Positions 1 to 64,000 of a stretch of DNA of 64,000 bases are shown one piece after another. A program made the position numbers and the translations under genes. This DNA is from Pseudomonadota bacterium (GTDB lineage Bacteria > Desulfobacterota > Binatia > UBA9968). The notes beneath the pieces are model-generated. The model was given only the letters and a program-made list of their open reading frames with translations. It was not told the origin of the DNA and searched no databases. The stretch covers positions 1-64,000 of the forward strand of contig JAJPJQ010000036.1 in NCBI GenBank assembly GCA_021324155.1, in the 5' to 3' direction. Within the stretch, counting starts at the first letter, position 1. Every line of letters begins with the position of its first letter.

Positions 1-13
1 AAGTGAAGCGCCG

Positions 14-898
14 ATGCTGCCGCCGCCCTTCTCCGCGGATTTTCTCAATCGTCTGGAAGTTCTCCGGCTGCGCACGCGCAAAGAGGTCTTGAGCAATCGC
101 CCGGGCGCGTACGCGTCGCCGCGCCGCGGCATGAGCCTCGAATTCGCCGACTACCGCCGCTACTCGCCGGGCGACGACTTGCGCTACGTCGACTGGGGAA
201 TCTTCGCGCGCAGCGACCGGCTGTATGTGCGGCTGTTTCATGAGGAAGTCGATCTCTTCGCCTACGTCTTCATCGACACGAGCGCGTCGATGGCTTTTCC
301 TTCGCGCCGCGAGAAATTCACCCCGGCGTGCAACGTCGCGCTGGCGCTGAGTTATGTCATCCTCGCCAATCACGACCACGTCCGGCTCCATGGCTTGGGC
401 GATGGCGGCGCCGCCTCGCCTTTCTATCGCGGGCGCAGCCGCATCCTGGATCTCATCGATTTCACCGCGGTGCTGGCGCCGGGCGGCGAATCGGAGCTCG
501 GTGAGTCGCTGGGCAGGCATCTGGGAACTATCCGACGCCCCGGCAAGGCGATCCTCGTCTCGGATTTCCTCGTACCGCCCGAATCCTACCGGCATGCGCT
601 CAACCTGCTGCGCGCTTTCAATCTCGACATCGCTGCCGTCCAGGTTTTGAGCCGCGCCGAGGTCGAACCGCCGTTTGCTGGCGAGCTCCGGCTCGCCGAC
701 AGCGAGAAGCCGGAGGAGCTCAACCTCCGCTGGGACGCCGCGACCCGGCGCGCGTACGGCGAGCGCTTGGAGCGGCATAACCGCGAGCTTAGGAGCTATT
801 GCCACCAGAACGGCATTCACTACTCCCGTTATATGAGCGACGAAGAATTGAGCGATTTCATTCTTAAAGCGCTGCCGGCCATGGGTCTGTTTAAATAA
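14..898 (+). CDS. DUF58 domain protein
   Basis: A 294-residue protein of the DUF58 family. The family signature is visible at about residues 42-62 (LEFADYRRYSPGDDLRYVDW), followed by a vWA-like core with FIDTSASM near residue 90. DUF58 proteins normally work with a MoxR AAA+ ATPase and vWA membrane proteins in envelope maintenance or complex maturation; the exact role is not established. The ATG lies 8 nt after a TGA at positions 4-6, which may end an upstream gene (MoxR would be expected, but it is outside the window). Only 2 nt separate it from the next gene, so it heads a three-gene operon here. Confidence 0.9.
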   Translation: MLPPPFSADFLNRLEVLRLRTRKEVLSNRPGAYASPRRGMSLEFADYRRYSPGDDLRYVDWGIFARSDRLYVRLFHEEVDLFAYVFIDTSASMAFPSRREKFTPACNVALALSYVILANHDHVRLHGLGDGGAASPFYRGRSRILDLIDFTAVLAPGGESELGESLGRHLGTIRRPGKAILVSDFLVPPESYRHALNLLRAFNLDIAAVQVLSRAEVEPPFAGELRLADSEKPEELNLRWDAATRRAYGERLERHNRELRSYCHQNGIHYSRYMSDEELSDFILKALPAMGLFK

Positions 899-900
899 AC

Positions 901-2658
901 ATGGAATTTTTCAATCCCGCGGCGCTTTATTCCCTGCTGCTGTTGCCGCTGCTTCTGATTCCGCATCTCATCCGGCGACGGCCGCGCCGCGTCGCGTTTT
1001 CGACTCTGCTTTTGCTGCGCGGTCTCGCCGCGCGTCCGAGCGCCGGCCGCTCGCGCGTTCCGCCGATCTTTTTTTTGCACCTGCTGCTGATGACGCTGCT
1101 CCTGCTCGCGCTCGCCGAGCCGACCCTCACCTCGCGCGCAACGAAGGTCGCCCTGGTGCTCGACAACTCGGCGAGCATGCAGGCCATGGAGAACGGACGC
1201 AGCCGGTTCCAGACGGCGCTCGACGAATCGGGCAAAATTCTTCGTGAACTTCCCGCGGGAGCGCGCGTCGACTTGTACACGCTCGCGCCGCGCATCGCGC
1301 GCATCGGCGAGGCCGCGCTGCGGCCGGATGAAGCGATGCAGCGCGCCGCCGCCCAGACGCCGCTCGACGTCGGTGAATCTGCGACCGACCACGGCGCCGA
1401 GCTCTCGCGTCTGGCGCGCGAACACGGCTACGAGCGGCTCTATTTCGTCACCGACCATTCCGCCCAAGGAAACAGCACAGTGCTGCGCGTGATTACGGTC
1501 GGCCGGCGGCAAAACAACCTCGCATTGACCTCGTTTCAGTTGGAGCGGGCGGGGCTCGGCACGGAACGGCTGGATGCCCGGCTCGAGGTGCGCAGCTTCT
1601 CGCATGCCGAGGAAAAATTTCTGCTGAACCTCAAGGCCGGCGGGAAAATCCTCGCGACACGCGCGTATACGCTCGCGCCCGGAAAGACTCTGGCCGTCTC
1701 GTTCGAAAACGTCCCGTCGCATCCTTATTATGAAGCCGAGATCGCCGCCGCAGACCCCCTGCCGCTCGACAACCGCCGATTCGCCGTCGCGCCGCCGTCG
1801 GGCGCGATCAAGGTCCTGGCGGTCTCACCGCGTCCCGGCGGACTCGATTCGCTGCGCGCAATTCCCGGCGTGGAGCTGCAAATCGTCGCGCCGGAGGCTT
1901 ACCGCAAGGCGAGTTTGGAATCCCATGCGGTCGAGATATTCCAATATTCCGCTCCTGCAGCGCTGCCGGAGACGCCGGCGCTTTTTATTCTGCCGCCGGC
2001 GCAAAATCCGCTCGTCGATGTCGCGGGGAACGCTGCCGACCCGCTTGTGACGGGCTGGCGCGAGTCCCATCCGCTCACGCGCTACATCAATTTCAGTCTC
2101 TTTCGCCCACCTTACGCGCGGCCGCTCAAGCCGGGCTTCAGCAGCCAGTCGGTGATCGACGGCGCCGGAGGCGCGCTCGCGATCGCAGTCGAACGAAATA
2201 ACCGCCGGTACGTCGCGCTTGGCTTCGACCCCTTGCCGTTTCTCGGCCGGCGCAACCTGCCGATGTCGATTTTCATGCTGAACGCGCTGCAGTGGCTCGG
2301 CGCGTCGCAGCCGCAGGCGATCGCGACCGGCGCGCCGCTGAATCATATGCTCCGCCCGGGAGCCGCGCTGCTCGGACCCGACGGCGAGAAGCTGGAGCGA
2401 GAGACGACTGCGGCCGTCGTCCAACAAGGCATTTACCAAATCGCCGACGGAGCGACGCGCTACGTCGCGATAAACTTCGACAACACCGCTGAATCCGACC
2501 TGCGTCAAGCGACGCCGGTTCGCGTCAGCGACCCTTTTGAAGCCAACGGCGAGCGCTCATTCGCGACGCCGCTCTGGCCCTACTTTTTGGCCGCCGCGCT
2601 GGCGCTGCTGCTGGTCGAATGGATCATCAATCCGCGACCGGCGAGGAGGGCGCCATGA
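901..2658 (+). CDS. BatA-type membrane protein with vWA domain
   Basis: A 585-residue protein. The N-terminus matches the aerotolerance-regulator (BatA_N) pattern: a membrane helix at about residues 7-22, an RRRPRR stretch, then a second hydrophobic segment at about 55-75. A vWA domain follows, with a MIDAS-like DNSAS motif near residue 96. A last membrane segment is near residues 560-575 (FLAAALALLLVEWII). It probably sits in the inner membrane with the vWA domain in the periplasm or on the membrane face. It starts 2 nt after DUF58, and its stop overlaps the next start as ATGA, indicating translational coupling. Confidence 0.85.
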   Translation: MEFFNPAALYSLLLLPLLLIPHLIRRRPRRVAFSTLLLLRGLAARPSAGRSRVPPIFFLHLLLMTLLLLALAEPTLTSRATKVALVLDNSASMQAMENGRSRFQTALDESGKILRELPAGARVDLYTLAPRIARIGEAALRPDEAMQRAAAQTPLDVGESATDHGAELSRLAREHGYERLYFVTDHSAQGNSTVLRVITVGRRQNNLALTSFQLERAGLGTERLDARLEVRSFSHAEEKFLLNLKAGGKILATRAYTLAPGKTLAVSFENVPSHPYYEAEIAAADPLPLDNRRFAVAPPSGAIKVLAVSPRPGGLDSLRAIPGVELQIVAPEAYRKASLESHAVEIFQYSAPAALPETPALFILPPAQNPLVDVAGNAADPLVTGWRESHPLTRYINFSLFRPPYARPLKPGFSSQSVIDGAGGALAIAVERNNRRYVALGFDPLPFLGRRNLPMSIFMLNALQWLGASQPQAIATGAPLNHMLRPGAALLGPDGEKLERETTAAVVQQGIYQIADGATRYVAINFDNTAESDLRQATPVRVSDPFEANGERSFATPLWPYFLAAALALLLVEWIINPRPARRAP

Positions 2659-5219
2659 TAGGAGCCGGCTTCGAGTTCACGGAGCCGCGATGGCTTTGGC
2701 TGTTCGCGCTGCTACCGCTCTTTTGGATGCGCTACAGGAGGCTGCCCGCGGTCGCGATCGCCTGGCGATCCCTCATCCTCCTGTTGGTCGTCACGGCGCT
2801 CGCCGACCCGCGTGTCGTCGCGCCGACGGCGGCAAAACACACCGAGCGCATCTTCGCCTTCGATGTATCGCGGAGCGTCCCGATTGAGATGCGGCGCTGG
2901 ATGGCCCGGCAGGAACGCGTTCCGTCGGCCGGCGATCGCGTGTTCATCTTTGGCGGCGCGCCGGTGGAAACCACTAATTGGAAGCACGAACTGCAAACGC
3001 CGGCTGCTAATCTGCGACCCGAACGGACGAACCTCGAAAGTCTGTTTTCAGCTTTGGGAGATCTCCCGCCGGCGGAGCGGAGCGTCTTCCTCTTCACCGA
3101 CGGTCGGGAAAACGAAGGCTCCGCCGAGCGGCTGCTGCCGGCCCTCGCCGATGCAGGCATCAAGGTCTACCCGATATTGCCGCCGGCACGCATGCCGGTG
3201 GCGAATGTCGCGGTTAAAAAAGTCATCGCGCCCGCCGAAGCCGTCAAAGGCGATGTCGTCACCGTTACAGTATCGATAGAAAACGGTGGTCGGAGTGAAG
3301 TCGACGGCAATCTCACGCTCAAGCGCGACGGCCGGCCCGTAAAAACTCAGGCCTTGAGCTTTCCGCCGGGCAGCCAGCTTATCAGCTATCAAGCCGCCGT
3401 GGGCGACGGCGCGCTGGAGGCCTTCGAGGCCGACTTTACCCCGAGCCGAGCCGGCGAGGATCTGCTGTCCGAAGACAACCGCGCTGTCGCCTGGGTCAGC
3501 GTACAAGCGAAAGACAAGGTTTTGATCATTAACGGCCGGCCGGGCGAAGAGCGGTATGTCGAAGAGCTGCTCAAGCGGCGCGGCTTCGACGTAACTTCCA
3601 TCCCGCCCGGCGCCTCGGCGCCGGCGCCCACCGGATACGGCATCGTCGTTCTCAATAACATCGGCAAAGACCATCTCTCCGCCGGCTACTTAACCGCACT
3701 AGAGCGGCACGCGAGCGCAGGAAACGGCCTCGTCGTGTTGGGCGACGACACGGCGTTGACGCCGGGATATAAACAAACCCCGCTCGCCGCGACGCTGCCG
3801 GTCGATTTCATCGAGCCCAAAGAAAATGAGCCGCAGCCGGAGAAAACGCGCGCGGTCCTGCTGGTGATCGACAAGTCCAGCAGCATGGACCCGACGGTCA
3901 ACCCATATAAGGAAAACCGCATCCTGTACGCCAAAGAGATCGCCAAACGGGTCATATCGCAACTCGCCGACAACGACGTTATCGGCGTGATCGGCTTCGA
4001 TACCGCCCCGTTTCCCGCCGTTCAGATGGACACGGTGGCGCAGTTGCGTCCGAGCTTCGCATCGCAGATCGACCGTATAACGCCGAAAGGCAACACGGAC
4101 ATTCTTGCGGCCTTGCGCGATGCGATGGCACGGCTTGAACGCCAGCCGGCGGATTCGAAATACGCTATCCTCATCACCGACGCCGACCTCGTCGGCGGCC
4201 GGCCGAGCGAATACACCGATCTTGCGGCGCGAATGCGCAACGAAGCGAAGATCATTGTTTCCGCCGTCGGCGTCGGCCGCGGGGTGGATGAAGCCCTGGT
4301 CAAGCGCATCGGTATTTATGGCGGCGGCATTTTCCACATCCCGAAAGACCTCAACGATTTTCCCGTGTTCAGGTTCGAAGGCCAGCAACCGCCGACTCCA
4401 ACCGGAGGGAAACCGCTGGTGCAGGAGTTCACGCCCATACCGGGCAGTAATTCGGAAATTCTCGCGCCGCTCGCCGCTCAGGCCTTTCCCAGGGTCCGGG
4501 GCTTTGTCGAGGCGGAGGCGAAGCCCGGCGCCCGCGTCGACCTCGTGGCGCTGAACAAGGGCAAGTCATCGCCCCTTCTGGCATCCTGGTATTATGGTAA
4601 AGGCAAAGTTGTGGTGTTGACGATGGATCAGGCTGGCCGCTGGTCCCGGGATTGGATCGGGTGGAGCGGACTCGAGCGGTTCTGGGGACGCGTTATCGAC
4701 TGGTCGAAGCCCGGGCGCGAAACGCTGCCGCCGCACGAGGCGCGGATTGATCGGGCCGGCGACCAGGTGATCCTGGATTTTTATCTTTACAGCCCGGACT
4801 CCGACGGCAAGCCGTTTCGCTATTCGTACGCCGGACCGCAGGGAGCTAAAGGCGACGGCGTGCTTAAACGCATCGCGGCCGGCCACTATCAGGCAGAGCT
4901 GCCGTTTGCCGCCGCGGGGGGTTACCGCGTCGAAGTACAAGAAGAGCGGCCCGGCCGGACAATCGGCTATCCAATTTTAGGCTATACGCGGATGCCTGAG
5001 ATAACGGCCGAGGCGCCGACCGGCGATATCAACGTCGCTCTCCTCGAGCGGATCGCCCGCACGACCGGCGGTTCGATCAATCCTTCCGTCGAGGCCGAGG
5101 CGCCGGGGCAAAAAGGCCCCCCAACAGTTCGAGCGCTGCACGCGTACTTGATCCTAGCGGCAGCCCTAATTTTCCTGGCGGAAATCCTTTTCCGGCGCTT
5201 CGTCCTGTACCCGGTCTAA
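2655..5219 (+). CDS. large membrane protein with GATase-like and vWA domains
   Basis: An 854-residue protein. ATG 2655 was chosen because GAGGAGGG lies just upstream and it overlaps the preceding stop (ATGA); a longer frame from 2619 is possible. Two N-terminal hydrophobic segments are followed by a degenerate vWA motif (DVSRS), a class I glutamine-amidotransferase-like fold without an obvious catalytic Cys (around IINGRPGEERYVEEL), then a complete vWA domain with DKSSS, a MIDAS Thr in GNTD, and ITDAD. A C-terminal membrane helix precedes the end. Family members are envelope proteins of unknown mechanism. Third gene of the DUF58-vWA operon. Confidence 0.85.
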   Translation: MIGAGFEFTEPRWLWLFALLPLFWMRYRRLPAVAIAWRSLILLLVVTALADPRVVAPTAAKHTERIFAFDVSRSVPIEMRRWMARQERVPSAGDRVFIFGGAPVETTNWKHELQTPAANLRPERTNLESLFSALGDLPPAERSVFLFTDGRENEGSAERLLPALADAGIKVYPILPPARMPVANVAVKKVIAPAEAVKGDVVTVTVSIENGGRSEVDGNLTLKRDGRPVKTQALSFPPGSQLISYQAAVGDGALEAFEADFTPSRAGEDLLSEDNRAVAWVSVQAKDKVLIINGRPGEERYVEELLKRRGFDVTSIPPGASAPAPTGYGIVVLNNIGKDHLSAGYLTALERHASAGNGLVVLGDDTALTPGYKQTPLAATLPVDFIEPKENEPQPEKTRAVLLVIDKSSSMDPTVNPYKENRILYAKEIAKRVISQLADNDVIGVIGFDTAPFPAVQMDTVAQLRPSFASQIDRITPKGNTDILAALRDAMARLERQPADSKYAILITDADLVGGRPSEYTDLAARMRNEAKIIVSAVGVGRGVDEALVKRIGIYGGGIFHIPKDLNDFPVFRFEGQQPPTPTGGKPLVQEFTPIPGSNSEILAPLAAQAFPRVRGFVEAEAKPGARVDLVALNKGKSSPLLASWYYGKGKVVVLTMDQAGRWSRDWIGWSGLERFWGRVIDWSKPGRETLPPHEARIDRAGDQVILDFYLYSPDSDGKPFRYSYAGPQGAKGDGVLKRIAAGHYQAELPFAAAGGYRVEVQEERPGRTIGYPILGYTRMPEITAEAPTGDINVALLERIARTTGGSINPSVEAEAPGQKGPPTVRALHAYLILAAALIFLAEILFRRFVLYPV

Positions 5220-5246
5220 TATCCGTACAATCGGGCATTCCCTGAG

Positions 5247-5276
5247 TTGACAAGAGATGTCAAATCGGGTTATGAA
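5247..5276 (+). promoter_or_regulatory. putative sigma-70 promoter for the M23 peptidase
   Basis: A perfect -35 hexamer TTGACA (5247-5252) is separated by 18 bp from TATGAA (5271-5276, four of six matches to TATAAT). It lies 72 nt before ATG 5349. Its TTG could be read as an alternative start codon, but the resulting extra 34 residues would precede an otherwise normal signal peptide, so I read it as a promoter. Confidence 0.55.
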
Positions 5277-5348
5277 GAGCACAATTTTGCACGAAGACTG
5301 AAAGAGACGAATGTAGAATCACCGCGTCCAAACGCGCTCAGCTGCATC

Positions 5349-6644
5349 ATGGCTTTCAAACTCATCGCTGCGACTGGCACTCTCATCGGCGTGCTGGCGT
5401 TCATCCCGGTTTCCAGTAGAGCTGGGCAACCCGTAGAAGGCGCGGAAGAATTCCCACCCCATTTCAACTCCTCGGTCAAAGTAAGCTCGACCGCTCTGCC
5501 GCCGGTGGAGACGGATTTTGGCTTGCCGCAAGGCCTCCGCGCGCTCAAAAGAGTCACTTATAAGATTCAGTCCGGCGACAGCCTCAGCGAGGTCCTCGTC
5601 CGCTACGGCGTATCCCTTCAGGACCGCAAGACCTGGTTGCAGTCTATCCAAAAGCATCTCCCGCTCTCGGCTTTCCGCCCGGGCAAAGAAGTTCACCTGT
5701 ACCTTACTCAGCCGCGGACCGGCAAAGAGCAGTTGAAGGCAATCGAGGTCGAGCAAAACACCGACTCGATTCTCACGTGGGAAAAGGGCACTCGTGGTAT
5801 CGTCTTCAGCCAAAGAGAAAAGCCGTACGAGGTCGAGATCAAGACCGCCGGCGGCATGGTCGAGACGACGCTGATCCAGGACAGCCAGCGCGCCGGGCTG
5901 AACGCGCCGCTGCTCTCGCAGCTCGCGGAGCTGTTTTCCTGGGAGGTCGACTTCGAAAAGGAGATTCAAAAGGGCGACACCTTCAAGGTCGTCTACGAGC
6001 AGCGCTCCCGCCCCGGCGACAAGGCGAGGCCTACGTTTCGCATTTTAGCCGCCGAGCTGATCAACTCCGGCCGGCGCTATTTCGCGATGTATTTCGAGAA
6101 GGAAAAGGGCAAAGGGGCGTATTACGATCTCACCGGCCACACGCTGGCGCGCGCATTCCTCCGCTTCCCGCTCGATTTCATAGAAATCTCCTCGACCTTC
6201 TCCGACGGCCGCGTGCATCCGATCCTGGGCACGGACCGGGCGCATCACGGCGTCGATTTCGCGGCCAAGCTGGGCACACCGGTGCGAGCTGTCGCCGATG
6301 GCATGATCGTCTTCGCCGGCTGGCAAAAAGGCGGCTACGGCCAGTTGGTCGATGTCGAGCACGATTCTCATTACTCGTCGCGCTACGCGCATCTGCAAAG
6401 GTTCGCCAACGGCATCCGAAGCGGCATCAAGGTCTTGAAGGGGCAAATCATCGGCTTCGTCGGCAAAACCGGCCTCAGCACCGGCCCGCATCTCCACTTC
6501 GAGATCCGGCAGGACAACGAATATGTCGATCCGCTCAAGTTCGATTCGCCCGCCGAAGTCCTACTCGAGCCGGCGCTGCTCAAGCTGTTCGAATCGCGCA
6601 AACAGCTCTTCTTAACGCAACTGGCCGCCACACCGCTGACCTAA
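5349..6644 (+). CDS. exported M23 family metallopeptidase
   Basis: A 431-residue peptidoglycan endopeptidase candidate. A signal peptide covers about residues 1-24 (MAFKLIAATGTLIGVLAF, cleavage near SRAG). A LysM/OapA-like region follows (YKIQSGDSLSEVLVRYG). The C-terminal M23 domain has the zinc ligands in HHGVDFA and HLHFEI, so it is catalytically complete. This arrangement resembles MepM/Csd3-type hydrolases that cut cross-links during cell growth. ATG 5349 was preferred over an upstream TTG because it gives a clean signal peptide downstream of a good promoter. The next gene follows closely. Confidence 0.87.
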   Translation: MAFKLIAATGTLIGVLAFIPVSSRAGQPVEGAEEFPPHFNSSVKVSSTALPPVETDFGLPQGLRALKRVTYKIQSGDSLSEVLVRYGVSLQDRKTWLQSIQKHLPLSAFRPGKEVHLYLTQPRTGKEQLKAIEVEQNTDSILTWEKGTRGIVFSQREKPYEVEIKTAGGMVETTLIQDSQRAGLNAPLLSQLAELFSWEVDFEKEIQKGDTFKVVYEQRSRPGDKARPTFRILAAELINSGRRYFAMYFEKEKGKGAYYDLTGHTLARAFLRFPLDFIEISSTFSDGRVHPILGTDRAHHGVDFAAKLGTPVRAVADGMIVFAGWQKGGYGQLVDVEHDSHYSSRYAHLQRFANGIRSGIKVLKGQIIGFVGKTGLSTGPHLHFEIRQDNEYVDPLKFDSPAEVLLEPALLKLFESRKQLFLTQLAATPLT

Positions 6645-6666
6645 CCTGCGGCAATTCATTCTATTT

Positions 6667-7107
6667 TTGGCGACGGGCGCGGGCGCCGGGTACATCCCCG
6701 GGGCGCCGGGCACGGCCGGGACGCTCGTCGGCATCCCTCTCTCGCTGCTGCTCAATGGCCTAGCCGGCGACTCGCTGCCGCTCGCGCTGCTGACGCTGGC
6801 CGCCGTCATCGCGGTTGCCTTCTGGTCGGCCGACAAGGCCGAGGATATCTTCGGCGAGAAGGATTCTTCCCGCATCGTGATCGACGAGATCGCGGGATTC
6901 ATGGTCGCGAATTTCGCCGCGCCGCAAAGCGTCTCCGCGATACTTGCCGCTTTCATTCTTTTCCGATTTTTCGATATCATTAAACCCTACCCCGCCAGAC
7001 CCGCGGAGCGGTTGCGCGGCGGCTTCGGCGTCGTCCTGGACGATCTCGTTGCCGGCGTTTATAGTCTCGTGATGGTCCGTTTAGCGCTGGCGTGGGGTTT
7101 GTTATGA
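6667..7107 (+). CDS. pgpA: phosphatidylglycerophosphatase A
   Basis: A 146-residue membrane phosphatase converting phosphatidylglycerophosphate to phosphatidylglycerol. The family pattern is clear: ATGAGAGYIPGAPGTAGT at the N-terminus and IVIDEIAGF mid-protein, with several hydrophobic segments. No ATG is available; the choice is TTG 6667 or CTG 6646. The codons from 6646 (LRQFILFL) also resemble the family N-terminus, so the protein may be 7 residues longer. Its stop overlaps the cinA start as ATGA. Confidence 0.85.
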   Translation: MATGAGAGYIPGAPGTAGTLVGIPLSLLLNGLAGDSLPLALLTLAAVIAVAFWSADKAEDIFGEKDSSRIVIDEIAGFMVANFAAPQSVSAILAAFILFRFFDIIKPYPARPAERLRGGFGVVLDDLVAGVYSLVMVRLALAWGLL

Positions 7108-8330
7108 TCCACAAGGTAGCGATTTTAAGCACCGGCGATGAGCTCACGACCGGTAAGGTCGTCGATACGAACTCCGCCTATATCGCGGAGTCCCTATTCT
7201 CGATGGGGCTGGACGTCGTCGCGGTCCTCAAGGTCGGCGACACGAAAGAGCGACTGCTGTGGGCGCTCGATCATGCGCTTAGCCGTGGCGATCTCGTCAT
7301 CGGCACCGGCGGCCTCGGGCCGACAGCCGACGACCTCACGACAGCGGTCGTGGCGGAATACTTCGGCCGCCCCCTCAGAACGGACCAGGCTGTCGCCGAA
7401 GCGCTTAAACGCCGCTTCGAGGCGCGCGGCTTCCCCTGGACCGAGAACAATCTCAAGCAGGCGATTTTCCCCGAAGGAGCGGCGATTGTGCCCAATCCCG
7501 TCGGGAGCGCCCCCGGCTTTCGCGTCGAGCGGGACGGGAAAGCGCTTATCTGGCTTTCCGGCGTTCCGCGCGAGATGCAGGCGATGATGAAGGAGACCGT
7601 GCTCCCCTGGGTCGCCGCCGCGAGCGGCGCAGGCAAAATCTCGGTCGCGACGTTCAAGATCAACGGCCTGACGGAGTCGAAGCTCGACGATCTGGTGAAG
7701 GGCGTTTCCTTACCGCCTGAAGGCCGCTTTTCCTTTCGCGCCCATTATCCCGACCTGACATTGAAGCTGACCGTCCGCGGCGAGCATCTTGACGGAAAGT
7801 TCGACGAGCTGACGGGACAAATCAGGCAGATTCTCGGCGCACACGTCTACGCCGAAGGCGACGTAACGCTCGAAGAGGTCGTCGGAAAACTGCTGCGCCA
7901 AAAAGGCTGGAAGCTCGCGCTCGCCGAATCCTGCACCGGCGGCGCGATCGCCGCGCGCATCACCCGGATTGCGGGCAGCTCCGATTATTTCACGACCTCG
8001 GTGGTCAGCTATTCGAACGAATCGAAGGTTCGCTTCCTCGGCGTGAAGCAGGCGACGCTCGACGCGCACGGCGCCGTGAGCTGCGAGACGGCCATTGAGA
8101 TGGCCGAAGGCGCGCTCCGCGCCGGCGCGGCGGATGTCGCCCTCAGCACCACGGGCGTTGCCGGCCCCGGTGGCGGCAGCGAGGCAAAGCCCGTCGGCAC
8201 GGTTTGGATCGGACTCGCGCAGCGCGGCGGCAGCGAGGCGCGGCTATTCAAATTTTCAGGCGACCGCGACCGTGTGATCCACGGCGGCGCGCAGGCGGCG
8301 CTCAATTGGCTAAGGACGGCGTTGCAGTAG
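7104..8330 (+). CDS. cinA: CinA family protein
   Basis: A 408-residue two-domain protein. The N-terminal MoaB/MogA-like domain has MIHKVAILSTGDEL and IGTGGLGPTADD. The C-terminal PncC-like domain has LALAESCTGGAIAARIT and STTGVAGPGGG, typical of nicotinamide mononucleotide deamidase. The likely role is pyridine-nucleotide salvage or ADP-ribose pyrophosphatase activity, as known for the family. ATG 7104 overlaps the pgpA stop; starts further upstream would lie inside pgpA. The order cinA-thpR-recA matches the linkage known in Deinococcus and other bacteria. Confidence 0.92.
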   Translation: MIHKVAILSTGDELTTGKVVDTNSAYIAESLFSMGLDVVAVLKVGDTKERLLWALDHALSRGDLVIGTGGLGPTADDLTTAVVAEYFGRPLRTDQAVAEALKRRFEARGFPWTENNLKQAIFPEGAAIVPNPVGSAPGFRVERDGKALIWLSGVPREMQAMMKETVLPWVAAASGAGKISVATFKINGLTESKLDDLVKGVSLPPEGRFSFRAHYPDLTLKLTVRGEHLDGKFDELTGQIRQILGAHVYAEGDVTLEEVVGKLLRQKGWKLALAESCTGGAIAARITRIAGSSDYFTTSVVSYSNESKVRFLGVKQATLDAHGAVSCETAIEMAEGALRAGAADVALSTTGVAGPGGGSEAKPVGTVWIGLAQRGGSEARLFKFSGDRDRVIHGGAQAALNWLRTALQ

Positions 8331-8332
8331 CC

Positions 8333-8896
8333 GTGGCGCGCCTCTTCGTCGCTGTCAAAATATCACCCGAAGTCGCCGAGCGGATCTGCCGCGCCCAGGA
8401 CCGGCTCGCGCCACTGCTAAAGGATATCCGCTGGATCAGGCGCGAGAGCCTGCACCTGACGCTGAAGTTTTTGGGCCACGTCGAAGACAGCAGAATCGAC
8501 GATGTCGAAACGGCCGCGCAGGTCGCCGTCGCGCCGCTGCCGCGCTTCGATGTTTCGTGTAGAGGTTTAGGAGCGTTTCCTGATATAAGGAGGCCCAGGG
8601 TTTTATGGGCCGGACTCGAGGGCGGCGCGCTGCCCGCGCTCGCCGACGCAACGGAACAGGCGCTCGAGCCGCTCGGGTTTCCGCGCGAAAAGCGCGACTT
8701 CAGACCGCATCTCACGATCGGACGCTGGCGCGAGGGCGCGCGCGGCGGCGATGCGCTCGGGCGCGTCGTCGACGACTGGCGCGGCCGCGACTTCGGGAGA
8801 TTCGCGGTCGACGAGGCGGTTTTGTTCCAGAGCACGCTCAGGCGCGATGGCGCGGTGTACACGGCGTTGAAAACTTTTCCGCTGCGGGCGAATTAA
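8333..8896 (+). CDS. thpR: RNA 2',3'-cyclic phosphodiesterase
   Basis: A 187-residue LigT/2H phosphoesterase. Both histidine motifs are present: HLTLKFLG near residue 39 and HLTIGRWR near residue 127. The start is GTG 8333, giving [10 protein letters not shown], the normal family N-terminus, 2 nt after the cinA stop. The enzyme opens 2',3'-cyclic phosphates on RNA ends. Co-transcription with cinA and recA is likely from the spacing. Confidence 0.9.
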
Positions 8897-8910
8897 TCAG
8901 GGAGGAGTGC

Positions 8911-9969
8911 ATGGATTCCAATCGTGAAAAGGCGATCGATCTCGCCGTCAGCCAGATCGAGAAACAGTTCGGCAAGGGCGCGATCATGAAGCTGGGCGAA
9001 GGCGGGCTGATCAAGGACGTCTCGATCGTCTCGACCGGCTCGCTCGGACTCGACCTCGCGCTCGGCATCGGCGGCGTGCCGCGCGGGCGCGTGATCGAGA
9101 TCTACGGCCCGGAGTCTTCCGGCAAGACCACGCTCGCGCTGCATATCGTCGCCGAGGCGCAGAAGGCCGGCGGCATCGGCGCCTATATCGACGCCGAGCA
9201 CGCGCTCGATCTGGGCTACGCGAAAAAATTGGGCGTCAAGACCGACGATCTCCTGATCTCGCAGCCCGACCACGGCGAGCAGGCGCTGGAGATCGCCGAG
9301 ACGCTCGTGCGCAGCGGAGCGGTCGACGTGCTCGTCGTCGATTCGGTCGCGGCGCTCGTGCCGAAGGCGGAGATCGAGGGCGAGATGGGCGACGCGCACA
9401 TGGGCCTCCAGGCGCGGCTCATGTCGCAGGCGCTGCGCAAGCTCACCGCAACGATCTCGCGCTCGCAGACCGTCGTCATCTTCATCAATCAAATCCGCAT
9501 GAAGATCGGCGTTATGTTCGGCAATCCCGAGACGACGACCGGCGGCAACGCGCTCAAATTCTACGCCTCGGTGCGCATGGACATCCGGCGCATCGGCGCG
9601 CTCAAGGAAGCGGACGCGGTCGTCGGCGGGCGCACGCGCGTCAAGGTCGTCAAGAACAAGATGGCGCCGCCGTTCAAAGAAGCGGAGTTCGACATCCTCT
9701 ACGGCACCGGCATCTCGCTCGAAGGCGAGCTGGCGGACATCGGCAGCGACATGGGGATCGTCGAGAAAAGCGGCGCGTGGTACTCGTTCAACGGCGACCG
9801 CATCGGCCAGGGACGCGACAGCGCCAAGGAATTTTTAAAGGCTCATCCGGATATCGCGAAGGACATCCGCGAAAAGATCCTCGACAAGGCGGGCGTCAAG
9901 CGCGCGGGAGCGCCGGAATCGGCGCCGGCGGCGATGGCGGATAAGAAAGAGAAGGCCAAGGGCAGGTAA
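8911..9969 (+). CDS. recA: recombinase RecA
   Basis: A 352-residue RecA. Walker [10 protein letters not shown] is near residue 66, IDAEHALD near 93, [14 protein letters not shown] near 140, and loop 2 [20 protein letters not shown] is intact. ATG 8911 has an excellent GGAGGAG ribosome binding site at 8901-8907. It catalyses strand exchange and promotes LexA autocleavage. I see no recognisable SOS box immediately upstream; that region is thpR coding sequence, so expression may come from the pgpA-cinA promoter. Confidence 0.98.
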
Positions 9970-9976
9970 AGAAATG

Positions 9977-10047
9977 TTGAATTTTGAATGTTGAATGATG
10001 AATTCCGGATTCCGTAATTCAAAATTTAAAATTCAAAATTCAAAATT
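9977..10047. repeat. AT-rich short repeat with inverted arms between recA and recX
   Basis: The spacer switches abruptly to AT-rich repetitive DNA. A left arm of TTGAATTTTGAAT units (from 9977) faces a right arm of tandem AATTCAAA units (about 10015-10047). The arms are complementary, so a hairpin is possible. Read through, the right arm gives the peptide NSKFKIQNSK, which becomes the apparent RecX N-terminus. The composition is unlike the flanking DNA. Confidence 0.75.
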
Positions 10048-10516
10048 GCGAAGCGGCGGCGCCGAGGAAGTTTACAACCGCGCGCTCAGGTTTCTCGCTT
10101 ATCGTCCCCGCAGCGAAGCGGAGTTGCGCGCGCGGCTTGCGCGCGCGGGTTTTGCTCCGCAGGAGATCGAAGCCGCTCTCGAAAAGCTCCGCGGCTTGAA
10201 GCTCGTCGACGACGAGGCCTTTGCCCGGAGTTTTGCGCGCGATAGAATAGAGAATCGCAATTACGGCCCGCTCCGGGTCGAGCGCGAGCTGCGCTTCAAG
10301 GGCGTCGCGAAGACCGTCATCGCCGAAGTTCTGAAAGATAGCTTCGACCGCGAGCGGGACAACGCGCGCGCCCGTGCGATCCTGGAGCGCCGCTTTCGCG
10401 GCCAGGACTTAAAAGACTTGAAGACCGCGCGGCGCGCCGTCGCCTATCTCCGGCGCCGCGGCTACCGCGATGCGGTGATCGCGGAAGTGCTACGGCAGCC
10501 TGTGGGAGACGACTGA
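9995..10516 (+). CDS. recX: regulatory protein RecX
   Basis: A 173-residue reading frame with the RecX pattern ALRFLAYRPRSEAELRARL and a tail of repeated helical motifs ending AVAYLRRRGY. RecX inhibits RecA filaments. The first 17 residues are encoded by the AT-rich repeat and have no homologous look. ATG 9995 and 9998 lack a Shine-Dalgarno sequence, so the native start may be TTG 10046 (156 residues, a normal RecX length). It follows recA directly and ends 4 nt before alaS. Confidence 0.85.
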   Translation: MMNSGFRNSKFKIQNSKLRSGGAEEVYNRALRFLAYRPRSEAELRARLARAGFAPQEIEAALEKLRGLKLVDDEAFARSFARDRIENRNYGPLRVERELRFKGVAKTVIAEVLKDSFDRERDNARARAILERRFRGQDLKDLKTARRAVAYLRRRGYRDAVIAEVLRQPVGDD

Positions 10517-10520
10517 GAAG

Positions 10521-13154
10521 ATGATGACCGGAAACGAAGTAAGAAAATCTTTTCTCGATTTCTTCGCCAACAAGGGGCACACGATCGTGCGCAGCGCGCC
10601 GCTCGTGCCGGAGAAGGATCCGACGCTGCTCTTCACCAACGCCGGGATGGTGCAGTTCAAGAACATTTTCCTCGGCGTGGAGAAGCCGCAGTCCAAGCGC
10701 GTCGCCGACGCGCAGAAGTGCATTCGCATCAGCGGCAAGCACAACGACCTCGAAGCGGTCGGCCGCGACACCTATCACCACACGTTTTTCGAGATGCTCG
10801 GCAACTGGTCGTTCGGCGATTACTACAAAAAAGAAGCGATCGAGTGGGCCTGGGAACTGCTGACGAAAGTCTGGGAACTGCCGGTCGACAAGCTCTGGGC
10901 CACCGTCTACAAGAACGACGACGAGGCCGAGCGCCTCTGGCTTCAGATCAGCGGACTGCCGAAAGAGCGCGTGCTCCGCTTCGGCGAGAAGGATAATTTC
11001 TGGGAGATGGGCGAGACCGGCCCGTGCGGGCCGTGCAGCGAGATTCATTTAGATCGCGGCCCGGCCGCCTGCGACATGAAAGATGTCGCGGGTCATACTT
11101 GCCGCGTCAACGGCGACTGCGCGCGGTATATCGAGCTGTGGAACCTCGTCTTCATTCAATACAACCGCAAAGACGACCGCTCGCTCGAAGACCTGCCGGC
11201 CAAGCACGTCGACACCGGCATGGGCTTCGAGCGCATCACCGCCGTGCTCCAGGGCGTGCTGTCGAACTACGACATCGACACGATGCGCGGCCTGATCGCG
11301 ACGGCCGAGAAGCTCGCGGGTAAAAAATACGGCGTCGACGAGACTACGGACATATCCTTCCGCGTGATCGCCGATCACAGCCGCGCGGTGAGTTTTCTCA
11401 TCGCCGACGGCGTGACGCCGTCAAACGAGGGGCGCGGCTACGTCCTGCGCCGCCTGCTCCGCCGCGCGGCGCGCCACGGCCGCATTCTCGGGCTCACCGA
11501 GCCGTTTCTGCACAAGGTGTCGCATACCGTCGTCGAAATCATGGGCGACGCCTATCCCGAGCTGCGCCAGAACGAGCAGCGCATCGCCGAGGTAATCCGC
11601 ATCGAAGAGGAGCGGTTCGCCGAAACGCTGGAGAAAGGCCTCGGCCTCCTGGAAGAAGCGGTCGCCGAGCTCAAGCGCGGCAAGCGCCAGATGCTTTCCG
11701 GCGACGTCGCCTTCAAGCTCTACGACACCTATGGTTTTCCGCTCGATCTCACCGAAGACATTCTCCGCAACGAAGGGATTCTCGTCGACGTCGGCGGCTT
11801 CGAGCGGTTGATGGAAGAGCAGCGGACGCGCGCGCGCGAGGCGCGCGAGGTCGGGCAGGGAGAGACCAAGATCGCCCTCGACCGGCCGGTCCGCTTCGTC
11901 GGCTACGACCGCCTCGAAGGCGAGTCGGAAGTCCTCGCCATTTTCGCCGGCGGCGAAGGCAGGCCCGAAGCCGGCGAAGGCATGGAGGTGGAGCTGATCA
12001 CCGCCGAGACGCCCTTCTACGGTGAATCGGGCGGGCAACTCGGCGACCGCGGCACGGTCCGCACCGCGCGCGGCGATTTAATCGAAATCGCGGACACGCA
12101 GCGGCCGACGCCGCAGCTCGTCATCCACCGCGGCAAAGTCGTCAAGGGACGCGTCCAGGTCGGCGATAAAGTCGGCCTGGCCGTTGATGCTAATTATCGC
12201 CGGCGCACCGCGCTCAACCATTCGGCGACGCACATTCTTCATTCGGTGCTGCGCGAGGAGCTGGGACAGCACGTGCACCAGGCCGGCTCGCTCGTCGCAC
12301 CGGACCGGCTGCGCTTCGACTTCAGCCATACCGGCTCGATCGGCGACGAAAAGCTCGCCGACATCGAGCAGCGCGTGAACGAGCGCATCCGCGTCGACGC
12401 CGACGTGAAGATCGAAGAGACGAGCTACGACGAGGCGGTGAAAAGAGGCGCGCTCGCTTTTTTCGGCGACAAGTACGGCGACGTCGTGCGCGTGGTCAAG
12501 ATCGGCGACTTCTCCACCGAGCTCTGCGGCGGCACGCACGTCCACCGCTCCGGCGAGATCGGCGTCTTCAAGCTCCAGACCGAAGGCGGCGTCGCCGCCG
12601 GCGTCCGGCGCGTCGAAGCGGTCACCGGCGAGGGCGCGCTCGACCTGATGCGCACTTACGAGCAGCGGCTGAAAGAGATCGGCGCGATGCTGCGCGCGGG
12701 CCCCGACGACGCGGTCGAGCGCGTGAAGCGATTGCTCCAGCAGCAGCGCGACTTGGAGCGCGAGATCGAGTCGCTGCGCGGCCAGCACGGCAAAAATCAA
12801 TTGCCGGAGCTGCTCGCGAAAAAGCAGCAGGTCGACGGCGCCTCGATCGTGGTCTCGAAGGTCGACAAGCTCGACGCCAACCAGCTTCGCGAGCTGGCGG
12901 ACCAGGTGAAAGACAAGCTCGGCTCCGGCGTCGTCTTCCTTGTGAGCGCCGGCGACACCAATGTCTCGATGGTCGCCTCGGTTAGCAAAGATTTAACGTC
13001 GCGCTTCCACGCGGGCAACATCGTCAAGCAGGTCGCGCCGATCGTCGGCGGCGGCGGGGGCGGCCGGCCCGACTTCGCCCAGGCCGGCGGCAAGGACCCG
13101 TCCAGGGTCGATCAGGCCCTAGACAAAGTTAGGGAAATAGTGAAGGCTACTTAG
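10521..13154 (+). CDS. alaS: alanyl-tRNA synthetase
   Basis: An 877-residue AlaRS of full length. Visible parts: the class II N-terminal catalytic core (FTNAGMVQFKNIFLG, ETGPCGPCSEIH); the editing domain with HSATHILHSVL and the zinc-binding CGGTHVHRSGE; and a C-terminal C-Ala domain with the glycine-rich GGGGGGRPDFAQAGG. It charges tRNA-Ala and clears Ser/Gly mischarging. Two consecutive ATGs (10521 and 10524) are possible starts. It follows recX after 4 nt, consistent with the common recA-recX-alaS order. Confidence 0.98.
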   Translation: MMTGNEVRKSFLDFFANKGHTIVRSAPLVPEKDPTLLFTNAGMVQFKNIFLGVEKPQSKRVADAQKCIRISGKHNDLEAVGRDTYHHTFFEMLGNWSFGDYYKKEAIEWAWELLTKVWELPVDKLWATVYKNDDEAERLWLQISGLPKERVLRFGEKDNFWEMGETGPCGPCSEIHLDRGPAACDMKDVAGHTCRVNGDCARYIELWNLVFIQYNRKDDRSLEDLPAKHVDTGMGFERITAVLQGVLSNYDIDTMRGLIATAEKLAGKKYGVDETTDISFRVIADHSRAVSFLIADGVTPSNEGRGYVLRRLLRRAARHGRILGLTEPFLHKVSHTVVEIMGDAYPELRQNEQRIAEVIRIEEERFAETLEKGLGLLEEAVAELKRGKRQMLSGDVAFKLYDTYGFPLDLTEDILRNEGILVDVGGFERLMEEQRTRAREAREVGQGETKIALDRPVRFVGYDRLEGESEVLAIFAGGEGRPEAGEGMEVELITAETPFYGESGGQLGDRGTVRTARGDLIEIADTQRPTPQLVIHRGKVVKGRVQVGDKVGLAVDANYRRRTALNHSATHILHSVLREELGQHVHQAGSLVAPDRLRFDFSHTGSIGDEKLADIEQRVNERIRVDADVKIEETSYDEAVKRGALAFFGDKYGDVVRVVKIGDFSTELCGGTHVHRSGEIGVFKLQTEGGVAAGVRRVEAVTGEGALDLMRTYEQRLKEIGAMLRAGPDDAVERVKRLLQQQRDLEREIESLRGQHGKNQLPELLAKKQQVDGASIVVSKVDKLDANQLRELADQVKDKLGSGVVFLVSAGDTNVSMVASVSKDLTSRFHAGNIVKQVAPIVGGGGGGRPDFAQAGGKDPSRVDQALDKVREIVKAT

Positions 13155-13171
13155 AGAGCCTGCAATCTTTG

Positions 13172-13597
13172 ATGCAGATCCACACCGCCACGATCCGCGA
13201 AAAGACCCAAGGTCACTGCGACATCATCGATATTACGCCCAAAGTCAAAGACGCGCTCGGACGCCATAGAATTCAGCGCGGCCTCGCGACGCTCTTCGTC
13301 TCGGGCTCGACCGCCTCGCTTACGACCATCGAATACGAATCCGGCGCGCTCCAGGATTTGAAGGAGCTGCTGGAAAAGCTCATCCCTTCCGACCGCCGCT
13401 ATCATCACGACGACCGCTGGGGCGACGACAACGGCTACTCGCACCTGCGCGCGTCGCTGGTCGGGCCGTCGCTCCAGGTGCCGATCGACGGCGGCAGTTT
13501 ATTGCTCGGCACCTGGCAGCAGATCGTCCTGCTCGATTTCGACAACCGCCCGCGCATGCGCGAGATCGTGCTCCAGCTCATGGGAGAAAACGAGTGA
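13172..13597 (+). CDS. YjbQ family protein (UPF0047)
   Basis: A 141-residue protein of the YjbQ/UPF0047 family, some members of which show weak thiamine-phosphate synthase activity. The conserved block HHDDRWGDDNGYSHLRA and the downstream LLGTWQQIVLLDFDNRPR are clear. ATG 13172 is preferred over TTG 13169. The TGA overlaps the GTG start of the next gene, so it is co-translated with phoH. The physiological role is uncertain. Confidence 0.88.
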   Translation: MQIHTATIREKTQGHCDIIDITPKVKDALGRHRIQRGLATLFVSGSTASLTTIEYESGALQDLKELLEKLIPSDRRYHHDDRWGDDNGYSHLRASLVGPSLQVPIDGGSLLLGTWQQIVLLDFDNRPRMREIVLQLMGENE

Positions 13598-14595
13598 AGG
13601 AAGAGACCGGGCGCAAGCCCGCCGAAGAAGAAAATCCGCGCATCGATTTTCCTGACCCGCACCACTTCCGCGATCTGCTCGGCCAGCACGACGAGCATCT
13701 TAAAATCATCCAGCGGAGCCTCGGCGTGAAGCTCCAGGTGCGCGGCACGAGCATCGAAGTCGAGGGCGATCACGTCGAAGCCGAGCTCGCAGGCAAAGTC
13801 CTGAAGCAGCTCTACGGCCTGCTCGAAAAAAATTATCCGGTCTACGGCAGCGATGTCGACTATGCCGTGCGGATTTTGAGCGGCGACCGGCGCGCGAACC
13901 TGCAGGATATCTTTCTCGACACCATCTACATCTCGTCGCACAAGCGCACGATCACACCGAAAAGCGTCGCGCAGAAAGCCTATATCGACGCGATCCGGCG
14001 CCACGACATCGTCTTCGGCATCGGGCCCGCCGGCACCGGCAAGACGTATCTCGCGATGGCGATGGCGGTCGCCGAGCTGATGAAGAACAACTACGTGCGC
14101 ATCATTCTGACGCGCCCGGCGGTCGAGGCGGGCGAAAAGCTCGGTTTTCTCCCCGGCGACCTCGCGGAGAAAGTGAATCCTTACCTGCGCCCGCTCTACG
14201 ACGCGCTGCATGACATGGTCGACTTCGACCGCGCGCGCAAGCTCGTCGAGCGCGGCACGATCGAGGTCGCGCCGCTCGCCTTCATGCGCGGCCGCACGCT
14301 GAACGATTCTTTCGTCATTCTCGACGAGGCGCAGAATACGACGCCGGAGCAGATGAAGATGTTTCTCACGCGCCTCGGCTACGGGTCGAAGGCGGTCATC
14401 ACCGGCGACGTGACGCAGATCGATCTCCCGGCCGGAAAGCCCTCCGGCCTCAAAGAAGCCTGGCGCATTCTCACGCACGTCGAGGGCATCCGCTTCGTCA
14501 CCTTCACCGAACGCGACGTCGCACGCCACCGTCTAGTGCAGGAGATCATCTCGGCGTACGAGCGCGCCGAGAATCCCGACGGCGCCGGCAACTGA
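13594..14595 (+). CDS. PhoH family ATPase
   Basis: A 333-residue PhoH-like protein. The N-terminal part resembles a KH-like RNA-binding region. The ATPase core has Walker A GPAGTGKT near residue 147 and the family block LTRPAVEAGEKLGFLPGD, with FVILDEAQN as Walker B. GTG 13594 overlaps the preceding stop. It lies immediately before ybeY, the typical pairing for ribosome/RNA quality-control genes. The biochemical function is thought to be RNA-related, with the details unsettled. Confidence 0.92.
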   Translation: MKEETGRKPAEEENPRIDFPDPHHFRDLLGQHDEHLKIIQRSLGVKLQVRGTSIEVEGDHVEAELAGKVLKQLYGLLEKNYPVYGSDVDYAVRILSGDRRANLQDIFLDTIYISSHKRTITPKSVAQKAYIDAIRRHDIVFGIGPAGTGKTYLAMAMAVAELMKNNYVRIILTRPAVEAGEKLGFLPGDLAEKVNPYLRPLYDALHDMVDFDRARKLVERGTIEVAPLAFMRGRTLNDSFVILDEAQNTTPEQMKMFLTRLGYGSKAVITGDVTQIDLPAGKPSGLKEAWRILTHVEGIRFVTFTERDVARHRLVQEIISAYERAENPDGAGN

Positions 14596-14602
14596 TCCGT
14601 TC

Positions 14603-15055
14603 ATGCCCGTCGACATTGTGAGCCGCGCGCGCGGGCGGAAGCTCCCGCTCCGGCGCATCAAGCGGACGGCGGAAAAGATTCTCGACTTTCTCGACGAATC
14701 GGAGAGCGAGCTGAGCCTGGCGCTCGTCGGCGACACCGCCATTGCCAAGCTCAATAAGAAATACCGCCGCAAGGCCAAGGCAACCGACGTCCTCTCCTTC
14801 CCGGCCGAGCGCGCCGCGAACGGCGGCCCGATGCTGCTCGGGGACGTCGTAATCTCGATCGACAAAGCGCGCGAGCAGGCGCGGGCCGGCGGATGGACGC
14901 TGGCGCAGGAGATCGACCGGCTTTTAATCCACGGCGTCGTGCATCTATTGGGCTACGACCACGAGCGCTCGCCGAAGGACGCGCGGATCATGCGCGCGCT
15001 GGAAAGAAAAATCGCCCGCGCCGTTTGTGGAAAGCGCCGCGCTGCGCTGCTATAA
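14603..15055 (+). CDS. ybeY: endoribonuclease YbeY
   Basis: A 150-residue metal-dependent RNase involved in 16S rRNA 3' maturation and ribosome quality control. The zinc-binding signature HGVVHLLGYDHE (H-x3-H-x5-H) is intact near residue 113, with TDVLSFP upstream. It starts 7 nt after phoH and is followed 24 nt later by prfB. Confidence 0.95.
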   Translation: MPVDIVSRARGRKLPLRRIKRTAEKILDFLDESESELSLALVGDTAIAKLNKKYRRKAKATDVLSFPAERAANGGPMLLGDVVISIDKAREQARAGGWTLAQEIDRLLIHGVVHLLGYDHERSPKDARIMRALERKIARAVCGKRRAALL

Positions 15056-15079
15056 TAACTCGACTTAAGGAATCCTGTT

Positions 15080-16196
<1,117 letters not shown>

Positions 16197-16203
16197 AATA
16201 TTC

Positions 16204-17409
16204 ATGAGCATCGGCGGCGCGGTCGCGCGGGTCATCGCCCTCTACGCCAGCGGCTTTCTCTGGAATGTCTGCATGGGAGCGCTCCAAGTGCTGGTGCCGC
16301 TTTACGGCCTCTCGCTCGGCTATTCGATCGTCACGATCAGCAGTCTCGTCTCGCTGCCGGTGCTAATCGAGCTCGTCGTCCGCTTCGGCGGCAGCGCGTT
16401 CTCGGACCGCTTCGGCGAGCGCCGCACGCTGCGCGGCTGCTTTCTCATGATGGGACTCGCCGGAGCGACGCTGCTCGCCGCGGACCGCTATCTATTGATC
16501 GCCATCGCCCAGTCGCTGGCTTTCTGCTCGCGCAGCACGTTCTGGATCTCGATCCAATCGCTCGTCAGTCAGCTTCCCGGCGCGCACCACGGCAAAAAGC
16601 TCGGCCGTCTCTCCGCGTGGAATTACGCCGGCGGCTTCGCGGGATTGACGCTCGGCGGCGTCATCCTGGGCTTGATGGGCTTCGCGCAGGCTTTCACGGC
16701 GATCATCGCGCTGTCGGCGGCGTGTCTCCTTTTAACTTTTCTTTTTCCGCACACCGAGCCGAAGCCGCACGGGCGCAAACTCGTACACGTCGCCGGCGGC
16801 ATCGGCCGCTTTCTCGCCCAGCGCCATATCTGGCTGGTGGTTTCGGTCTCCTTCGCCGCCTCGCTGCCCTCGGTGATGAGCCAGTCGATGTACCCGCTCT
16901 ACCTCGCGTTCGCCGGCTACCGCGATCAATGGATCGGCGCGCTCTCGGCGCTCCGCACCGTCGGGCCGATCCTGATCGGCTTCGCGCTCGCCGGCCTCAT
17001 AACGATGCCGCGCCGGACGCAGATTTACGCGCTCGGCATGGCCGGCATGGGATTATCGCTGATCGTCACCGGCAGCATGCAGAACGCCGCGGCCATCGGC
17101 GTCGCGATCGTCGTCACCGGCTGCGCCGGCAGCTTCATGGATCTCCTTTACCAGGTCGAGGCGACGGAGTTCAGCCACGCCGGCGACCGCACGATGGCGA
17201 TGGCCGTGAGCGGCCTCGGCTGGATCATCTGCCCGCTCGTGATACCGATGATGATGGGCTGGCTCGCGGAGACCTACGGCTTTCAGGTCTCGTTCGCCGC
17301 CGCGGGGCTGCTGTTTATTTCGTTCGCGGCAGCGGGCGGATTTCTTCACCGCCGGCTCGAGCCGCGCACGGCGGCCGTCCCCGGCGCGGCGGACGAAGCG
17401 TCACTGTAG
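16204..17409 (+). CDS. MFS transporter
   Basis: A 401-residue inner-membrane carrier with about 12 hydrophobic segments. The segment after the second helix has RFGGSAFSDRFGERRTL, the MFS loop 2-3 type. The substrate is not predictable. It begins 7 nt after prfB at ATG 16204. A longer frame from 16126 would lie inside prfB and is rejected. Its last 9 nt overlap the 3' end of the convergent PH-domain gene. Confidence 0.85.
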   Translation: MSIGGAVARVIALYASGFLWNVCMGALQVLVPLYGLSLGYSIVTISSLVSLPVLIELVVRFGGSAFSDRFGERRTLRGCFLMMGLAGATLLAADRYLLIAIAQSLAFCSRSTFWISIQSLVSQLPGAHHGKKLGRLSAWNYAGGFAGLTLGGVILGLMGFAQAFTAIIALSAACLLLTFLFPHTEPKPHGRKLVHVAGGIGRFLAQRHIWLVVSVSFAASLPSVMSQSMYPLYLAFAGYRDQWIGALSALRTVGPILIGFALAGLITMPRRTQIYALGMAGMGLSLIVTGSMQNAAAIGVAIVVTGCAGSFMDLLYQVEATEFSHAGDRTMAMAVSGLGWIICPLVIPMMMGWLAETYGFQVSFAAAGLLFISFAAAGGFLHRRLEPRTAAVPGAADEASL

Positions 17410-17856
17410 GATTCTTTCTATGCGCGCGACGCGTGTTTGGATCTGGCGGTAGAACTCGCCGGGGACGTTATAGAATTCGTGTCGTTCTCCGCGGATATCA
17501 ACGGCAATGACTCTTCCATAGTCGAATAGAACGTTCAAAACGCCGGGCTTGAACTCAACTGCGCGCAGTTCGACTAGCATCACCGCGGGGCGATGGAAGA
17601 CGCTATAACCAAAAGATTTGCCGACGACCCTTCGATTTGTTACGGCAAAGTCCGAAAAGTACCGCTGGAAAAAACCGAAAATTTCCAGAGCAACGGGCAA
17701 TCCCAGCAAAATCTCACCAACATCGTTGCGGCCGGTGAAAAAAGCTGAGGCGGCAAAAGGGATGAACAACAATGGCCAGAAAAAAACTACCGAGTGTTGC
17801 TTGGTGCGGTAAATGATGCGCTCACCTCTGTCGAGACTTCGTTCTACGTAGCTCAT
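17401..17856 (-). CDS. bacterial PH domain protein
   Basis: A 151-residue protein. Two hydrophobic segments lie at about residues 22-50 (VVFFWPLLFIPFAASAFF), followed by a bPH2-like module containing FAVTNRRVVGK. The start is the ATG at 17856; upstream codons in this frame are antisense to the aldo/keto reductase gene. The topology suggests a small membrane protein with a cytosolic PH-like domain, role unknown. It is convergent with the MFS gene and divergent from the aldo/keto reductase. Confidence 0.7.
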   Translation of the reverse strand: MSYVERSLDRGERIIYRTKQHSVVFFWPLLFIPFAASAFFTGRNDVGEILLGLPVALEIFGFFQRYFSDFAVTNRRVVGKSFGYSVFHRPAVMLVELRAVEFKPGVLNVLFDYGRVIAVDIRGERHEFYNVPGEFYRQIQTRVARIERILQ

Positions 17857-17926
17857 GAAAGAGAATTTAACCGGGTTGCAATTATCGCCGAATTCCAGGA
17901 AAAGAAAAAGTTGATTCGGAGGAGCC

Positions 17927-18871
17927 ATGGAATACCGCACGCTCGGCAAAACCGGATATAGAGTCAGCGTCATAGGGCTCGGCACTATGGTGCACGCGGG
18001 CCACTTCGGGCCGATGAAGGACGAGGAATCGCTCGCGGCGATCGACACCGCGCTGGAATTGGGAATCAACTTCATCGACACCTCCGACGCCTACGGCGCG
18101 GGCTATTCCGAGACGCTGCTCGGCAAGGCGCTCAAAGGAAACCGCGATAAAGTCATCCTCGCGACCAAGGGCGGCAACGTCATGGTCGGCCCGGACAAAG
18201 GCAAGCGCAATTTCGCCGTCGACTACATCGACCGCGTCCTGCACGAGAGCCTTCAGCGCTTGCAGACCGACGCGATCGACCTCTACCAGCTGCACAACCC
18301 AACCGTCGACGCGATGCGCAAAGGCGAAATCTGGGAGCTGCTCGACAAAAGAAAAAAAGAAGGCAAGATCCGCCACTACGGCGTCTCGATCAACAGCGTC
18401 GAAGAGGCGCTGGCCGCGATCGAAGGCGGCAAGGCCGAGACGGTCCAGCTCGAATACAATCTGCTGGACCAATTGGCGGGCGAGAAGGTTTTTTCCGCGG
18501 CTGAGAAAGCGAGCGTCGGCATCGTCGTGCGCGTGCCGCTCCGGCGCAGCCTCTTGACCGGCAAGCTCAAGCCGGAAGACCAGCAGCGCTTTCAGGGCGA
18601 GGACGTGCGCGCGCGGAATTTCGCCGGTGATGCATTTAAAAAACAGCTGGAAAAAGTCGAGAAGCTGCGCTTCCTCGCGAAGCCCGGGCGGTCGCTCGCG
18701 CAGGCCGCAATCGCCTTCTGCTTCGCGCATCCGGCGGTCTCGACCGTGATTCCCGGCGGGCGCAACCCGCACCAGGTGCGCGAGAACGCGGCGGCGGCGA
18801 ACATGCGTCTGTCAGGGGAAGAATTGGAACGCATTGCCGAACTGTGGCGAACCGAGCTGAGCGCAAAGTGA
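17927..18871 (+). CDS. aldo/keto reductase
   Basis: A 314-residue (beta/alpha)8 oxidoreductase using NAD(P)H. Expected elements are present: YRTLGKTGYRVSVIGLGT, the catalytic region FIDTSDAYGAGYSETLLG (Asp and Tyr), the Lys in LATKGG, and DLYQLHNP. A GGAGGAG sequence precedes ATG 17927. Substrate unknown. The stop overlaps the GTG of the deacetylase gene (GTGA), so the two are coupled. Confidence 0.9.
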   Translation: MEYRTLGKTGYRVSVIGLGTMVHAGHFGPMKDEESLAAIDTALELGINFIDTSDAYGAGYSETLLGKALKGNRDKVILATKGGNVMVGPDKGKRNFAVDYIDRVLHESLQRLQTDAIDLYQLHNPTVDAMRKGEIWELLDKRKKEGKIRHYGVSINSVEEALAAIEGGKAETVQLEYNLLDQLAGEKVFSAAEKASVGIVVRVPLRRSLLTGKLKPEDQQRFQGEDVRARNFAGDAFKKQLEKVEKLRFLAKPGRSLAQAAIAFCFAHPAVSTVIPGGRNPHQVRENAAAANMRLSGEELERIAELWRTELSAK

Positions 18872-19692
18872 GCGCCGCAGAAAAATTTCCATCTCTGCCC
18901 AACGGCGCGCGCATCGCCGTGCTCGTCACGGTGATGTTCGAGAGCTTCTCCGAAGGCAAGGCGCCGCCCTACTCGCCGATGACGACCGCGCTCAAGCCGG
19001 GCACGCGCGATCTGCTCGGCATCTCGTGGGCCCGCTACGGCGGGAAGACCGGCATCTGGCGCATCATGCGCGTGCTCGACGACTTCGCCGTGCGCGGCAC
19101 GGTTTGCGTCAGCGGCAAAGCCGCGGAGGATTTTCCCGAAGCGACGAAAGCGCTGCACGAGAAAGGCCACGAGCTCGCCTGCCATTCATACACCCAGGAC
19201 CTGATCCTTCCCTATCTGGAGCCGAACGAAGAGCGCGACGTGATCCGCCGCTGCGGGCGCATTCTACAAAATATCACCGGCGCGAAACCGGCGGGCTGGT
19301 TCAGCCCGGTCGCCGCGCCGACCGAAGACACGGCGGAATTCGTCGCCGCCGAAGGCTTCATCTGGCACGGCGACTACAACGACGCCGATCTGCCGTACGT
19401 GCTGCAAACTCCCAAAGGGCCGCTGGTCGCGATCGCGCACAGCGACTTCACCGACAATCGCGTGCTGCGCGGGAGCCCGCGCGATTTCTACCAGGTGTAC
19501 AAAGACACGTTCGATTTCCTCTACCGCGGCGAGTCGCCGGCCGTGATCAATCTCACGGTGCACGCGCACTTCGGCGGCCGGCCGATGATGTCGGCGATGC
19601 TGGCGGAGATTCTGCGCTACATGACAGGTTTTTCCGGCGTGTGGTTCGCACGCCACGACGAGATCGCGCGGCTGGTTTTCCCCCCCTCTTAA
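18868..19692 (+). CDS. polysaccharide deacetylase family protein (NodB-like)
   Basis: A 274-residue protein of the NodB/PuuE type. Visible are RGTVCVSGKAAEDFPE, GHELACHSYTQDL with the metal-binding His, and the late motif NLTVHAHFGGRP. The N-terminus lacks a signal peptide, so it is probably cytosolic and more like the PuuE/allantoinase branch than a cell-wall deacetylase. GTG 18868 overlaps the upstream stop. The last codons (FPPS and stop) run into a short repeat at 19693, so the native C-terminus may have been changed. Confidence 0.8.
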   Translation: MSAAEKFPSLPNGARIAVLVTVMFESFSEGKAPPYSPMTTALKPGTRDLLGISWARYGGKTGIWRIMRVLDDFAVRGTVCVSGKAAEDFPEATKALHEKGHELACHSYTQDLILPYLEPNEERDVIRRCGRILQNITGAKPAGWFSPVAAPTEDTAEFVAAEGFIWHGDYNDADLPYVLQTPKGPLVAIAHSDFTDNRVLRGSPRDFYQVYKDTFDFLYRGESPAVINLTVHAHFGGRPMMSAMLAEILRYMTGFSGVWFARHDEIARLVFPPS

Positions 19693-19717
19693 TCTCCCCG
19701 CTTCGTAAGGGTGGAGA
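19693..19717. repeat. short imperfect palindrome downstream of the deacetylase gene
   Basis: CTCCCCGCTT (19694-19703) and AAGGGTGGAG (19707-19716) form an imperfect stem around CGT. The sequence resembles the widespread short element often translated as SPLRKGG. The rest of the 19718-19843 spacer contains no gene or RNA I can recognise. Confidence 0.45.
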
Positions 19718-19843
19718 GAAGCCGAAGCCGAGCGGGAGTCTGTCGAAAAGCCGATGCGTCCGGTTACGAGAAGCCGCGCGTAGAATTCGAGCGAGCGTAG
19801 TAGAGGTTTACCGCATCAGTTGAGACGGATTCCCGCGAGAGCT

Positions 19844-20656
19844 TTACACAGATACCGGAAACGCTTTCTCCAGTGCGACCGTCTGGGATGGCGAGAGCTT
19901 CCAGCCCGACGCGCCGCACATCTCGACGACGCGCTCGACTTTATCTGTTTTTGGAATCGCGATCACGCCGGGTTTGGCGATGCACCAGTTGAGCGCGACC
20001 TGCGTCATCGTCTTGCCGGTCTCGGACGCGATCTGCTGGAGCGCGGCGAGCGTGCGGCGGTTCTTCAGGAGCGTGCGCGTCGAGAGCGCGCCGCGCGCGA
20101 GCGGGCTGTAGGCGATCACGGTGATGCGGTTTTTCTGGCAATAGGCGAGCGTATCCTCCTCGATGCCGCGCTGCATGAGGCTGTACTTGACCTGATTGGC
20201 GGCGATTGTGTGCCGCTTCATCGCCGCTTCGGCTTCCTGCAAATTTTTCAAATAGAAGTTGCTCACGCCGATGAAGCGCACCTTGCCTTCGTCGACGAGC
20301 TTCTCCATCGCGCCCATCGTCTCGGCGATCGGCACGGCCGGATCGGGCCAGTGGACTTGATAGAGATCGATCGTCTCGATGCCGAGGCGCCTAAGGCTTC
20401 CTTCCGCCGCGGCGATCACCTGCTCGTAGCGGAGATGATTGCCCGAGACTTTCGTCGCGATGAAAACTTTGTCGCGCATGCCTCTGATCGCCGCGCCGAC
20501 AGCCTCTTCGGTGCCGTACATCTCGGCGGTATCGATGAGGCACGCGCCGAGCTCGACCGCCTTTTTGATCGGCGCGTCGCCGCCGCGATACTGCCATGTG
20601 CCGAGGCCGATGTCGGGCACCTTGACGCCAGTCGCGCCGAACTCCTTGAATTCCAT
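19844..20656 (-). CDS. aldo/keto reductase
   Basis: A 270-residue AKR, shorter than the one at 17.9 kb and of a different subgroup. Motifs: GLGTWQYRGG, CLIDTAEMYGTEEAVG (catalytic Asp/Tyr), FIATKVSG (Lys), VHWPDP, and the coenzyme-binding AIPKTDKVERV near the C-terminus. Substrate unknown. It is divergent from the cyclase gene across a 68 nt spacer. Confidence 0.88.
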   Translation of the reverse strand: MEFKEFGATGVKVPDIGLGTWQYRGGDAPIKKAVELGACLIDTAEMYGTEEAVGAAIRGMRDKVFIATKVSGNHLRYEQVIAAAEGSLRRLGIETIDLYQVHWPDPAVPIAETMGAMEKLVDEGKVRFIGVSNFYLKNLQEAEAAMKRHTIAANQVKYSLMQRGIEEDTLAYCQKNRITVIAYSPLARGALSTRTLLKNRRTLAALQQIASETGKTMTQVALNWCIAKPGVIAIPKTDKVERVVEMCGASGWKLSPSQTVALEKAFPVSV

Positions 20657-20724
20657 TCTGATTAAAAAGTAGCGCCGGAAATCGGCGGTTGCAATTGCCG
20701 GCGAATGTATGGGAAAGACAAACG

Positions 20725-22326
20725 ATGCGGCGCTTCCGGGAGCACCTTCGGCTGAAGGTCATCGCGCTGACGCTGGCGATCCTGGTTCTCGGCTTCGGCA
20801 TCCTCGTAATCGTCAACATCCGGCGCAGCACCCAGGCGCTCGTCGCCGACAACCGGGAGACCGCCCGGCTGCTCACCGCGACGATCCAGCGCAGCATCGA
20901 AAACGGCATGCTCCAGGGGCGCCCCGACATCATCCGGCGCCTCATCCAGGACCTTAAAACCGAGCTGAAGGACGTGCGCGTGATCGACGTCTACCGCCGG
21001 AACGGCGTCGAGGCGTTCAGCGATCTCACGACGCTCATGGAAGTCGCGAAGACCGAAGCGCTCGACCTCGACGTCATGGACCGCATCAAAAAGATGGATC
21101 ACGCGCCGGGCAAAACCATCAACGATCCGATGTTCAACCGCGCCGTCGAGACCCTGACCCCGCAGGAAAATTACGCACCGGTCGGCAACGCGCGGGAGCT
21201 GACGCTCTTCCGCCCGCTGGAGAACCGTAAGCCGTGCCAGGAATGCCACGGCAGCGACCATAAGGTGCGCGGCGTCGTGCGCGTGAGCCTCGGCCTCGAA
21301 AAGCTCGACGCCGAGCTCGCCGCGGCGCGCAACCGCGAGGTCGCCGTCGCGGGCTTGACGATCCTCGGCGTCGCGGTCGCGCTGATGCTTTTCCTGGGCC
21401 GCATGGTGCTGCGGCCGATCGCGCTGGTCGCGGCGGCCGCGCGCCGCATCGGTGGCGGCGACTTCAGCGCGCGCGTGCCCACGCACAGCCGCGACGAGAT
21501 CGGCGAGCTGGGCGGCGCGATCAACGACATGGCCGCGCGGCTCGAAACCGTTCACGCCGATTTGGAGAAACGCAACGTCGAGCTTGCCGGTGCGCTCGAC
21601 AGCCTGAAAGAATCGATGCGCAAGGTCGAGCTGCTGGAGCAGGTCAAAGGCGAATTGATCAAGTTCGTCCCCGAGGCCGTGACCAAGCTGCTGGAGAAAA
21701 ATCCCGACGCGCGCGAGCTGGAGAAGCGCGAGGCCGACGTCTCGGTCATCTTTCTCGACGTGGAAGGCTACACGCGGCTTTCGGAGCAGCTGCCCACGCA
21801 GCGGCTCAACCGCATGATCCAGGATTATTTCTCGAGCTTTCTCGAAATCATCCGCGCGCACCACGGCGACGTGAACGAGACCGCGGGCGACGGGCTGATG
21901 GTGATCTTCCAGAGCGACGTCGGCCCGGCGCGCCACGCCGAGAACGCCGCCGCGACGGCGTTCGAGCTCCTGGCGAAAGTGACGAGCCTCAATCAGGAGT
22001 TCGTCGGCATCTATCCCGCCGTGCAGATCCACGTCGGCATCAACAGCGGCGCGGCGCTCGTCGGAGCGACCAAGATCGACGCCGCGGGCGCCGGCCGCTG
22101 GACCTTCACCGCCTCCGGGCCGACGACGAATCTCGCCGCGCGCATCGCCGGCCTCACCAAAGGCGGCGAGGTGATGATCGGTCCCGAGACCGCGGCGCGC
22201 ATCCGCGATCGCTTCGTGCTCGAAGACGCCGGCGAGCACCGGCTGAAAAACGTTTCCGAGCCCGTGCACGTCTTTCGCCTTGTGCCGCCGGGGGTGTATA
22301 TGAAGGTGGAACGAACGAACACATAG
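20725..22326 (+). CDS. class III nucleotide cyclase with periplasmic heme-motif sensor and HAMP
   Basis: A 533-residue membrane receptor. A membrane helix (about 9-31) is followed by a periplasmic Tll0287/DUF3365-like sensor carrying C171-x2-C174-H175, a c-type heme attachment motif. A second helix (about 208-228), HAMP and a coiled coil lead into a cyclase domain. Metal ligands D345 (FLDVEGYT) and D389 (AGDG), and the NLAAR transition-state residues, are present. Residue 385, the purine-specificity position, is Glu where adenylate cyclases usually have Lys. A redox- or gas-sensing cyclase is inferred. Confidence 0.85.
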   Translation: MRRFREHLRLKVIALTLAILVLGFGILVIVNIRRSTQALVADNRETARLLTATIQRSIENGMLQGRPDIIRRLIQDLKTELKDVRVIDVYRRNGVEAFSDLTTLMEVAKTEALDLDVMDRIKKMDHAPGKTINDPMFNRAVETLTPQENYAPVGNARELTLFRPLENRKPCQECHGSDHKVRGVVRVSLGLEKLDAELAAARNREVAVAGLTILGVAVALMLFLGRMVLRPIALVAAAARRIGGGDFSARVPTHSRDEIGELGGAINDMAARLETVHADLEKRNVELAGALDSLKESMRKVELLEQVKGELIKFVPEAVTKLLEKNPDARELEKREADVSVIFLDVEGYTRLSEQLPTQRLNRMIQDYFSSFLEIIRAHHGDVNETAGDGLMVIFQSDVGPARHAENAAATAFELLAKVTSLNQEFVGIYPAVQIHVGINSGAALVGATKIDAAGAGRWTFTASGPTTNLAARIAGLTKGGEVMIGPETAARIRDRFVLEDAGEHRLKNVSEPVHVFRLVPPGVYMKVERTNT

Positions 22327-22365
22327 TTTCGAGTTCGGGTTGAAAGCGAAAAGATTGGAGGACGT

Positions 22366-22980
22366 ATGATCGTAGAGATGCGAACGTATCTATTGCGGCC
22401 GGGCGCGACGCCGTCGTTCATGAAAGCCTTTGAGGCGGGCCTCGCGGCGCGGACCAAGATCTCGGCGCTCGGCGGCATCTGGCACTCGGAGATCGGCACG
22501 CTCAACCAGGTCGTGCACATGTGGCCGTACGAGAGCTACGAGGCGCGCGAGCGCATCAGCGCCGAGGCGCGCAAGACCGGCCAATGGCCGCCGAAGACCC
22601 AGGAGTTCATTCTCTTCCAAGAAAGCAAGCTGCTCCAGCCGGCGCCGTTCTCGCCGGCAATGGAGCCGCGCCGGCTCGGCGACGTCTACGAGATCCGCAC
22701 CTACACGTACAAGCCGGGGACGATGCCGACGGTGCTCGAGCGCTTCGGGAAGATCATCCCCGAGCGGGTGAAGCTTTCGCCGCTCGCCGGCGCGTGGCAC
22801 ACGATCTCCGGCTCGCTCAATCAATACATCCACATGTGGGCCTACAAGGACGCGGGCGAGCGCGAGCGGCTGCGCGCCGAATCGTTCAAGATTCCCGGCT
22901 GGCCGCCGGAGACCAAGGAATACATGCTCAAGCAGGAAAATTGCCTGATGATCCCGGCGCCGTTTTCGCCGCTGCACTAA
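22366..22980 (+). CDS. NIPSNAP family protein with two domains
   Basis: A 204-residue protein made of two NIPSNAP (dimeric alpha/beta barrel) repeats. VEMRTYLLRPGATPSFM opens the first and YEIRTYTYKPGTMPTVL the second, each ending in a WPP(K/E)T block. A GGAGG site precedes ATG 22366. Function in bacteria is unsettled. It lies 20 nt before a solute-binding protein gene, so the pair is probably co-transcribed. Confidence 0.87.
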   Translation: MIVEMRTYLLRPGATPSFMKAFEAGLAARTKISALGGIWHSEIGTLNQVVHMWPYESYEARERISAEARKTGQWPPKTQEFILFQESKLLQPAPFSPAMEPRRLGDVYEIRTYTYKPGTMPTVLERFGKIIPERVKLSPLAGAWHTISGSLNQYIHMWAYKDAGERERLRAESFKIPGWPPETKEYMLKQENCLMIPAPFSPLH

Positions 22981-23000
22981 AGCGCACAGGAGGAGCCGCC

Positions 23001-23981
23001 ATGCTCCGGAAAATCGCGTTATCGTCGCTGCTGATTCTGCTCGCCGCCGCGCCGGCGCTCGGCGCCGAGCGCATCCGTATCGGCTACAGCTCGATCAGCG
23101 GATCGTACATCGGCATCTGGGTCGGGCACGACGCTGGACTCTTCGCCAAGGAGGGGCTCGACGACCAGACGATCCTGATCCCGAGCGGCAGCCAGCTCGC
23201 TCAGGTGACCGTCGCCGGGGAGGTCGAGATCGGCGCGATGAACGGTAGCAGCGCGATGGCCGCCGCGCTCCAAGGCGCCGACATTAAGATCATCGGCAAC
23301 ACGACGAATAAGATGATTTTCTCGATCTACGCTCGTCCCGACATCAAAGGCGTCGAGGGGCTGAAGGGCAAGAAAATCGGCATCTCGCGCTTCGGCTCGA
23401 GCACCGACATCTCGGCCCGCTTCGCGCTGAAAAAATACGGGCTCGATCCGCAAAAAGACGTCACGATCGTGCAGATGGGCGCCATGAGCTCGATCATGGG
23501 CGGGCTCCAGGGCGGCGCGATCGAGGCTGGGCTCGTGTCGCCGCCGACGCTCTTCGCCGTCGAGAAAATGGGCTTCAAGGAGATCGTGAGCATCACGGAC
23601 ATGGACCTGCCCTTCCCCAATCCGTCGCTCGTCGTGCAGGGCGGCATCATCCGTAACCGCCCCGACACGATCAATCGCTTCATGCGCGCCTACGTGCGCG
23701 GCATCGCGCGGGCGCGCAGCGACCGCGAGTTCACTTACAAATCGCTCGCGAAGTACACCAAGATCGACGACCCCGCGGTGCTTGCGAAGGCTTACGATCT
23801 TTACGTCGGCAAAGTCCTGGAGAAGGCGCCCTACATCAACATGCCCGGTATGAAAAACGCGCTCGACGATCTGGCGGCGACGATGCCGGCGGCAAAGACG
23901 GCCAAGCCGGAGCAGTTCATCGATTTTCATTTTCTCGACACGCTCGAAAAGAGCGGTCTGTTGAAGGAGCTCTACCACTGA
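23001..23981 (+). CDS. NMT1/TauA-type solute-binding protein
   Basis: A 326-residue exported periplasmic binding protein. The signal peptide is about residues 1-22 (LLILLAAAPALGA). The NMT1/SsuA-like body has RIGYSSISGSYIGIWV, GLFAKEGL and GVEGLKGKKIGISRFGSSTD. Ligands of this family range from sulfonates to thiamine precursors; none can be assigned. No permease or ATPase gene lies next to it. AGGAGGAG precedes ATG 23001, and the stop overlaps the pyrD start. Confidence 0.88.
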   Translation: MLRKIALSSLLILLAAAPALGAERIRIGYSSISGSYIGIWVGHDAGLFAKEGLDDQTILIPSGSQLAQVTVAGEVEIGAMNGSSAMAAALQGADIKIIGNTTNKMIFSIYARPDIKGVEGLKGKKIGISRFGSSTDISARFALKKYGLDPQKDVTIVQMGAMSSIMGGLQGGAIEAGLVSPPTLFAVEKMGFKEIVSITDMDLPFPNPSLVVQGGIIRNRPDTINRFMRAYVRGIARARSDREFTYKSLAKYTKIDDPAVLAKAYDLYVGKVLEKAPYINMPGMKNALDDLAATMPAAKTAKPEQFIDFHFLDTLEKSGLLKELYH

Positions 23982-25093
23982 TGCCAATGCCGACCGAACC
24001 GATGCTGTATAAATCCGTTCTCCGTCCCCTGCTGTTCCGCGGCGACGCGGAAAAAACCCACGAGCAGACGCTCGCGATGCTCTCGCGCATGGCGTTTCTC
24101 GAGCGCGCGCTGGCAAATCTTTACACCGTCGAGGACGGGCGGCTGGAGACGAGCGTCGGTCCGCTGAAGCTTAAAAACCCCGTCGGGCTCGCCGCGGGCT
24201 TCGACAAGAACGGCGTCGCGATCCGCACCTGGCCGGGCTTCGGCTTCGGCTTCATCGAGATCGGCGCGGTCACCGCCCAGGCGCAGCCGGGGCAGCCGAA
24301 GCCCCGCCTCTTTCGCCTGCCGGAAGACCAGGCGCTCATCAACCGTCTCGGCTTCAACAACGAAGGCGCCGAGGCGATCGGCGTGAAGCTCAAGGCACTG
24401 CGCTCCGAGCGGCCGCTGAGGATTCCGCTCGGCGTCAACATCGGCCGGACCAAGATCGTCGCGACCAAAGATGCCGCGGCGGATTACCTCTTCACGTTCG
24501 AGACGCTTTTTCCCTACGGGGATTACTTCACGCTTAACGTGAGCTCGCCGAATACCCCAGAGCTGCGCGACCTGCAGCAGAAAGGACACCTGGCCAACCT
24601 ACTCGCGACCATCCAGGCGAAGAACCGCGAGCTCGCGGCGGCTTCGCACATTCCCGAGAAGCCGGTGTTCGTGAAGATCGATCCCGACATGGACTTCGCC
24701 CAGGCGAACGAAGTCGTCGCGGTCGCCAAAGCGGAGCGCATCGCCGGCATCGTCGCGACCAACGCGAGCGCCGTGCTGCGCGAAAACCTGAGCAAGCCCG
24801 TCGATCAGCCGGGCGGGCTCAGCGGCAAGCCGCTGAAGGCGCGCGCGACGGATTTCATCCGCCACGTCTATCGCGCCACCGGCGGCGCGCTGCCGATCAT
24901 CGGCGCGGGCGGCATCTTCACCGCCGAGGATGCGTACGAGAAAATCAGAGCCGGCGCGAGCGCCGTGCAGATTTTGACCGGCTTTGTCTACGAAGGACCG
25001 GGAGCCGTCAAGCGCATCAACCGCGGCCTGCTGAATCTGATCGAGCGCGACGGGTTGAAATCGATCGGCGAAGCGGTGGGAAAAGGAGTTTAG
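23981..25093 (+). CDS. pyrD: dihydroorotate dehydrogenase (quinone), class 2
   Basis: A 370-residue FMN enzyme oxidising dihydroorotate to orotate with quinone as acceptor, in pyrimidine synthesis. Class 2 features: an extended N-terminal region before KNPVGLAAGFDKNG, INRLGFNNEGA, the catalytic-serine region NVSSPNTPELRDLQ, and IIGAGGIF. It overlaps the preceding stop by 1 nt. pyrF, another pyrimidine gene, lies 36 kb away. Convergent with the downstream dehydrogenase gene, only 4 nt apart. Confidence 0.95.
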   Translation: MPMPTEPMLYKSVLRPLLFRGDAEKTHEQTLAMLSRMAFLERALANLYTVEDGRLETSVGPLKLKNPVGLAAGFDKNGVAIRTWPGFGFGFIEIGAVTAQAQPGQPKPRLFRLPEDQALINRLGFNNEGAEAIGVKLKALRSERPLRIPLGVNIGRTKIVATKDAAADYLFTFETLFPYGDYFTLNVSSPNTPELRDLQQKGHLANLLATIQAKNRELAAASHIPEKPVFVKIDPDMDFAQANEVVAVAKAERIAGIVATNASAVLRENLSKPVDQPGGLSGKPLKARATDFIRHVYRATGGALPIIGAGGIFTAEDAYEKIRAGASAVQILTGFVYEGPGAVKRINRGLLNLIERDGLKSIGEAVGKGV

Positions 25094-25097
25094 CCGG

Positions 25098-26783
25098 CTA
25101 GTTCGCGACCGTCAGGGTTAAGTCCTGTGTATCTGCGCCGCCGAGCGAATCGGTCACCTGTACGGTAAAATTCGTCACGCCTGGTACTGCGTCGCCGTTT
25201 ATCGCACCCGCCACTGGATCGAGGCTCGCCCAAGTCGGCAAGCTCCCCGACGAGACCGACCACGTTAGCGGCGCTTTGCCGCCGGCCGCCTTTAGCGCGG
25301 CCTTGTAACTCTTCCCTGCTTTCCCGCTCTTCAGCGACGTCGTGGAGATCGTGACGGGCTTCAGCACCTGGATGCTGAATGGTCTCATGGAAGAGCCGCC
25401 GTCGGCGTCCGTCACCAGGAGCGAGAAAGCAAATTTCTTCGCCGTCGTCGGCGTGCCGGTTAAATGCGTGCCGGCCGGAGCGATGCCCGGCGGCACCATA
25501 CCCGTCGCAATCGAAACGGCGTAAGGCTCTGATCCGCCGGCGACATGTAAGTCGGCATCGTAGGACGTGCCGACTTCGGCGTTCGGCAGCGCCGCGACAC
25601 CGAACGAAACCGCGACGTCGATGCGGTAAATAGTCCCGCCCAAGAAATCCAGGATGTAGAGCAGCCCGTCGGGACCGACTTTGACATCCGTGACACTGGC
25701 GAAACCGTTGCCGAAAATTACCGGCGCGAGCTCGTTATCTTTGTCGCCCACGGCGTCGGCGAGTTTTCCGGACAAAAGAAATCCGTCGCGCGCGGCGTTC
25801 GGCTCGAAACGATACAGCGCGCCGGAATTGAAGCTGCCGACGAAGACATCGTTTCGATACTGCGCGCCGAGCGCCGTCGAATCGAGAAAGGCGATGGCGG
25901 TCGGCGCGACCGTCGCCTTCCAGGAAAATTTCGGGTCGGCGTAGTGCGAGCCGGGAATAGCGAACAGATCCGTGCCGGCGTTGTGCAGATTCCTGCTGTC
26001 CGGTCCCATGATCGATTCCCAGCCGCTGTTGAATCCCGGCAAGACGAGATTCACTTCGTCGTATTCCCTCACGCCATTTTCGGTATCCCATAAGTTGCCG
26101 GTCAGCGGATCGAACGCTATACCGAACGAATTGCGAATGCCGTAAGCGTAGTACCGCGCCAGCGCGCCGCCCTGAGCGGCGAACGGATTGTCGGGCGGAG
26201 TCGAGCCGTCGTCGTTCAGGCGGAGAATGACCGACGTGTCGTCGGGCGCGCCGTTGGGAAAGTTCTGGAGCTGGCCGTTGTGGTTCTGGTCGCCCAGGAC
26301 GACGTAGAGCTTGCCGTCGGGGCCGAAAAGAAGAATCCCGCTGACATGGTCGGTGGAGTCGTAGGGCTGACTTAATATCAAGACAGGGTTTACCAGCGCG
26401 CCGCCTTGCCATGTGTATTTGTAAATTTTGTTGGCGGTGGCGTCATTCGGCGTCGCGGGACTCTCGCTATAAAATAAATAAACGAAGTGATTATTCTCGA
26501 AGTCCGGGTGAAGCGCGATTCCCAAAAGGCCGTGCTCGCCCTCGTTGTCGACGGCTAGGTCCAAGACCGGCTCGGGCTGGAGAACGCCGTCGAGGACCCG
26601 CATGACGTTGCCGGTTTTCTCCAGCACGAGCAGGTCGTTTGCGCCGATGAACGCCATCGTGGTGGGAAAGTTCAGGCCCGATACGATTTCTTTGACCTGA
26701 AGAGTCGGATCGACGACCGACGGCGCGGCGAAGCAGATCGTCGCCCGGAGGAGCCATGCGGCGAAGAAGATGAAGGTCTTCAT
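25098..26783 (-). CDS. exported PQQ-type sugar dehydrogenase with Ig-like tail (paralogue 1)
   Basis: A 561-residue protein with signal peptide (about 1-19) and a GSDH/HHIP-like six-bladed propeller (GLNFPTTMAFIGANDLLVLEK, HGLLGIALHPDF, LWDTENGVREYDEVN). The family oxidises aldoses or related sugars with PQQ. Two Ig-like (He_PIG) repeats follow: LPNAEVGTSYDADLHVAGG and TTSLKSGKAGKSYKAALKAAGG. The tail could bind carbohydrate or cell surface (inference). The adjacent gene upstream is a close paralogue; no PQQ synthesis gene is in the window. Confidence 0.85.
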   Translation of the reverse strand: MKTFIFFAAWLLRATICFAAPSVVDPTLQVKEIVSGLNFPTTMAFIGANDLLVLEKTGNVMRVLDGVLQPEPVLDLAVDNEGEHGLLGIALHPDFENNHFVYLFYSESPATPNDATANKIYKYTWQGGALVNPVLILSQPYDSTDHVSGILLFGPDGKLYVVLGDQNHNGQLQNFPNGAPDDTSVILRLNDDGSTPPDNPFAAQGGALARYYAYGIRNSFGIAFDPLTGNLWDTENGVREYDEVNLVLPGFNSGWESIMGPDSRNLHNAGTDLFAIPGSHYADPKFSWKATVAPTAIAFLDSTALGAQYRNDVFVGSFNSGALYRFEPNAARDGFLLSGKLADAVGDKDNELAPVIFGNGFASVTDVKVGPDGLLYILDFLGGTIYRIDVAVSFGVAALPNAEVGTSYDADLHVAGGSEPYAVSIATGMVPPGIAPAGTHLTGTPTTAKKFAFSLLVTDADGGSSMRPFSIQVLKPVTISTTSLKSGKAGKSYKAALKAAGGKAPLTWSVSSGSLPTWASLDPVAGAINGDAVPGVTNFTVQVTDSLGGADTQDLTLTVAN

Positions 26784-26874
26784 GCGCGGGCGTTGAAGTA
26801 TACAAAAATATTGGCGAAAGGAAACGCGAAAAGCGTGATGCTTCGTAGGATATGGGACGACTGCGGAAAGGCGA

Positions 26875-28584
26875 TCAGTTGCCGATCGTCAGCAAAAGCG
26901 TTCTCTCCGTCGTCACGCCGAGACCGTCTGTCACCTGGAATGTGACATTCCCGCTGGATGGTCCGGCCGGCGCGCCGCTTATCTGACCGGACGGGCTTAA
27001 CTGCAAATTCGCCGGCAACGTGCTGCCACTTTTCAGAACCCACGTATAAGGCGCCTTGCCGCCGGTCGCTTTCAAACTCGCTTTGTAATTTTTTCCTACC
27101 TTGCCGTTCTTCAGCGACTGTGTCGAGACCTCCAGCGCCTTGAATACCTGGATAGCGAACTGCTGGCTGATGGCTGCGCCGGTGTCGTCTCTCACTTGCA
27201 GCGTAAATTTGAATTTCTTCGCGACCGTCGGCGTGCCGGTTAGATTCGTGCCGTTTGGTCCAATGCCTTCGGGAAGCGCGCCTTTGATCGCTTGGATCGT
27301 GTACGGATCGGCACCGCCGCTGATACCGAGAGCTTCGTCGTACGGCACTCCGACTACGGCGTCCGGCAGTGTCGTCGTATGCAGCGTGAGCGGCGGATTC
27401 GCCGGCATGATGCGGTACACCACTCCGTTGAAGAAAGATGAAACGTACAGATTCCCGTCCGGTCCGACCTTCAGATCGGTGATGCCGCCGAAATTTTCGC
27501 CGAAAAAGACGGCGTTGAATTCCGCCGAGTTGTCGGCGACTTTATCCGCTAAGGAGCCAGCCAAGACGAAACCATCGCGATTGGCATTGGGCACGAAATG
27601 ATACAGATTCCCGTTGTTGATGTCTCCGACAAAGACATCGTTTTGGTACTGAGCGCCAAGTTGAGTGGAATTCAGAAAAACGATCGCCGTCGGCCCGACG
27701 GTGTTGAGCCACGAAAATAACGGGTCGGCATAGTGGGAGCCCGGCGCGACATACAAATCCTGGTTCGCATTCTGAGGGTCGCGGCTATCGGGGCCCATGA
27801 TCGATTCCCAGCCGCTGTTGAATCCGGGCTCGACCAAGTTGATCTCATCGTAGCTGTTCGCACCGTTTTCCGTATCCCACAGCTTATTCGTCACAGGGTC
27901 GAACGCCATGCCGAAGGAGTTGCGGACGCCGTAGGCGTAGTACTTAGCCATCGTACCTGTGAACGGATTGCCCGCCGCCGCCGTTCCATCCTCGTTCAAG
28001 CGATAAATACCGGACGTCATATCGGGATCGCCGCCGTCTGGGAAGTTCTGCATCTTTCCGTTCCGGTTGAGATCGCCGTTGATCACGTAAAGCTTCTGGT
28101 CGGGGCCAAAGAGAATAATGCCGCCGTTGTGATTCGGGCCTGGGTCGACAGGGAGACTGAGAATCGGGTCGACCTGAGCCGAAGTCAGAGCGCTACCGTT
28201 CCAGTGAAATTTGCGGACAAGATTCGCTGTGGCGGAGCCGGTAGTGTCCTGGTTTTGACTTGCCTCCGTATAGTAGAGGTAAACAAAGCCGTTCGTGTCG
28301 AACTGCGGGTGCAGCGCTATTCCCAAGAGACCGTGCTCGGAATCGTTGTCGACGTTCAGGTCCAAGACCGTCGCCTGCACGACCCCAGCAGTCACGCGCT
28401 TCACCTTGCCCGTGTTTTTTTCCAGCACGAGAAAATCATTATCGCCGATGAACGCCATCGTCGTCGGATTGCTCAAGCCCGTGACGACCGTTTCGACGGT
28501 AAGATTCGGGTCGATGACCGACTGAGCGAATAAGGGAGCGGCGAGCGCCGTCCAGATAAAGAGAACCCGGTAAAACAGCTTCAT
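26875..28584 (-). CDS. exported PQQ-type sugar dehydrogenase with Ig-like tail (paralogue 2)
   Basis: A 569-residue protein with the same layout as its neighbour: signal peptide (start ATG 28584, MKLFYRVLFIWTALAAPLFA), propeller (GLSNPTTMAFIGDNDFLVLEK, LWDTENGANSYDEIN, PGFNSGWESIMGPDSR) and two Ig-like repeats. Long blocks are identical or nearly identical in the two proteins, showing a tandem duplication with divergence mainly in loops and tails. Likely a secreted or periplasmic enzyme; substrate unknown. Confidence 0.85.
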   Translation of the reverse strand: MKLFYRVLFIWTALAAPLFAQSVIDPNLTVETVVTGLSNPTTMAFIGDNDFLVLEKNTGKVKRVTAGVVQATVLDLNVDNDSEHGLLGIALHPQFDTNGFVYLYYTEASQNQDTTGSATANLVRKFHWNGSALTSAQVDPILSLPVDPGPNHNGGIILFGPDQKLYVINGDLNRNGKMQNFPDGGDPDMTSGIYRLNEDGTAAAGNPFTGTMAKYYAYGVRNSFGMAFDPVTNKLWDTENGANSYDEINLVEPGFNSGWESIMGPDSRDPQNANQDLYVAPGSHYADPLFSWLNTVGPTAIVFLNSTQLGAQYQNDVFVGDINNGNLYHFVPNANRDGFVLAGSLADKVADNSAEFNAVFFGENFGGITDLKVGPDGNLYVSSFFNGVVYRIMPANPPLTLHTTTLPDAVVGVPYDEALGISGGADPYTIQAIKGALPEGIGPNGTNLTGTPTVAKKFKFTLQVRDDTGAAISQQFAIQVFKALEVSTQSLKNGKVGKNYKASLKATGGKAPYTWVLKSGSTLPANLQLSPSGQISGAPAGPSSGNVTFQVTDGLGVTTERTLLLTIGN

Positions 28585-28683
28585 ACAAAAACGGCCGCAG
28601 TATAGCGCAAGCCGTTTGTAATCCAAAGCAATAATCGCGCCCGATTCGGCGGAGTGTGACAAGCGCGGCCACACGGTGAAATG

Positions 28684-28701
28684 GCGGCCGCGCGCGGCCG
28701 C
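28684..28701. repeat. perfect 18-nt palindrome in a divergent spacer
   Basis: GCGGCCG, CGCG, CGGCCGC reads identically on both strands. It lies 41 nt before the PTPS-family start and 100 nt before the divergent dehydrogenase start. It may be an operator, a hairpin, or only a by-product of GC-rich sequence. Confidence 0.5.
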
Positions 28702-28741
28702 TTCGCTTGCCTAAATCCGTCATCTTCGATACCGTTTCGGC

Positions 28742-29233
28742 ATGCCGCGGCGCTTCACGATCGAGGTCGAGAAGGATTATTTCAACTTCGCCTCGGCGCA
28801 CTTTCTCGTATTCGCCAACGGCAAGCGCGAGGCGCTCCACGGGCACAATTATCAGGTATACGTGGCGGTCGAGGGCGAGATCGACCGCGCCGGCGTCGTG
28901 CTCGACTTCATCTCCTTCAAGCCCGTCGTCAAACAGATCTGCGACGAGCTCGATCATCGCACGCTGATTCAAAAGGACTGCCCGGCGCTCACGGTGCACC
29001 GCGCCGACGAGCATGTGACCGTCGGCTATCGCAACCAGCGCATCGTGCTGCCCAAGCAGGACGCGCTGCTGTTGCCGATCGCGAACACGAGCACCGAGCT
29101 GCTGGCGGAATACATCGCCGGCAAGATTCGCGTCCGCGTGCGCCGGCGCTTTCCCGGAGCGAAATTGAAGACGCTGGAAGTCGGCGTCGAAGAGGCGCGC
29201 GGTCAGCGGGGATTTTACAAGGGAGAATTCTAG
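28742..29233 (+). CDS. 6-pyruvoyltetrahydropterin synthase family protein, PTPS-III-like
   Basis: A 163-residue T-fold enzyme. Zinc ligands are His in FASAHFL and both in HGHNY. Asp in VVLDFISFK, His in ELDHRTL and Glu in VEEARGQ fit the catalytic set. The usual catalytic Cys four residues before HGH is Arg, and the motif reads E-x-x-H-G-H. Family knowledge links Glu at this place to PTPS-III proteins, which bypass FolB in folate synthesis by making 6-hydroxymethyl-dihydropterin. QueD is the alternative, but without the Cys it would be inactive. queE is 17 kb away. Confidence 0.8.
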   Translation: MPRRFTIEVEKDYFNFASAHFLVFANGKREALHGHNYQVYVAVEGEIDRAGVVLDFISFKPVVKQICDELDHRTLIQKDCPALTVHRADEHVTVGYRNQRIVLPKQDALLLPIANTSTELLAEYIAGKIRVRVRRRFPGAKLKTLEVGVEEARGQRGFYKGEF

Positions 29234-29245
29234 GAGTGCTTCGAT

Positions 29246-29332
29246 CCTTCGACTTTGCTCAGGACAAACACGAACGAAAAAAATTAACCGCGTTTAGGAC
29301 GGTTACTCCGTTCGCCTGAGCCTGTCGAACGG
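29246..29332. repeat. inverted pair of a short interspersed repeat
   Basis: CCTTCGACTTTGCTCAGGAC begins at 29246. The related sequence GTTCGCCTGAGCCTGTCGAA lies in the opposite orientation at about 29310-29329. The two arms match at most positions when one is reverse-complemented. This resembles the element widespread in many genomes as variants of TTCGACAAGCTCAGGACGAAC. It separates two convergent genes, and the distal arm encodes the last residues of the permease (STGSGERS). Confidence 0.75.
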
Positions 29333-30858
29333 CTCTTATTTTTTTCCCACCATCCCACCGCGACAAACAGCACGCATAGCATGAGATAAGCCGCGACGAA
29401 TTCCGGCGCGGCGAAAAAGCCGAAGCGGCTCACGATGCCGCCGGGCGTGAGCTCGTACGCATGGATGATGCCGATCGCGGAAAAGACCGCCGCGGCGAGC
29501 GACCACCACGCGGCGCGGAGGAACTGCCGCTCGAGGAGAAAAACGCCGATCGCGGCCAGGATCATCGAGGTGAAGATGAAGCCGCGCTCGAGCGAGATCA
29601 TGCCGTGGATCGCGAGGCTGCCGGCGAACGCGCCCAAGCCCGCCTGATAGAGCGTTTTTCCCGCCGCACGCAGACCCGTCTCGACCATCAGCAACCCCCA
29701 CGCCGCGAGCGCGGGAAAAAGTCCCAGCGCGACGGCGAGCGCGTGCTCTTTCGGCGTCTCCTGAAACGCCTGCGCCGTTATGATGATGCCGATATAAAGG
29801 AGGATGCCGATCCCAGCTTCGAGCGGAATAAAATCCAGCACGGTCTGGATTGTCCCCGTGAGGCAGATAAAGGCGATGAAGATGCCGTTCAGCGCCGAAT
29901 AGCCGGAGCGCGCGCCCAGGCGCTTCCAGCCCGGATGGCCGATATAGATCGTTGTCGGAAAGGCGCTGCCGAAGAGCGCCGCGGCGACCGAGCCGATGCC
30001 GTTCGCCATGAGCGACGGAAATGTTTTGTAGCGGTCGCCCGCCGCGTCGGCGCTCTCGATGTTTTGCAGCGAGCCGACGACATTGAAGATCCCCATCGGA
30101 AAGATCACCGACATGTATTTGAGAAACTCCGGGCTCGAAAGCGCCTGCCAGAGCGCGCCGCCGGTGAAGACCGGCGGGCTGAGCGCGAAAGTCGCGGCCG
30201 GCTTTCCGGACATTCCTCCCAATCCCCACGCGAGCGCCGTGCCGCAGAGAATCGCCACGAGACCGCCGGGCAAGCCCAATGGAAATCGCTGGTGCGCGAA
30301 GTAAGACAGCAGGATCAGCGCCAGCGGCAGCAGCGCGATCAGCGGCTTGTCGAAGATGCGGAAGCTGAAGTCCATCGAGATGAAGGTGATCGCGATGCCC
30401 GCGAGCGCGGAGAGCAGCGCCGCGCGCGGCGTCATGCGGCGCACCCACTCGGCGACGAAGGCGCCGACGACTTCGATGAGCCCGTTCAGGAGGCACGCGA
30501 CGAGGCCGACCTGCCACGCCCATACGGGGTCCTTCGTTTCGAGGTAGATCGGCAGCATGATGAAGAAGATGTAGGCGAAGAGGCTCACGGTGTTGATGCC
30601 GTAAGGCAGCGCCGTCACGTCGTCGCGCCCGGTCTCGCGCGCGACCCGGCGCCCCTGCCAAGCATAGAAGAAATTGCCGACGAGAATCGAGATCGCCGCG
30701 CCCGGGAGAATGCGGCCGAAGATGTACGCGTCGGGCAGATGGATCAGCTCGCGGCAGAGGCTCACGATCAGGATCAGCTGGATCAGGTTGTCGATCATCA
30801 AGCCGAAAAAGCCGTCGAGATCCTTGCGCACGAAAAGCGGCAGGCGGGCGTCGGTCAT
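29284..30858 (-). CDS. NCS2-like permease
   Basis: A 524-residue integral membrane protein with about 13-14 hydrophobic segments, resembling NCS2/xanthine-uracil permeases: GRDDVTALPYGINTVSLFAY near residue 77 and GSAFPTTIYIGHPGWKRLGARSGY near 318 are family-like. A purine or other small anionic substrate is possible but unproved. The C-terminal residues after KNKSR are encoded by a short repeat and are probably not native. Monocistronic on this strand. Confidence 0.8.
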   Translation of the reverse strand: MTDARLPLFVRKDLDGFFGLMIDNLIQLILIVSLCRELIHLPDAYIFGRILPGAAISILVGNFFYAWQGRRVARETGRDDVTALPYGINTVSLFAYIFFIMLPIYLETKDPVWAWQVGLVACLLNGLIEVVGAFVAEWVRRMTPRAALLSALAGIAITFISMDFSFRIFDKPLIALLPLALILLSYFAHQRFPLGLPGGLVAILCGTALAWGLGGMSGKPAATFALSPPVFTGGALWQALSSPEFLKYMSVIFPMGIFNVVGSLQNIESADAAGDRYKTFPSLMANGIGSVAAALFGSAFPTTIYIGHPGWKRLGARSGYSALNGIFIAFICLTGTIQTVLDFIPLEAGIGILLYIGIIITAQAFQETPKEHALAVALGLFPALAAWGLLMVETGLRAAGKTLYQAGLGAFAGSLAIHGMISLERGFIFTSMILAAIGVFLLERQFLRAAWWSLAAAVFSAIGIIHAYELTPGGIVSRFGFFAAPEFVAAYLMLCVLFVAVGWWEKNKSRSTGSGERSNRPKRG

Positions 30859-30912
30859 AATTGGCCGCGAATGTACCGGTGGGAGCGAAGCGCTGTCAAA
30901 CGAGCGCCGATG

Positions 30913-31626
30913 CTAAAAACGAAGCGTCCAATCGTCGCGCGCGTAGCGCTCGCGGACTAGCGCTTCCATTTTTTCAATCGGCGGCACGGTTAGTTCCTCG
31001 CCGGCATTCCACGCCTCGCGCAGCGCGGCTTTCACCGCAGTCGCGGGAATATGGATATTTGTCAAGAAGGCGTCGTGCGACCGCCGCCTCCGATAACCGG
31101 GCTGGCGCGGCGGCGCGAGTAGCAGCTTCTCGATTAGCGAGATGTCGGAATCGAGGAGAAAGCTGCCGTGAAACAGCAGCGCGCGTTTTTTCCGGTACTG
31201 CGCATTGCCGGAGAACTTCCGGCTGTCGAGTGTCAGGTCGGTAAACCCTTCGATGCTCACCGGCGCGCCGACGAGCGGCTCCACCGCGCGGCGCGACCGT
31301 TCCATAATATAAGCGTTCGCCGCCGCGACCTCGCTCAGCCCCCGCGCGGCGATGTCCAGTATGACCGTATAATTCAGGCAGCCCGGTGCCTGGAGAACGG
31401 CGGCGCCCCCGGAAGGCCGCCGCAGCACCGGAACGCCTGCCGAGCGGCACGCGCCGACGGAAATCTCATCCTCGATTGGGCTCGCGTGACCCAGAACGAC
31501 GAAAGGCGAACGGGGCTCCCAGAATCTCAGCGTCTCTGCGCCGTCCGCCTCCGCTTCGAGCAGCAATGCCTCGTCGCAGGCCAGATTCAGCGCCGGCTCC
31601 GCCCAGCTTCGGTCTAGGTATTTCAC
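30913..31626 (-). CDS. lipoate-protein ligase A family protein
   Basis: A 237-residue BPL/LPL-fold protein. GTG 31626, 3 nt after AGGAAA, gives MKYLDRSWAEPALNLACDEALL, the normal family start; a TTG at 31659 would add 11 residues. RRPSGGAAVLQ corresponds to the RRxSGGG box with two substitutions. The Lys in SRKFSGNAQ matches the adenylate/lipoyl-binding Lys of ligases. Its position, divergent from the pyruvate dehydrogenase and lipB-lipA genes, supports a role in lipoate attachment or transfer. Confidence 0.8.
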   Translation of the reverse strand: MKYLDRSWAEPALNLACDEALLLEAEADGAETLRFWEPRSPFVVLGHASPIEDEISVGACRSAGVPVLRRPSGGAAVLQAPGCLNYTVILDIAARGLSEVAAANAYIMERSRRAVEPLVGAPVSIEGFTDLTLDSRKFSGNAQYRKKRALLFHGSFLLDSDISLIEKLLLAPPRQPGYRRRRSHDAFLTNIHIPATAVKAALREAWNAGEELTVPPIEKMEALVRERYARDDWTLRF

Positions 31627-31723
31627 GCTTTTCCTGCTATGAAATAATTGATTCGACAAAGCGAAATATATAGGTTAGGTTTCGACACGTCCGTCCGGCA
31701 GCCGTTCTCTAAGAGGCTTTACA

Positions 31724-34453
<2,730 letters not shown>

Positions 34454-34471
34454 CCGGCGAGACAGCGAATC

Positions 34472-35773
34472 ATGGACGTAAGAGTGCCCCGGCTGGCCGA
34501 GGGCGTGGAATCGGCCACAGTCGCCAACATTCTGGTCGCCCCGGGCGACCGAATCGAAAAAGATCAGGTCATCCTCGAGCTCGAGACGGAGAAAGCCGTC
34601 GGCCCGATCCCCTCGCCCGTCTCCGGCGAAGTATCGCGCATTCACGTCAAGCCCGGCGACGAAGTCAGCGTCGGCCAGCCGCTGATCACGCTTTCCGAAT
34701 CCGGCGCCGCAGCGACCGCACCCGCGCCGGAAGCCAAGCCGCAGCCCGCCGCGCAAGCGAAGAGCGTGCGGCCGGCGGCTGCTCCCGAGCCGGCGCGGGC
34801 CGCGCCGCAAGCCGCCGGCGAGTATCGCTATCAATCGGCGGCCGGCGCGCCGCCGCCGGCGGCGCCGTCGGTGCGGAAGATCGCCGGCGAGCTCGGCATC
34901 GATCTCACTCGCGTCAAAGGCAGCGAGCGCGGCGGACGCATTACCATCGCCGACCTGCGGAGCTACATCGCGGCGCTGCAGCAGCGGCCCGCGGACGGCG
35001 CCCCCGCAGCCGCTCCCACTGCGGTCGCGGAGGAGAAGCACGCGCCGCAGGCGATCGACTTCTCGCGCTGGGGGCCGGTCGAGAAAAAGCCGATCACTTC
35101 CGTGCGCCGCACGATCGGCCAGCGCATGTACGAGTCGTGGCACACGATCCCGCACGTGACGCAGTTCGAGGACATCGACATTACAAACGTGACCAATCTC
35201 CGCAAGCAATACGGCCCGGAGCTCGCGAAAAAGGGCAAGCACCTGACTCTCACGCCGTTCGTGCTCAAAGCCGTTGTCGCCGCGCTGAAGAAATATCCCA
35301 TTTTCAATTCCAGCCTCGACGAGGCGACCGGCGAGGTCGTGTACAAGAACTATTTTCATATCGGCGTCGCAGTCGACACCGAGGCCGGGCTGATCGTGCC
35401 GGTGCTGCGCGACGTCGACAAGAAGACCCTCGCCGATCTGTCGCAGGAGCTGAACGCGCTCGTCGAGCGCACGCGCAAGCGCAAGGTCTCGCTCGACGAG
35501 CTCCAGGGCGGGAGCTTCACGATTTCGAACCAGGGCGGCATCGGCGGCGGCCACTTCACGCCGATCATCAACAAGCCGGAGGTCGCGATCCTCGGCATCG
35601 GCCGCTCGTCCTTGAAGGCCGCGGTCAAAGATGGAAAGATCGAGGCGCGTCCGATCCTGCCGCTCGCTCTGTCCTACGATCATCGCGTGGTGGACGGCGC
35701 GGACGCCGTGCGTTTCATCGGCGAGCTGGTCGGCGTGCTGGAGAACTTTCCCGAAGATCTCCTCAAAGACTGA
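34472..35773 (+). CDS. aceF: dihydrolipoamide acetyltransferase E2
   Basis: A 433-residue E2 with one lipoyl domain (lipoyl Lys at residue 41 in LETEKAV), an Ala/Pro-rich linker (about 83-125), an E3-binding domain (SVRKIAGELGIDLTRVKGS), a second Ala/Pro linker, and the catalytic domain ending SYDHRVVDGAD with the active-site His. It forms the core of the pyruvate dehydrogenase complex. Only one lipoyl domain is present, against three in E. coli. It lies 3 nt before the E3 gene. Confidence 0.95.
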   Translation: MDVRVPRLAEGVESATVANILVAPGDRIEKDQVILELETEKAVGPIPSPVSGEVSRIHVKPGDEVSVGQPLITLSESGAAATAPAPEAKPQPAAQAKSVRPAAAPEPARAAPQAAGEYRYQSAAGAPPPAAPSVRKIAGELGIDLTRVKGSERGGRITIADLRSYIAALQQRPADGAPAAAPTAVAEEKHAPQAIDFSRWGPVEKKPITSVRRTIGQRMYESWHTIPHVTQFEDIDITNVTNLRKQYGPELAKKGKHLTLTPFVLKAVVAALKKYPIFNSSLDEATGEVVYKNYFHIGVAVDTEAGLIVPVLRDVDKKTLADLSQELNALVERTRKRKVSLDELQGGSFTISNQGGIGGGHFTPIINKPEVAILGIGRSSLKAAVKDGKIEARPILPLALSYDHRVVDGADAVRFIGELVGVLENFPEDLLKD

Positions 35774-35776
35774 GAC

Positions 35777-37204
35777 ATGGAACCGATTAAAACCGATATC
35801 GTAGTGGTGGGCGCCGGGCCCGGCGGCTACGCCGCGGCGTTTTACGCCGCCGACAAGGGCAAGAAAGTCATTCTGGTCGAGCGCGAGAAGCGGCTCGGCG
35901 GCGTGTGCCTCAACGCCGGCTGCATTCCTTCGAAGGCGCTGCTGCACGCGACGCATTCGATGCGCGACATGGAGCACTCGACGGAGCGCGGCGTCGCCTT
36001 CTCGAAGCCGAAGATCGATCTCGATAAGCTCCGCGGCTGGAAGAATTCGGTCATCGCGAAACTCACGCAAGGCCTCGCCGGCCTGGCCGAGCGCCGCGGC
36101 GTCGAAGTGATGCAGGGACGCGGCTACTTCGAGGATTCGCGCACGCTGCGCGTCGAGACCTCGAAGGGACAGAAGTTCGTCAACTACGACCAGGCGATCA
36201 TCGCCGTCGGCAGCCGCGCGGCGCTCCCCGCCGCCTTCGACCTCGGCAACAAGCGCGTCATGACATCCACCGAGGCGCTGGAGCTGGAGGAGATTCCCAA
36301 AAATCTCCTCGTCGTCGGCGCGGGCTACATCGGCATGGAGCTCGGCACGGTTTACGCGACGCTCGGCAGCACGGTCGTTGTCACCGAAGCGCTGCCGAAC
36401 ATCTTGACCGGCGTCGATTCCGACCTTGCGCGGCCGGTCATGCGCTACGCCGAGAAAGCGTTCAAAGAGATCCGCCTGAACACCAAAGTCGCCAAGATGG
36501 CGACGAGCGGCAAGCAGATCAAGGTAACATTCACAGTCGAAGGAAAAGCAAAAGAAGAATCGTACGACCGCGTTCTCGTATGCGTCGGCCGCGTGCCCAA
36601 CTGCAAAGACCTGGGCCTGGAAAACACCAAGGCGGCGCTGGACGAGAAGGGATTCGTCAAGGTCAACGCGCAGATGCAGACCGGCGACCCGGCGATCTAC
36701 GCGATCGGCGACGTCGCAGGCGGCGCGCTGCTGGCGCACAAAGCGATGAAAGAGGGACGCATCGCGGTCGAGTCGATCCTGGGCGAATACAGCACGTCGG
36801 AGAACGTCGTCATTCCCGCCGTCGTCTTCACCGACCCAGAAGTCGCGTGGTGCGGCCTCACCGAAGCTGAGGCAAAGCAAAAAGGCATCGCGGTTCAGGT
36901 CGCGCGCTTCCCGTGGGCGGCGTCCGGACGCGCGATCACGCTCGACCGGCCCGACGGCCTCACCAAGTTCGTGATCGATGCCGAAAGCGAGCGCATTCTC
37001 GGCGTCGGCATCGTCGGCGTGAACGCCGGCGAGCTGATCGGCGAAGGCGTCCTCGCGATGGAAATGGGCGCGACGGCGCGCGACATGGCCGAGTCGGTGC
37101 ATCCGCATCCCACGCTGTCCGAGACTTTGATGGAAGCCGCGGAAGTATTCTACGGCTATCCGACGGATACCTTCGTCCAGAAAAAACGCACGCCGCTGCC
37201 ATGA
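35777..37204 (+). CDS. lpdA: dihydrolipoyl dehydrogenase E3
   Basis: A 475-residue flavoprotein disulfide reductase. FAD-binding GAGPGGYAAAFYAADKG, redox disulfide GVCLNAGCIPSKALL, NAD-binding GAGYIGMELGTVYATLG, and the C-terminal catalytic HPHPTLSE are all intact. It reoxidises the dihydrolipoyl group of E2. Last gene of the E1-E2-E3 set; the following 67 nt contains a repeat-like tract and then lipB. Confidence 0.97.
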   Translation: MEPIKTDIVVVGAGPGGYAAAFYAADKGKKVILVEREKRLGGVCLNAGCIPSKALLHATHSMRDMEHSTERGVAFSKPKIDLDKLRGWKNSVIAKLTQGLAGLAERRGVEVMQGRGYFEDSRTLRVETSKGQKFVNYDQAIIAVGSRAALPAAFDLGNKRVMTSTEALELEEIPKNLLVVGAGYIGMELGTVYATLGSTVVVTEALPNILTGVDSDLARPVMRYAEKAFKEIRLNTKVAKMATSGKQIKVTFTVEGKAKEESYDRVLVCVGRVPNCKDLGLENTKAALDEKGFVKVNAQMQTGDPAIYAIGDVAGGALLAHKAMKEGRIAVESILGEYSTSENVVIPAVVFTDPEVAWCGLTEAEAKQKGIAVQVARFPWAASGRAITLDRPDGLTKFVIDAESERILGVGIVGVNAGELIGEGVLAMEMGATARDMAESVHPHPTLSETLMEAAEVFYGYPTDTFVQKKRTPLP

Positions 37205-37208
37205 AGAA

Positions 37209-37240
37209 GGTTTCGGGTTTCAGGTTTTAAGTTGGGAGTC
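37209..37240. repeat. short repeat-like tract between lpdA and lipB
   Basis: GGTTTCGGGTTTCAGGTTTT and the following TAAGTTGGGAG consist of near-tandem GTTTC(A/G)GG units. The complementary strand reads as KPETRN, the peptide typically produced by a class of short repeats scattered in many genomes. The tract starts 4 nt after the lpdA stop. Confidence 0.5.
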
Positions 37241-37271
37241 GAATAACTGAAGCCGGAGCGTCGAAGCTTCG

Positions 37272-37982
37272 ATGGGCACTCTCCTCTTTCAAGACCTCGG
37301 TACACTCGATTATAACACGGCGCTAGCTGTTCAAGAAAATCTGCTCGCGTCAAAGCAGCGCGAGAATCTTCCCGACGTTCTCCTGTTTGTCGAGCACCCG
37401 CACGTGATCACGCTCGGACGCGGCGGCGACGAAGGCAACGCTTTCGCGGCCGGTGAAGTTCCCGTCGTTCGCACGAGCCGCGGCGGCGACGTCACTTATC
37501 ACGGACCCGGCCAGCTCGTCGTCTATCCCATCGTCGATCTGAAATCGAAGCTCCGAAAGGATGTGCATCGCTATCTGCGCTATCTCGAAGCGGCGGCGAT
37601 CCGCACGCTCGCGCATTTCGGCATCGCCGCGGTGCGGCGTCCGCCGTGGACGGGCATCTGGATCGGCGACAAAAAAATCGCGGCGATCGGCGTCGCCGTC
37701 CGGCGCGGCGTTACGTATCACGGCCTGGCTCTCAACGTTAGCACCGATCTGAATTACTTCCGCCGCATCGTCCCCTGCGGACTTTCGTGGTCACAGGTGA
37801 CGTCGATGCAAAAAGAGCTCGGCAGAAAGGTGCCGATCGAGGAAGTGAAAAAGGTTTTTCTCCGCCGCTTCGCGCGGCGCTTCGGTTATTCGGAAACCAA
37901 GTTATGCCAAGGCGACATCCAGACTGGATCAAGGTCAAGCCTCCCGGCAGCGCCAATTACCTCCGCCTCAAGCGGATTCTAA
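37272..37982 (+). CDS. lipB: lipoyl(octanoyl) transferase
   Basis: A 236-residue LipB, transferring octanoyl from acyl carrier protein to lipoyl domains. The signature RGGDVTYHGPGQLVVYP is near residue 75, the Lys in GDKKIAAIG near 137, and the catalytic Cys is in VPCGLSWSQVTS near 172. The last about 26 residues overlap lipA in another frame for 79 nt and do not look conserved; the native end may once have been shorter. Functional context: octanoylation of the E2 encoded just upstream. Confidence 0.93.
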   Translation: MGTLLFQDLGTLDYNTALAVQENLLASKQRENLPDVLLFVEHPHVITLGRGGDEGNAFAAGEVPVVRTSRGGDVTYHGPGQLVVYPIVDLKSKLRKDVHRYLRYLEAAAIRTLAHFGIAAVRRPPWTGIWIGDKKIAAIGVAVRRGVTYHGLALNVSTDLNYFRRIVPCGLSWSQVTSMQKELGRKVPIEEVKKVFLRRFARRFGYSETKLCQGDIQTGSRSSLPAAPITSASSGF

Positions 37983-38752
37983 GGGAGCGCAGGCTCCATT
38001 CCGTTTGCGAGGAGGCGCGCTGCCCCAACATCGGCGAGTGCTGGGGCCACAACACCGCGACGTTTTTGATTCTCGGCGATATCTGCACCCGCGGCTGCCG
38101 CTTCTGCGCGATCGGCAAGGGCAAGCCCGTCGGGCTCGATCCCGAAGAGCCGCGCAACGTCGGCCTCAGCGTCAAAGACCTGGGCCTCGACCATATCGTC
38201 GTGACTTCGGTCGACCGCGACGATCTCCCCGACGGCGGCTCGGCGCATTTCGCCCAGACCGTCTTCTGGATCAAAAAGCTCAACCCCGGCATCCGCGTAG
38301 AAGTTCTGATCCCCGACTTCAAAGGCGATCGCGGCGCGATCGCGACCGTCGTCGGCTCAGGCATCGACATTCTGAACCATAACGTCGAGACGGTACCGCG
38401 ACTCTACAAAAAAGTCCGGCCGGGCTCCGTGTACCGCCGCTCGCTGGATGTTTTGTCGGCCGCCAAAGACCTGCGCGGCGAGGTGCTCACCAAATCCGGT
38501 TTGATGCTGGGCGTCGGTGAAACGTCGGACGAAGTGCTCGAGACGCTGCGCGATCTGCGCGCCGCCGGCTGCGACATCGTGACGCTCGGGCAATACCTCC
38601 AACCGTCAGAACATCAATTGAAGGTCGAGCGCTACGTCACGCCCGACGAGTTCGCGGCGCTGAAGGTCGAAGGCCAGAAGCTCGGCTTCCGCCACGTCGA
38701 ATCCGGCCCGCTCGTGCGCAGCTCGTACCACGCCTGGAGCCACGTAAATTAG
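37904..38752 (+). CDS. lipA: lipoyl synthase
   Basis: A 282-residue radical-SAM enzyme inserting two sulfurs into octanoyl-E2. The auxiliary cluster ligands are in CEEARCPNIGEC, and the radical-SAM triad is CTRGCRFC. ESGPLVRSSYHA near the C-terminus holds the conserved Ser ligand. ATG 37904 gives the normal N-terminus (RRHPDWIKVKPP); starts upstream would lie deeper in lipB. The long overlap with lipB suggests translational coupling. Confidence 0.95.
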   Translation: MPRRHPDWIKVKPPGSANYLRLKRILRERRLHSVCEEARCPNIGECWGHNTATFLILGDICTRGCRFCAIGKGKPVGLDPEEPRNVGLSVKDLGLDHIVVTSVDRDDLPDGGSAHFAQTVFWIKKLNPGIRVEVLIPDFKGDRGAIATVVGSGIDILNHNVETVPRLYKKVRPGSVYRRSLDVLSAAKDLRGEVLTKSGLMLGVGETSDEVLETLRDLRAAGCDIVTLGQYLQPSEHQLKVERYVTPDEFAALKVEGQKLGFRHVESGPLVRSSYHAWSHVN

Positions 38753-38766
38753 ACATCGCGAAACTG

Positions 38767-39292
38767 ATGAACACAGCGGAACGCCTCTCCTTCGTTATTT
38801 TTATCCTACTAGGGCAACTAATCGTCTCTGCTAAATTGCATGGTAAAACAGATGCCGAACAGGTTCAGGAAGATACACGAACATTCATCCAAGCTTTCTA
38901 CCGCGGCGATTTTGATACTGTGCTGAAGTTTACGCATCCCAATGTCATTCGTATGATGGGGGAGAAGATTCGGCACGTGCCGCTCTCAAGGAAGTAACCC
39001 GAAAGATCGTTCAAATTAACATGAGAGTAGAGTCATTTTACTTTCCCCGCCAGCCAGAATTTTTAGAAGGCGGCGGCAGGAGATTCGCAATAGTACCTAC
39101 TTTATCGGTGTTGCAGGTGCAGAGCGAGTCGAAAGTCTAAATTATCAGTTGGGCATACTTGATGCGGGATCATCTCAATGGAAGTATGCCGAAGGTTCGC
39201 GCATCAATGCTGAGAATGTGCAGAACTTCTTCCCAGGCTTCCCATCCAATTATAAGTTTCCGACCATTTACAGGAAAAAACTGGGACAGTAA
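38767..39292 (+). pseudogene. decayed gene for an exported NTF2-like protein
   Basis: ATG 38767 opens a signal peptide (MNTAERLSFVIFILLGQLI) and an NTF2-like start (DTRTFIQAFYRGDFDTVLKF). The frame breaks after MMGE at the G5 run at 38958-38962; with one more base the protein would continue as EDSARAALKEVTRKIVQINM. A second shift between about 39085 and 39125 leads to RVESLNYQLGILDAGSSQWK and ends at TAA 39290-39292. The pieces together make one plausible protein of about 175 residues. Base composition is visibly lower in GC than neighbours. Sequencing error in the G run is an alternative for the first break only. Confidence 0.7.
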
Positions 39293-39409
39293 CATTTCTC
39301 GGTGCATACCCGTATACTAACCAAACCGGCTAGCTTGTCCGGCAAGATAGTCTATGTTAATCCCGTCCAAGAAACGTACACGCAACAATCTTAGCAACAG
39401 GAACCCCGC

Positions 39410-39919
39410 ATGAAGGCCGAATACGCCACGATCGTTCACGAAGCGTTGAAAGAAGCCGGCATCAATTTCGTCGCCTACCTGCCGGACGATCAGATCCATG
39501 ACGCGCAAAAGCTCGTCGTCGAAGATCCGTCGTTTACCACCGTCGCCGTAACTAACGAGGGCGAGGGAGTCGCCGCATGCGCCGGCGCCTGGCTCGGCGG
39601 CGGCAAGCCCGCGCTGATCATCGCGGACTCCGGCCTCCTGGTCGCCACCTGGCCGCTCGCCTCGCTGACGGTGTCCTACGGCATTCCGATCCTGGTGCTG
39701 ATCGCGCATCGCGGCGCGGTCGGCGACCGCGCCAACTGGCGCTTCATCACTTACAAATTCACCACCGAGCCGCTGCTCGACACGCTGCAGATCCCCTATG
39801 TCAGCGCGCGCAAGCCCGACGAAACCAAAGAGGCGATTACCGGCGCGCAACTGTCGGCGGCGCTTTGGCAGCATCCGGTGGCTGTCCTATTGTCGGGCGA
39901 AATTCTCCGTGATGAGTGA
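39410..39919 (+). CDS. TPP-dependent decarboxylase, N-terminal-type subunit (sulfopyruvate decarboxylase alpha-like)
   Basis: A 169-residue protein corresponding to the pyrimidine-binding (PYR) half of a TPP enzyme. EGEGVAACAGAWLGGGKPAL contains the catalytic Glu expected to protonate TPP. Together with the next gene it resembles the two-subunit sulfopyruvate/phosphonopyruvate decarboxylases (ComD-ComE). The true 2-oxo acid substrate is unknown. It overlaps the beta subunit gene by 8 nt. The 117 nt before it contains no recognised gene. Confidence 0.8.
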   Translation: MKAEYATIVHEALKEAGINFVAYLPDDQIHDAQKLVVEDPSFTTVAVTNEGEGVAACAGAWLGGGKPALIIADSGLLVATWPLASLTVSYGIPILVLIAHRGAVGDRANWRFITYKFTTEPLLDTLQIPYVSARKPDETKEAITGAQLSAALWQHPVAVLLSGEILRDE

Positions 39920-40526
39920 AACGATGACGCGACTGGACTGTCTGAAAATACTGGCTCCGCTGTTGAAGGACGAGGATCTGGTCGTTACCGCGCTCGGCTG
40001 GGTCGCGGGCGAATGGCACTCGGTCAGACCGAAGGACTCGAACCTTTATCAAATCAACATGGGAATGTGCGCGCCGCTCAGCCTGGGCCTTGCGCTCGTG
40101 CTCCCGCACCGGCGCGTCGTCGCCCTGGAGTCGGACGGCAGCGTGCTGCTCTATTTAGGCAACATGACGACCCTGGCGAATAAAAAACCCAAGAACCTCC
40201 TCGTCGTTGTTTTCGACAATCAATGCTACATGGCCACCGGCGGCCTGCCGACCGCCACCGCCGGAGTCACCGACCTTGCGGCGATGGCCAAAGCCGCGGG
40301 CATCGTCCATAGCTACGAGACGAGAAGCACTGCCGAGTTCGAAGAGCACGCGCGCGCGGCGCTCGGCCGTGAGGGACCGACCTACATCGTCGCGAAGGTC
40401 GAGGCGGCCGGGAAACGGCTGTCGACGAATATGGACGGCAAGGAATCCAAGTATCGCTTCGTCCGCTACATAGAAAAATCCGAAGGCATCAAGATCATCG
40501 GCACGCACGCGATGCGGAGAGACTGA
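39912..40526 (+). CDS. TPP-dependent decarboxylase, C-terminal-type subunit (sulfopyruvate decarboxylase beta-like)
   Basis: A 204-residue protein corresponding to the PP half of a TPP enzyme. The cofactor motif is ALESDGSVLLYLGNMTT followed by NKKPKNLLVVVFDNQCY, i.e. a (G/S)DG to N pattern. ATG 39912 is inside the end of the alpha gene, indicating coupled translation and a heteromeric enzyme. Substrate not predictable; no sulfonate or phosphonate pathway gene is adjacent except general reductases downstream. Confidence 0.8.
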   Translation: MSETMTRLDCLKILAPLLKDEDLVVTALGWVAGEWHSVRPKDSNLYQINMGMCAPLSLGLALVLPHRRVVALESDGSVLLYLGNMTTLANKKPKNLLVVVFDNQCYMATGGLPTATAGVTDLAAMAKAAGIVHSYETRSTAEFEEHARAALGREGPTYIVAKVEAAGKRLSTNMDGKESKYRFVRYIEKSEGIKIIGTHAMRRD

Positions 40527-40578
40527 ATCTCTCGCGCGCCGGCGGCCGAAATCTTTTCGCCTCACAGAGGAGCTCGCC

Positions 40579-41316
40579 ATGGCGCACCGCAACTTCCTTG
40601 ATCGCTGTCGGCTGTTCGTTTACACCGCCGGCATTGCCGCTTTGACGGCACTTCTACCGATCTCCGGCGCAGCTTTCGCTCAAACGTCCACTATTAAGAT
40701 TGCGACGATCGGCTCGGGCAATATCGGCAGTACGGTAGGCGGCTTCTGGATCAAAGCCGGCCACCCGGTGCTGTTCTCGTCGCGTCATCCCGAAGAGCTG
40801 AAGCCGCTGGTCGACCGCCTCGGCCAGCTAGCGCGCGCGGGCACGGTCCGCGACGCGCTCGCTTTCGGCGATGTCGTCTTGATGGCTGTGCCGTACGGCG
40901 CCTATCCGCAGATCGCGAAAGAGTACGGCAAGGAGTTCGCCGGCAAGATCATGGTCGACGCGGGCAACGCGGTCATCGCGCGCGATGGCGAGATCGCCAA
41001 ACCCGCGCGCGAGAACGGCGTCGGGCTAACGACGGCGAAATTATTCCCCGGCGCGCGCGTCGTGCGCGCCTTCAATATTTTAGGCACCGGCAGGCTCAAG
41101 GAGATGGCGAATCATTCCCCGCTGTTCGCGATCCCAATCGCCGGCGACGATCAGGAGGCGCTGAAGGTCGTCTCGGCCCTCGTGCGCGAGGCGGGGTTCG
41201 AGCCGGTGATCGTCGGCTCGCTCCAACGCTCGAAGCTCTTCGAACAGACAGGACCGCTCTACGGCGCGCAGATGACCGCCAACGACATGCGCGAGAAGCT
41301 GAAGACGCTTCAGTAA
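40579..41316 (+). CDS. NADP-dependent F420-reductase-like protein with signal peptide
   Basis: A 245-residue Rossmann protein related to NADPH:F420 oxidoreductase. IKIATIGSGNIGSTVGGFW is the dinucleotide motif (about 38-55), then FSSRHPEEL and FNILGTGRL. Unusually, residues 1-35 form a Sec-type signal peptide ending GAAFAQ. GAGGAGCTCGCC precedes ATG 40579. Export of a nicotinamide-type enzyme has no obvious cofactor supply, so the protein may bind another ligand, or the N-terminus may be a membrane anchor. The stop overlaps the next start (TAATG). Confidence 0.82.
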   Translation: MAHRNFLDRCRLFVYTAGIAALTALLPISGAAFAQTSTIKIATIGSGNIGSTVGGFWIKAGHPVLFSSRHPEELKPLVDRLGQLARAGTVRDALAFGDVVLMAVPYGAYPQIAKEYGKEFAGKIMVDAGNAVIARDGEIAKPARENGVGLTTAKLFPGARVVRAFNILGTGRLKEMANHSPLFAIPIAGDDQEALKVVSALVREAGFEPVIVGSLQRSKLFEQTGPLYGAQMTANDMREKLKTLQ

Positions 41317-42242
41317 TGCTCATGCGCTTAACGCGACGAGAACTCCTTAAAGCCGGCATGGCGACCGGCGCTTCGCTGCTGCTGCCTGCGATCGATCTGC
41401 GCGCGCAGTCCTCAGGCTTGATTCAAAAGAAGATTCCATCGAGCGGCGAGAGCCTGCCCGCCATCGGGCTCGGCACGGCACGCCGCTGGGAGTCGATTAC
41501 GACCGACGCGGAGCGTGCGCCGCTCCGCGATACGCTGCGCGAGTTTAAAGCGGTCGGCGCTACGGTGATCGACAGCTCGCCGACTTACGGCACGGCGGAG
41601 GCGATCGTCGGCGAGCTCGTGTCGGAGCTTAAAGTCCGCGACGGGCTTTTCCTCGCCACCAAAGTCAGCATTAGCGGCAAGGAAGCCGGCGTCAAGCAGA
41701 TCGAGGCATCCTTTAAAAGATTGCGCACGCCGAAGATCGATCTCATCGCCGTGCACAACTTGCGCGACACCCATACGCATCTCGCCACGCTGCGCGATCT
41801 GCGCCGCGTGGGCCGTATCCGCTATATCGGCATCACGACTTCATTCCCGAACCAGTACGCCGATTTCGAGCGCACGATGAAGGCCGAGAAACTCGACTTC
41901 ATCCAGGTCGATTACGCGCTCGACAACCGGACGGCCGGCGAGCGCATCCTGCCGCTCGCCGCCGAACGCAGCATGGCGGTGATGATCAACCTGCCCTTCG
42001 GCCGCGGCCGGCTCTTCAACGCGGTGCAAGGAAAGCAGCTGCCCGAGTGGGCCGCGGAATTCGACTGCAAGACGTGGGCGCAGTTTTTTCTCAAGTACAT
42101 CGTATCGCATCCCGCCGTCACCTGCGCCGTGCCCGGCATGGCCAAGGCCGAGTACGTGCGCGACAATATCGGAGCCGCGCACGGGCGGCTGCCCGACGCC
42201 GCCATGCGGCGGCGCATGGAAAATTTCATCGACGGAGTTTAG
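41316..42242 (+). CDS. Tat-exported aldo/keto reductase
   Basis: A 308-residue AKR with an N-terminal Tat-like signal (LTRRELLKAGMATGASLLLP) and cleavage near LRAQ. AKR core: LPAIGLGTARRW, VIDSSPTYGTAEAIVG (Asp/Tyr), FLATKVSI (Lys), DLIAVHNLRD (His). The Tat route would allow export after cofactor binding. Coupled by TAATG with the reductase-like gene upstream; the pair may act on one substrate in the periplasm (inference). Confidence 0.87.
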   Translation: MLMRLTRRELLKAGMATGASLLLPAIDLRAQSSGLIQKKIPSSGESLPAIGLGTARRWESITTDAERAPLRDTLREFKAVGATVIDSSPTYGTAEAIVGELVSELKVRDGLFLATKVSISGKEAGVKQIEASFKRLRTPKIDLIAVHNLRDTHTHLATLRDLRRVGRIRYIGITTSFPNQYADFERTMKAEKLDFIQVDYALDNRTAGERILPLAAERSMAVMINLPFGRGRLFNAVQGKQLPEWAAEFDCKTWAQFFLKYIVSHPAVTCAVPGMAKAEYVRDNIGAAHGRLPDAAMRRRMENFIDGV

Positions 42243-42251
42243 ACGCTGCGG

Positions 42252-43592
42252 ATGGATTCGCACACGCAGCCTGCCGATGCCGGCGGTGGCGCGGGATATC
42301 GTCTTTTCCGCCGCATCGTCGACGCTCGGCCTGAGGAGATCGCGGCGCTCGCGTGGTCGTGGATCTATATCCTCGCCGTCTTTGCGTCCTATTACGTTAT
42401 CCGGCCGATCCGCGATGAGATCGGCGTCGCAGGCGGGATCGAAAATCTTCCCTGGCTTTTTACCGCGACGCTGCTCGGCATGCTGGCGGTAAACCCGCCG
42501 TTCGCCGCGCTCGTCGCGAAGCTGCCGCGCAATCGCTTCATCTCCATCACGTATCGATTTTTCATGGCGAATCTCGTTCTCTTCTTCCTGTTTCTCAGAG
42601 GCGCGGGCGCCGAGCAGTCGATCTGGGTAGGCCGCGTCTTTTTCGTGTGGACGTCGATTTTCAATCTCTTCGTCGTCTCGATTTTCTGGGCGCTGATGGT
42701 CGACCTCTTCAACGCCGAGCAGGGAAAGCGCCTGTTCGGCTTCATCTCCGCGGGCGCGACGCTCGGCGGCATCATGGGGTCGAGCCTCACCGCCGCGCTC
42801 GCGCAGTACATGGCGCCGGTGTATCTACTGCTCGCGTCCGCGCTTCTATTGGAGGTCGCGGTCTTCAGCGTGCGCCGGCTTTCGCGGCTTTCGGAAGCGC
42901 TTACGCGCGATCCGGCGGCGCGCGGCGAGAAAAACGTCATCGGCGGCGGCACGCTCGCGGGCATCGCCCACGCGTTCAAGTCGCCCTATCTTCTCGGCAT
43001 CGCCGTTTACATGCTGCTCTACTCGATCACCTCGACGTTTCTCTACTTCGAGCAGGCCGCGATCATCCGCGATAGCTTCGCCGACCGCGCGTCGCGCACG
43101 GCGTTTTTCGCGCGCATCGACTTGATCGTGAACGTCCTCACGCTCGCGAGCCAGATTTTTCTGACCGAGCGCACGCTGCGCGCCCTGGGCGTCGCGCTGA
43201 CGCTCACGCTTGTGCCGGCGCTCACCGCGGTCGGCTTCGGCGCGCTCGCCGTCGCGCCGACGCTCGCGATCCTCGTCGCCTTCCAGGTGCTCCGTCGCGC
43301 GGGCAATTTCGCCTTCGCGCGGCCGACGCGCGAGGTGCTCTTCACCGTCGTGCCGCGCGAGGACAAATACAAAACCAAGAATTTCATCGACACCGCCGTC
43401 TATCGCACCGGCGATCAGGTCGGCGCGTGGTCGTACGCGCTCTTCGGTTTCCTGGGAATGGGATTGACGGCGATCGCGTTCGCGGCGGTGCCGCTGTCCG
43501 CCGCCTGGCTGGTGAACGGCTGGTGGCTCGGGAGAAGGCAGGAAGCGCTGGCGAGCCGAGAGAATGCGTCTATCCTAAACTCACCCGCTTAG
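42252..43592 (+). CDS. MFS-type transporter related to NTP/NTP exchangers
   Basis: A 446-residue carrier with about 12 hydrophobic segments. YYVIRPIRDEIGVAGGIENL is typical of the NTT/TLC-like group of MFS proteins, and DLFNAEQGKRLFGFISAGATLGGI supports it. In intracellular bacteria relatives exchange ATP/ADP, but many free-living homologues have unknown substrates. It begins 9 nt after the AKR and its last 4 nt overlap the convergent molybdenum oxidase gene. Confidence 0.78.
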   Translation: MDSHTQPADAGGGAGYRLFRRIVDARPEEIAALAWSWIYILAVFASYYVIRPIRDEIGVAGGIENLPWLFTATLLGMLAVNPPFAALVAKLPRNRFISITYRFFMANLVLFFLFLRGAGAEQSIWVGRVFFVWTSIFNLFVVSIFWALMVDLFNAEQGKRLFGFISAGATLGGIMGSSLTAALAQYMAPVYLLLASALLLEVAVFSVRRLSRLSEALTRDPAARGEKNVIGGGTLAGIAHAFKSPYLLGIAVYMLLYSITSTFLYFEQAAIIRDSFADRASRTAFFARIDLIVNVLTLASQIFLTERTLRALGVALTLTLVPALTAVGFGALAVAPTLAILVAFQVLRRAGNFAFARPTREVLFTVVPREDKYKTKNFIDTAVYRTGDQVGAWSYALFGFLGMGLTAIAFAAVPLSAAWLVNGWWLGRRQEALASRENASILNSPA

Positions 43593-45862
43593 CTTTTCTG
43601 AGCTGCTCTTTCTTTTAAGGCTGCGAGCACGCGCTGCGGCGTGAACGGCGCTTCGCGGAGGCGCGCGCCGGTCGCGTCGAAGATTGCGTTGCCGATCGCC
43701 GCCGTGACGGGGACCGTCGACGGTTCACCGGCGCCGAGCGCCTGCATCTCAGGCCGGTTGATCAGCACGAGATCGACCGCGGGAACGTCGGGAAATCTGA
43801 GGATCGGATAGCTCTGCCAATCGAGGCTCGTGACGCCGGTCGCGTCGAAGGTGACTTCTTCAAGCAGCGCGCGGCTCACGCCCTGGATAACATTGCCTTC
43901 GACCTGATTTGCGACGCCGTCGGGATTGATCATGAGGCCGCAGTCGTGCCCGCAGACGACGCGCTTGACGGCGACCTTGCCCGTCGACTTTTCTACTTCC
44001 ACGTCGGCGATGACCACGACCCAGACGTCGGAATGGCGCGTCAGGGCGACGCCGCGGCCGCGCGCGACGCTGCCGCTCTGGGCCGGCGCGGGCGACGGCC
44101 GCTTTTGCCAGCCGAACTTTTCCGCCGCCGCCTTAAGGCAATCAATGCCGCGCGGCTCGGAGATGTGGCGCAGCCGGTAGTCTACGGGATCGACCTTCAC
44201 GTCGGCGGCGATGTCGTCTAAGAGGCCTTCGCTCGCGAAGCAGCGCGCGGTCGAGCCGGGGGCGCGCAGATTGCTCGTGCGCAGCGGGATCGGCTCCGGA
44301 AAATGCCAGTTGACGTACTCGATGATGATTTTTTGGTTCGGCACCTGGTAAACCTCGCCGCCGCTCTGGGTGCCGTTGACGCCGCCCGGATTGTTCGGCT
44401 TCAAGCCGACTTGGAGCGATGCGAGCAGCGGAGTGGAGCCCGAAGCGGTCCACGGCTGATCGTAGTCGACAAAATCCCACGCGACGATCTTGCCGTCTCC
44501 ATCGACAGCCGCTTTGACTTCTTCGAGCTGAGCGGGTCCTTTCGGCTCCCAGCCGTGCTCGTCGCGGCGCGACCACTGAACGCGCACGGGCGCGCCGGCC
44601 GAGCGCGAGAGCAGCGCGGCGTCCTCGGCGCCGTCGTCGGTGCTCATGCGCCCGTAGGAACCCGACGCTTCATGATAGATGACGCGCACATTCTGCTCGG
44701 GGATCTTGAGCAGCGCGGCGATCATCGTGCGCGTGCGGAACGGACCCTGCGGCCCCGACCAGATCGTCGCCCTATCGCCCTTCACGTCCGCGATCGCGCA
44801 GGACGGGCCGATCATGCCGTGCATCTGAAACGGCCAGCGGAAGCTCGCCTGGTAGGTTTTTTTCGCTTCGCTGAAGGCCTTGCCGATATCGCCCTTCTCG
44901 ACCACCTTCTGCGTCCGGACGGACTTGCTCGTCTTCAAGTACGTGTAAAGCTCGTTTCCGACGGGCAGTTTCGTTTTCGGCGGCGTCCAGACGACCTTGA
45001 GCGCGTCGGCGGCCTTGATCGCCGCCCACTCGGTCTTCGCGACCACGCCGACGAAATTCCCCTCGCGCACGACCTTGACGAAACCCGAAATGTCGCGCGC
45101 CGCGCTATCGTCGATCTTGGCCGGCTCGCTGTTGACCACCGGCGGGCGCACGACGCGGCCGTGCAGCATGCCGGGAATGCGCAAGTCGTGAATGTACGCC
45201 TCTTCCCCGACGAGCTTCTTCGGCACGTCGAAGCGCTTCAGCGGCTTGCCGACGATCTTGTAGTCTTTCGGGTCTTTCGCTTTCGCGTCCGGGGCGACCT
45301 TCATGTCCCAGCCGGTACCGGTCGCGGAGATTTTCACGTCGAAGCGCTTGCCGCCGATCAGCTCGCCGTAAGCGACCTTCTTGCCGGCATCGCCGGCGAC
45401 GCTGACGACGCCGTCGTTAACGACGAGCTTCTCGACCGGCGTTTTCAAACGCGCGGAAGCCAGTTTCAAAAGCTCGCGGCGCGCCGCGGCGCTCGCTTGG
45501 CGGATCTGCGGGCCGGCGCGCTCGATCGTTCGGCTGCCGACGGTCGAGCCCTGCTCGATCGTATTCGCGGTATCGCCAGAAGCCATTTTCACGCGATCCA
45601 ACGGGACATCGAGCTCCTCGGCGACGATCTGCGCGAGCGCGGTGATCGTGCCGGTGCCGATCTCGACCTTGCTGGTGTAGAAGGTGACCGTTCCGTCGGG
45701 CGCGATCGCGAGCCAGGAGTCGAGGTATTGTGGATCGTTGTCGCCGGAGGCCGGAGTGTTCTGGGCGAATAAATTCGCTCGGGGCGGGAACAGGCTGAAG
45801 CTCACAATCAACGCACCCGTTCCCTGCAAGAATCGCCTGCGTGAAAGTTCCCGAGTCTTCAT
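43589..45862 (-). CDS. Tat-exported molybdopterin-binding oxidase subunit (xanthine dehydrogenase family)
   Basis: A 757-residue large subunit of the aldehyde oxidase/isoquinoline oxidoreductase (IorB) type. The N-terminus has a Tat motif SRRRFLQGTGALIVSFSLF. The active-site Glu is seen in LGAGEPSTVPVTAAIGNAIF, and SGSYGRMSTDDGAEDAALLS is a cofactor-binding block. Relatives hydroxylate N-heterocycles or oxidise aldehydes with a [2Fe-2S] partner and often a cytochrome. No such partner gene lies beside it, so it is an orphan subunit here. Confidence 0.87.
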   Translation of the reverse strand: MKTRELSRRRFLQGTGALIVSFSLFPPRANLFAQNTPASGDNDPQYLDSWLAIAPDGTVTFYTSKVEIGTGTITALAQIVAEELDVPLDRVKMASGDTANTIEQGSTVGSRTIERAGPQIRQASAAARRELLKLASARLKTPVEKLVVNDGVVSVAGDAGKKVAYGELIGGKRFDVKISATGTGWDMKVAPDAKAKDPKDYKIVGKPLKRFDVPKKLVGEEAYIHDLRIPGMLHGRVVRPPVVNSEPAKIDDSAARDISGFVKVVREGNFVGVVAKTEWAAIKAADALKVVWTPPKTKLPVGNELYTYLKTSKSVRTQKVVEKGDIGKAFSEAKKTYQASFRWPFQMHGMIGPSCAIADVKGDRATIWSGPQGPFRTRTMIAALLKIPEQNVRVIYHEASGSYGRMSTDDGAEDAALLSRSAGAPVRVQWSRRDEHGWEPKGPAQLEEVKAAVDGDGKIVAWDFVDYDQPWTASGSTPLLASLQVGLKPNNPGGVNGTQSGGEVYQVPNQKIIIEYVNWHFPEPIPLRTSNLRAPGSTARCFASEGLLDDIAADVKVDPVDYRLRHISEPRGIDCLKAAAEKFGWQKRPSPAPAQSGSVARGRGVALTRHSDVWVVVIADVEVEKSTGKVAVKRVVCGHDCGLMINPDGVANQVEGNVIQGVSRALLEEVTFDATGVTSLDWQSYPILRFPDVPAVDLVLINRPEMQALGAGEPSTVPVTAAIGNAIFDATGARLREAPFTPQRVLAALKERAAQKS

Positions 45863-45996
45863 GCGCCGCTCCTTTTCGTGGCCGTGCCTTCGAGACTGAG
45901 GACTCTCTTATGGCAGCGCAAAAGCCGCGTCAAGCAGGACCGCGGCCTGTATATTTTGTTTTGCGGCTGTGCTTTAACCATGCCGAGGAGGGTGCC

Positions 45997-46365
45997 ATGA
46001 AGATACTGCGCATGCGCTCGTGGAATTTTCACGCCGAAGATTTCGAGGCAATGAAGCGCTTTTACCACGAAGGGCTCGGTCTCGAGGTTAAAAAGACGCA
46101 CATGGTCTCCGGCGTCGACGTGGTGCGCCTCGGCGCCGGCGATACGGGATTGGGATTGTTCAACGCCGCCGAAAAGCGTGCGCCGCGCGTGCCGCACCAC
46201 ACGTTCGACATCGAAGGGCCGGACGATCCGAACGAACTGGCCCGCGAGCTGGAAGGCAAGGGCCTCAAGGTGCACGACATCCGCGCGCACGACAATGGCA
46301 AGGGCTATTCCGTTTACGTGATCGATCCCGGCGGCAACCGCCTTGAGCTTTCAAAGCCCGAGTAA
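45997..46365 (+). CDS. VOC family protein (glyoxalase-like)
   Basis: A 122-residue vicinal-oxygen-chelate protein. SWNFHAEDFEAMKRFYHEGLGLEV opens the fold and VIDPGGNRLEL closes it; His in RVPHHTFDI and Glu in NRLEL may be metal ligands. ATG 45997 follows GAGGAGGG. Substrate unknown. It stands alone, convergent with queE after 15 nt. The 134 nt spacer upstream, shared with the divergent oxidase gene, contains no further gene. Confidence 0.82.
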   Translation: MKILRMRSWNFHAEDFEAMKRFYHEGLGLEVKKTHMVSGVDVVRLGAGDTGLGLFNAAEKRAPRVPHHTFDIEGPDDPNELARELEGKGLKVHDIRAHDNGKGYSVYVIDPGGNRLELSKPE

Positions 46366-46380
46366 GCGGGAGCGGACCGG

Positions 46381-47067
46381 CTAGGTTCCGCGCCGGTTCC
46401 CCCAAATGTCGATCTGCAAGCGCGGGCAGTAGGTAAAGCCGTGCGTCTTGCATAGTTCGACGATCCACGGCGCGCGCGCGTGCAGCTCCTCGCGCGTCTG
46501 TCCCTGCGGCATGACAAGCACCCGCGCGCGGTCGATCCCTCCGAGCTTTTCCATGATCTCCTCGATCTCGGCGAAATCGTCCTCACCGTCGGCGACGAAC
46601 TTGAGCTGAAAATCGTAATGTTCGATGAATTCGGCGAGCGCCGGGAAATCGAGCCGGCGCTGCTGGTGCATCCAGGCGAAGCGGCCGCTGTCGCGCTTCC
46701 AGGGCGTCGAGTTCGCGAGCTTGGGGCTCAGCGACATGAGGTCGCAACGCACCGGTTTGAACACCGTCCCCGCGGTCTCGATGGTGATATGAAAATTCTC
46801 CGATTTTAGACGCTCGGTCAAATCCTCGATTTCCGGCGCGATCAGCGGCTCGCCGCCGGTGACGACGGCGTGGCGCGAAGGATAACGCTTCGCTTCGGCG
46901 ATAATGTCATCGAGCGTTTTTTCCTCCCCTTCCGGCTCCCAGGACGTGTACGGCGTATCGCACCAGACGCAGCGCAGGTTGCAGCCGGAGGTGCGGATAA
47001 AAACCGACGGAATGCCGGCCAGCCGCCCCTCGCCCTGGATCGAGTGAAAAATTTCCGCGACGCGCAT
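46381..47067 (-). CDS. queE: 7-carboxy-7-deazaguanine synthase
   Basis: A 228-residue radical-SAM enzyme of queuosine/7-deazapurine synthesis, converting 6-carboxytetrahydropterin to CDG. Start MRVAEIFHSIQGEGRLAG and cluster motif CNLRCVWCDTPYTSWE are canonical, as is VVTGGEPLIAPEI. None of queC, queF or a clear QueD is adjacent; the PTPS-type protein at 28.7 kb lacks the QueD Cys. Confidence 0.94.
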   Translation of the reverse strand: MRVAEIFHSIQGEGRLAGIPSVFIRTSGCNLRCVWCDTPYTSWEPEGEEKTLDDIIAEAKRYPSRHAVVTGGEPLIAPEIEDLTERLKSENFHITIETAGTVFKPVRCDLMSLSPKLANSTPWKRDSGRFAWMHQQRRLDFPALAEFIEHYDFQLKFVADGEDDFAEIEEIMEKLGGIDRARVLVMPQGQTREELHARAPWIVELCKTHGFTYCPRLQIDIWGNRRGT

Positions 47068-47115
47068 CTCCGGATATCAAAGCGCGCGGTGCAATCGAAT
47101 GCAACCGGTTTTCGC

Positions 47116-47150
47116 TTGACTGGGGGTTGCCCTGTGATAAAAATAGAAGG
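47116..47150 (+). promoter_or_regulatory. putative promoter and ribosome binding site of the small orphan gene
   Basis: TTGACT (47116-47121) and an A-rich TAAAAAT (47138-47144), 16 bp apart, resemble a sigma-70 promoter; AGAAGG (47145-47150) is a good ribosome binding site 7 nt before ATG 47158. If the hexamers were both used, the transcript would have a very short leader, so the assignment is tentative. Confidence 0.4.
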
Positions 47151-47157
47151 TTGTTCC

Positions 47158-47400
47158 ATGAAGCAAGATAGCGAAGCCGTAGCCGCCGAGGAAATTAAGC
47201 TAAGACGGCTCCGATTTGCGATGGATTTGACCGCCGCGCTCCTCCGGCAGGCCGAACTGACCCTCGACGAGGCGCGAGAGGTCGTCGCCCATGCCAAGAC
47301 GACAGCCCTGGAGCTGTTTCCCGACAAGGGCGAGACGTTCGATTTGATCTACGGCTCGCGCTTCCGCCGCATACTCGTCGAACGATACCGGCTGACTTAG
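47158..47400 (+). CDS. small conserved-looking hypothetical protein
   Basis: An 80-residue, mostly helical, charged protein (AAEEIKLRRLRFAMDLT, ELTLDEAREVVAHAKTTALE, then FDLIYGSRFRRIL). No domain recognised. It has its own AGAAGG ribosome binding site, a plausible promoter and a position 7 nt before uvrA, so it is likely expressed and might be co-transcribed with uvrA. No signal peptide or membrane helix. The longer frame upstream is antisense to queE and was rejected. Confidence 0.65.
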   Translation: MKQDSEAVAAEEIKLRRLRFAMDLTAALLRQAELTLDEAREVVAHAKTTALELFPDKGETFDLIYGSRFRRILVERYRLT

Positions 47401-47407
47401 ATCGCGT

Positions 47408-50400
47408 ATGAATGCCATCCATATCCGCGGCGCGAAGCAGAACAACCTCAAGAATATCGACATCGATATTCCGCTGAACGCGCTAACGGTGGTCACGGGC
47501 GTCAGCGGCTCGGGTAAATCCACCCTCGCCTTCGACATCCTCTACGCCGAAGGGCAGCGGCGCTACGTCGAGAGCTTCTCAGCCTACGCGCGGCAGTTCC
47601 TCGACCGCATGGACAAGCCCGACGTCGACAGCATCGAAGGCATTCCGCCGACGATCGCGATCGATCAGCGCCGGCCGGTCAAGACCTCCCGCTCGACCGT
47701 CGGCACGATGACGGAGCTGCACGACCACTTCAAGCTCTTGTTCGCCAAGGTCGCCGCGCTCTATTGCTCCGGCTGCGACCGGCTCGTCGAGCGCGACAGC
47801 GCGCAGAGCATTTTCAAGAAGCTCGCTGCGATCGCCGACGGCGCGCCGCTCATCGTCACGTTCCCGCTCGCGATCGCGTCGCTGCCGTGGACGGAGATCA
47901 AAGCGGGAATGCAGGGCGCCGGCTTTCACCGGCTGCTCGACGGAACGAGCATCCACGATATCGAAGAAATTGCCGAGCTGCCGGAGGGAACGGAAAAGAT
48001 CGAAGTTATCGCGGATCGGCTGATCTACCGCGCCCAGCAGCGCAAGCGTATCACCGGCTCCATCGAGCAGGCGCTGCAGTACGGCAAAGGCCGGGTCAGG
48101 CTCTATTATCCCGACGAGAGCTGGCGCGTCGAGCCCTTCAGCAGCCACTTTCACTGCGCGCACTGCGATCTGAGCTACCGGGATCCGACGCCCAACCTGT
48201 TTTCGTTCAACAGCCCGCTCGGCGCGTGCGAGACCTGTCGCGGCTTCGGCCGCGTCATCGACATCGATCTCGACCTCATCATTCCCGATCCGTCGAAGTC
48301 GCTCGCCGACGGCGCGATCAAGCCCTGGCGCACCAAGCAGCGGCGCATGACGCGCCTGCTGGATTTCTGCGAGCGCAAGCGCATTCCCGCGAAAAAACCG
48401 TACGGCGAATTAAGCGACAAACAAAAACAGCTCGTTATCGAAGGCGACGGCCAGTACAAGGGCATCCGCGGCTGGTTCCAGCGCCTGGAGCGGAAGAGCT
48501 ACCGCATGCACGTGCGCGTGTTTCTCGCGCGCTACCGCGCCTATCTCCTCTGCCCGGAGTGCCGCGGCTCGCGCCTGAAGCCCGACGCTCTCAACTTCCG
48601 CATCGACGGCAAGAATATCTTCGAGATCAACTCGATGAGCGTCGGCGAGGCCCACCGTTTTTTCGAGAATCTCCATCTCAACACGCAGAGCGATCCGGTC
48701 GCGCGCATGATCCTCGACGAGATCCGCCGCCGGCTGAATTATTTGATGGGCGTCGGCCTCGAATATCTCACGCTCGACCGCCAGTCGCGCACGCTTTCCG
48801 GCGGCGAGCTCGAGCGCGTCGATCTCACGACCGCGATCGGCTCGTCGCTCGTCAACACGCTTTACGTGCTCGACGAGCCGTCGATCGGCCTCCATCCGCG
48901 CGACAGCCGGCGTCTGGTCGAGATCCTGCGCGATCTGCGCGCCAACAACAACACCGTCGTGGTGGTCGAACACGATCCCGAGATCATCAAAGAGAGCGAC
49001 TACATCATCGACTTGGGTCCCAAGGCCGGCGAGCAGGGCGGCCGCGTCGTCTACGCCGGCCCGTACCGGAATCTGCTGGCCGACCGCGAGTCGCTGACAG
49101 CCGCGTACCTCGCGGAGCGCCGGACGATTCCCTTCCCGTCGCGGCGGCGGAAGCCGATTTCCCAGCGCCGGATCCGCATCTTCGGCGCGGCGGCGAATAA
49201 TTTGAAAAAAGTCGATGTCGACATCCCGCTCGGGCTTTTCGTTTGCATCACCGGCGTCTCCGGCTCGGGCAAATCGAGCCTGGTCGACGAGGTCATTTGC
49301 CGCAACCTGCGGAAGCTCAAGGAATCTTCCGGCGCGCCGGTCACGCACTGCGAGCGCGTAGAGGGCGTGGAGAAAATCTCCGAGGTGATTCTCGTCGACC
49401 AATCGCCGGTCGGCACGACGCCGCGCGCGAACCCGGCGACCTACATGAAGGTCTTCGACCCGATCCGCAAGCTCTTTGCCAACGCCGATCTCTCGAAGCT
49501 CCGCGGCTACACGCCGTCGACGTTTTCGTTCAACGTCGAGGGCGGGCGCTGCGAGACCTGCCGCGGCGAAGGATACGAAAAAGTCGAGATGCAGTTTCTC
49601 TCCGACGTTTACACCTCCTGTCCCGAATGCCAGGGGAGCCGCTTCCGTCAGGAGATACTCGAAGTCACCTACCGCGGCCGCACGATTCACGACGTGCTCA
49701 ACATGACGGTGACCGAAGCGATCGAGTTTTTCAAAGACACAACCGAGGTCGAGTACGGGCTGAGGCCGCTGCGCGACGTCGGACTCGACTACGTGCGCCT
49801 GGGGCAGCCGCTCACGACGCTCTCGGGCGGCGAGTCGCAGCGCCTGAAGCTCGCGGCGCACATGGCGCGCGCGCGGAAATCGGGCACACTGTTCATCTTC
49901 GACGAGCCGACGACCGGCCTGCATTTCCACGACATCGAGAAGCTGCTGCGCGCGCTCGGCGAATTGACCGATCAGGGCCATTCGGTCGTCGTGATCGAGC
50001 ACAATATGGAAGTGATCAAGTGCGCGGATCACATCATCGATCTCGGCCCCGAAGGCGGCGTCGCGGGCGGCGAGATCGTCGCGACCGGCACGCCGGAAGA
50101 GATCGCGCAGTGCGAGCGCTCGCATACCGGCAGATATTTGAAGCCCTATCTCAAGCGCGGCGGCGCCTCGCCCTACGCGTCCGAGTTCGAAAAGCTTCCG
50201 CTCGCGGCCGAGGCCGCAGACTCGTACGGCGGTGACGGCGCGATCCGCGTCGTCGGCGCGAAGGAGCATAATCTCAAAAACATCAACGTCGACATCCCGC
50301 GCGACCGCTTCGTCGTCATCACCGGCCTCAGCGGCTCGGGAAAATCCTCGCTCGCCTTCGACATCATCTACGCCGAGGGGCAGCGGCGCTACATCGACAG

Positions 50401-53071
50401 CCTGTCGGCCTATGCGCGGCAGTTCTTGAACATCATGGACCGGCCGAATGTCGATCTATTGACCGGCATCCCGCCGACGGTGGCGATCGAGCAGCGCATG
50501 AGCCAGGGCGGCAGAAAATCGACCGTCGCGACGGTAACGGAAATATATCACTACTTGCGCCTTCTCTACTCCAAGCTGGGCGAGCAGCACTGCGTGCAGT
50601 GCGACCGGCCGATCCGCTCGCTGACGAAGAGCCAGATTCTCGACCGCATCTCGCGCGTCCACCGCGGCAAGGAAGTCGCGGTGCTGAGCCCGATCGTTCG
50701 GGGCCGCAAAGGCTTTCATAAAGAAGTCATCACGGGCGCGCTGAAGCTCGGGTACAAGCGCGCGCGCATCGACGGCCGCGTGATCGATCTGCGGTCGCCC
50801 AAGCTCGTCAGCGGTCTCGAGCGCTACCGGGAGCACGATGTCGACATCGTCATCGGACAGGCGAAGGCCGGCGGGCGCGAAGTCGAGGCGATGGTCGAGC
50901 AGGGACTGAGACTCGGCAACGGCGTCGTCCACCTCATTACGCGCTCCGGCGAGCACGTCTACAATCAGCGGCTCTTCTGCCTGCACTGCGGCGTCGGCTA
51001 CGAGCCGCTCGATCCGCGGCTGTTTTCCTTCAACAGCCGCCAGGGCGCGTGCGCGGACTGCAACGGCATGGGCTTCAACATGGAGTTCGTGCCCGAGCTG
51101 ATCGTCGGCGACCCGCGCCGCTCGCTCGAGGATATTCTGTCCGCGTGGTCGGACAATGCTTTCATCAGCGCGGGGGAGCTGAAGCGGCGGCAGGAAGATC
51201 TGCTGCGCGAGCTCAAAAAGTCGCGCGTCAGCCTCGACGCGCCGTTCTCGCGTCTCAGCAAGAAAAAGCGCGAGATGATCGTCCACGGCGACGGCAACGG
51301 CTTCGTCGGCCTGGTGCCCTATTTCAAGGAATTGCGCGAGGGCGCGGAGAACGGCCTCGCGGGTTGGCTGGAACAGTTCATGGCCGAATCGGCGTGCGCC
51401 GGCTGCGGCGGCAGGCGGCTTAACCGCCGCGCACAGGCCGTCAAGGTGAACGGACGCGCGATCGGCGAAGTGACGGAGCTCTCGGTCGACGACGCGCGAC
51501 GACATTTCGCCAAATTCGAGCTGAATGGCAACGGCGCCGGCGCGGCGCGCGACCGCGCGATTACGGAAAAAGTTTTGCGCGAGATCCGCCAGCGGTTGGA
51601 TTTTCTCGCCGAGGTCGGGCTGCCCTATCTCACGCTCGATCGCCGCGCCGACACTCTGTCCGGCGGCGAGGCGCAGCGGATCCGGCTCGCGGCGCAGTTG
51701 GGTTCGAACCTCCGCGGCGTTTGTTACGTTCTCGACGAGCCGACGATCGGACTCCATCCGCGCGACAACGGCATGCTGCTGGAGACGCTCAAAAAACTCG
51801 AGCGGGCCGGCAACAGCGTGCTCGTCGTCGAGCACGACGAGGCGACGATCGAGGCGGCCGACCTGATTGTCGATCTAGGCCCCGGCGCCGGCGTCCGCGG
51901 CGGCAATCTCGTCGCGATCGGCACGCCGGACGAGATCCGGCAGAATCCCGCTTCGCTCACCGGCGTGTTCCTCAACACGCCGAAAAAAAGAATCTGGCCG
52001 CCGCGCCTGTTCGCCGGCTCGACATGGCTCACGATCCGCGGCGCGAAGGAGCACAATCTAAAAAATATCGACGTCAAGCTGCCGCTCGGCGCCTGGAGCT
52101 GCGTGACCGGCATCTCCGGCTCGGGCAAGAGCACGCTGGTGAAGGAAGTCCTCTATAAGGGGCTCAAGCAGAAGCTCGGCCAATTCGCCGGACGCCCGGG
52201 CGCGCACAAGGACATTACCGGCTGGCAGGCCGTCGAGCGCATCGTCGAGGTCGACCAGAGCCCGATCGGCAAGACGCCGCGCTCGATTCCCGCCTCGTAC
52301 GTCGGTTTCCTCGACGAGATCCGGCGCGTCTTCGCGCTCACGCCGGAAGCGCGGCTCCGCGGCTACGCTCCGAATCGCTTCTCGTTCAATGTCTCGGGCG
52401 GGCGCTGCGAGGTCTGCGCGGGCCAGGGAAAAATCCGCAAGGAGATGAGTTTCCTACCAGACGTCTTCCTCGACTGCGACGCGTGCGGCGGCCAGCGCTT
52501 CAACGAGGAGACGCTGGCGATCCGCTACAACGACAAGAGCATGGGCGATGTGCTTGCGATGACGGTCGAGGAGGCGGTGGAGTTTTTCCGCGCCCTGCCC
52601 AAGGTGATGCGTCCGCTTCAGATCTTGAACGACATCGGCATGGGGTACATCACACTCGGCCAGGCGAGCAACACACTCTCGGGCGGCGAAGCGCAGCGCA
52701 TCAAGCTCGCCTACGAGTTGGGCAAGGAATCGCGCGGTAAGACGCTCTATGTGCTCGACGAGCCGACCACCGGCCTGCATTTCGCCGATGTCGAGAAGCT
52801 GATCCAGATCCTGCACCGCCTCGTCGACATGGGCAACACCGTGCTCACGATCGAGCACAACCTCGAGATCATCAAGGAGGCCGACTACCTCGTCGACCTC
52901 GGGCCCGAGGGCGGCGAGAACGGCGGCGAGCTCGTCGCGTGCGGCACGCCGCTCGATGTAATCCGGGACGGCAAGCGCTCACACACGGCGCGCTACCTGC
53001 GCGAGTACTTGAACGGCAACGGAGAGAAAGTCGCCGAGGCGACTGCCAACACGCTATCGACGGCGGTATGA
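47408..53071 (+). CDS. uvrA: double-length UvrA excinuclease subunit
   Basis: An 1887-residue protein made of two complete UvrA units (about 1-940 and 945-1887; a usual UvrA is about 940). Four Walker A motifs are intact at about residues 31, 615, 972 and 1567 (GxSGSGKS). The ABC signatures are near 461, 803, 1416 and 1756; the first is atypical ([16 protein letters not shown]) while the others read LSGGE(A/S)QR(I/L). Both units carry the CxxC-CxxC zinc module (GGRCETC, GGRCEVC). UvrA recognises bulky DNA lesions as a dimer; here the dimer would be covalent. This dimeric form is known in some bacteria. Confidence 0.95.
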
Positions 53072-53389
53072 GCTCTCGCGCGCGACAGCAATCGCTCGCC
53101 TCGCCCATTCGGCGAGCTGGTCGCGATCTTCGAGAACCTCAACGGGAACTTCGTAATAATTTTTTAGCGTTTGCTTCGCGTTCGGGCGAAACGGCTTCAT
53201 TCGGCTCCTCCGATAAAGCGCGGCGGAGTGCGCGTTGGTTTTAAAATAGAGATGGCCCTTGGCGACAATCCCGAAGAAAATCTCTTCCTGATAAATCCCA
53301 TGGCCGCCGAACATTGCGCGGCAATCGATATCGGGCAGATCGCCCAGCTGATCTATAATATAGTCCGCGAAGTAATCGTCCCGCGCCAT
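53054..53389 (-). CDS. TfoX N-terminal domain protein
   Basis: A 111-residue protein of the TfoX/Sxy N-terminal type: RAMFGGHGIYQEEIFFGIV and LYFKTN are characteristic. Single-domain members are widespread and of uncertain role; the competence function of Sxy cannot be assumed. ATG 53389 gives MARDDYFADYI; upstream codons in the frame overlap the GST gene. Its 3' end overlaps the convergent uvrA by 18 nt. Confidence 0.82.
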   Translation of the reverse strand: MARDDYFADYIIDQLGDLPDIDCRAMFGGHGIYQEEIFFGIVAKGHLYFKTNAHSAALYRRSRMKPFRPNAKQTLKNYYEVPVEVLEDRDQLAEWARRAIAVARESSYRRR

Positions 53390-53394
53390 CGATG

Positions 53395-54018
53395 TCACGA
53401 CGGCATCGGCGGCAGCGCCTTCTTCCAGGCGTCGAGCGCCGCGATCCGCGCATACCATGCGCGGATGTTGGAATAATTCTCGAGCGGATAACGTCCCGGC
53501 CCGGCATAGACCAGCATCGCTGCGACGGAGAAATCCGCGAGCGTGAGATTATCTCCGACGATGAATTTCCGACCTTGCAAGTGGCTGTCGAGCACGGCGG
53601 CCGATGCGTTAAATAATTCCGTGCCTTCTTTGATCTTCGCGGGGTCGGGCGCGCCGAGATTGAGGAACTTTTTGATCAAATTCTCCCAGACGAGCATGCC
53701 CGCGCCGCGGTTCCACTGCGACGCCTGCCAGAACTGCCAGCGCGTGATGTCGGCGCGCGCCCGAAGATCGTCCGGCCAGAGCGAGTTCGCTTTCTGCGAA
53801 GCGATATACTGCATGATGGCGTTCGATTCGGAGAGCTTGAAATCGCCGTCGACGAGCGCCGGCACGCGCCCGTTGGCATTGATATTGAGGTATTCGAGCT
53901 GCCTTTGCGCGCCTTTCATGAGATCGACGAGCTCGATGTCGAGCGCGATGCCTAACTGGTTGGCCGTGGCGAGCACGTCGACGCAGTTGGGCGAATTGGG
54001 ATGATAGTAAAGCTTCAT
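53395..54018 (-). CDS. glutathione S-transferase family protein
   Basis: A 207-residue GST. Thioredoxin-like N-domain: KLYYHPNSPNCVDVLATAN, GRVPALVDGD and LSESNAIMQYIA (glutathione-binding Ser). Helical C-domain: LADFSVAAMLVYA with the N-capping Asp. A consensus AGGAGGC site precedes ATG 54018. Upstream codons in this frame lie antisense to or inside MOSC and were rejected. Substrate unknown. It lies 5 nt before the TfoX-like gene. Confidence 0.88.
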   Translation of the reverse strand: MKLYYHPNSPNCVDVLATANQLGIALDIELVDLMKGAQRQLEYLNINANGRVPALVDGDFKLSESNAIMQYIASQKANSLWPDDLRARADITRWQFWQASQWNRGAGMLVWENLIKKFLNLGAPDPAKIKEGTELFNASAAVLDSHLQGRKFIVGDNLTLADFSVAAMLVYAGPGRYPLENYSNIRAWYARIAALDAWKKALPPMPS

Positions 54019-54035
54019 AGACGCCTCCTGAAAGA

Positions 54036-54506
54036 TTATTTCACTTCGATCGCGTCGCCGGCGCGGATCACACCGTCGGCGAGGATTTCGGCGTTCAAGC
54101 CGCCGCGATGGACGAGGCCGCGCATGACCCCCGGCTCGGTGAGTTTTTGCAGATACGCGCACGGCTCACAGAGGCGGATGCCGCGAAACCGAACGGCGCC
54201 GATCGCGAACTCGCGCCCGACGAGATGGTTGAGCGACACGCCGCGCGTCATGATGTTGCGCCGGCTCGCGCCGGGCGCGAGCTCGATGCCGTAGTCGCGC
54301 TTCAGCGCTTCGAGCGCCTCGCTCTCGATCAGCGTCGCCTCGGCGCCGGGATCGTACTTGGGCTTGGAGTAGGTGCCGTGACCCGAGAAGTAACGATCCC
54401 CTTCCAGACCTTTTCCCGCGACCGCGCGGGCTTCCGGCACTTGCCTCACCGGCGCGCCGCCGGCCCCGGCAAGATGGATCGAAACGACGGTTCCGCTGCC
54501 GCTCAT
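54036..54506 (-). CDS. MOSC domain protein
   Basis: A 156-residue MOSC protein: KGLEGDRYFSGHGTY near the start, the block RRNIMTRGVSLNHLVGREF, and the conserved Cys in RLCEPCAYLQ. MOSC domains bind molybdenum cofactor or sulfur carriers (relatives YiiM, MOCS C-terminal). Its start overlaps the stop of the PEP-mutase family gene as ATGA, so the two are translationally coupled. A Mo-enzyme is encoded at 43.6 kb, though any link is inference. Confidence 0.87.
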   Translation of the reverse strand: MSGSGTVVSIHLAGAGGAPVRQVPEARAVAGKGLEGDRYFSGHGTYSKPKYDPGAEATLIESEALEALKRDYGIELAPGASRRNIMTRGVSLNHLVGREFAIGAVRFRGIRLCEPCAYLQKLTEPGVMRGLVHRGGLNAEILADGVIRAGDAIEVK

Positions 54507-55360
54507 TTTGCCTTCCGCACCAGCGCCGCGACTTCCGGCGTCGTGAGGCCTTCTTTCAGCGCGGTCACCGTGCCGCGCTCGCGAATCTCCTGCGCGAGCT
54601 TCTTGGTGGCGCCGATCGCCGCTTTAAGAAACGCAGAGCCGTAGCTGACGCGCGCAAGGCCTATTTCCTGCAGCTCGGCTACGCTCGGGCTTTCCGGCCC
54701 CGCGAGGATGCTGACGGGCGCATGAATCTCTTTCACCAGCCGCGCGATCGTGTCGCGCGCGGGGACTTGCAAGAAAAAGATGCAGTCGCCGCCGGCTTCC
54801 GCGTAGGCGTTGCCGCGGCGGATCGCCTCGTCGAGCGCTTTCTTCGGATCGTCTTTCATGACCATGAAGGCATCGACGCGCGCGTTCAGGAAGAATTCGC
54901 TCCCGAGCGCCCGCTTCGCCTCCATGACGGCGGCGATGCTTTCGAGCTGCGCGCCGAGGTCGACGAGGCCGCGGCCGACGCCGCCCTTGCCGCCGGCGCC
55001 GTCTTCAAGGTTCATGCCCGCCGCGCCCCGCGCAACCAGGCCGCGCACCGTAGCGGCGACGTCACCGTAGCCGCGCTCCGCGTCGGCATTCACAGGCAAT
55101 GAGACCGCCGCGGCGATGTCGCCGGTGATGTCGAGGAAGCCTTCGCGGCTCAGAACCTCGCCGTCGGCGTAGCCGACCGACGCGGCGATGCCGCCGCTCG
55201 TCCCCTGGATTGCCGGAAATCCCATCTGCTCGAACAGCCGCGCGCTCAGCACGTCGTACGCGCCAGGCATCACGAGAATCTCGGGCGCGCGGACGAGTTC
55301 CCTCAGCCGGCGGCTCTTCGCGTTCGCCGCGGCGATGACTTCATTCGGAATGGACTCCAT
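54503..55360 (-). CDS. isocitrate lyase/PEP mutase family protein
   Basis: A 285-residue (beta/alpha)8 protein of the PrpB/PEP mutase superfamily: MPGAYDVLSARLFEQMGF, PVNADAERGYGD (metal-binding Asp/Glu) and GAAGMNLEDGAGG. The KKCGH loop of isocitrate lyases is absent, so methylisocitrate lyase activity is doubtful; oxaloacetate decarboxylase or PEP-mutase-like hydrolase activity is possible. AGGAGG precedes ATG 55360. Confidence 0.85.
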   Translation of the reverse strand: MESIPNEVIAAANAKSRRLRELVRAPEILVMPGAYDVLSARLFEQMGFPAIQGTSGGIAASVGYADGEVLSREGFLDITGDIAAAVSLPVNADAERGYGDVAATVRGLVARGAAGMNLEDGAGGKGGVGRGLVDLGAQLESIAAVMEAKRALGSEFFLNARVDAFMVMKDDPKKALDEAIRRGNAYAEAGGDCIFFLQVPARDTIARLVKEIHAPVSILAGPESPSVAELQEIGLARVSYGSAFLKAAIGATKKLAQEIRERGTVTALKEGLTTPEVAALVRKAK

Positions 55361-55427
55361 GATTCGCCTCCTGGGCTCAAAGGAATCATCCTAAAGCGCA
55401 TGAAGGCGCGGAGCAAGGGTCGGAAGA

Positions 55428-55811
55428 TTAAATCGGCACAGGCGTCGAGATGTGCTCGTGCACGATCAGCCAGTCGGCGCCGCGCTTCTCCCAGATCGCG
55501 GTGTGGCGGCAGTCGAGGTCGACCTTCGCGCCGGATTTTTCGGTGAACGAGAGATGAAACGTCAGCGTCATCCACGCGACGGCGCCGCGCCGGGTGATCT
55601 TCAGGTCGTTATTCGGAATCAGGCTGCCGGCGGAGATTTGGTCGAAGAAGAGCTTCTGCACGCCGGCCTTGTATTCGGCCCAGCCGCTGTATTGCATCGG
55701 CAGAACGTCGAAGAAGACGAGGCCGGCGTCCTTCGCATAGAAGGGCGCCGGCGCGTCGGTGTCGAGGGAATTCCACGCCGCGTAATACCGGGCCACGGTT
55801 TTCTCGTCCAT
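55428..55811 (-). CDS. SnoaL/NTF2-like protein
   Basis: A 127-residue cone-fold protein: TVARYYAAWNSLDTDAPAPF and the closing WEKRGADWLIVHEHIS are typical of the nuclear-transport-factor-2/SnoaL (ketosteroid isomerase-like) group. Cytosolic, no signal. ATG 55811 follows AAAGGA; an ATG ten codons upstream is less likely. It is the last of the minus-strand run that begins with the cupredoxin, 16 nt after the hemoglobin gene. Confidence 0.8.
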   Translation of the reverse strand: MDEKTVARYYAAWNSLDTDAPAPFYAKDAGLVFFDVLPMQYSGWAEYKAGVQKLFFDQISAGSLIPNNDLKITRRGAVAWMTLTFHLSFTEKSGAKVDLDCRHTAIWEKRGADWLIVHEHISTPVPI

Positions 55812-55827
55812 GGCAAATCCTTTCGCT

Positions 55828-56298
55828 CTATTTCTCGACAATGTCGGGCTTCAGGCTCGATGCGAGCGCGAGAAATTCCTGTTTCTCTTTGTCCGGCACT
55901 TTGAACTTATCGAGCGAGGCGACGAGGTGCTTGACCGTAAGCTGCCAGTCACTCTCGGTGATGCCGAGGCCGGCATGGACGGTCTTCATCGGCCGGCCGA
56001 TGTAGAGGCACGGCCCGCCGGTCGCCTGGCAGAACTGGTCGACGACGAGCTGGCGCAGCCGCTTCTGCGAATCGGCGCTCACGCCGACGAGAAACCGCGA
56101 GAGCTGCTTATCCGTTGCGAGGCGCGCGATGAAATCGTCGCTCACCGCCGCGATGGCGTCGTAGCCGCCCAGCCGTTTGTAAAGCGACGCGCCGGATTGC
56201 CCGCCCGCCGACTGCGCGGCGGAATTCGACGCGCAGCCACCGGTGAAAAAAAGGGCCAGCGATAGAACAATTGTTTTTATGGCAGTTTTACGATTCAT
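55828..56298 (-). CDS. truncated hemoglobin lipoprotein
   Basis: A 156-residue group I (trHbN) globin with an N-terminal lipoprotein signal (lipobox FTGGC, Cys near residue 22). Globin features: LYKRLGGYDAIAAVSDDF, and MKTVHAGLGI with the probable proximal His. A lipid-anchored extracytoplasmic trHb would bind O2 or NO in the periplasm. Neighbours encode a DUF420-like membrane protein, a helical lipoprotein and a cupredoxin. The globin call is firm; anchoring is read from the lipobox. Confidence 0.88.
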   Translation of the reverse strand: MNRKTAIKTIVLSLALFFTGGCASNSAAQSAGGQSGASLYKRLGGYDAIAAVSDDFIARLATDKQLSRFLVGVSADSQKRLRQLVVDQFCQATGGPCLYIGRPMKTVHAGLGITESDWQLTVKHLVASLDKFKVPDKEKQEFLALASSLKPDIVEK

Positions 56299-56322
56299 TC
56301 TGTCCCCTCCATGGAAGAAGAT

Positions 56323-56763
56323 TTAGAGCCAAATGTAATACGTCGCGACGCCGAAGCCAACGACGATCCACCACAACGCGAGTTCCGCGCGCATCCAGCG
56401 CCTGTAGTTGCTGAGTCGCAGGCGCTCCGGAAGGAGCTTCGTGCCGGCGGCAATAACGATATAGATGCCGAGGAGCTGCGCCGCGCCGCCGGCGGCAGCG
56501 TGCAGCGTCGCGATCGAATAATACGGCTTTGCCACTTCGACCGGCAGCCCGGGCAACACACCGTCACGAAATGCCGGCAGCATGATGCGAGCGATAAGCG
56601 CCACGTTCAGCAGCACGACCGCGCTCTGGCAGACGGCGTGGGCGCGATAATGCTTCCGCCGCGCCAGTGCCATGCCGACGCCGAGCGCAGAGGCCATCGA
56701 AAGCTGGAGCACGAGATTCAAATCGGAACCGAAGGAAGCGCCCGTGCCTAAAAAGCCGCCCAT
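56323..56763 (-). CDS. DUF420-like membrane protein
   Basis: A 146-residue integral membrane protein with four hydrophobic segments. Conserved-looking His/Tyr residues sit in KHYRAHAVCQS and AKPYYSIATLHAAAG, and the C-terminus (YRRWMRAELALWWIVVGFGV) resembles YozB/DUF420 proteins, which occur near heme-copper oxidase genes. It could bind heme or assist an oxidase (inference). GAGGGACG precedes the ATG; a terminator-like hairpin lies just upstream. Confidence 0.75.
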   Translation of the reverse strand: MGGFLGTGASFGSDLNLVLQLSMASALGVGMALARRKHYRAHAVCQSAVVLLNVALIARIMLPAFRDGVLPGLPVEVAKPYYSIATLHAAAGGAAQLLGIYIVIAAGTKLLPERLRLSNYRRWMRAELALWWIVVGFGVATYYIWL

Positions 56764-56775
56764 ACGTCCCTCTTT

Positions 56776-56810
56776 GAAAATGCGGCCGGGGCGCGAGCCC
56801 CGGCCGCATT
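56776..56810 (-). terminator. intrinsic terminator or attenuator
   Basis: A perfect 13-bp inverted repeat (AATGCGGCCGGGG at 56779-56791, CCCCGGCCGCATT at 56798-56810) with a 6-nt loop, followed on the minus strand by TTTTC. It ends the transcript of the helical lipoprotein gene and stands only 16 nt before the start of the DUF420-like gene, so it would control read-through into the hemoglobin genes. Confidence 0.8.
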
Positions 56811-56827
56811 GCCACCGCTATTCACAG

Positions 56828-57499
56828 CTACATGCCTGCGTAGCGGTCAGGGAATTGCTTCACGATCGCGTCCGCGAGCGGATCGGCGATCATGTGCATA
56901 TGACCGGTGGCGGTCCTGAGCAGCATGTAGGTCTTGTTGTAATCTTTCACCGCTTGCGCGTCGATCACGTCTTTTAGCGTCAGGATGTGCCCTTTGACAA
57001 GCTCGGCGACCGTCGCCTTCGGCAGATTGGGATTCGCCGAGCTCAAGAACGCGCCGAGGTCGTCGGTGTAGCCGACGAGCTCGTTCACCGCCTTGGTCTG
57101 CTTGGCTTTATCCTTGGTCGCAATGCCGACGGTGTAATCGACTACGAAGCCGATGTGCTTTCGCCACAGCGGCAGGAACGCTGCTTCGGCGTCCGCGCCG
57201 TAGACCGAGCCGACCGCTTTTGAGATCGCCACCGAGTTGGCGTCGAGCGCGCCCGCCGCCGCTTTGAATTCGGCGTCGCGCCCGCCGAGCGCCGCGCCGG
57301 TCGCGCTCGCGGCGAGCGACACGTGCTCGGCAAAAAGAATATTCAAGCCGCTGCGCAGATCGGCGGCCTTGCCGCTGCTCTGCATTATCGTCTTGTGATC
57401 CGATTCGGCCTCCGCCTTGGAAGCCATCGGGGCGCACGCCGTCGTGAGCAGGAAGCCCAGCGCTACCGCTCCGGTCAGTTTATGTGATTTCGTCTCCAT
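56828..57499 (-). CDS. exported helical repeat lipoprotein of unknown function
   Basis: A 223-residue protein with a lipoprotein-like signal (GFLLTTAC, Cys near 23). The body is two similar all-helical halves: LNILFAEHVSLAASATGAAL with KHIGFVVDYTVG in the first, and LVKGHILTLKDVIDAQAVK with GHMHMIADPLADAIVKQFPDRY in the second, each carrying His residues. Similar helical proteins occur near cupredoxins in Firmicutes, annotated vaguely as copper amine oxidase-like. Metal binding is inferred. GGAGAA precedes ATG 57499. Confidence 0.75.
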   Translation of the reverse strand: METKSHKLTGAVALGFLLTTACAPMASKAEAESDHKTIMQSSGKAADLRSGLNILFAEHVSLAASATGAALGGRDAEFKAAAGALDANSVAISKAVGSVYGADAEAAFLPLWRKHIGFVVDYTVGIATKDKAKQTKAVNELVGYTDDLGAFLSSANPNLPKATVAELVKGHILTLKDVIDAQAVKDYNKTYMLLRTATGHMHMIADPLADAIVKQFPDRYAGM

Positions 57500-57543
57500 C
57501 GAATTCTCCTTTCGCTTTGTGTTTTTAAGCGCCAACGGAATGT

Positions 57544-57879
57544 TTATTTCACCGTAATCTCGCCGCGCATGTGTTGATGGCGGTCGCAGAAAAATGTGTA
57601 CGTGCCCGGCTGTGAAAACGTGAAGCTGAACTTCGCGCCCTTGCCCGACAGAGACGCGTCAAAGCGCCCGTCCTTGTTGTCGGGCGCGCCGGACGTCACG
57701 GTGTGACGGACGTCGTCCTGGCTGATCCAGGTAACCGTCGCGCCCGCCTTCACTTCGACCTGCTTGGGCTGGAATTGAAAAGTCTGGATGTTGATTGTTG
57801 CGCCGCTTTCCGCGCCGAGCTGCGGCGCCAATGCAAGCAGCAGAACCGCCGCCGAACCGATAGTGTTGCCGAATCGCAT
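57544..57879 (-). CDS. cupredoxin (plastocyanin-like)
   Basis: A 111-residue exported blue-copper protein. Signal peptide about residues 1-23 (LLALAPQLGAES). Type 1 copper ligands: His in DDVRHTV, then Cys, His and Met in FFCDRHQHM. It is likely a periplasmic electron carrier or copper-binding protein. It heads the minus-strand cluster and faces the sigma factor gene across 224 nt. ATG 57879 was chosen for the signal peptide. Confidence 0.9.
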   Translation of the reverse strand: MRFGNTIGSAAVLLLALAPQLGAESGATINIQTFQFQPKQVEVKAGATVTWISQDDVRHTVTSGAPDNKDGRFDASLSGKGAKFSFTFSQPGTYTFFCDRHQHMRGEITVK

Positions 57880-57962
57880 CGTCTCGTCCCCTTTGTCACG
57901 GTCTACGAATCGGTCTTGCGCTTCGGATTGGCGCATAACAGCAAGGAAATTTTATCGCGCGG

Positions 57963-57984
57963 CGGAAATCCGTTTTGGTTTCCG
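57963..57984. promoter_or_regulatory. inverted repeat in the sigma factor-cupredoxin spacer
   Basis: CGGAAA (57963-57968) and TTTCCG (57979-57984) form a perfect 6-bp dyad around 10 nt. It lies between the divergent cupredoxin and ECF sigma genes and could be an operator. The remaining spacer has no gene I can recognise. Confidence 0.35.
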
Positions 57985-58103
57985 GATCGTATGACTTAAG
58001 GGTGGTATTCTACATACGCCGCTCGCGTTAGAGTTTCACCGCCGATGACTTATTACAGACACTCCGGTGGCAGTCGCTGCGCCTTCGTGATAGGTGGAGG
58101 CGC

Positions 58104-58667
58104 ATGAGCGCATTGGCCGCCGATGAAGCTAGAGAACTCATCCGGCAACTCGCCGGCGGCGACCGCGGCGCTTTCGGCCGTTTTTACGATGCGTATGCGC
58201 CGCTCGTATTTACCTTCGCGCTGCGCATGCTGCGCGAGCGCGCCGCGGCCGAAGATCTGCTTCAGGAGGTTTTTTTACAGGCGTGGCGCGACGCGCCGAG
58301 CTACAGCCCGGAACGCGGCACTCCGGAGGCATGGCTCGTCATGATGACCCGCAGCCGTGCAATCGACAAGCTGCGCTCCATACGTAGAAGATGGAAGAGC
58401 TTCGTGTCGATGGAGCGCCAGTCGGGGCAGTCTTACGACGCGCCAGTCGAGAGCGGCGCGGCGGCGTCCGAGGCGCGGATCATGGTCAATAGCGCGCTGG
58501 CGCGGCTGCCGGACAATCAGCGGCAAGTGCTCGAGATGGCGTACTTCGACGGCATGAGCCAGACGGAGATCGCGGCGCGCACGAACGAGCCGCTCGGCAC
58601 GGTGAAGACGCGCATGCGCGCGGCGCTCCACCGCCTGCGCGAGCTCGTGGGCAAAGAGACGATTTGA
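58104..58667 (+). CDS. ECF-type RNA polymerase sigma factor
   Basis: A 187-residue sigma-70 family ECF factor. Region 2: GAFGRFYDAYAPLVFTFALR and AAAEDLLQEVFLQAWRDA; region 4: LPDNQRQVLEMAYFDGMSQTEIA with the helix-turn-helix GTVKTRMRAALHRLRE. GGTGGAGG precedes ATG 58104. The adjacent anti-sigma gene follows after 7 nt. Likely targets are its own promoter and the divergent cupredoxin cluster, by position only. Confidence 0.93.
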   Translation: MSALAADEARELIRQLAGGDRGAFGRFYDAYAPLVFTFALRMLRERAAAEDLLQEVFLQAWRDAPSYSPERGTPEAWLVMMTRSRAIDKLRSIRRRWKSFVSMERQSGQSYDAPVESGAAASEARIMVNSALARLPDNQRQVLEMAYFDGMSQTEIAARTNEPLGTVKTRMRAALHRLRELVGKETI

Positions 58668-58674
58668 AGCTTTT

Positions 58675-59433
58675 ATGAACCACGAAGAATGGCTTGAACG
58701 CGCGGAAATCTACGCGCTCGGAGCGCTCGACGGCGAGGAGCTGCAGCAATTCGAGGCGCACGTCGCGTCGGGATGCGCGGAGTGCGAGGGAATCCTACGC
58801 AACAGCCGCGAGGCGCTCGCGCAAGCCGCTGCGTCGCTCGCGCCGGCCAAGCCGCCGCCGCACGTCAAGACCGAGCTTATGCGGCACATCGGCGCACAGA
58901 CCGACGCGCCGGTCCGCGAGCGGCCGCGCTTTCGCTGGTCGTGGCCGGTCGGTATCGGCGCGCTCGCCGCAGCGGGCCTCGTGCTCGTTTTGTCGTGGCA
59001 GCTGATCGATACGCGTAAAAAACTCGAGGATGCGCAAAGCAGACTCGGCGTCGTCGAATCCGAGAAGGCGCAGACCAAAGAGGTGATGGATTTCCTTTCG
59101 AATCCCCAGGTCCGCGTCGTCAATCTGACCGGTGTGCCGCCGACCTCGGGGGGCAAGGCGCAGCTTTTGTGGGACCCCATCGCGCGCAAGGGCATTCTGC
59201 TGACCATCGGCCTCCCGCAAACGCCCGCAGAAAAAGCCTACGAGCTCTGGGGGCTCGCCGGGTCCGAGGCCGTTCCGGCCGGCGTTTTTACGGTAAACGA
59301 GCAAGGCCGCGTCGTCTTCCGTCTGCCGAAACTGCCGGAATCGCAGCCTTTCGAAAAATTCGCCGTGACGCTGGAGCCGACGGGCGGCGTGCCCAAAGCA
59401 ACGGGGCCGGTCGTGCTCATCGGCAGCATGTAG
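58675..59433 (+). CDS. RskA-type anti-sigma factor
   Basis: A 252-residue membrane anti-sigma factor. The cytosolic N-domain has [19 protein letters not shown] and a zinc-like H-x4-C-x2-C (HVASGCAEC), one residue longer than the common spacing. A membrane helix is at about 84-105 ([19 protein letters not shown]). The periplasmic RskA domain contains [20 protein letters not shown] and AYELWGL. It presumably holds the sigma factor until an envelope signal triggers proteolysis, as known for RskA. Confidence 0.9.
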
Positions 59434-59439
59434 CGGCGC

Positions 59440-60237
59440 ATGCGAAAAATTCCCACAGCGCTCACGATCGCCGGCTCGGATTCCGGCGCCGGCGCGGGCA
59501 TCCAAGCGGATTTGAAGACGTTCGCGGCGAACGGCGTCTACGGGACCAGCGCGATCGCCGCGATCACGGCGCAGAATACCAAAGCCGTGCGGAAGATATT
59601 GCAGCTGCCGCCGGCGATCGTCGCCGCGCAGATCGACGCCGTCGTCGAAGACATCGGCGCCGATGCGGTAAAGACCGGCATGCTGCTCGATGCGGCGATC
59701 GTGAAAATCGTCGCGGCGAGAATTCACGCCCGGCGACTGCGCAACCTCGTCGTCGATCCGGTGATGGTCGCGAAATCCGGCGACCTCCTGCTGCGCAAGG
59801 ATGCGATGGCGGCACTGAAGAAGAAGCTGATTCCGCTCGCGACGGTCGTCACACCGAACATCCCCGAGGCGGAAGAATTGACGGGAATCTCTCTGAAGCG
59901 GCCGGAGGATTTCAAAGAAGCGGCGCGACGAATTGTCGCGCTAGGCGCGAAAACGGTCGTGATCAAAGGCGGCCACCGCAAGGGACCGGCGACGGATCTG
60001 TTTTACGACGGAAAAAATTTTCGCGAGTTCAGCGCGCCCCGCTTCCGCACGCGCAACACGCACGGCACCGGCTGCACCTTCGCCGCGGCGATCGCGGCGC
60101 ATTTAGCGAAAGGAGCGACGCCCGCGGAGGCGGTGCGGCGCGCGAAGCGCTACCTCACGCGCGCGATCGAAAAAAGCTATTCGATCGGCGCCGGCCACGG
60201 CCCGGTGAATCATTTTTACGGTTTGAAGACCCGCTGA
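59440..60237 (+). CDS. thiD: hydroxymethylpyrimidine/phosphomethylpyrimidine kinase
   Basis: A 265-residue ribokinase-fold kinase of thiamine synthesis. [20 protein letters not shown] opens it; [13 protein letters not shown] and the catalytic Asp in [14 protein letters not shown] are present. It phosphorylates HMP to HMP-PP. It starts 6 nt after the anti-sigma gene, but a functional link is not suggested. No TPP riboswitch is recognisable before it. Confidence 0.95.
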
Positions 60238-61200
60238 CTAGACCGTCAGCACCTCGGGAAAGAACAGACTCTCCAGCGCCGGCTTCTTGTCCGAAATCCC
60301 CTGCTGAATTTGATACGTGAAGAGCGTCTCCAGCGATTTGCGCGCGGGGCCGCGGTTGAGGCTGTATTCGAAAGGGCCGCCCATGACTTTGCGCTCCCAC
60401 GCCGCTTCCTCTTTTTGCTTGTCGCCGCGGTAGCGGTCGGCGGCGGCTTCGGCGCGCTTGAAGGCGTCGAGGATGTCTTCGACCACTCCCGGATGGCGCG
60501 CGGCGACTTCTTCTTTCAACACGAACAAATGGTTGATCGGGAAGACGGCGTTGCGGCGGAAGAAATCCTCCTCAGCGCGGCGGTGGTCGGGAAACATGCG
60601 GCGGAGCTTCGGGTTTGTCGCAAGTGTGTCGTAGGGCTCGAGTGCCGCGTCGATCTCGCCGCGCTCGACCAATTCTACGGCGTGCTCGCGCGTGTGCGGC
60701 TCGGAGACGAGGCGCACGCGGATCTCCGGCGGCGGCGGCCGCAGCGATTCCTCAGCGATATCCGGCTCGGCGACGATCCATTCGACGCTCGCCGGCTTGA
60801 CGCCGTACTCGTTTTGCAAAATGCCCTTGAGCCATACCGGCGTGGTCGCGTTATACCGATGGACGGTGATCTTCTTGCCGGAAAGCTCGGAGGGATCTTT
60901 CAGCGGCGAGGCGGCGGAGAAATACATGCAGCGGTGGCGGAATTTCCGCGAGAGAAAAACCGGCAGCGCGCGCAGCTTCATGCCGCGCTGGCGCGCGAGA
61001 ATAAACGACGAGATCGAAAGCTCGCCGCCGTCGAACTCGCCGGCGATGATCTTCCGATGGCGCGCGCCGACGTTGTCCAAGCCCTCGGCGAACTGCGACT
61101 CGAGCTTGAGCTCCGCGTTTTTCACGCCGACCGAGCCGTCGAACAGCGCCTTGGTGTTGGCCGCCGGATTGAACGCGAGATGTAGGGTGAATGCCGCCAT
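60238..61200 (-). CDS. solute-binding-like protein (4,5-dihydroxyphthalate decarboxylase-like)
   Basis: A 320-residue protein of the periplasmic-binding-protein fold without a visible signal peptide, which fits the branch annotated 4,5-dihydroxyphthalate decarboxylase. Blocks: GARHRKIIAGEFDGGELSIS, LSGKKITVHRYNATTPVWLK, and INHLFVLKEEVAARHP. The function of most members is unproved. It directly abuts thiD (convergent) and is 11 nt after pyrF, so pyrF and this gene may be co-transcribed. Confidence 0.8.
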   Translation of the reverse strand: MAAFTLHLAFNPAANTKALFDGSVGVKNAELKLESQFAEGLDNVGARHRKIIAGEFDGGELSISSFILARQRGMKLRALPVFLSRKFRHRCMYFSAASPLKDPSELSGKKITVHRYNATTPVWLKGILQNEYGVKPASVEWIVAEPDIAEESLRPPPPEIRVRLVSEPHTREHAVELVERGEIDAALEPYDTLATNPKLRRMFPDHRRAEEDFFRRNAVFPINHLFVLKEEVAARHPGVVEDILDAFKRAEAAADRYRGDKQKEEAAWERKVMGGPFEYSLNRGPARKSLETLFTYQIQQGISDKKPALESLFFPEVLTV

Positions 61201-61211
61201 AAAAATGCCCC

Positions 61212-61979
61212 TTAAACGATGATTTTCGCGCCGCTGTGCTCCATCTCGTCGATGATCTCGCGCGCCGCGCGCGCGGGCTCTTTCGCCTCCATGATCGGCC
61301 GGCCGACGACGATGTAGTCGACGCCGGCACGCACCGCCTCGGCCGGCGTCATCACGCGCTTCTGATCGTCATGGCTCGTCTTTTCCGGCCGGATGCCCGG
61401 CGTGACGATCATGAAGCCGCGCCCGCAGGTGGCACGAATCTCCGCGACTTCATGCGGCGCCGCAACGACGCCGTCCATCCCGGCATCCTGGCTCAGGCGC
61501 GCGAGCCGCACGACCTGATCGCCGACCTCGCCGGTGATGCCGAGATGCTTCAAGTCGGTTTCGTTCAAGCTCGTAAGAACCGTAACGGCGAGCAGAATCG
61601 GCCGCCGGAGCGATTCCTGGCGGCAGACCCGGTTCACTTCGCGCACCGTGAGCCGCATCATCTCGAGACTTCCCGAAGCGTGCACGTTGAACATCTTGAC
61701 GCCGAGCCGGGTCGCGGCGATCGCCGCTTTCGCGACGGTCGTCGGAATGTCGTGGAATTTGAGATCGAGAAAGACCTCGCCGCCGAGATCGTGGATGAGC
61801 GTCACCGCCTGGGGTCCGGCGTGCGTGAAGAGCTGCTTCCCGACCTTGAACATGCCTACCTGACCCGCGAGCAACTTGATCGCCGCTTTAGCCGCGGCGA
61901 GGTCGTCGACGTCGAGGGCGACGATCAGCCGCTCGCGCATCGAGAGCGGCGGACGGACCAGCTGGAGATTCGAGGCCAT
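61212..61979 (-). CDS. pyrF: orotidine 5'-phosphate decarboxylase
   Basis: A 255-residue OMP decarboxylase, last step of UMP synthesis. Motifs: RLIVALDVDDLAAAKAAI, the catalytic block LDLKFHDIPTTVAKA (Asp-Lys-Asp), and TPGIRPEK. ATG 61979 with GAGG upstream is used; Met at 61940 would give a shorter normal family start. It lies 7 nt after proS on the same strand. Confidence 0.95.
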   Translation of the reverse strand: MASNLQLVRPPLSMRERLIVALDVDDLAAAKAAIKLLAGQVGMFKVGKQLFTHAGPQAVTLIHDLGGEVFLDLKFHDIPTTVAKAAIAATRLGVKMFNVHASGSLEMMRLTVREVNRVCRQESLRRPILLAVTVLTSLNETDLKHLGITGEVGDQVVRLARLSQDAGMDGVVAAPHEVAEIRATCGRGFMIVTPGIRPEKTSHDDQKRVMTPAEAVRAGVDYIVVGRPIMEAKEPARAAREIIDEMEHSGAKIIV

Positions 61980-61986
61980 GACAACC

Positions 61987-63717
61987 TCACGCGGCAGCGA
62001 TCAGCGCGCCGGCGACGGCATCCCGTATTCTGTCAGCCGCCTGGTCGACGGGAATCTCTTCGACCGAACCGTCCCGGCGGCGTCGCACCTCGACGCAGCC
62101 CTTGTCGAGCCCCTTGGCGCCGATCGTGATGCGCAGCGGAACGCCGATCAGATCGGCGTCCTTGAATTTGACGCCCGGCCGCTCGTCGCGGTCGTCGAGC
62201 AGCACATCGACCTTGCGCGCGCGCAGCTCTTCGTACAGGCGATCGGCGGCGGCGCGGATTCTTTCGTCGAGATAGTTGATGGGCAATAGTATCACCTCGA
62301 AGGGCGCGATCGCGAACGGCCAGATGATGCCGTTCGCGTCGTGATTCTGCTCGATCGCCGCGGCGAGGAGCCGCGAGACGCCGATGCCGTAGCAACCCAT
62401 TTCGATCGGCTGCTCGCGCCCTTCCGGATCGAGATAAGTAGCGCCCATCTTGGCGCTGTATTTGGTTCCGAGATAGAACACCTGCCCGACTTCGATGCCG
62501 CGATGAATCTCCAGCTTGCCTGCTTCGCAGCGCGGGCAGGCGTCGCCGGCAACCGCCGCGCGCAGATCGGCGAATGCCGCGGGCGTGAAGTCGCGCTCCT
62601 GATCGACGTCGACGAAGTGCGCGTCCGTCTCGTTCGCGCCCGTGACGGCGCCGCGCACGCCCTGGATCGCATGATCGGCGATCGTGCGCAGCTTGAGCCC
62701 GATCGGCCCCAAAAAGCCGGTCGGCACCCGAGTCGCTTTTTCCACTTCGGCCTCGCTCGCGAGCGCGACCTCGTCGGCATGGAGCGCGTCTTTCATCTTG
62801 ACTTCATTGATCTCATGATCGCCCCGGACCAAAACCGCCACGAGCTCGCCGTCGGCCTTGTAGACCATCGTCTTGATGAAGCGCTCCGGCGGCAGCGACA
62901 AAAACTCCGCGACTTCCGCTACGGTCTTTTTCCCAGGCGTCGCGACTTTTTTGTGTGCGGCGGTCGTTTCCTTGACGTCGCGGCCGGAGTGCGGCCGCAC
63001 TTTGACCTCGGCCTTTTGGATGTTCGCCGCGTAATCGCAATGATCGCAGCTCGCGATCGCGTCCTCGCCGGATTCCGCCAGGACCTGGAACTCATGTGAC
63101 AGGCTGCCGCCGATCGCGCCTGTATCGGCCTCGACCGGACGGAACTTAAGCCCCATGCGCGTGAAGATGCGCCGGTAGGTGTCGAACATATTGTGGTATT
63201 CGCGCCGGCAGTCCTCCACGGTCGTGTGAAAACTGTAGGCGTCTTTCATGATGAACTCGCGCCCGCGCATAAGCCCGAAGCGCGGACGCACCTCGTCGCG
63301 AAATTTGGTCTGGATCTGGTACAGGTTGAAGGGCAGCTCGCGGTAGGAGCGCACGGCGCGGCGGACGAGATCGGTGATGACCTCTTCGTGCGTCGGTCCG
63401 AGACAGAAGTCACGCTCGTGGCGGTCCTTGAACCGCAGCAGCTCCTTGCCGTAGACGTCCCAGCGGCCGCTCTCCTGCCACAGCTCGGCGGGCGAGGCGA
63501 TCGGCAACAGCAGCTCCTGCGCGCCGGCGCGGTCCATCTCCTCGCGCACGATGGTCTCGATTTTTTTCAGCGATCTCAGCGCGAGCGGGAGGTAGTCGTA
63601 AATGCCGCGGGTCAGCTGGCGGATCATGCCGGCGCGGACGAGGAGCTTGTGGCTCACGACCTCGGCGTCGGCGGGGTCCTCCTTGAGCGTAGGGATAAGG
63701 GTTCGGCTCCAGCGCAC
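61987..63717 (-). CDS. proS: prolyl-tRNA synthetase
   Basis: A 576-residue bacterial-type ProRS. GTG start gives MRWSRTLIPTLKEDPADAEV. Class II motifs: LGPTHEEVITDLVRR (motif 2 region), FRDEVRPRFGLMRGREFIMKDAYSFH, and motif 3 MGCYGIGVSRLLAAAIEQ. The INS editing domain lies between residues about 235 and 400. It charges tRNA-Pro and edits Ala. Located between ispG and pyrF, as commonly seen for ispG-proS. Confidence 0.97.
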   Translation of the reverse strand: MRWSRTLIPTLKEDPADAEVVSHKLLVRAGMIRQLTRGIYDYLPLALRSLKKIETIVREEMDRAGAQELLLPIASPAELWQESGRWDVYGKELLRFKDRHERDFCLGPTHEEVITDLVRRAVRSYRELPFNLYQIQTKFRDEVRPRFGLMRGREFIMKDAYSFHTTVEDCRREYHNMFDTYRRIFTRMGLKFRPVEADTGAIGGSLSHEFQVLAESGEDAIASCDHCDYAANIQKAEVKVRPHSGRDVKETTAAHKKVATPGKKTVAEVAEFLSLPPERFIKTMVYKADGELVAVLVRGDHEINEVKMKDALHADEVALASEAEVEKATRVPTGFLGPIGLKLRTIADHAIQGVRGAVTGANETDAHFVDVDQERDFTPAAFADLRAAVAGDACPRCEAGKLEIHRGIEVGQVFYLGTKYSAKMGATYLDPEGREQPIEMGCYGIGVSRLLAAAIEQNHDANGIIWPFAIAPFEVILLPINYLDERIRAAADRLYEELRARKVDVLLDDRDERPGVKFKDADLIGVPLRITIGAKGLDKGCVEVRRRRDGSVEEIPVDQAADRIRDAVAGALIAAA

Positions 63718-63739
63718 GGTGAGTTTCAGGCGGACGGGA

Positions 63740-64000
63740 TCAATCGGGAGAAGCCGCCGTCGTCGCCTCCTTCTCAGCCACGAGCTTCTCGACCTCTTCC
63801 ATCAGCGCATCGACGATCTGAACCTCGGGAACTTTGCGGATGACTTCACCCTTTTTGAAGATGAGGCCGATGCCCTTGCCGCCGGCGACTCCCAGCTCGG
63901 CGGCGCGCGCCTCGCCGGGGCCGTTCACTTCGCAACCCATGACTGCGATGTGAATGTCTTTGTTCGCGTAAGGCGCCATGCGCTCTTCGACTTTCTTCGC
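63740..64000 (-). CDS. ispG: 4-hydroxy-3-methylbut-2-enyl diphosphate synthase, 3' end (partial)
   Basis: The last 86 residues of IspG/GcpE; the gene continues beyond the window. IAVMGCEVNGPGEARAAELG contains one of the [4Fe-4S] Cys ligands and the family signature; GGKGIGLIFKKGEVIRKVPE follows. It makes HMBPP in the MEP isoprenoid pathway. It ends 22 nt before the GTG of proS. Confidence 0.93.
   Translation of the reverse strand, partial: AKKVEERMAPYANKDIHIAVMGCEVNGPGEARAAELGVAGGKGIGLIFKKGEVIRKVPEVQIVDALMEEVEKLVAEKEATTAASPD

Follow-up and report, generated by a model that had tools for sequence, protein, structure and literature searches.

The window, by which we mean the whole 64,000-nucleotide stretch of DNA analysed, comes from a soil bacterium. 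It contains five genes of one orientation, encoding a cupredoxin, a helical lipoprotein, a DUF420-like membrane protein, a truncated haemoglobin, and a SnoaL-like protein, which face a gene pair for an ECF sigma factor and an RskA-type anti-sigma factor (Table 1). This layout, described in a first-pass annotation of the same DNA, was confirmed, and all seven genes were found at or near the coordinates given there. The gaps between the five minus-strand genes measure 16–64 bases, which makes a single operon plausible. The cupredoxin gene probably starts at 57879; this start was preferred because a longer frame, to 57936, would include the gene's own predicted promoter.

Table 1. Genes and predicted promoters of the locus (positions in the window)
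Feature	Coordinates	Strand	Basis
SnoaL-like protein, 127 aa, no apparent signal peptide	55428..55811	-	Pfam SnoaL_3, E 8e-13
Group-1 (HbN-type) truncated haemoglobin, 156 aa, lipoprotein-like signal	55828..56298	-	Pfam Bac_globin, E 1.6e-16
DUF420-like (CtaM-like) membrane protein, 146 aa	56323..56763	-	Pfam DUF420, E 6.5e-7
Helical lipoprotein, 223 aa, one domain of three 56-aa helical hairpins	56828..57499	-	Repeat test, AlphaFold2, conservation
Cupredoxin, 111 aa, apparent signal peptide	57544..57879	-	Pfam Copper-bind, E 6.6e-15
Predicted ECF promoter of the operon, AATCC-N17-CGTA	57904..57929	-	24 nt before cupredoxin start
Predicted ECF promoter of the sigma gene, AATCC-N16-CGTA	57967..57991	+	112 nt before sigma start
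SigK-like ECF sigma factor, 187 aa, no cysteine	58104..58667	+	Pfam, NCBIfam, cysteine count
RskA-type anti-sigma factor, 252 aa, N-terminal H-x4-C-x2-C, apparent membrane helix, RskA_C	58675..59433	+	Pfam RskA_C

The cupredoxin scored 55.8 bits against the Copper-bind cut-off of 21.2, and its best PDB sequence matches were copper nitrite reductase (cupredoxin domain), plastocyanin, and amicyanin. By eye, its ligands follow the usual type-1 pattern (the His of RHTVTS, then C-x2-H-x2-M), which fits predicted type-1 copper binding. The label “DUF420-like” proved right, at 30.1 bits, just under the cut-off of 30.5; relatives 58–61% identical were present in 4 of 57 other genomes. The best PDB sequence match of the haemoglobin was HbN, in keeping with group 1. 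A relative of the SnoaL-like protein (70%) lies beside a haemoglobin at locus L091. In the sigma factor, Pfam recognised regions 2 (E 6e-21) and 4 (E 4.3e-16), and only these two. Its best NCBIfam model was PRK12519 (186.2 of 222 bits); the SigK model, PRK09646, gave 157.2 of 226 bits, and since this specific cut-off was not reached we call the protein SigK-like rather than SigK. The anti-sigma factor (RskA_C, E 3.3e-22) is the only RskA_C match in the genome at E 1e-5.

Repeat structure and histidines of the lipoprotein

The lipoprotein's family is uncharacterised: searches of Pfam, NCBIfam, and the PDB found no match to it, and nothing in Pfam fell below E 0.1. The label “His-rich” proved an overstatement (7 His in 223 aa, four at conserved positions). 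By eye, the lipobox is imperfect, and it is absent in some relatives. The sequence is internally triplicated, shifts of 56 and 112 being the top two of 105, and the value at shift 56 was reached by none of 2000 shuffles. An AlphaFold2 model of the domain is a six-helix bundle (pLDDT 92.2). When the PDB was searched by fold, the best Foldseek E was 0.21, and the best VIA-align hit, a designed bundle, gave a Z of 9.7 and 3.6 Å over 160 residues; this Z lies within the tool's range for common helical arrangements, so we claim neither a known relative nor a new fold. PDB sequence searches returned no match at E 10 for the domain profile and none at E 1 for a divergent member. Copper storage proteins (Csp) are four-helix bundles lined with many cysteines. 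That identity was rejected for the lipoprotein, whose sole cysteine, C22, lies in the signal region and for which six helices are predicted.

In a domain tree built without L047, L048, L050, and further core rows listed under different locus identifiers, copies inside one protein grouped together in several cases (L006, L010, L011, L049, and L158), though not in L013/L014. This grouping points to repeated tandem expansion or homogenisation. The domain also occurs on Bacillota plasmids, in proteins annotated “copper amine oxidase” or “glycosyltransferase”. Among seven family representatives scanned, cupredoxin was the sole Pfam match above cut-off; judged from these representatives rather than from the annotated proteins themselves, the two names look unfounded.

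Histidines are given in A1 numbering, in which residue 1 is residue 42 of the lipoprotein. His18, His74, and His130 are spaced exactly 56 residues apart and, reckoned on ideal helices rather than on AlphaFold2 coordinates, face inward at one height. The same reckoning puts 9 of the 11 invariant polar residues in one 4.5 Å slab, with E17 and H159 not facing inward. E17, H18, N47, W71, H74, and H130 are invariant in all 41 core domains. As modelled, the three histidines, one supplied by each repeat, suggest a trigonal metal site. The lipoprotein probably binds metal, and the metal at the predicted His3 site is probably copper.

Linkage to cupredoxin and the predicted promoter

The gene order exceeds chance. 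Among 19 genomes selected for presence of the bundle domain, 15 had a cupredoxin within 1.5 kb (~0.06 expected) and 9 had RskA within 3 kb of the locus (~0.05 expected). In the core subfamily, defined by a domain at least 40% identical to that of the window, a cupredoxin lay no more than 1.5 kb away at 25 of 31 loci; for divergent loci the count was 0 of 25 (Fisher p 1.6e-10, for loci that are not fully independent). L015 was admitted to the core at ~45% over a partly masked copy and L059 was counted, while two Planococcus copies (37–40% identical) were kept out of the core. The counts leave aside loci whose domain or neighbourhood is cut by a contig end (L158, L163, G240:C132, and G108:C298), the divergent L162, L164 (the same place as L003), repeat copies of counted loci, divergent genomes G135, G216, G254, G359, and G107, and 11 plasmid records, four of which were examined. 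Two bundle copies are fused to a cupredoxin: in L012 it follows four bundle domains, in L047 two. Of the three Planococcus copies, two retain all four histidines, and one of these, on a P. versutus plasmid and 39–40% identical, adjoins a plastocyanin. A class F sortase follows both P. lenghuensis copies. A nearby cupredoxin was absent at six of the 31 core loci; at L160 the sigma factor, RskA, promoter, and lipoprotein are all present without it.

The gene order proposed in the first-pass annotation thus recurs in part. The cupredoxin and lipoprotein, often with the sigma/anti-sigma pair, were found together in several phyla, while the complete five-gene set was seen in the window and at no other locus examined; the conserved core is smaller, yet wider in spread, than had been supposed. 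In one genome of the same family (L087), a sigma pair of the same kind faces two haemoglobins and a DUF420 gene without the copper pair, and the window therefore combines two cassettes.

Of the three sites at which a shared ECF promoter had been anticipated, AATCC-N16/17-CGTA was found before 57879 and 58104 and was missing before 56763; the DUF420, haemoglobin, and SnoaL genes would need read-through. The motif precedes the operon at 13 of 14 loci from the window's family and Methylomirabilota/Rokubacteria, including 9 of 10 loci not used in its discovery (0.03 expected), and at none of 16 loci elsewhere, a grouping drawn after the result. In 705 kb of strand there were 20 matches, 17 of them before the operon or a sigma gene. 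Control patterns gave 0–2 of 30, the two antisense matches being the sigma-gene sites themselves. The motif precedes the sigma gene at two of five loci tested (the window and L004; not L007, L087, or L160), and L004 counts only if its true start codon lies inside the longest frame. No sigma-70-type promoters were found in 55300–59500, and alignment of the intergenic region with that of L087 revealed no clear further conserved block. A search for a common dyad in the 16 Chloroflexi, Actinomycetota, Armatimonadota, and unassigned loci gave nothing above shuffled sets; CATCC-N16/17-CGTA variants at these loci are only suggestive. A putative SigK motif, CCATCC, was looked for and not confirmed in the literature searched. 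The matching promoter sequences suggest activation of the set by a single stress-type sigma factor.

Interpretation and alternatives

Our leading, still tentative explanation is that the locus is a SigK-type (ECF19-like) regulon cassette for envelope copper handling by a cupredoxin and a metal-binding helical lipoprotein. An envelope signal would relieve RskA and free the sigma factor, which would transcribe its own gene and the operon from the two AATCC-N16/17-CGTA promoters. The operon would export a type-1 copper cupredoxin and the lipoprotein, each 180-aa domain of which may hold one metal ion, most likely copper, through the three histidines of its pseudo-threefold hairpins. The pair could then sequester copper, or transfer copper or electrons between sites, and the haemoglobin might act on O2 or NO. 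The parts supported by sequence are gene linkage, promoter, domain repeat, and histidine conservation, with the fold and site geometry entering as predictions; the metal's identity, the transfer between partners, and the signal are what we infer. It is quite unlikely that the bundle, a natural pseudo-threefold protein built by triplication of a single hairpin, forms a trigonal His3 copper centre exchanging electrons with the type-1 cupredoxin. Such a redox system, under the control of its own ECF sigma factor, would contain two coppers, the second of them housed outside a cupredoxin fold, and would be convergent with copper nitrite reductase and designed His3 peptides. Designed three-helix His3 copper peptides exist.

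Copper transport across the membrane may be the role of the DUF420-like protein, following the proposal that CtaM of Bacillus subtilis is a copper exporter (PMC13344008). Both the cupredoxin link and published work on DUF420/CtaM favour a copper role; the haemoglobin is the one gene that points to O2 or NO. Since DUF420 and haemoglobin genes occur in relatives without the bundle, their link with copper here may be incidental. The earlier proposal of a periplasmic O2, NO, or copper system under envelope stress control is partly supported, the promoter and gene-order tests being favourable within the limits given above.

It is not very likely that the ligand of the bundle is zinc, iron, or haem, or that the bundle is a periplasmic sensor signalling to RskA, with the cupredoxin simply co-regulated. 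Histidine ligands alone are not copper-specific, and RskA linkage in 9 of 19 genomes would suit a sensor. No cupredoxin was found near nine divergent loci with H18, H74, and H130 (one also with H159), and none was annotated in the stretch shown of a Methylocystis plasmid with a four-His copy; the three-His site thus needs no cupredoxin partner, and such pairing may be confined to the core subfamily. Against this reading, many core loci have an adjacent cupredoxin and no RskA or sigma gene found in the stretch examined, and the position of the bundle gene downstream of a SigK-type promoter is that expected of a target.

By analogy with type-1 to type-2 electron transfer in copper nitrite reductase, the bundle could instead be an enzyme, with a catalytic His3 centre of copper or another metal fed by the cupredoxin and NO, nitrite, or reactive oxygen as substrate. 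The repeat-supplied His3 arrangement, the invariant Trp, Asn, and Glu and nearly invariant Tyr at the histidine level, the fusions to cupredoxin, the haemoglobin in the operon, and an NnrS gene near a Methylocystis relative are all consistent with catalysis. However, the grouping of copies within proteins, which L013/L014 do not show, fits binding capacity at least as well, and we consider an enzyme unlikely.

A further alternative is a general envelope oxidative-stress regulon with no copper-specific role. Across the genome there were 90 exact matches to the promoter motif (spacer 15–18), versus 26 for the backward control. Outside the window, 42 had a spacer of 16 or 17, and 40 of these were examined: 26 lay inside apparent genes by a home-made codon score, and four of the remaining 14 had a frame starting downstream (L099, a lipoprotein with an SMP-30 domain; L104; L120; and L124, MsrP-like). 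Of the genome's two MsrP-like genes (Pfam Oxidored_molyb, which we take to be MsrP), one has a match 68 nt upstream, which speaks for such a regulon. The site was absent before the second copy and 18 relatives, occurring before 1 of 20 starts checked (one, L183, unsure), so it may be chance, and the relatives do not support MsrP as a regulon member. As the recurrent partner is a copper protein, such a regulon seems quite improbable. Chance neighbourhood without functional link, which the restriction of the complete set to the window might suggest, is contradicted for the cupredoxin, bundle, and sigma pair by the linkage, fusion, and promoter statistics, and is hardly credible; the SnoaL-like gene by itself may be such a neighbour.

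Comparison with known systems

A literature search, largely of listings and abstracts, with most subscription papers outside its reach, yielded no recognisable account of the bundle family or of SigK control over a cupredoxin. With the copper-handling explanation, a widespread and apparently misannotated family gains a biochemical proposal that can be tested: each 180-aa domain would hold one metal through three named histidines and, in the core subfamily, would have a cupredoxin as its partner. A SigK/RskA-type ECF group of largely uncultured soil lineages likewise gains a target module and the sequence of its predicted promoter. If the site holds copper, it would be a further way of building a copper centre in a helical protein.

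Like plastocyanin- and amicyanin-type proteins, the cupredoxin has a Copper-bind domain with the usual ligand pattern; its score stays under the threshold of each NCBIfam model matched (for amicyanin, 49.8 of 110.2 bits). The DUF420-like gene product resembles CtaM in being a small membrane protein, probably of the DUF420 family; it differs in its sub-threshold Pfam score and in that no oxidase genes were recognised alongside. CorE copper-responsive factors are likewise ECF factors linked to copper genes, and in them, according to PMC10141476, a Cys-rich C-terminal extension replaces the anti-sigma factor, whereas the window's sigma factor lacks cysteine and such an extension and is paired with RskA.

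A close parallel in layout is SigK/RskA (ECF18/ECF19) of Mycobacterium and relatives, also a two-domain ECF sigma factor with an adjacent RskA_C membrane anti-sigma factor and envelope gene neighbours. PMC7509140 reports two cysteines in 94% of ECF18 and 56% of ECF19 sigma factors; the window's protein has none, and the feature is not obligatory for ECF19. The zinc-type class I anti-sigma motif, Hx3Cx2C in PMC7406223, is here an N-terminal H-x4-C-x2-C, and ten aligned homologues divide into five with Hx3Cx2C and five with Hx4Cx2C. The likely targets also differ: MPT70/MPT83 in Mycobacterium, and a cupredoxin with an unnamed bundle in the window.

Gene layout and its history

The seven genes recognized by the first-pass annotation were confirmed at their positions. 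Five minus-strand genes, separated by 16-64 bases, encode a cupredoxin, a helical lipoprotein (here called the bundle), a DUF420-like protein, a truncated haemoglobin, and a SnoaL-like protein; opposite them lies a gene pair for an ECF sigma factor and an anti-sigma factor of the RskA type. The genome containing the window is 4.8 Mb. In G002, a genome of the same family, locus L087 matches the window's neighbourhood (MOSC, PEP mutase, thiD) and has a sigma/RskA pair opposite DUF420 and two haemoglobin genes, with an AATCC/CGTA promoter ahead of the haemoglobins; cupredoxin, bundle, and SnoaL are all absent from this neighbourhood. At L091, haemoglobin and SnoaL genes are side by side. Two cassettes, one of haemoglobin and DUF420 and one of cupredoxin and bundle, are thus combined in the window under a single sigma factor. 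Neither a sigma gene nor a haemoglobin gene adjoins three further DUF420 relatives (L088-L090). NicO-type metal transporter genes adjoin relatives of the lipoprotein-type haemoglobin at two loci, and elsewhere in the window a single 1887-aa frame looks, by eye, like a head-to-tail fusion of two UvrA proteins.

Features of the window and of compared sequences (L, locus; G, genome, G000 being the window's own; C, contig)
Sequence	Position	Strand	Feature
Window	47408-53071	+	UvrA-like frame
Window	55428-55811	-	SnoaL-like protein
Window	55828-56298	-	Truncated haemoglobin
Window	56323-56763	-	DUF420-like protein
Window	56828-57499	-	Bundle lipoprotein
Window	57544-57879	-	Cupredoxin
Window	57991-58052	+	Two octamer copies
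Window	58104-58667	+	SigK-like ECF sigma factor
Window	58675-59433	+	RskA-type anti-sigma factor
G000:C38	78596-78620		Promoter match
L004	6669-8345		DUF4331
L007	6569-7216		DUF4331
L012	4649-5263		Ferritin_2
L012	8228-8992		Ferritin_2
L091	4543-6390		NicO-type transporter
L092	1105-2838		NicO-type transporter
G102:C115	3072-4137		RskA_C
G259:C3	549730-550709		RskA_C

The bundle domain and its family

The bundle lipoprotein had no match in Pfam or NCBIfam, and a PDB profile search with its domain returned nothing at E 10. From 22 aligned domains, AlphaFold2 predicted a six-helix bundle (mean pLDDT 92.2, pTM 0.85). When the alignment was compared with itself, offsets 56 and 112 were the top two of 105, and the offset-56 value was reached by none of 2000 column shuffles that preserved the hydrophobic pattern; the domain therefore consists of three copies of one helical hairpin. 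One position of the repeat is shared by His18, His74, and His130, and another by Asn47, Tyr103, and His159. On an ideal-helix calculation, as distinct from model coordinates, the three histidines point toward the hydrophobic side (-15, -36, and -22 degrees) at heights differing by no more than 3 A, 9 of the 11 fully invariant polar residues fall within a 4.5 A slab, and E17 and H159 are directed aside (-115 and -95 degrees).

Core domains were defined by at least 40% identity to the window's own; all 41 have E17, H18, N47, W71, H74, and H130, 38 have H159, and 39 have Y103. Among 33 divergent domains, H18 is found in 30, H74 and H130 in 13 each, and H159 in 6. Twelve of those 33 domains, representing nine loci, hold H18, H74, and H130 together (two also have H159), so the three-His set survives in one divergent subfamily (23-32% identity) and is lost from another. 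The natural reading of this set is a putative metal site; the identity of the metal we infer.

The relatives search found the bundle in 2 of 97 genomes, counting the window's own. Thirteen further loci (45-75% identity) came from Rokubacteria, Methylomirabilota, Chloroflexi, Actinomycetota, Armatimonadota, and others. A Chloroflexi-centred sample of 400 genomes yielded the family in 37, mostly as divergent members only, and a phylum sample of 95 around a Rokubacterium yielded it in 13. A divergent query retrieved relatives on 11 plasmid records (Bacillota, Methylocystis, Bradyrhizobium, Nocardioides), annotated as "copper amine oxidase", "glycosyltransferase", or hypothetical, or lacking annotation. 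The window's bundle is as similar to that of L004, from another phylum (78% identity), as to that of L007, from its own family (76%). The backbone of the domain tree is poorly separated and does not give the deep branching order. The family has likely spread patchily by horizontal transfer. Proteins contain one, two, or four domains; since same-protein copies cluster at L006, L010, L011, L049, and L158 (not at L013/L014), domains have probably been repeatedly duplicated in tandem, or copies homogenised.

Several neighbours were also seen. On a Methylocystis rosea plasmid (L069), a divergent relative with all four histidines adjoins an RNA polymerase sigma factor gene, and encapsulin and NnrS genes are close by. 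A DUF4331 gene immediately follows the bundle gene in two lineages, and Ferritin-like genes flank the four-domain bundle-cupredoxin fusion at L012.

Linkage and predicted promoter

Of 31 core loci, 25 have a cupredoxin gene within 1.5 kb, versus 0 of 25 divergent loci; the loci are partly non-independent, and some divergent ones lie on short contigs. The core exceptions are L003, whose upstream sequence carries, by eye, just the tail of a cupredoxin frame, L013, L014, L051, L053, and L160. Two Planococcus copies at the core boundary (37-40% identity), one adjoining a plastocyanin and the other without one alongside, were left out of these counts. Cupredoxin is fused to the bundle at L012 and L047, and to a sortase at L008. 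Across 19 carrier genomes, the Pfam-defined cupredoxin link was observed in 15 (0.06 expected by chance), and RskA_C within 3 kb of the bundle in nine (0.05 expected; 0-3 RskA_C matches per genome). No cupredoxin was found near the nine divergent loci with all three histidines, so the partner tracks the core subfamily and not the histidines as such. In G102 and G259, an RskA_C gene is followed within a few hundred bases by a same-strand cupredoxin gene, with no bundle match on the contig or at the place; the SigK/RskA-cupredoxin link may therefore be wider than the bundle.

A shared ECF promoter motif, which the first-pass annotation had proposed to look for, is present in the window as AATCC-N16/17-CGTA ahead of both operon and sigma gene. 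Motif discovery used 11 upstream regions from five loci (window, L004, L007, and L087, which have the motif, and L048, which does not). AATCC-N15..18-CGTA was common to 5 of the 11 regions; among 100 Markov-shuffled sets the highest count was 4, reached once. With spacers of 16-17, 13 of 30 loci have the motif ahead of the operon. All 13 are among the 14 loci of the window's family plus Methylomirabilota/Rokubacteria; none of the 16 loci from Chloroflexi, Actinomycetota, Armatimonadota, or unassigned origin has it, these two groups having been drawn up post hoc. Outside the discovery set, 9 of 10 loci from the two lineages carry it (L003 does not). Two copies each occur at L154 and L155. Distances to the first gene, with starts set by hand, are 7-114 nt. 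Across 705 kb of strand from these 30 loci there are 20 matches, of which 15 are operon sites and two lie ahead of sigma genes. In control scans (backward, swapped, antisense, wrong-spacer), 0, 1, 2, 0, and 1 of 30 loci matched, both antisense matches being sigma-gene sites. The motif precedes the sigma gene at two of five loci tested (window, L004). Eight loci (L005, L009, L154-L157, L159, L161) retain the promoter, and no sigma gene was detected in the sequence examined there, which suggests control in trans.

Elsewhere in the window's genome, a promoter match lies 68 nt ahead of one of two MsrP-like genes; none precedes 18 relatives. The octamer ATGACTTA, noticed by eye, occurs twice between sigma gene and operon, one copy sharing sequence with the predicted sigma promoter at its end, and is possibly a regulator site.

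Proposed mechanism and known systems

Most likely, RskA would keep the sigma factor at the membrane until some envelope signal frees it to transcribe the operon and its own gene, and cupredoxin and bundle would handle copper outside the cytoplasm; from metal binding on, we infer the steps. The window's haemoglobin is closest to HbN. It has Ile and Val at what we take to be the HbN distal positions Tyr33 and Gln58, so activity as an NO dioxygenase cannot be taken for granted. According to PMC13344008 and PMC9145763, DUF420/CtaM is a proposed copper exporter in B. subtilis and is required for haem-copper oxidases.

No description of the module or the bundle family was found in the papers searched; the regulatory circuit itself, SigK/RskA, belongs to an established type.
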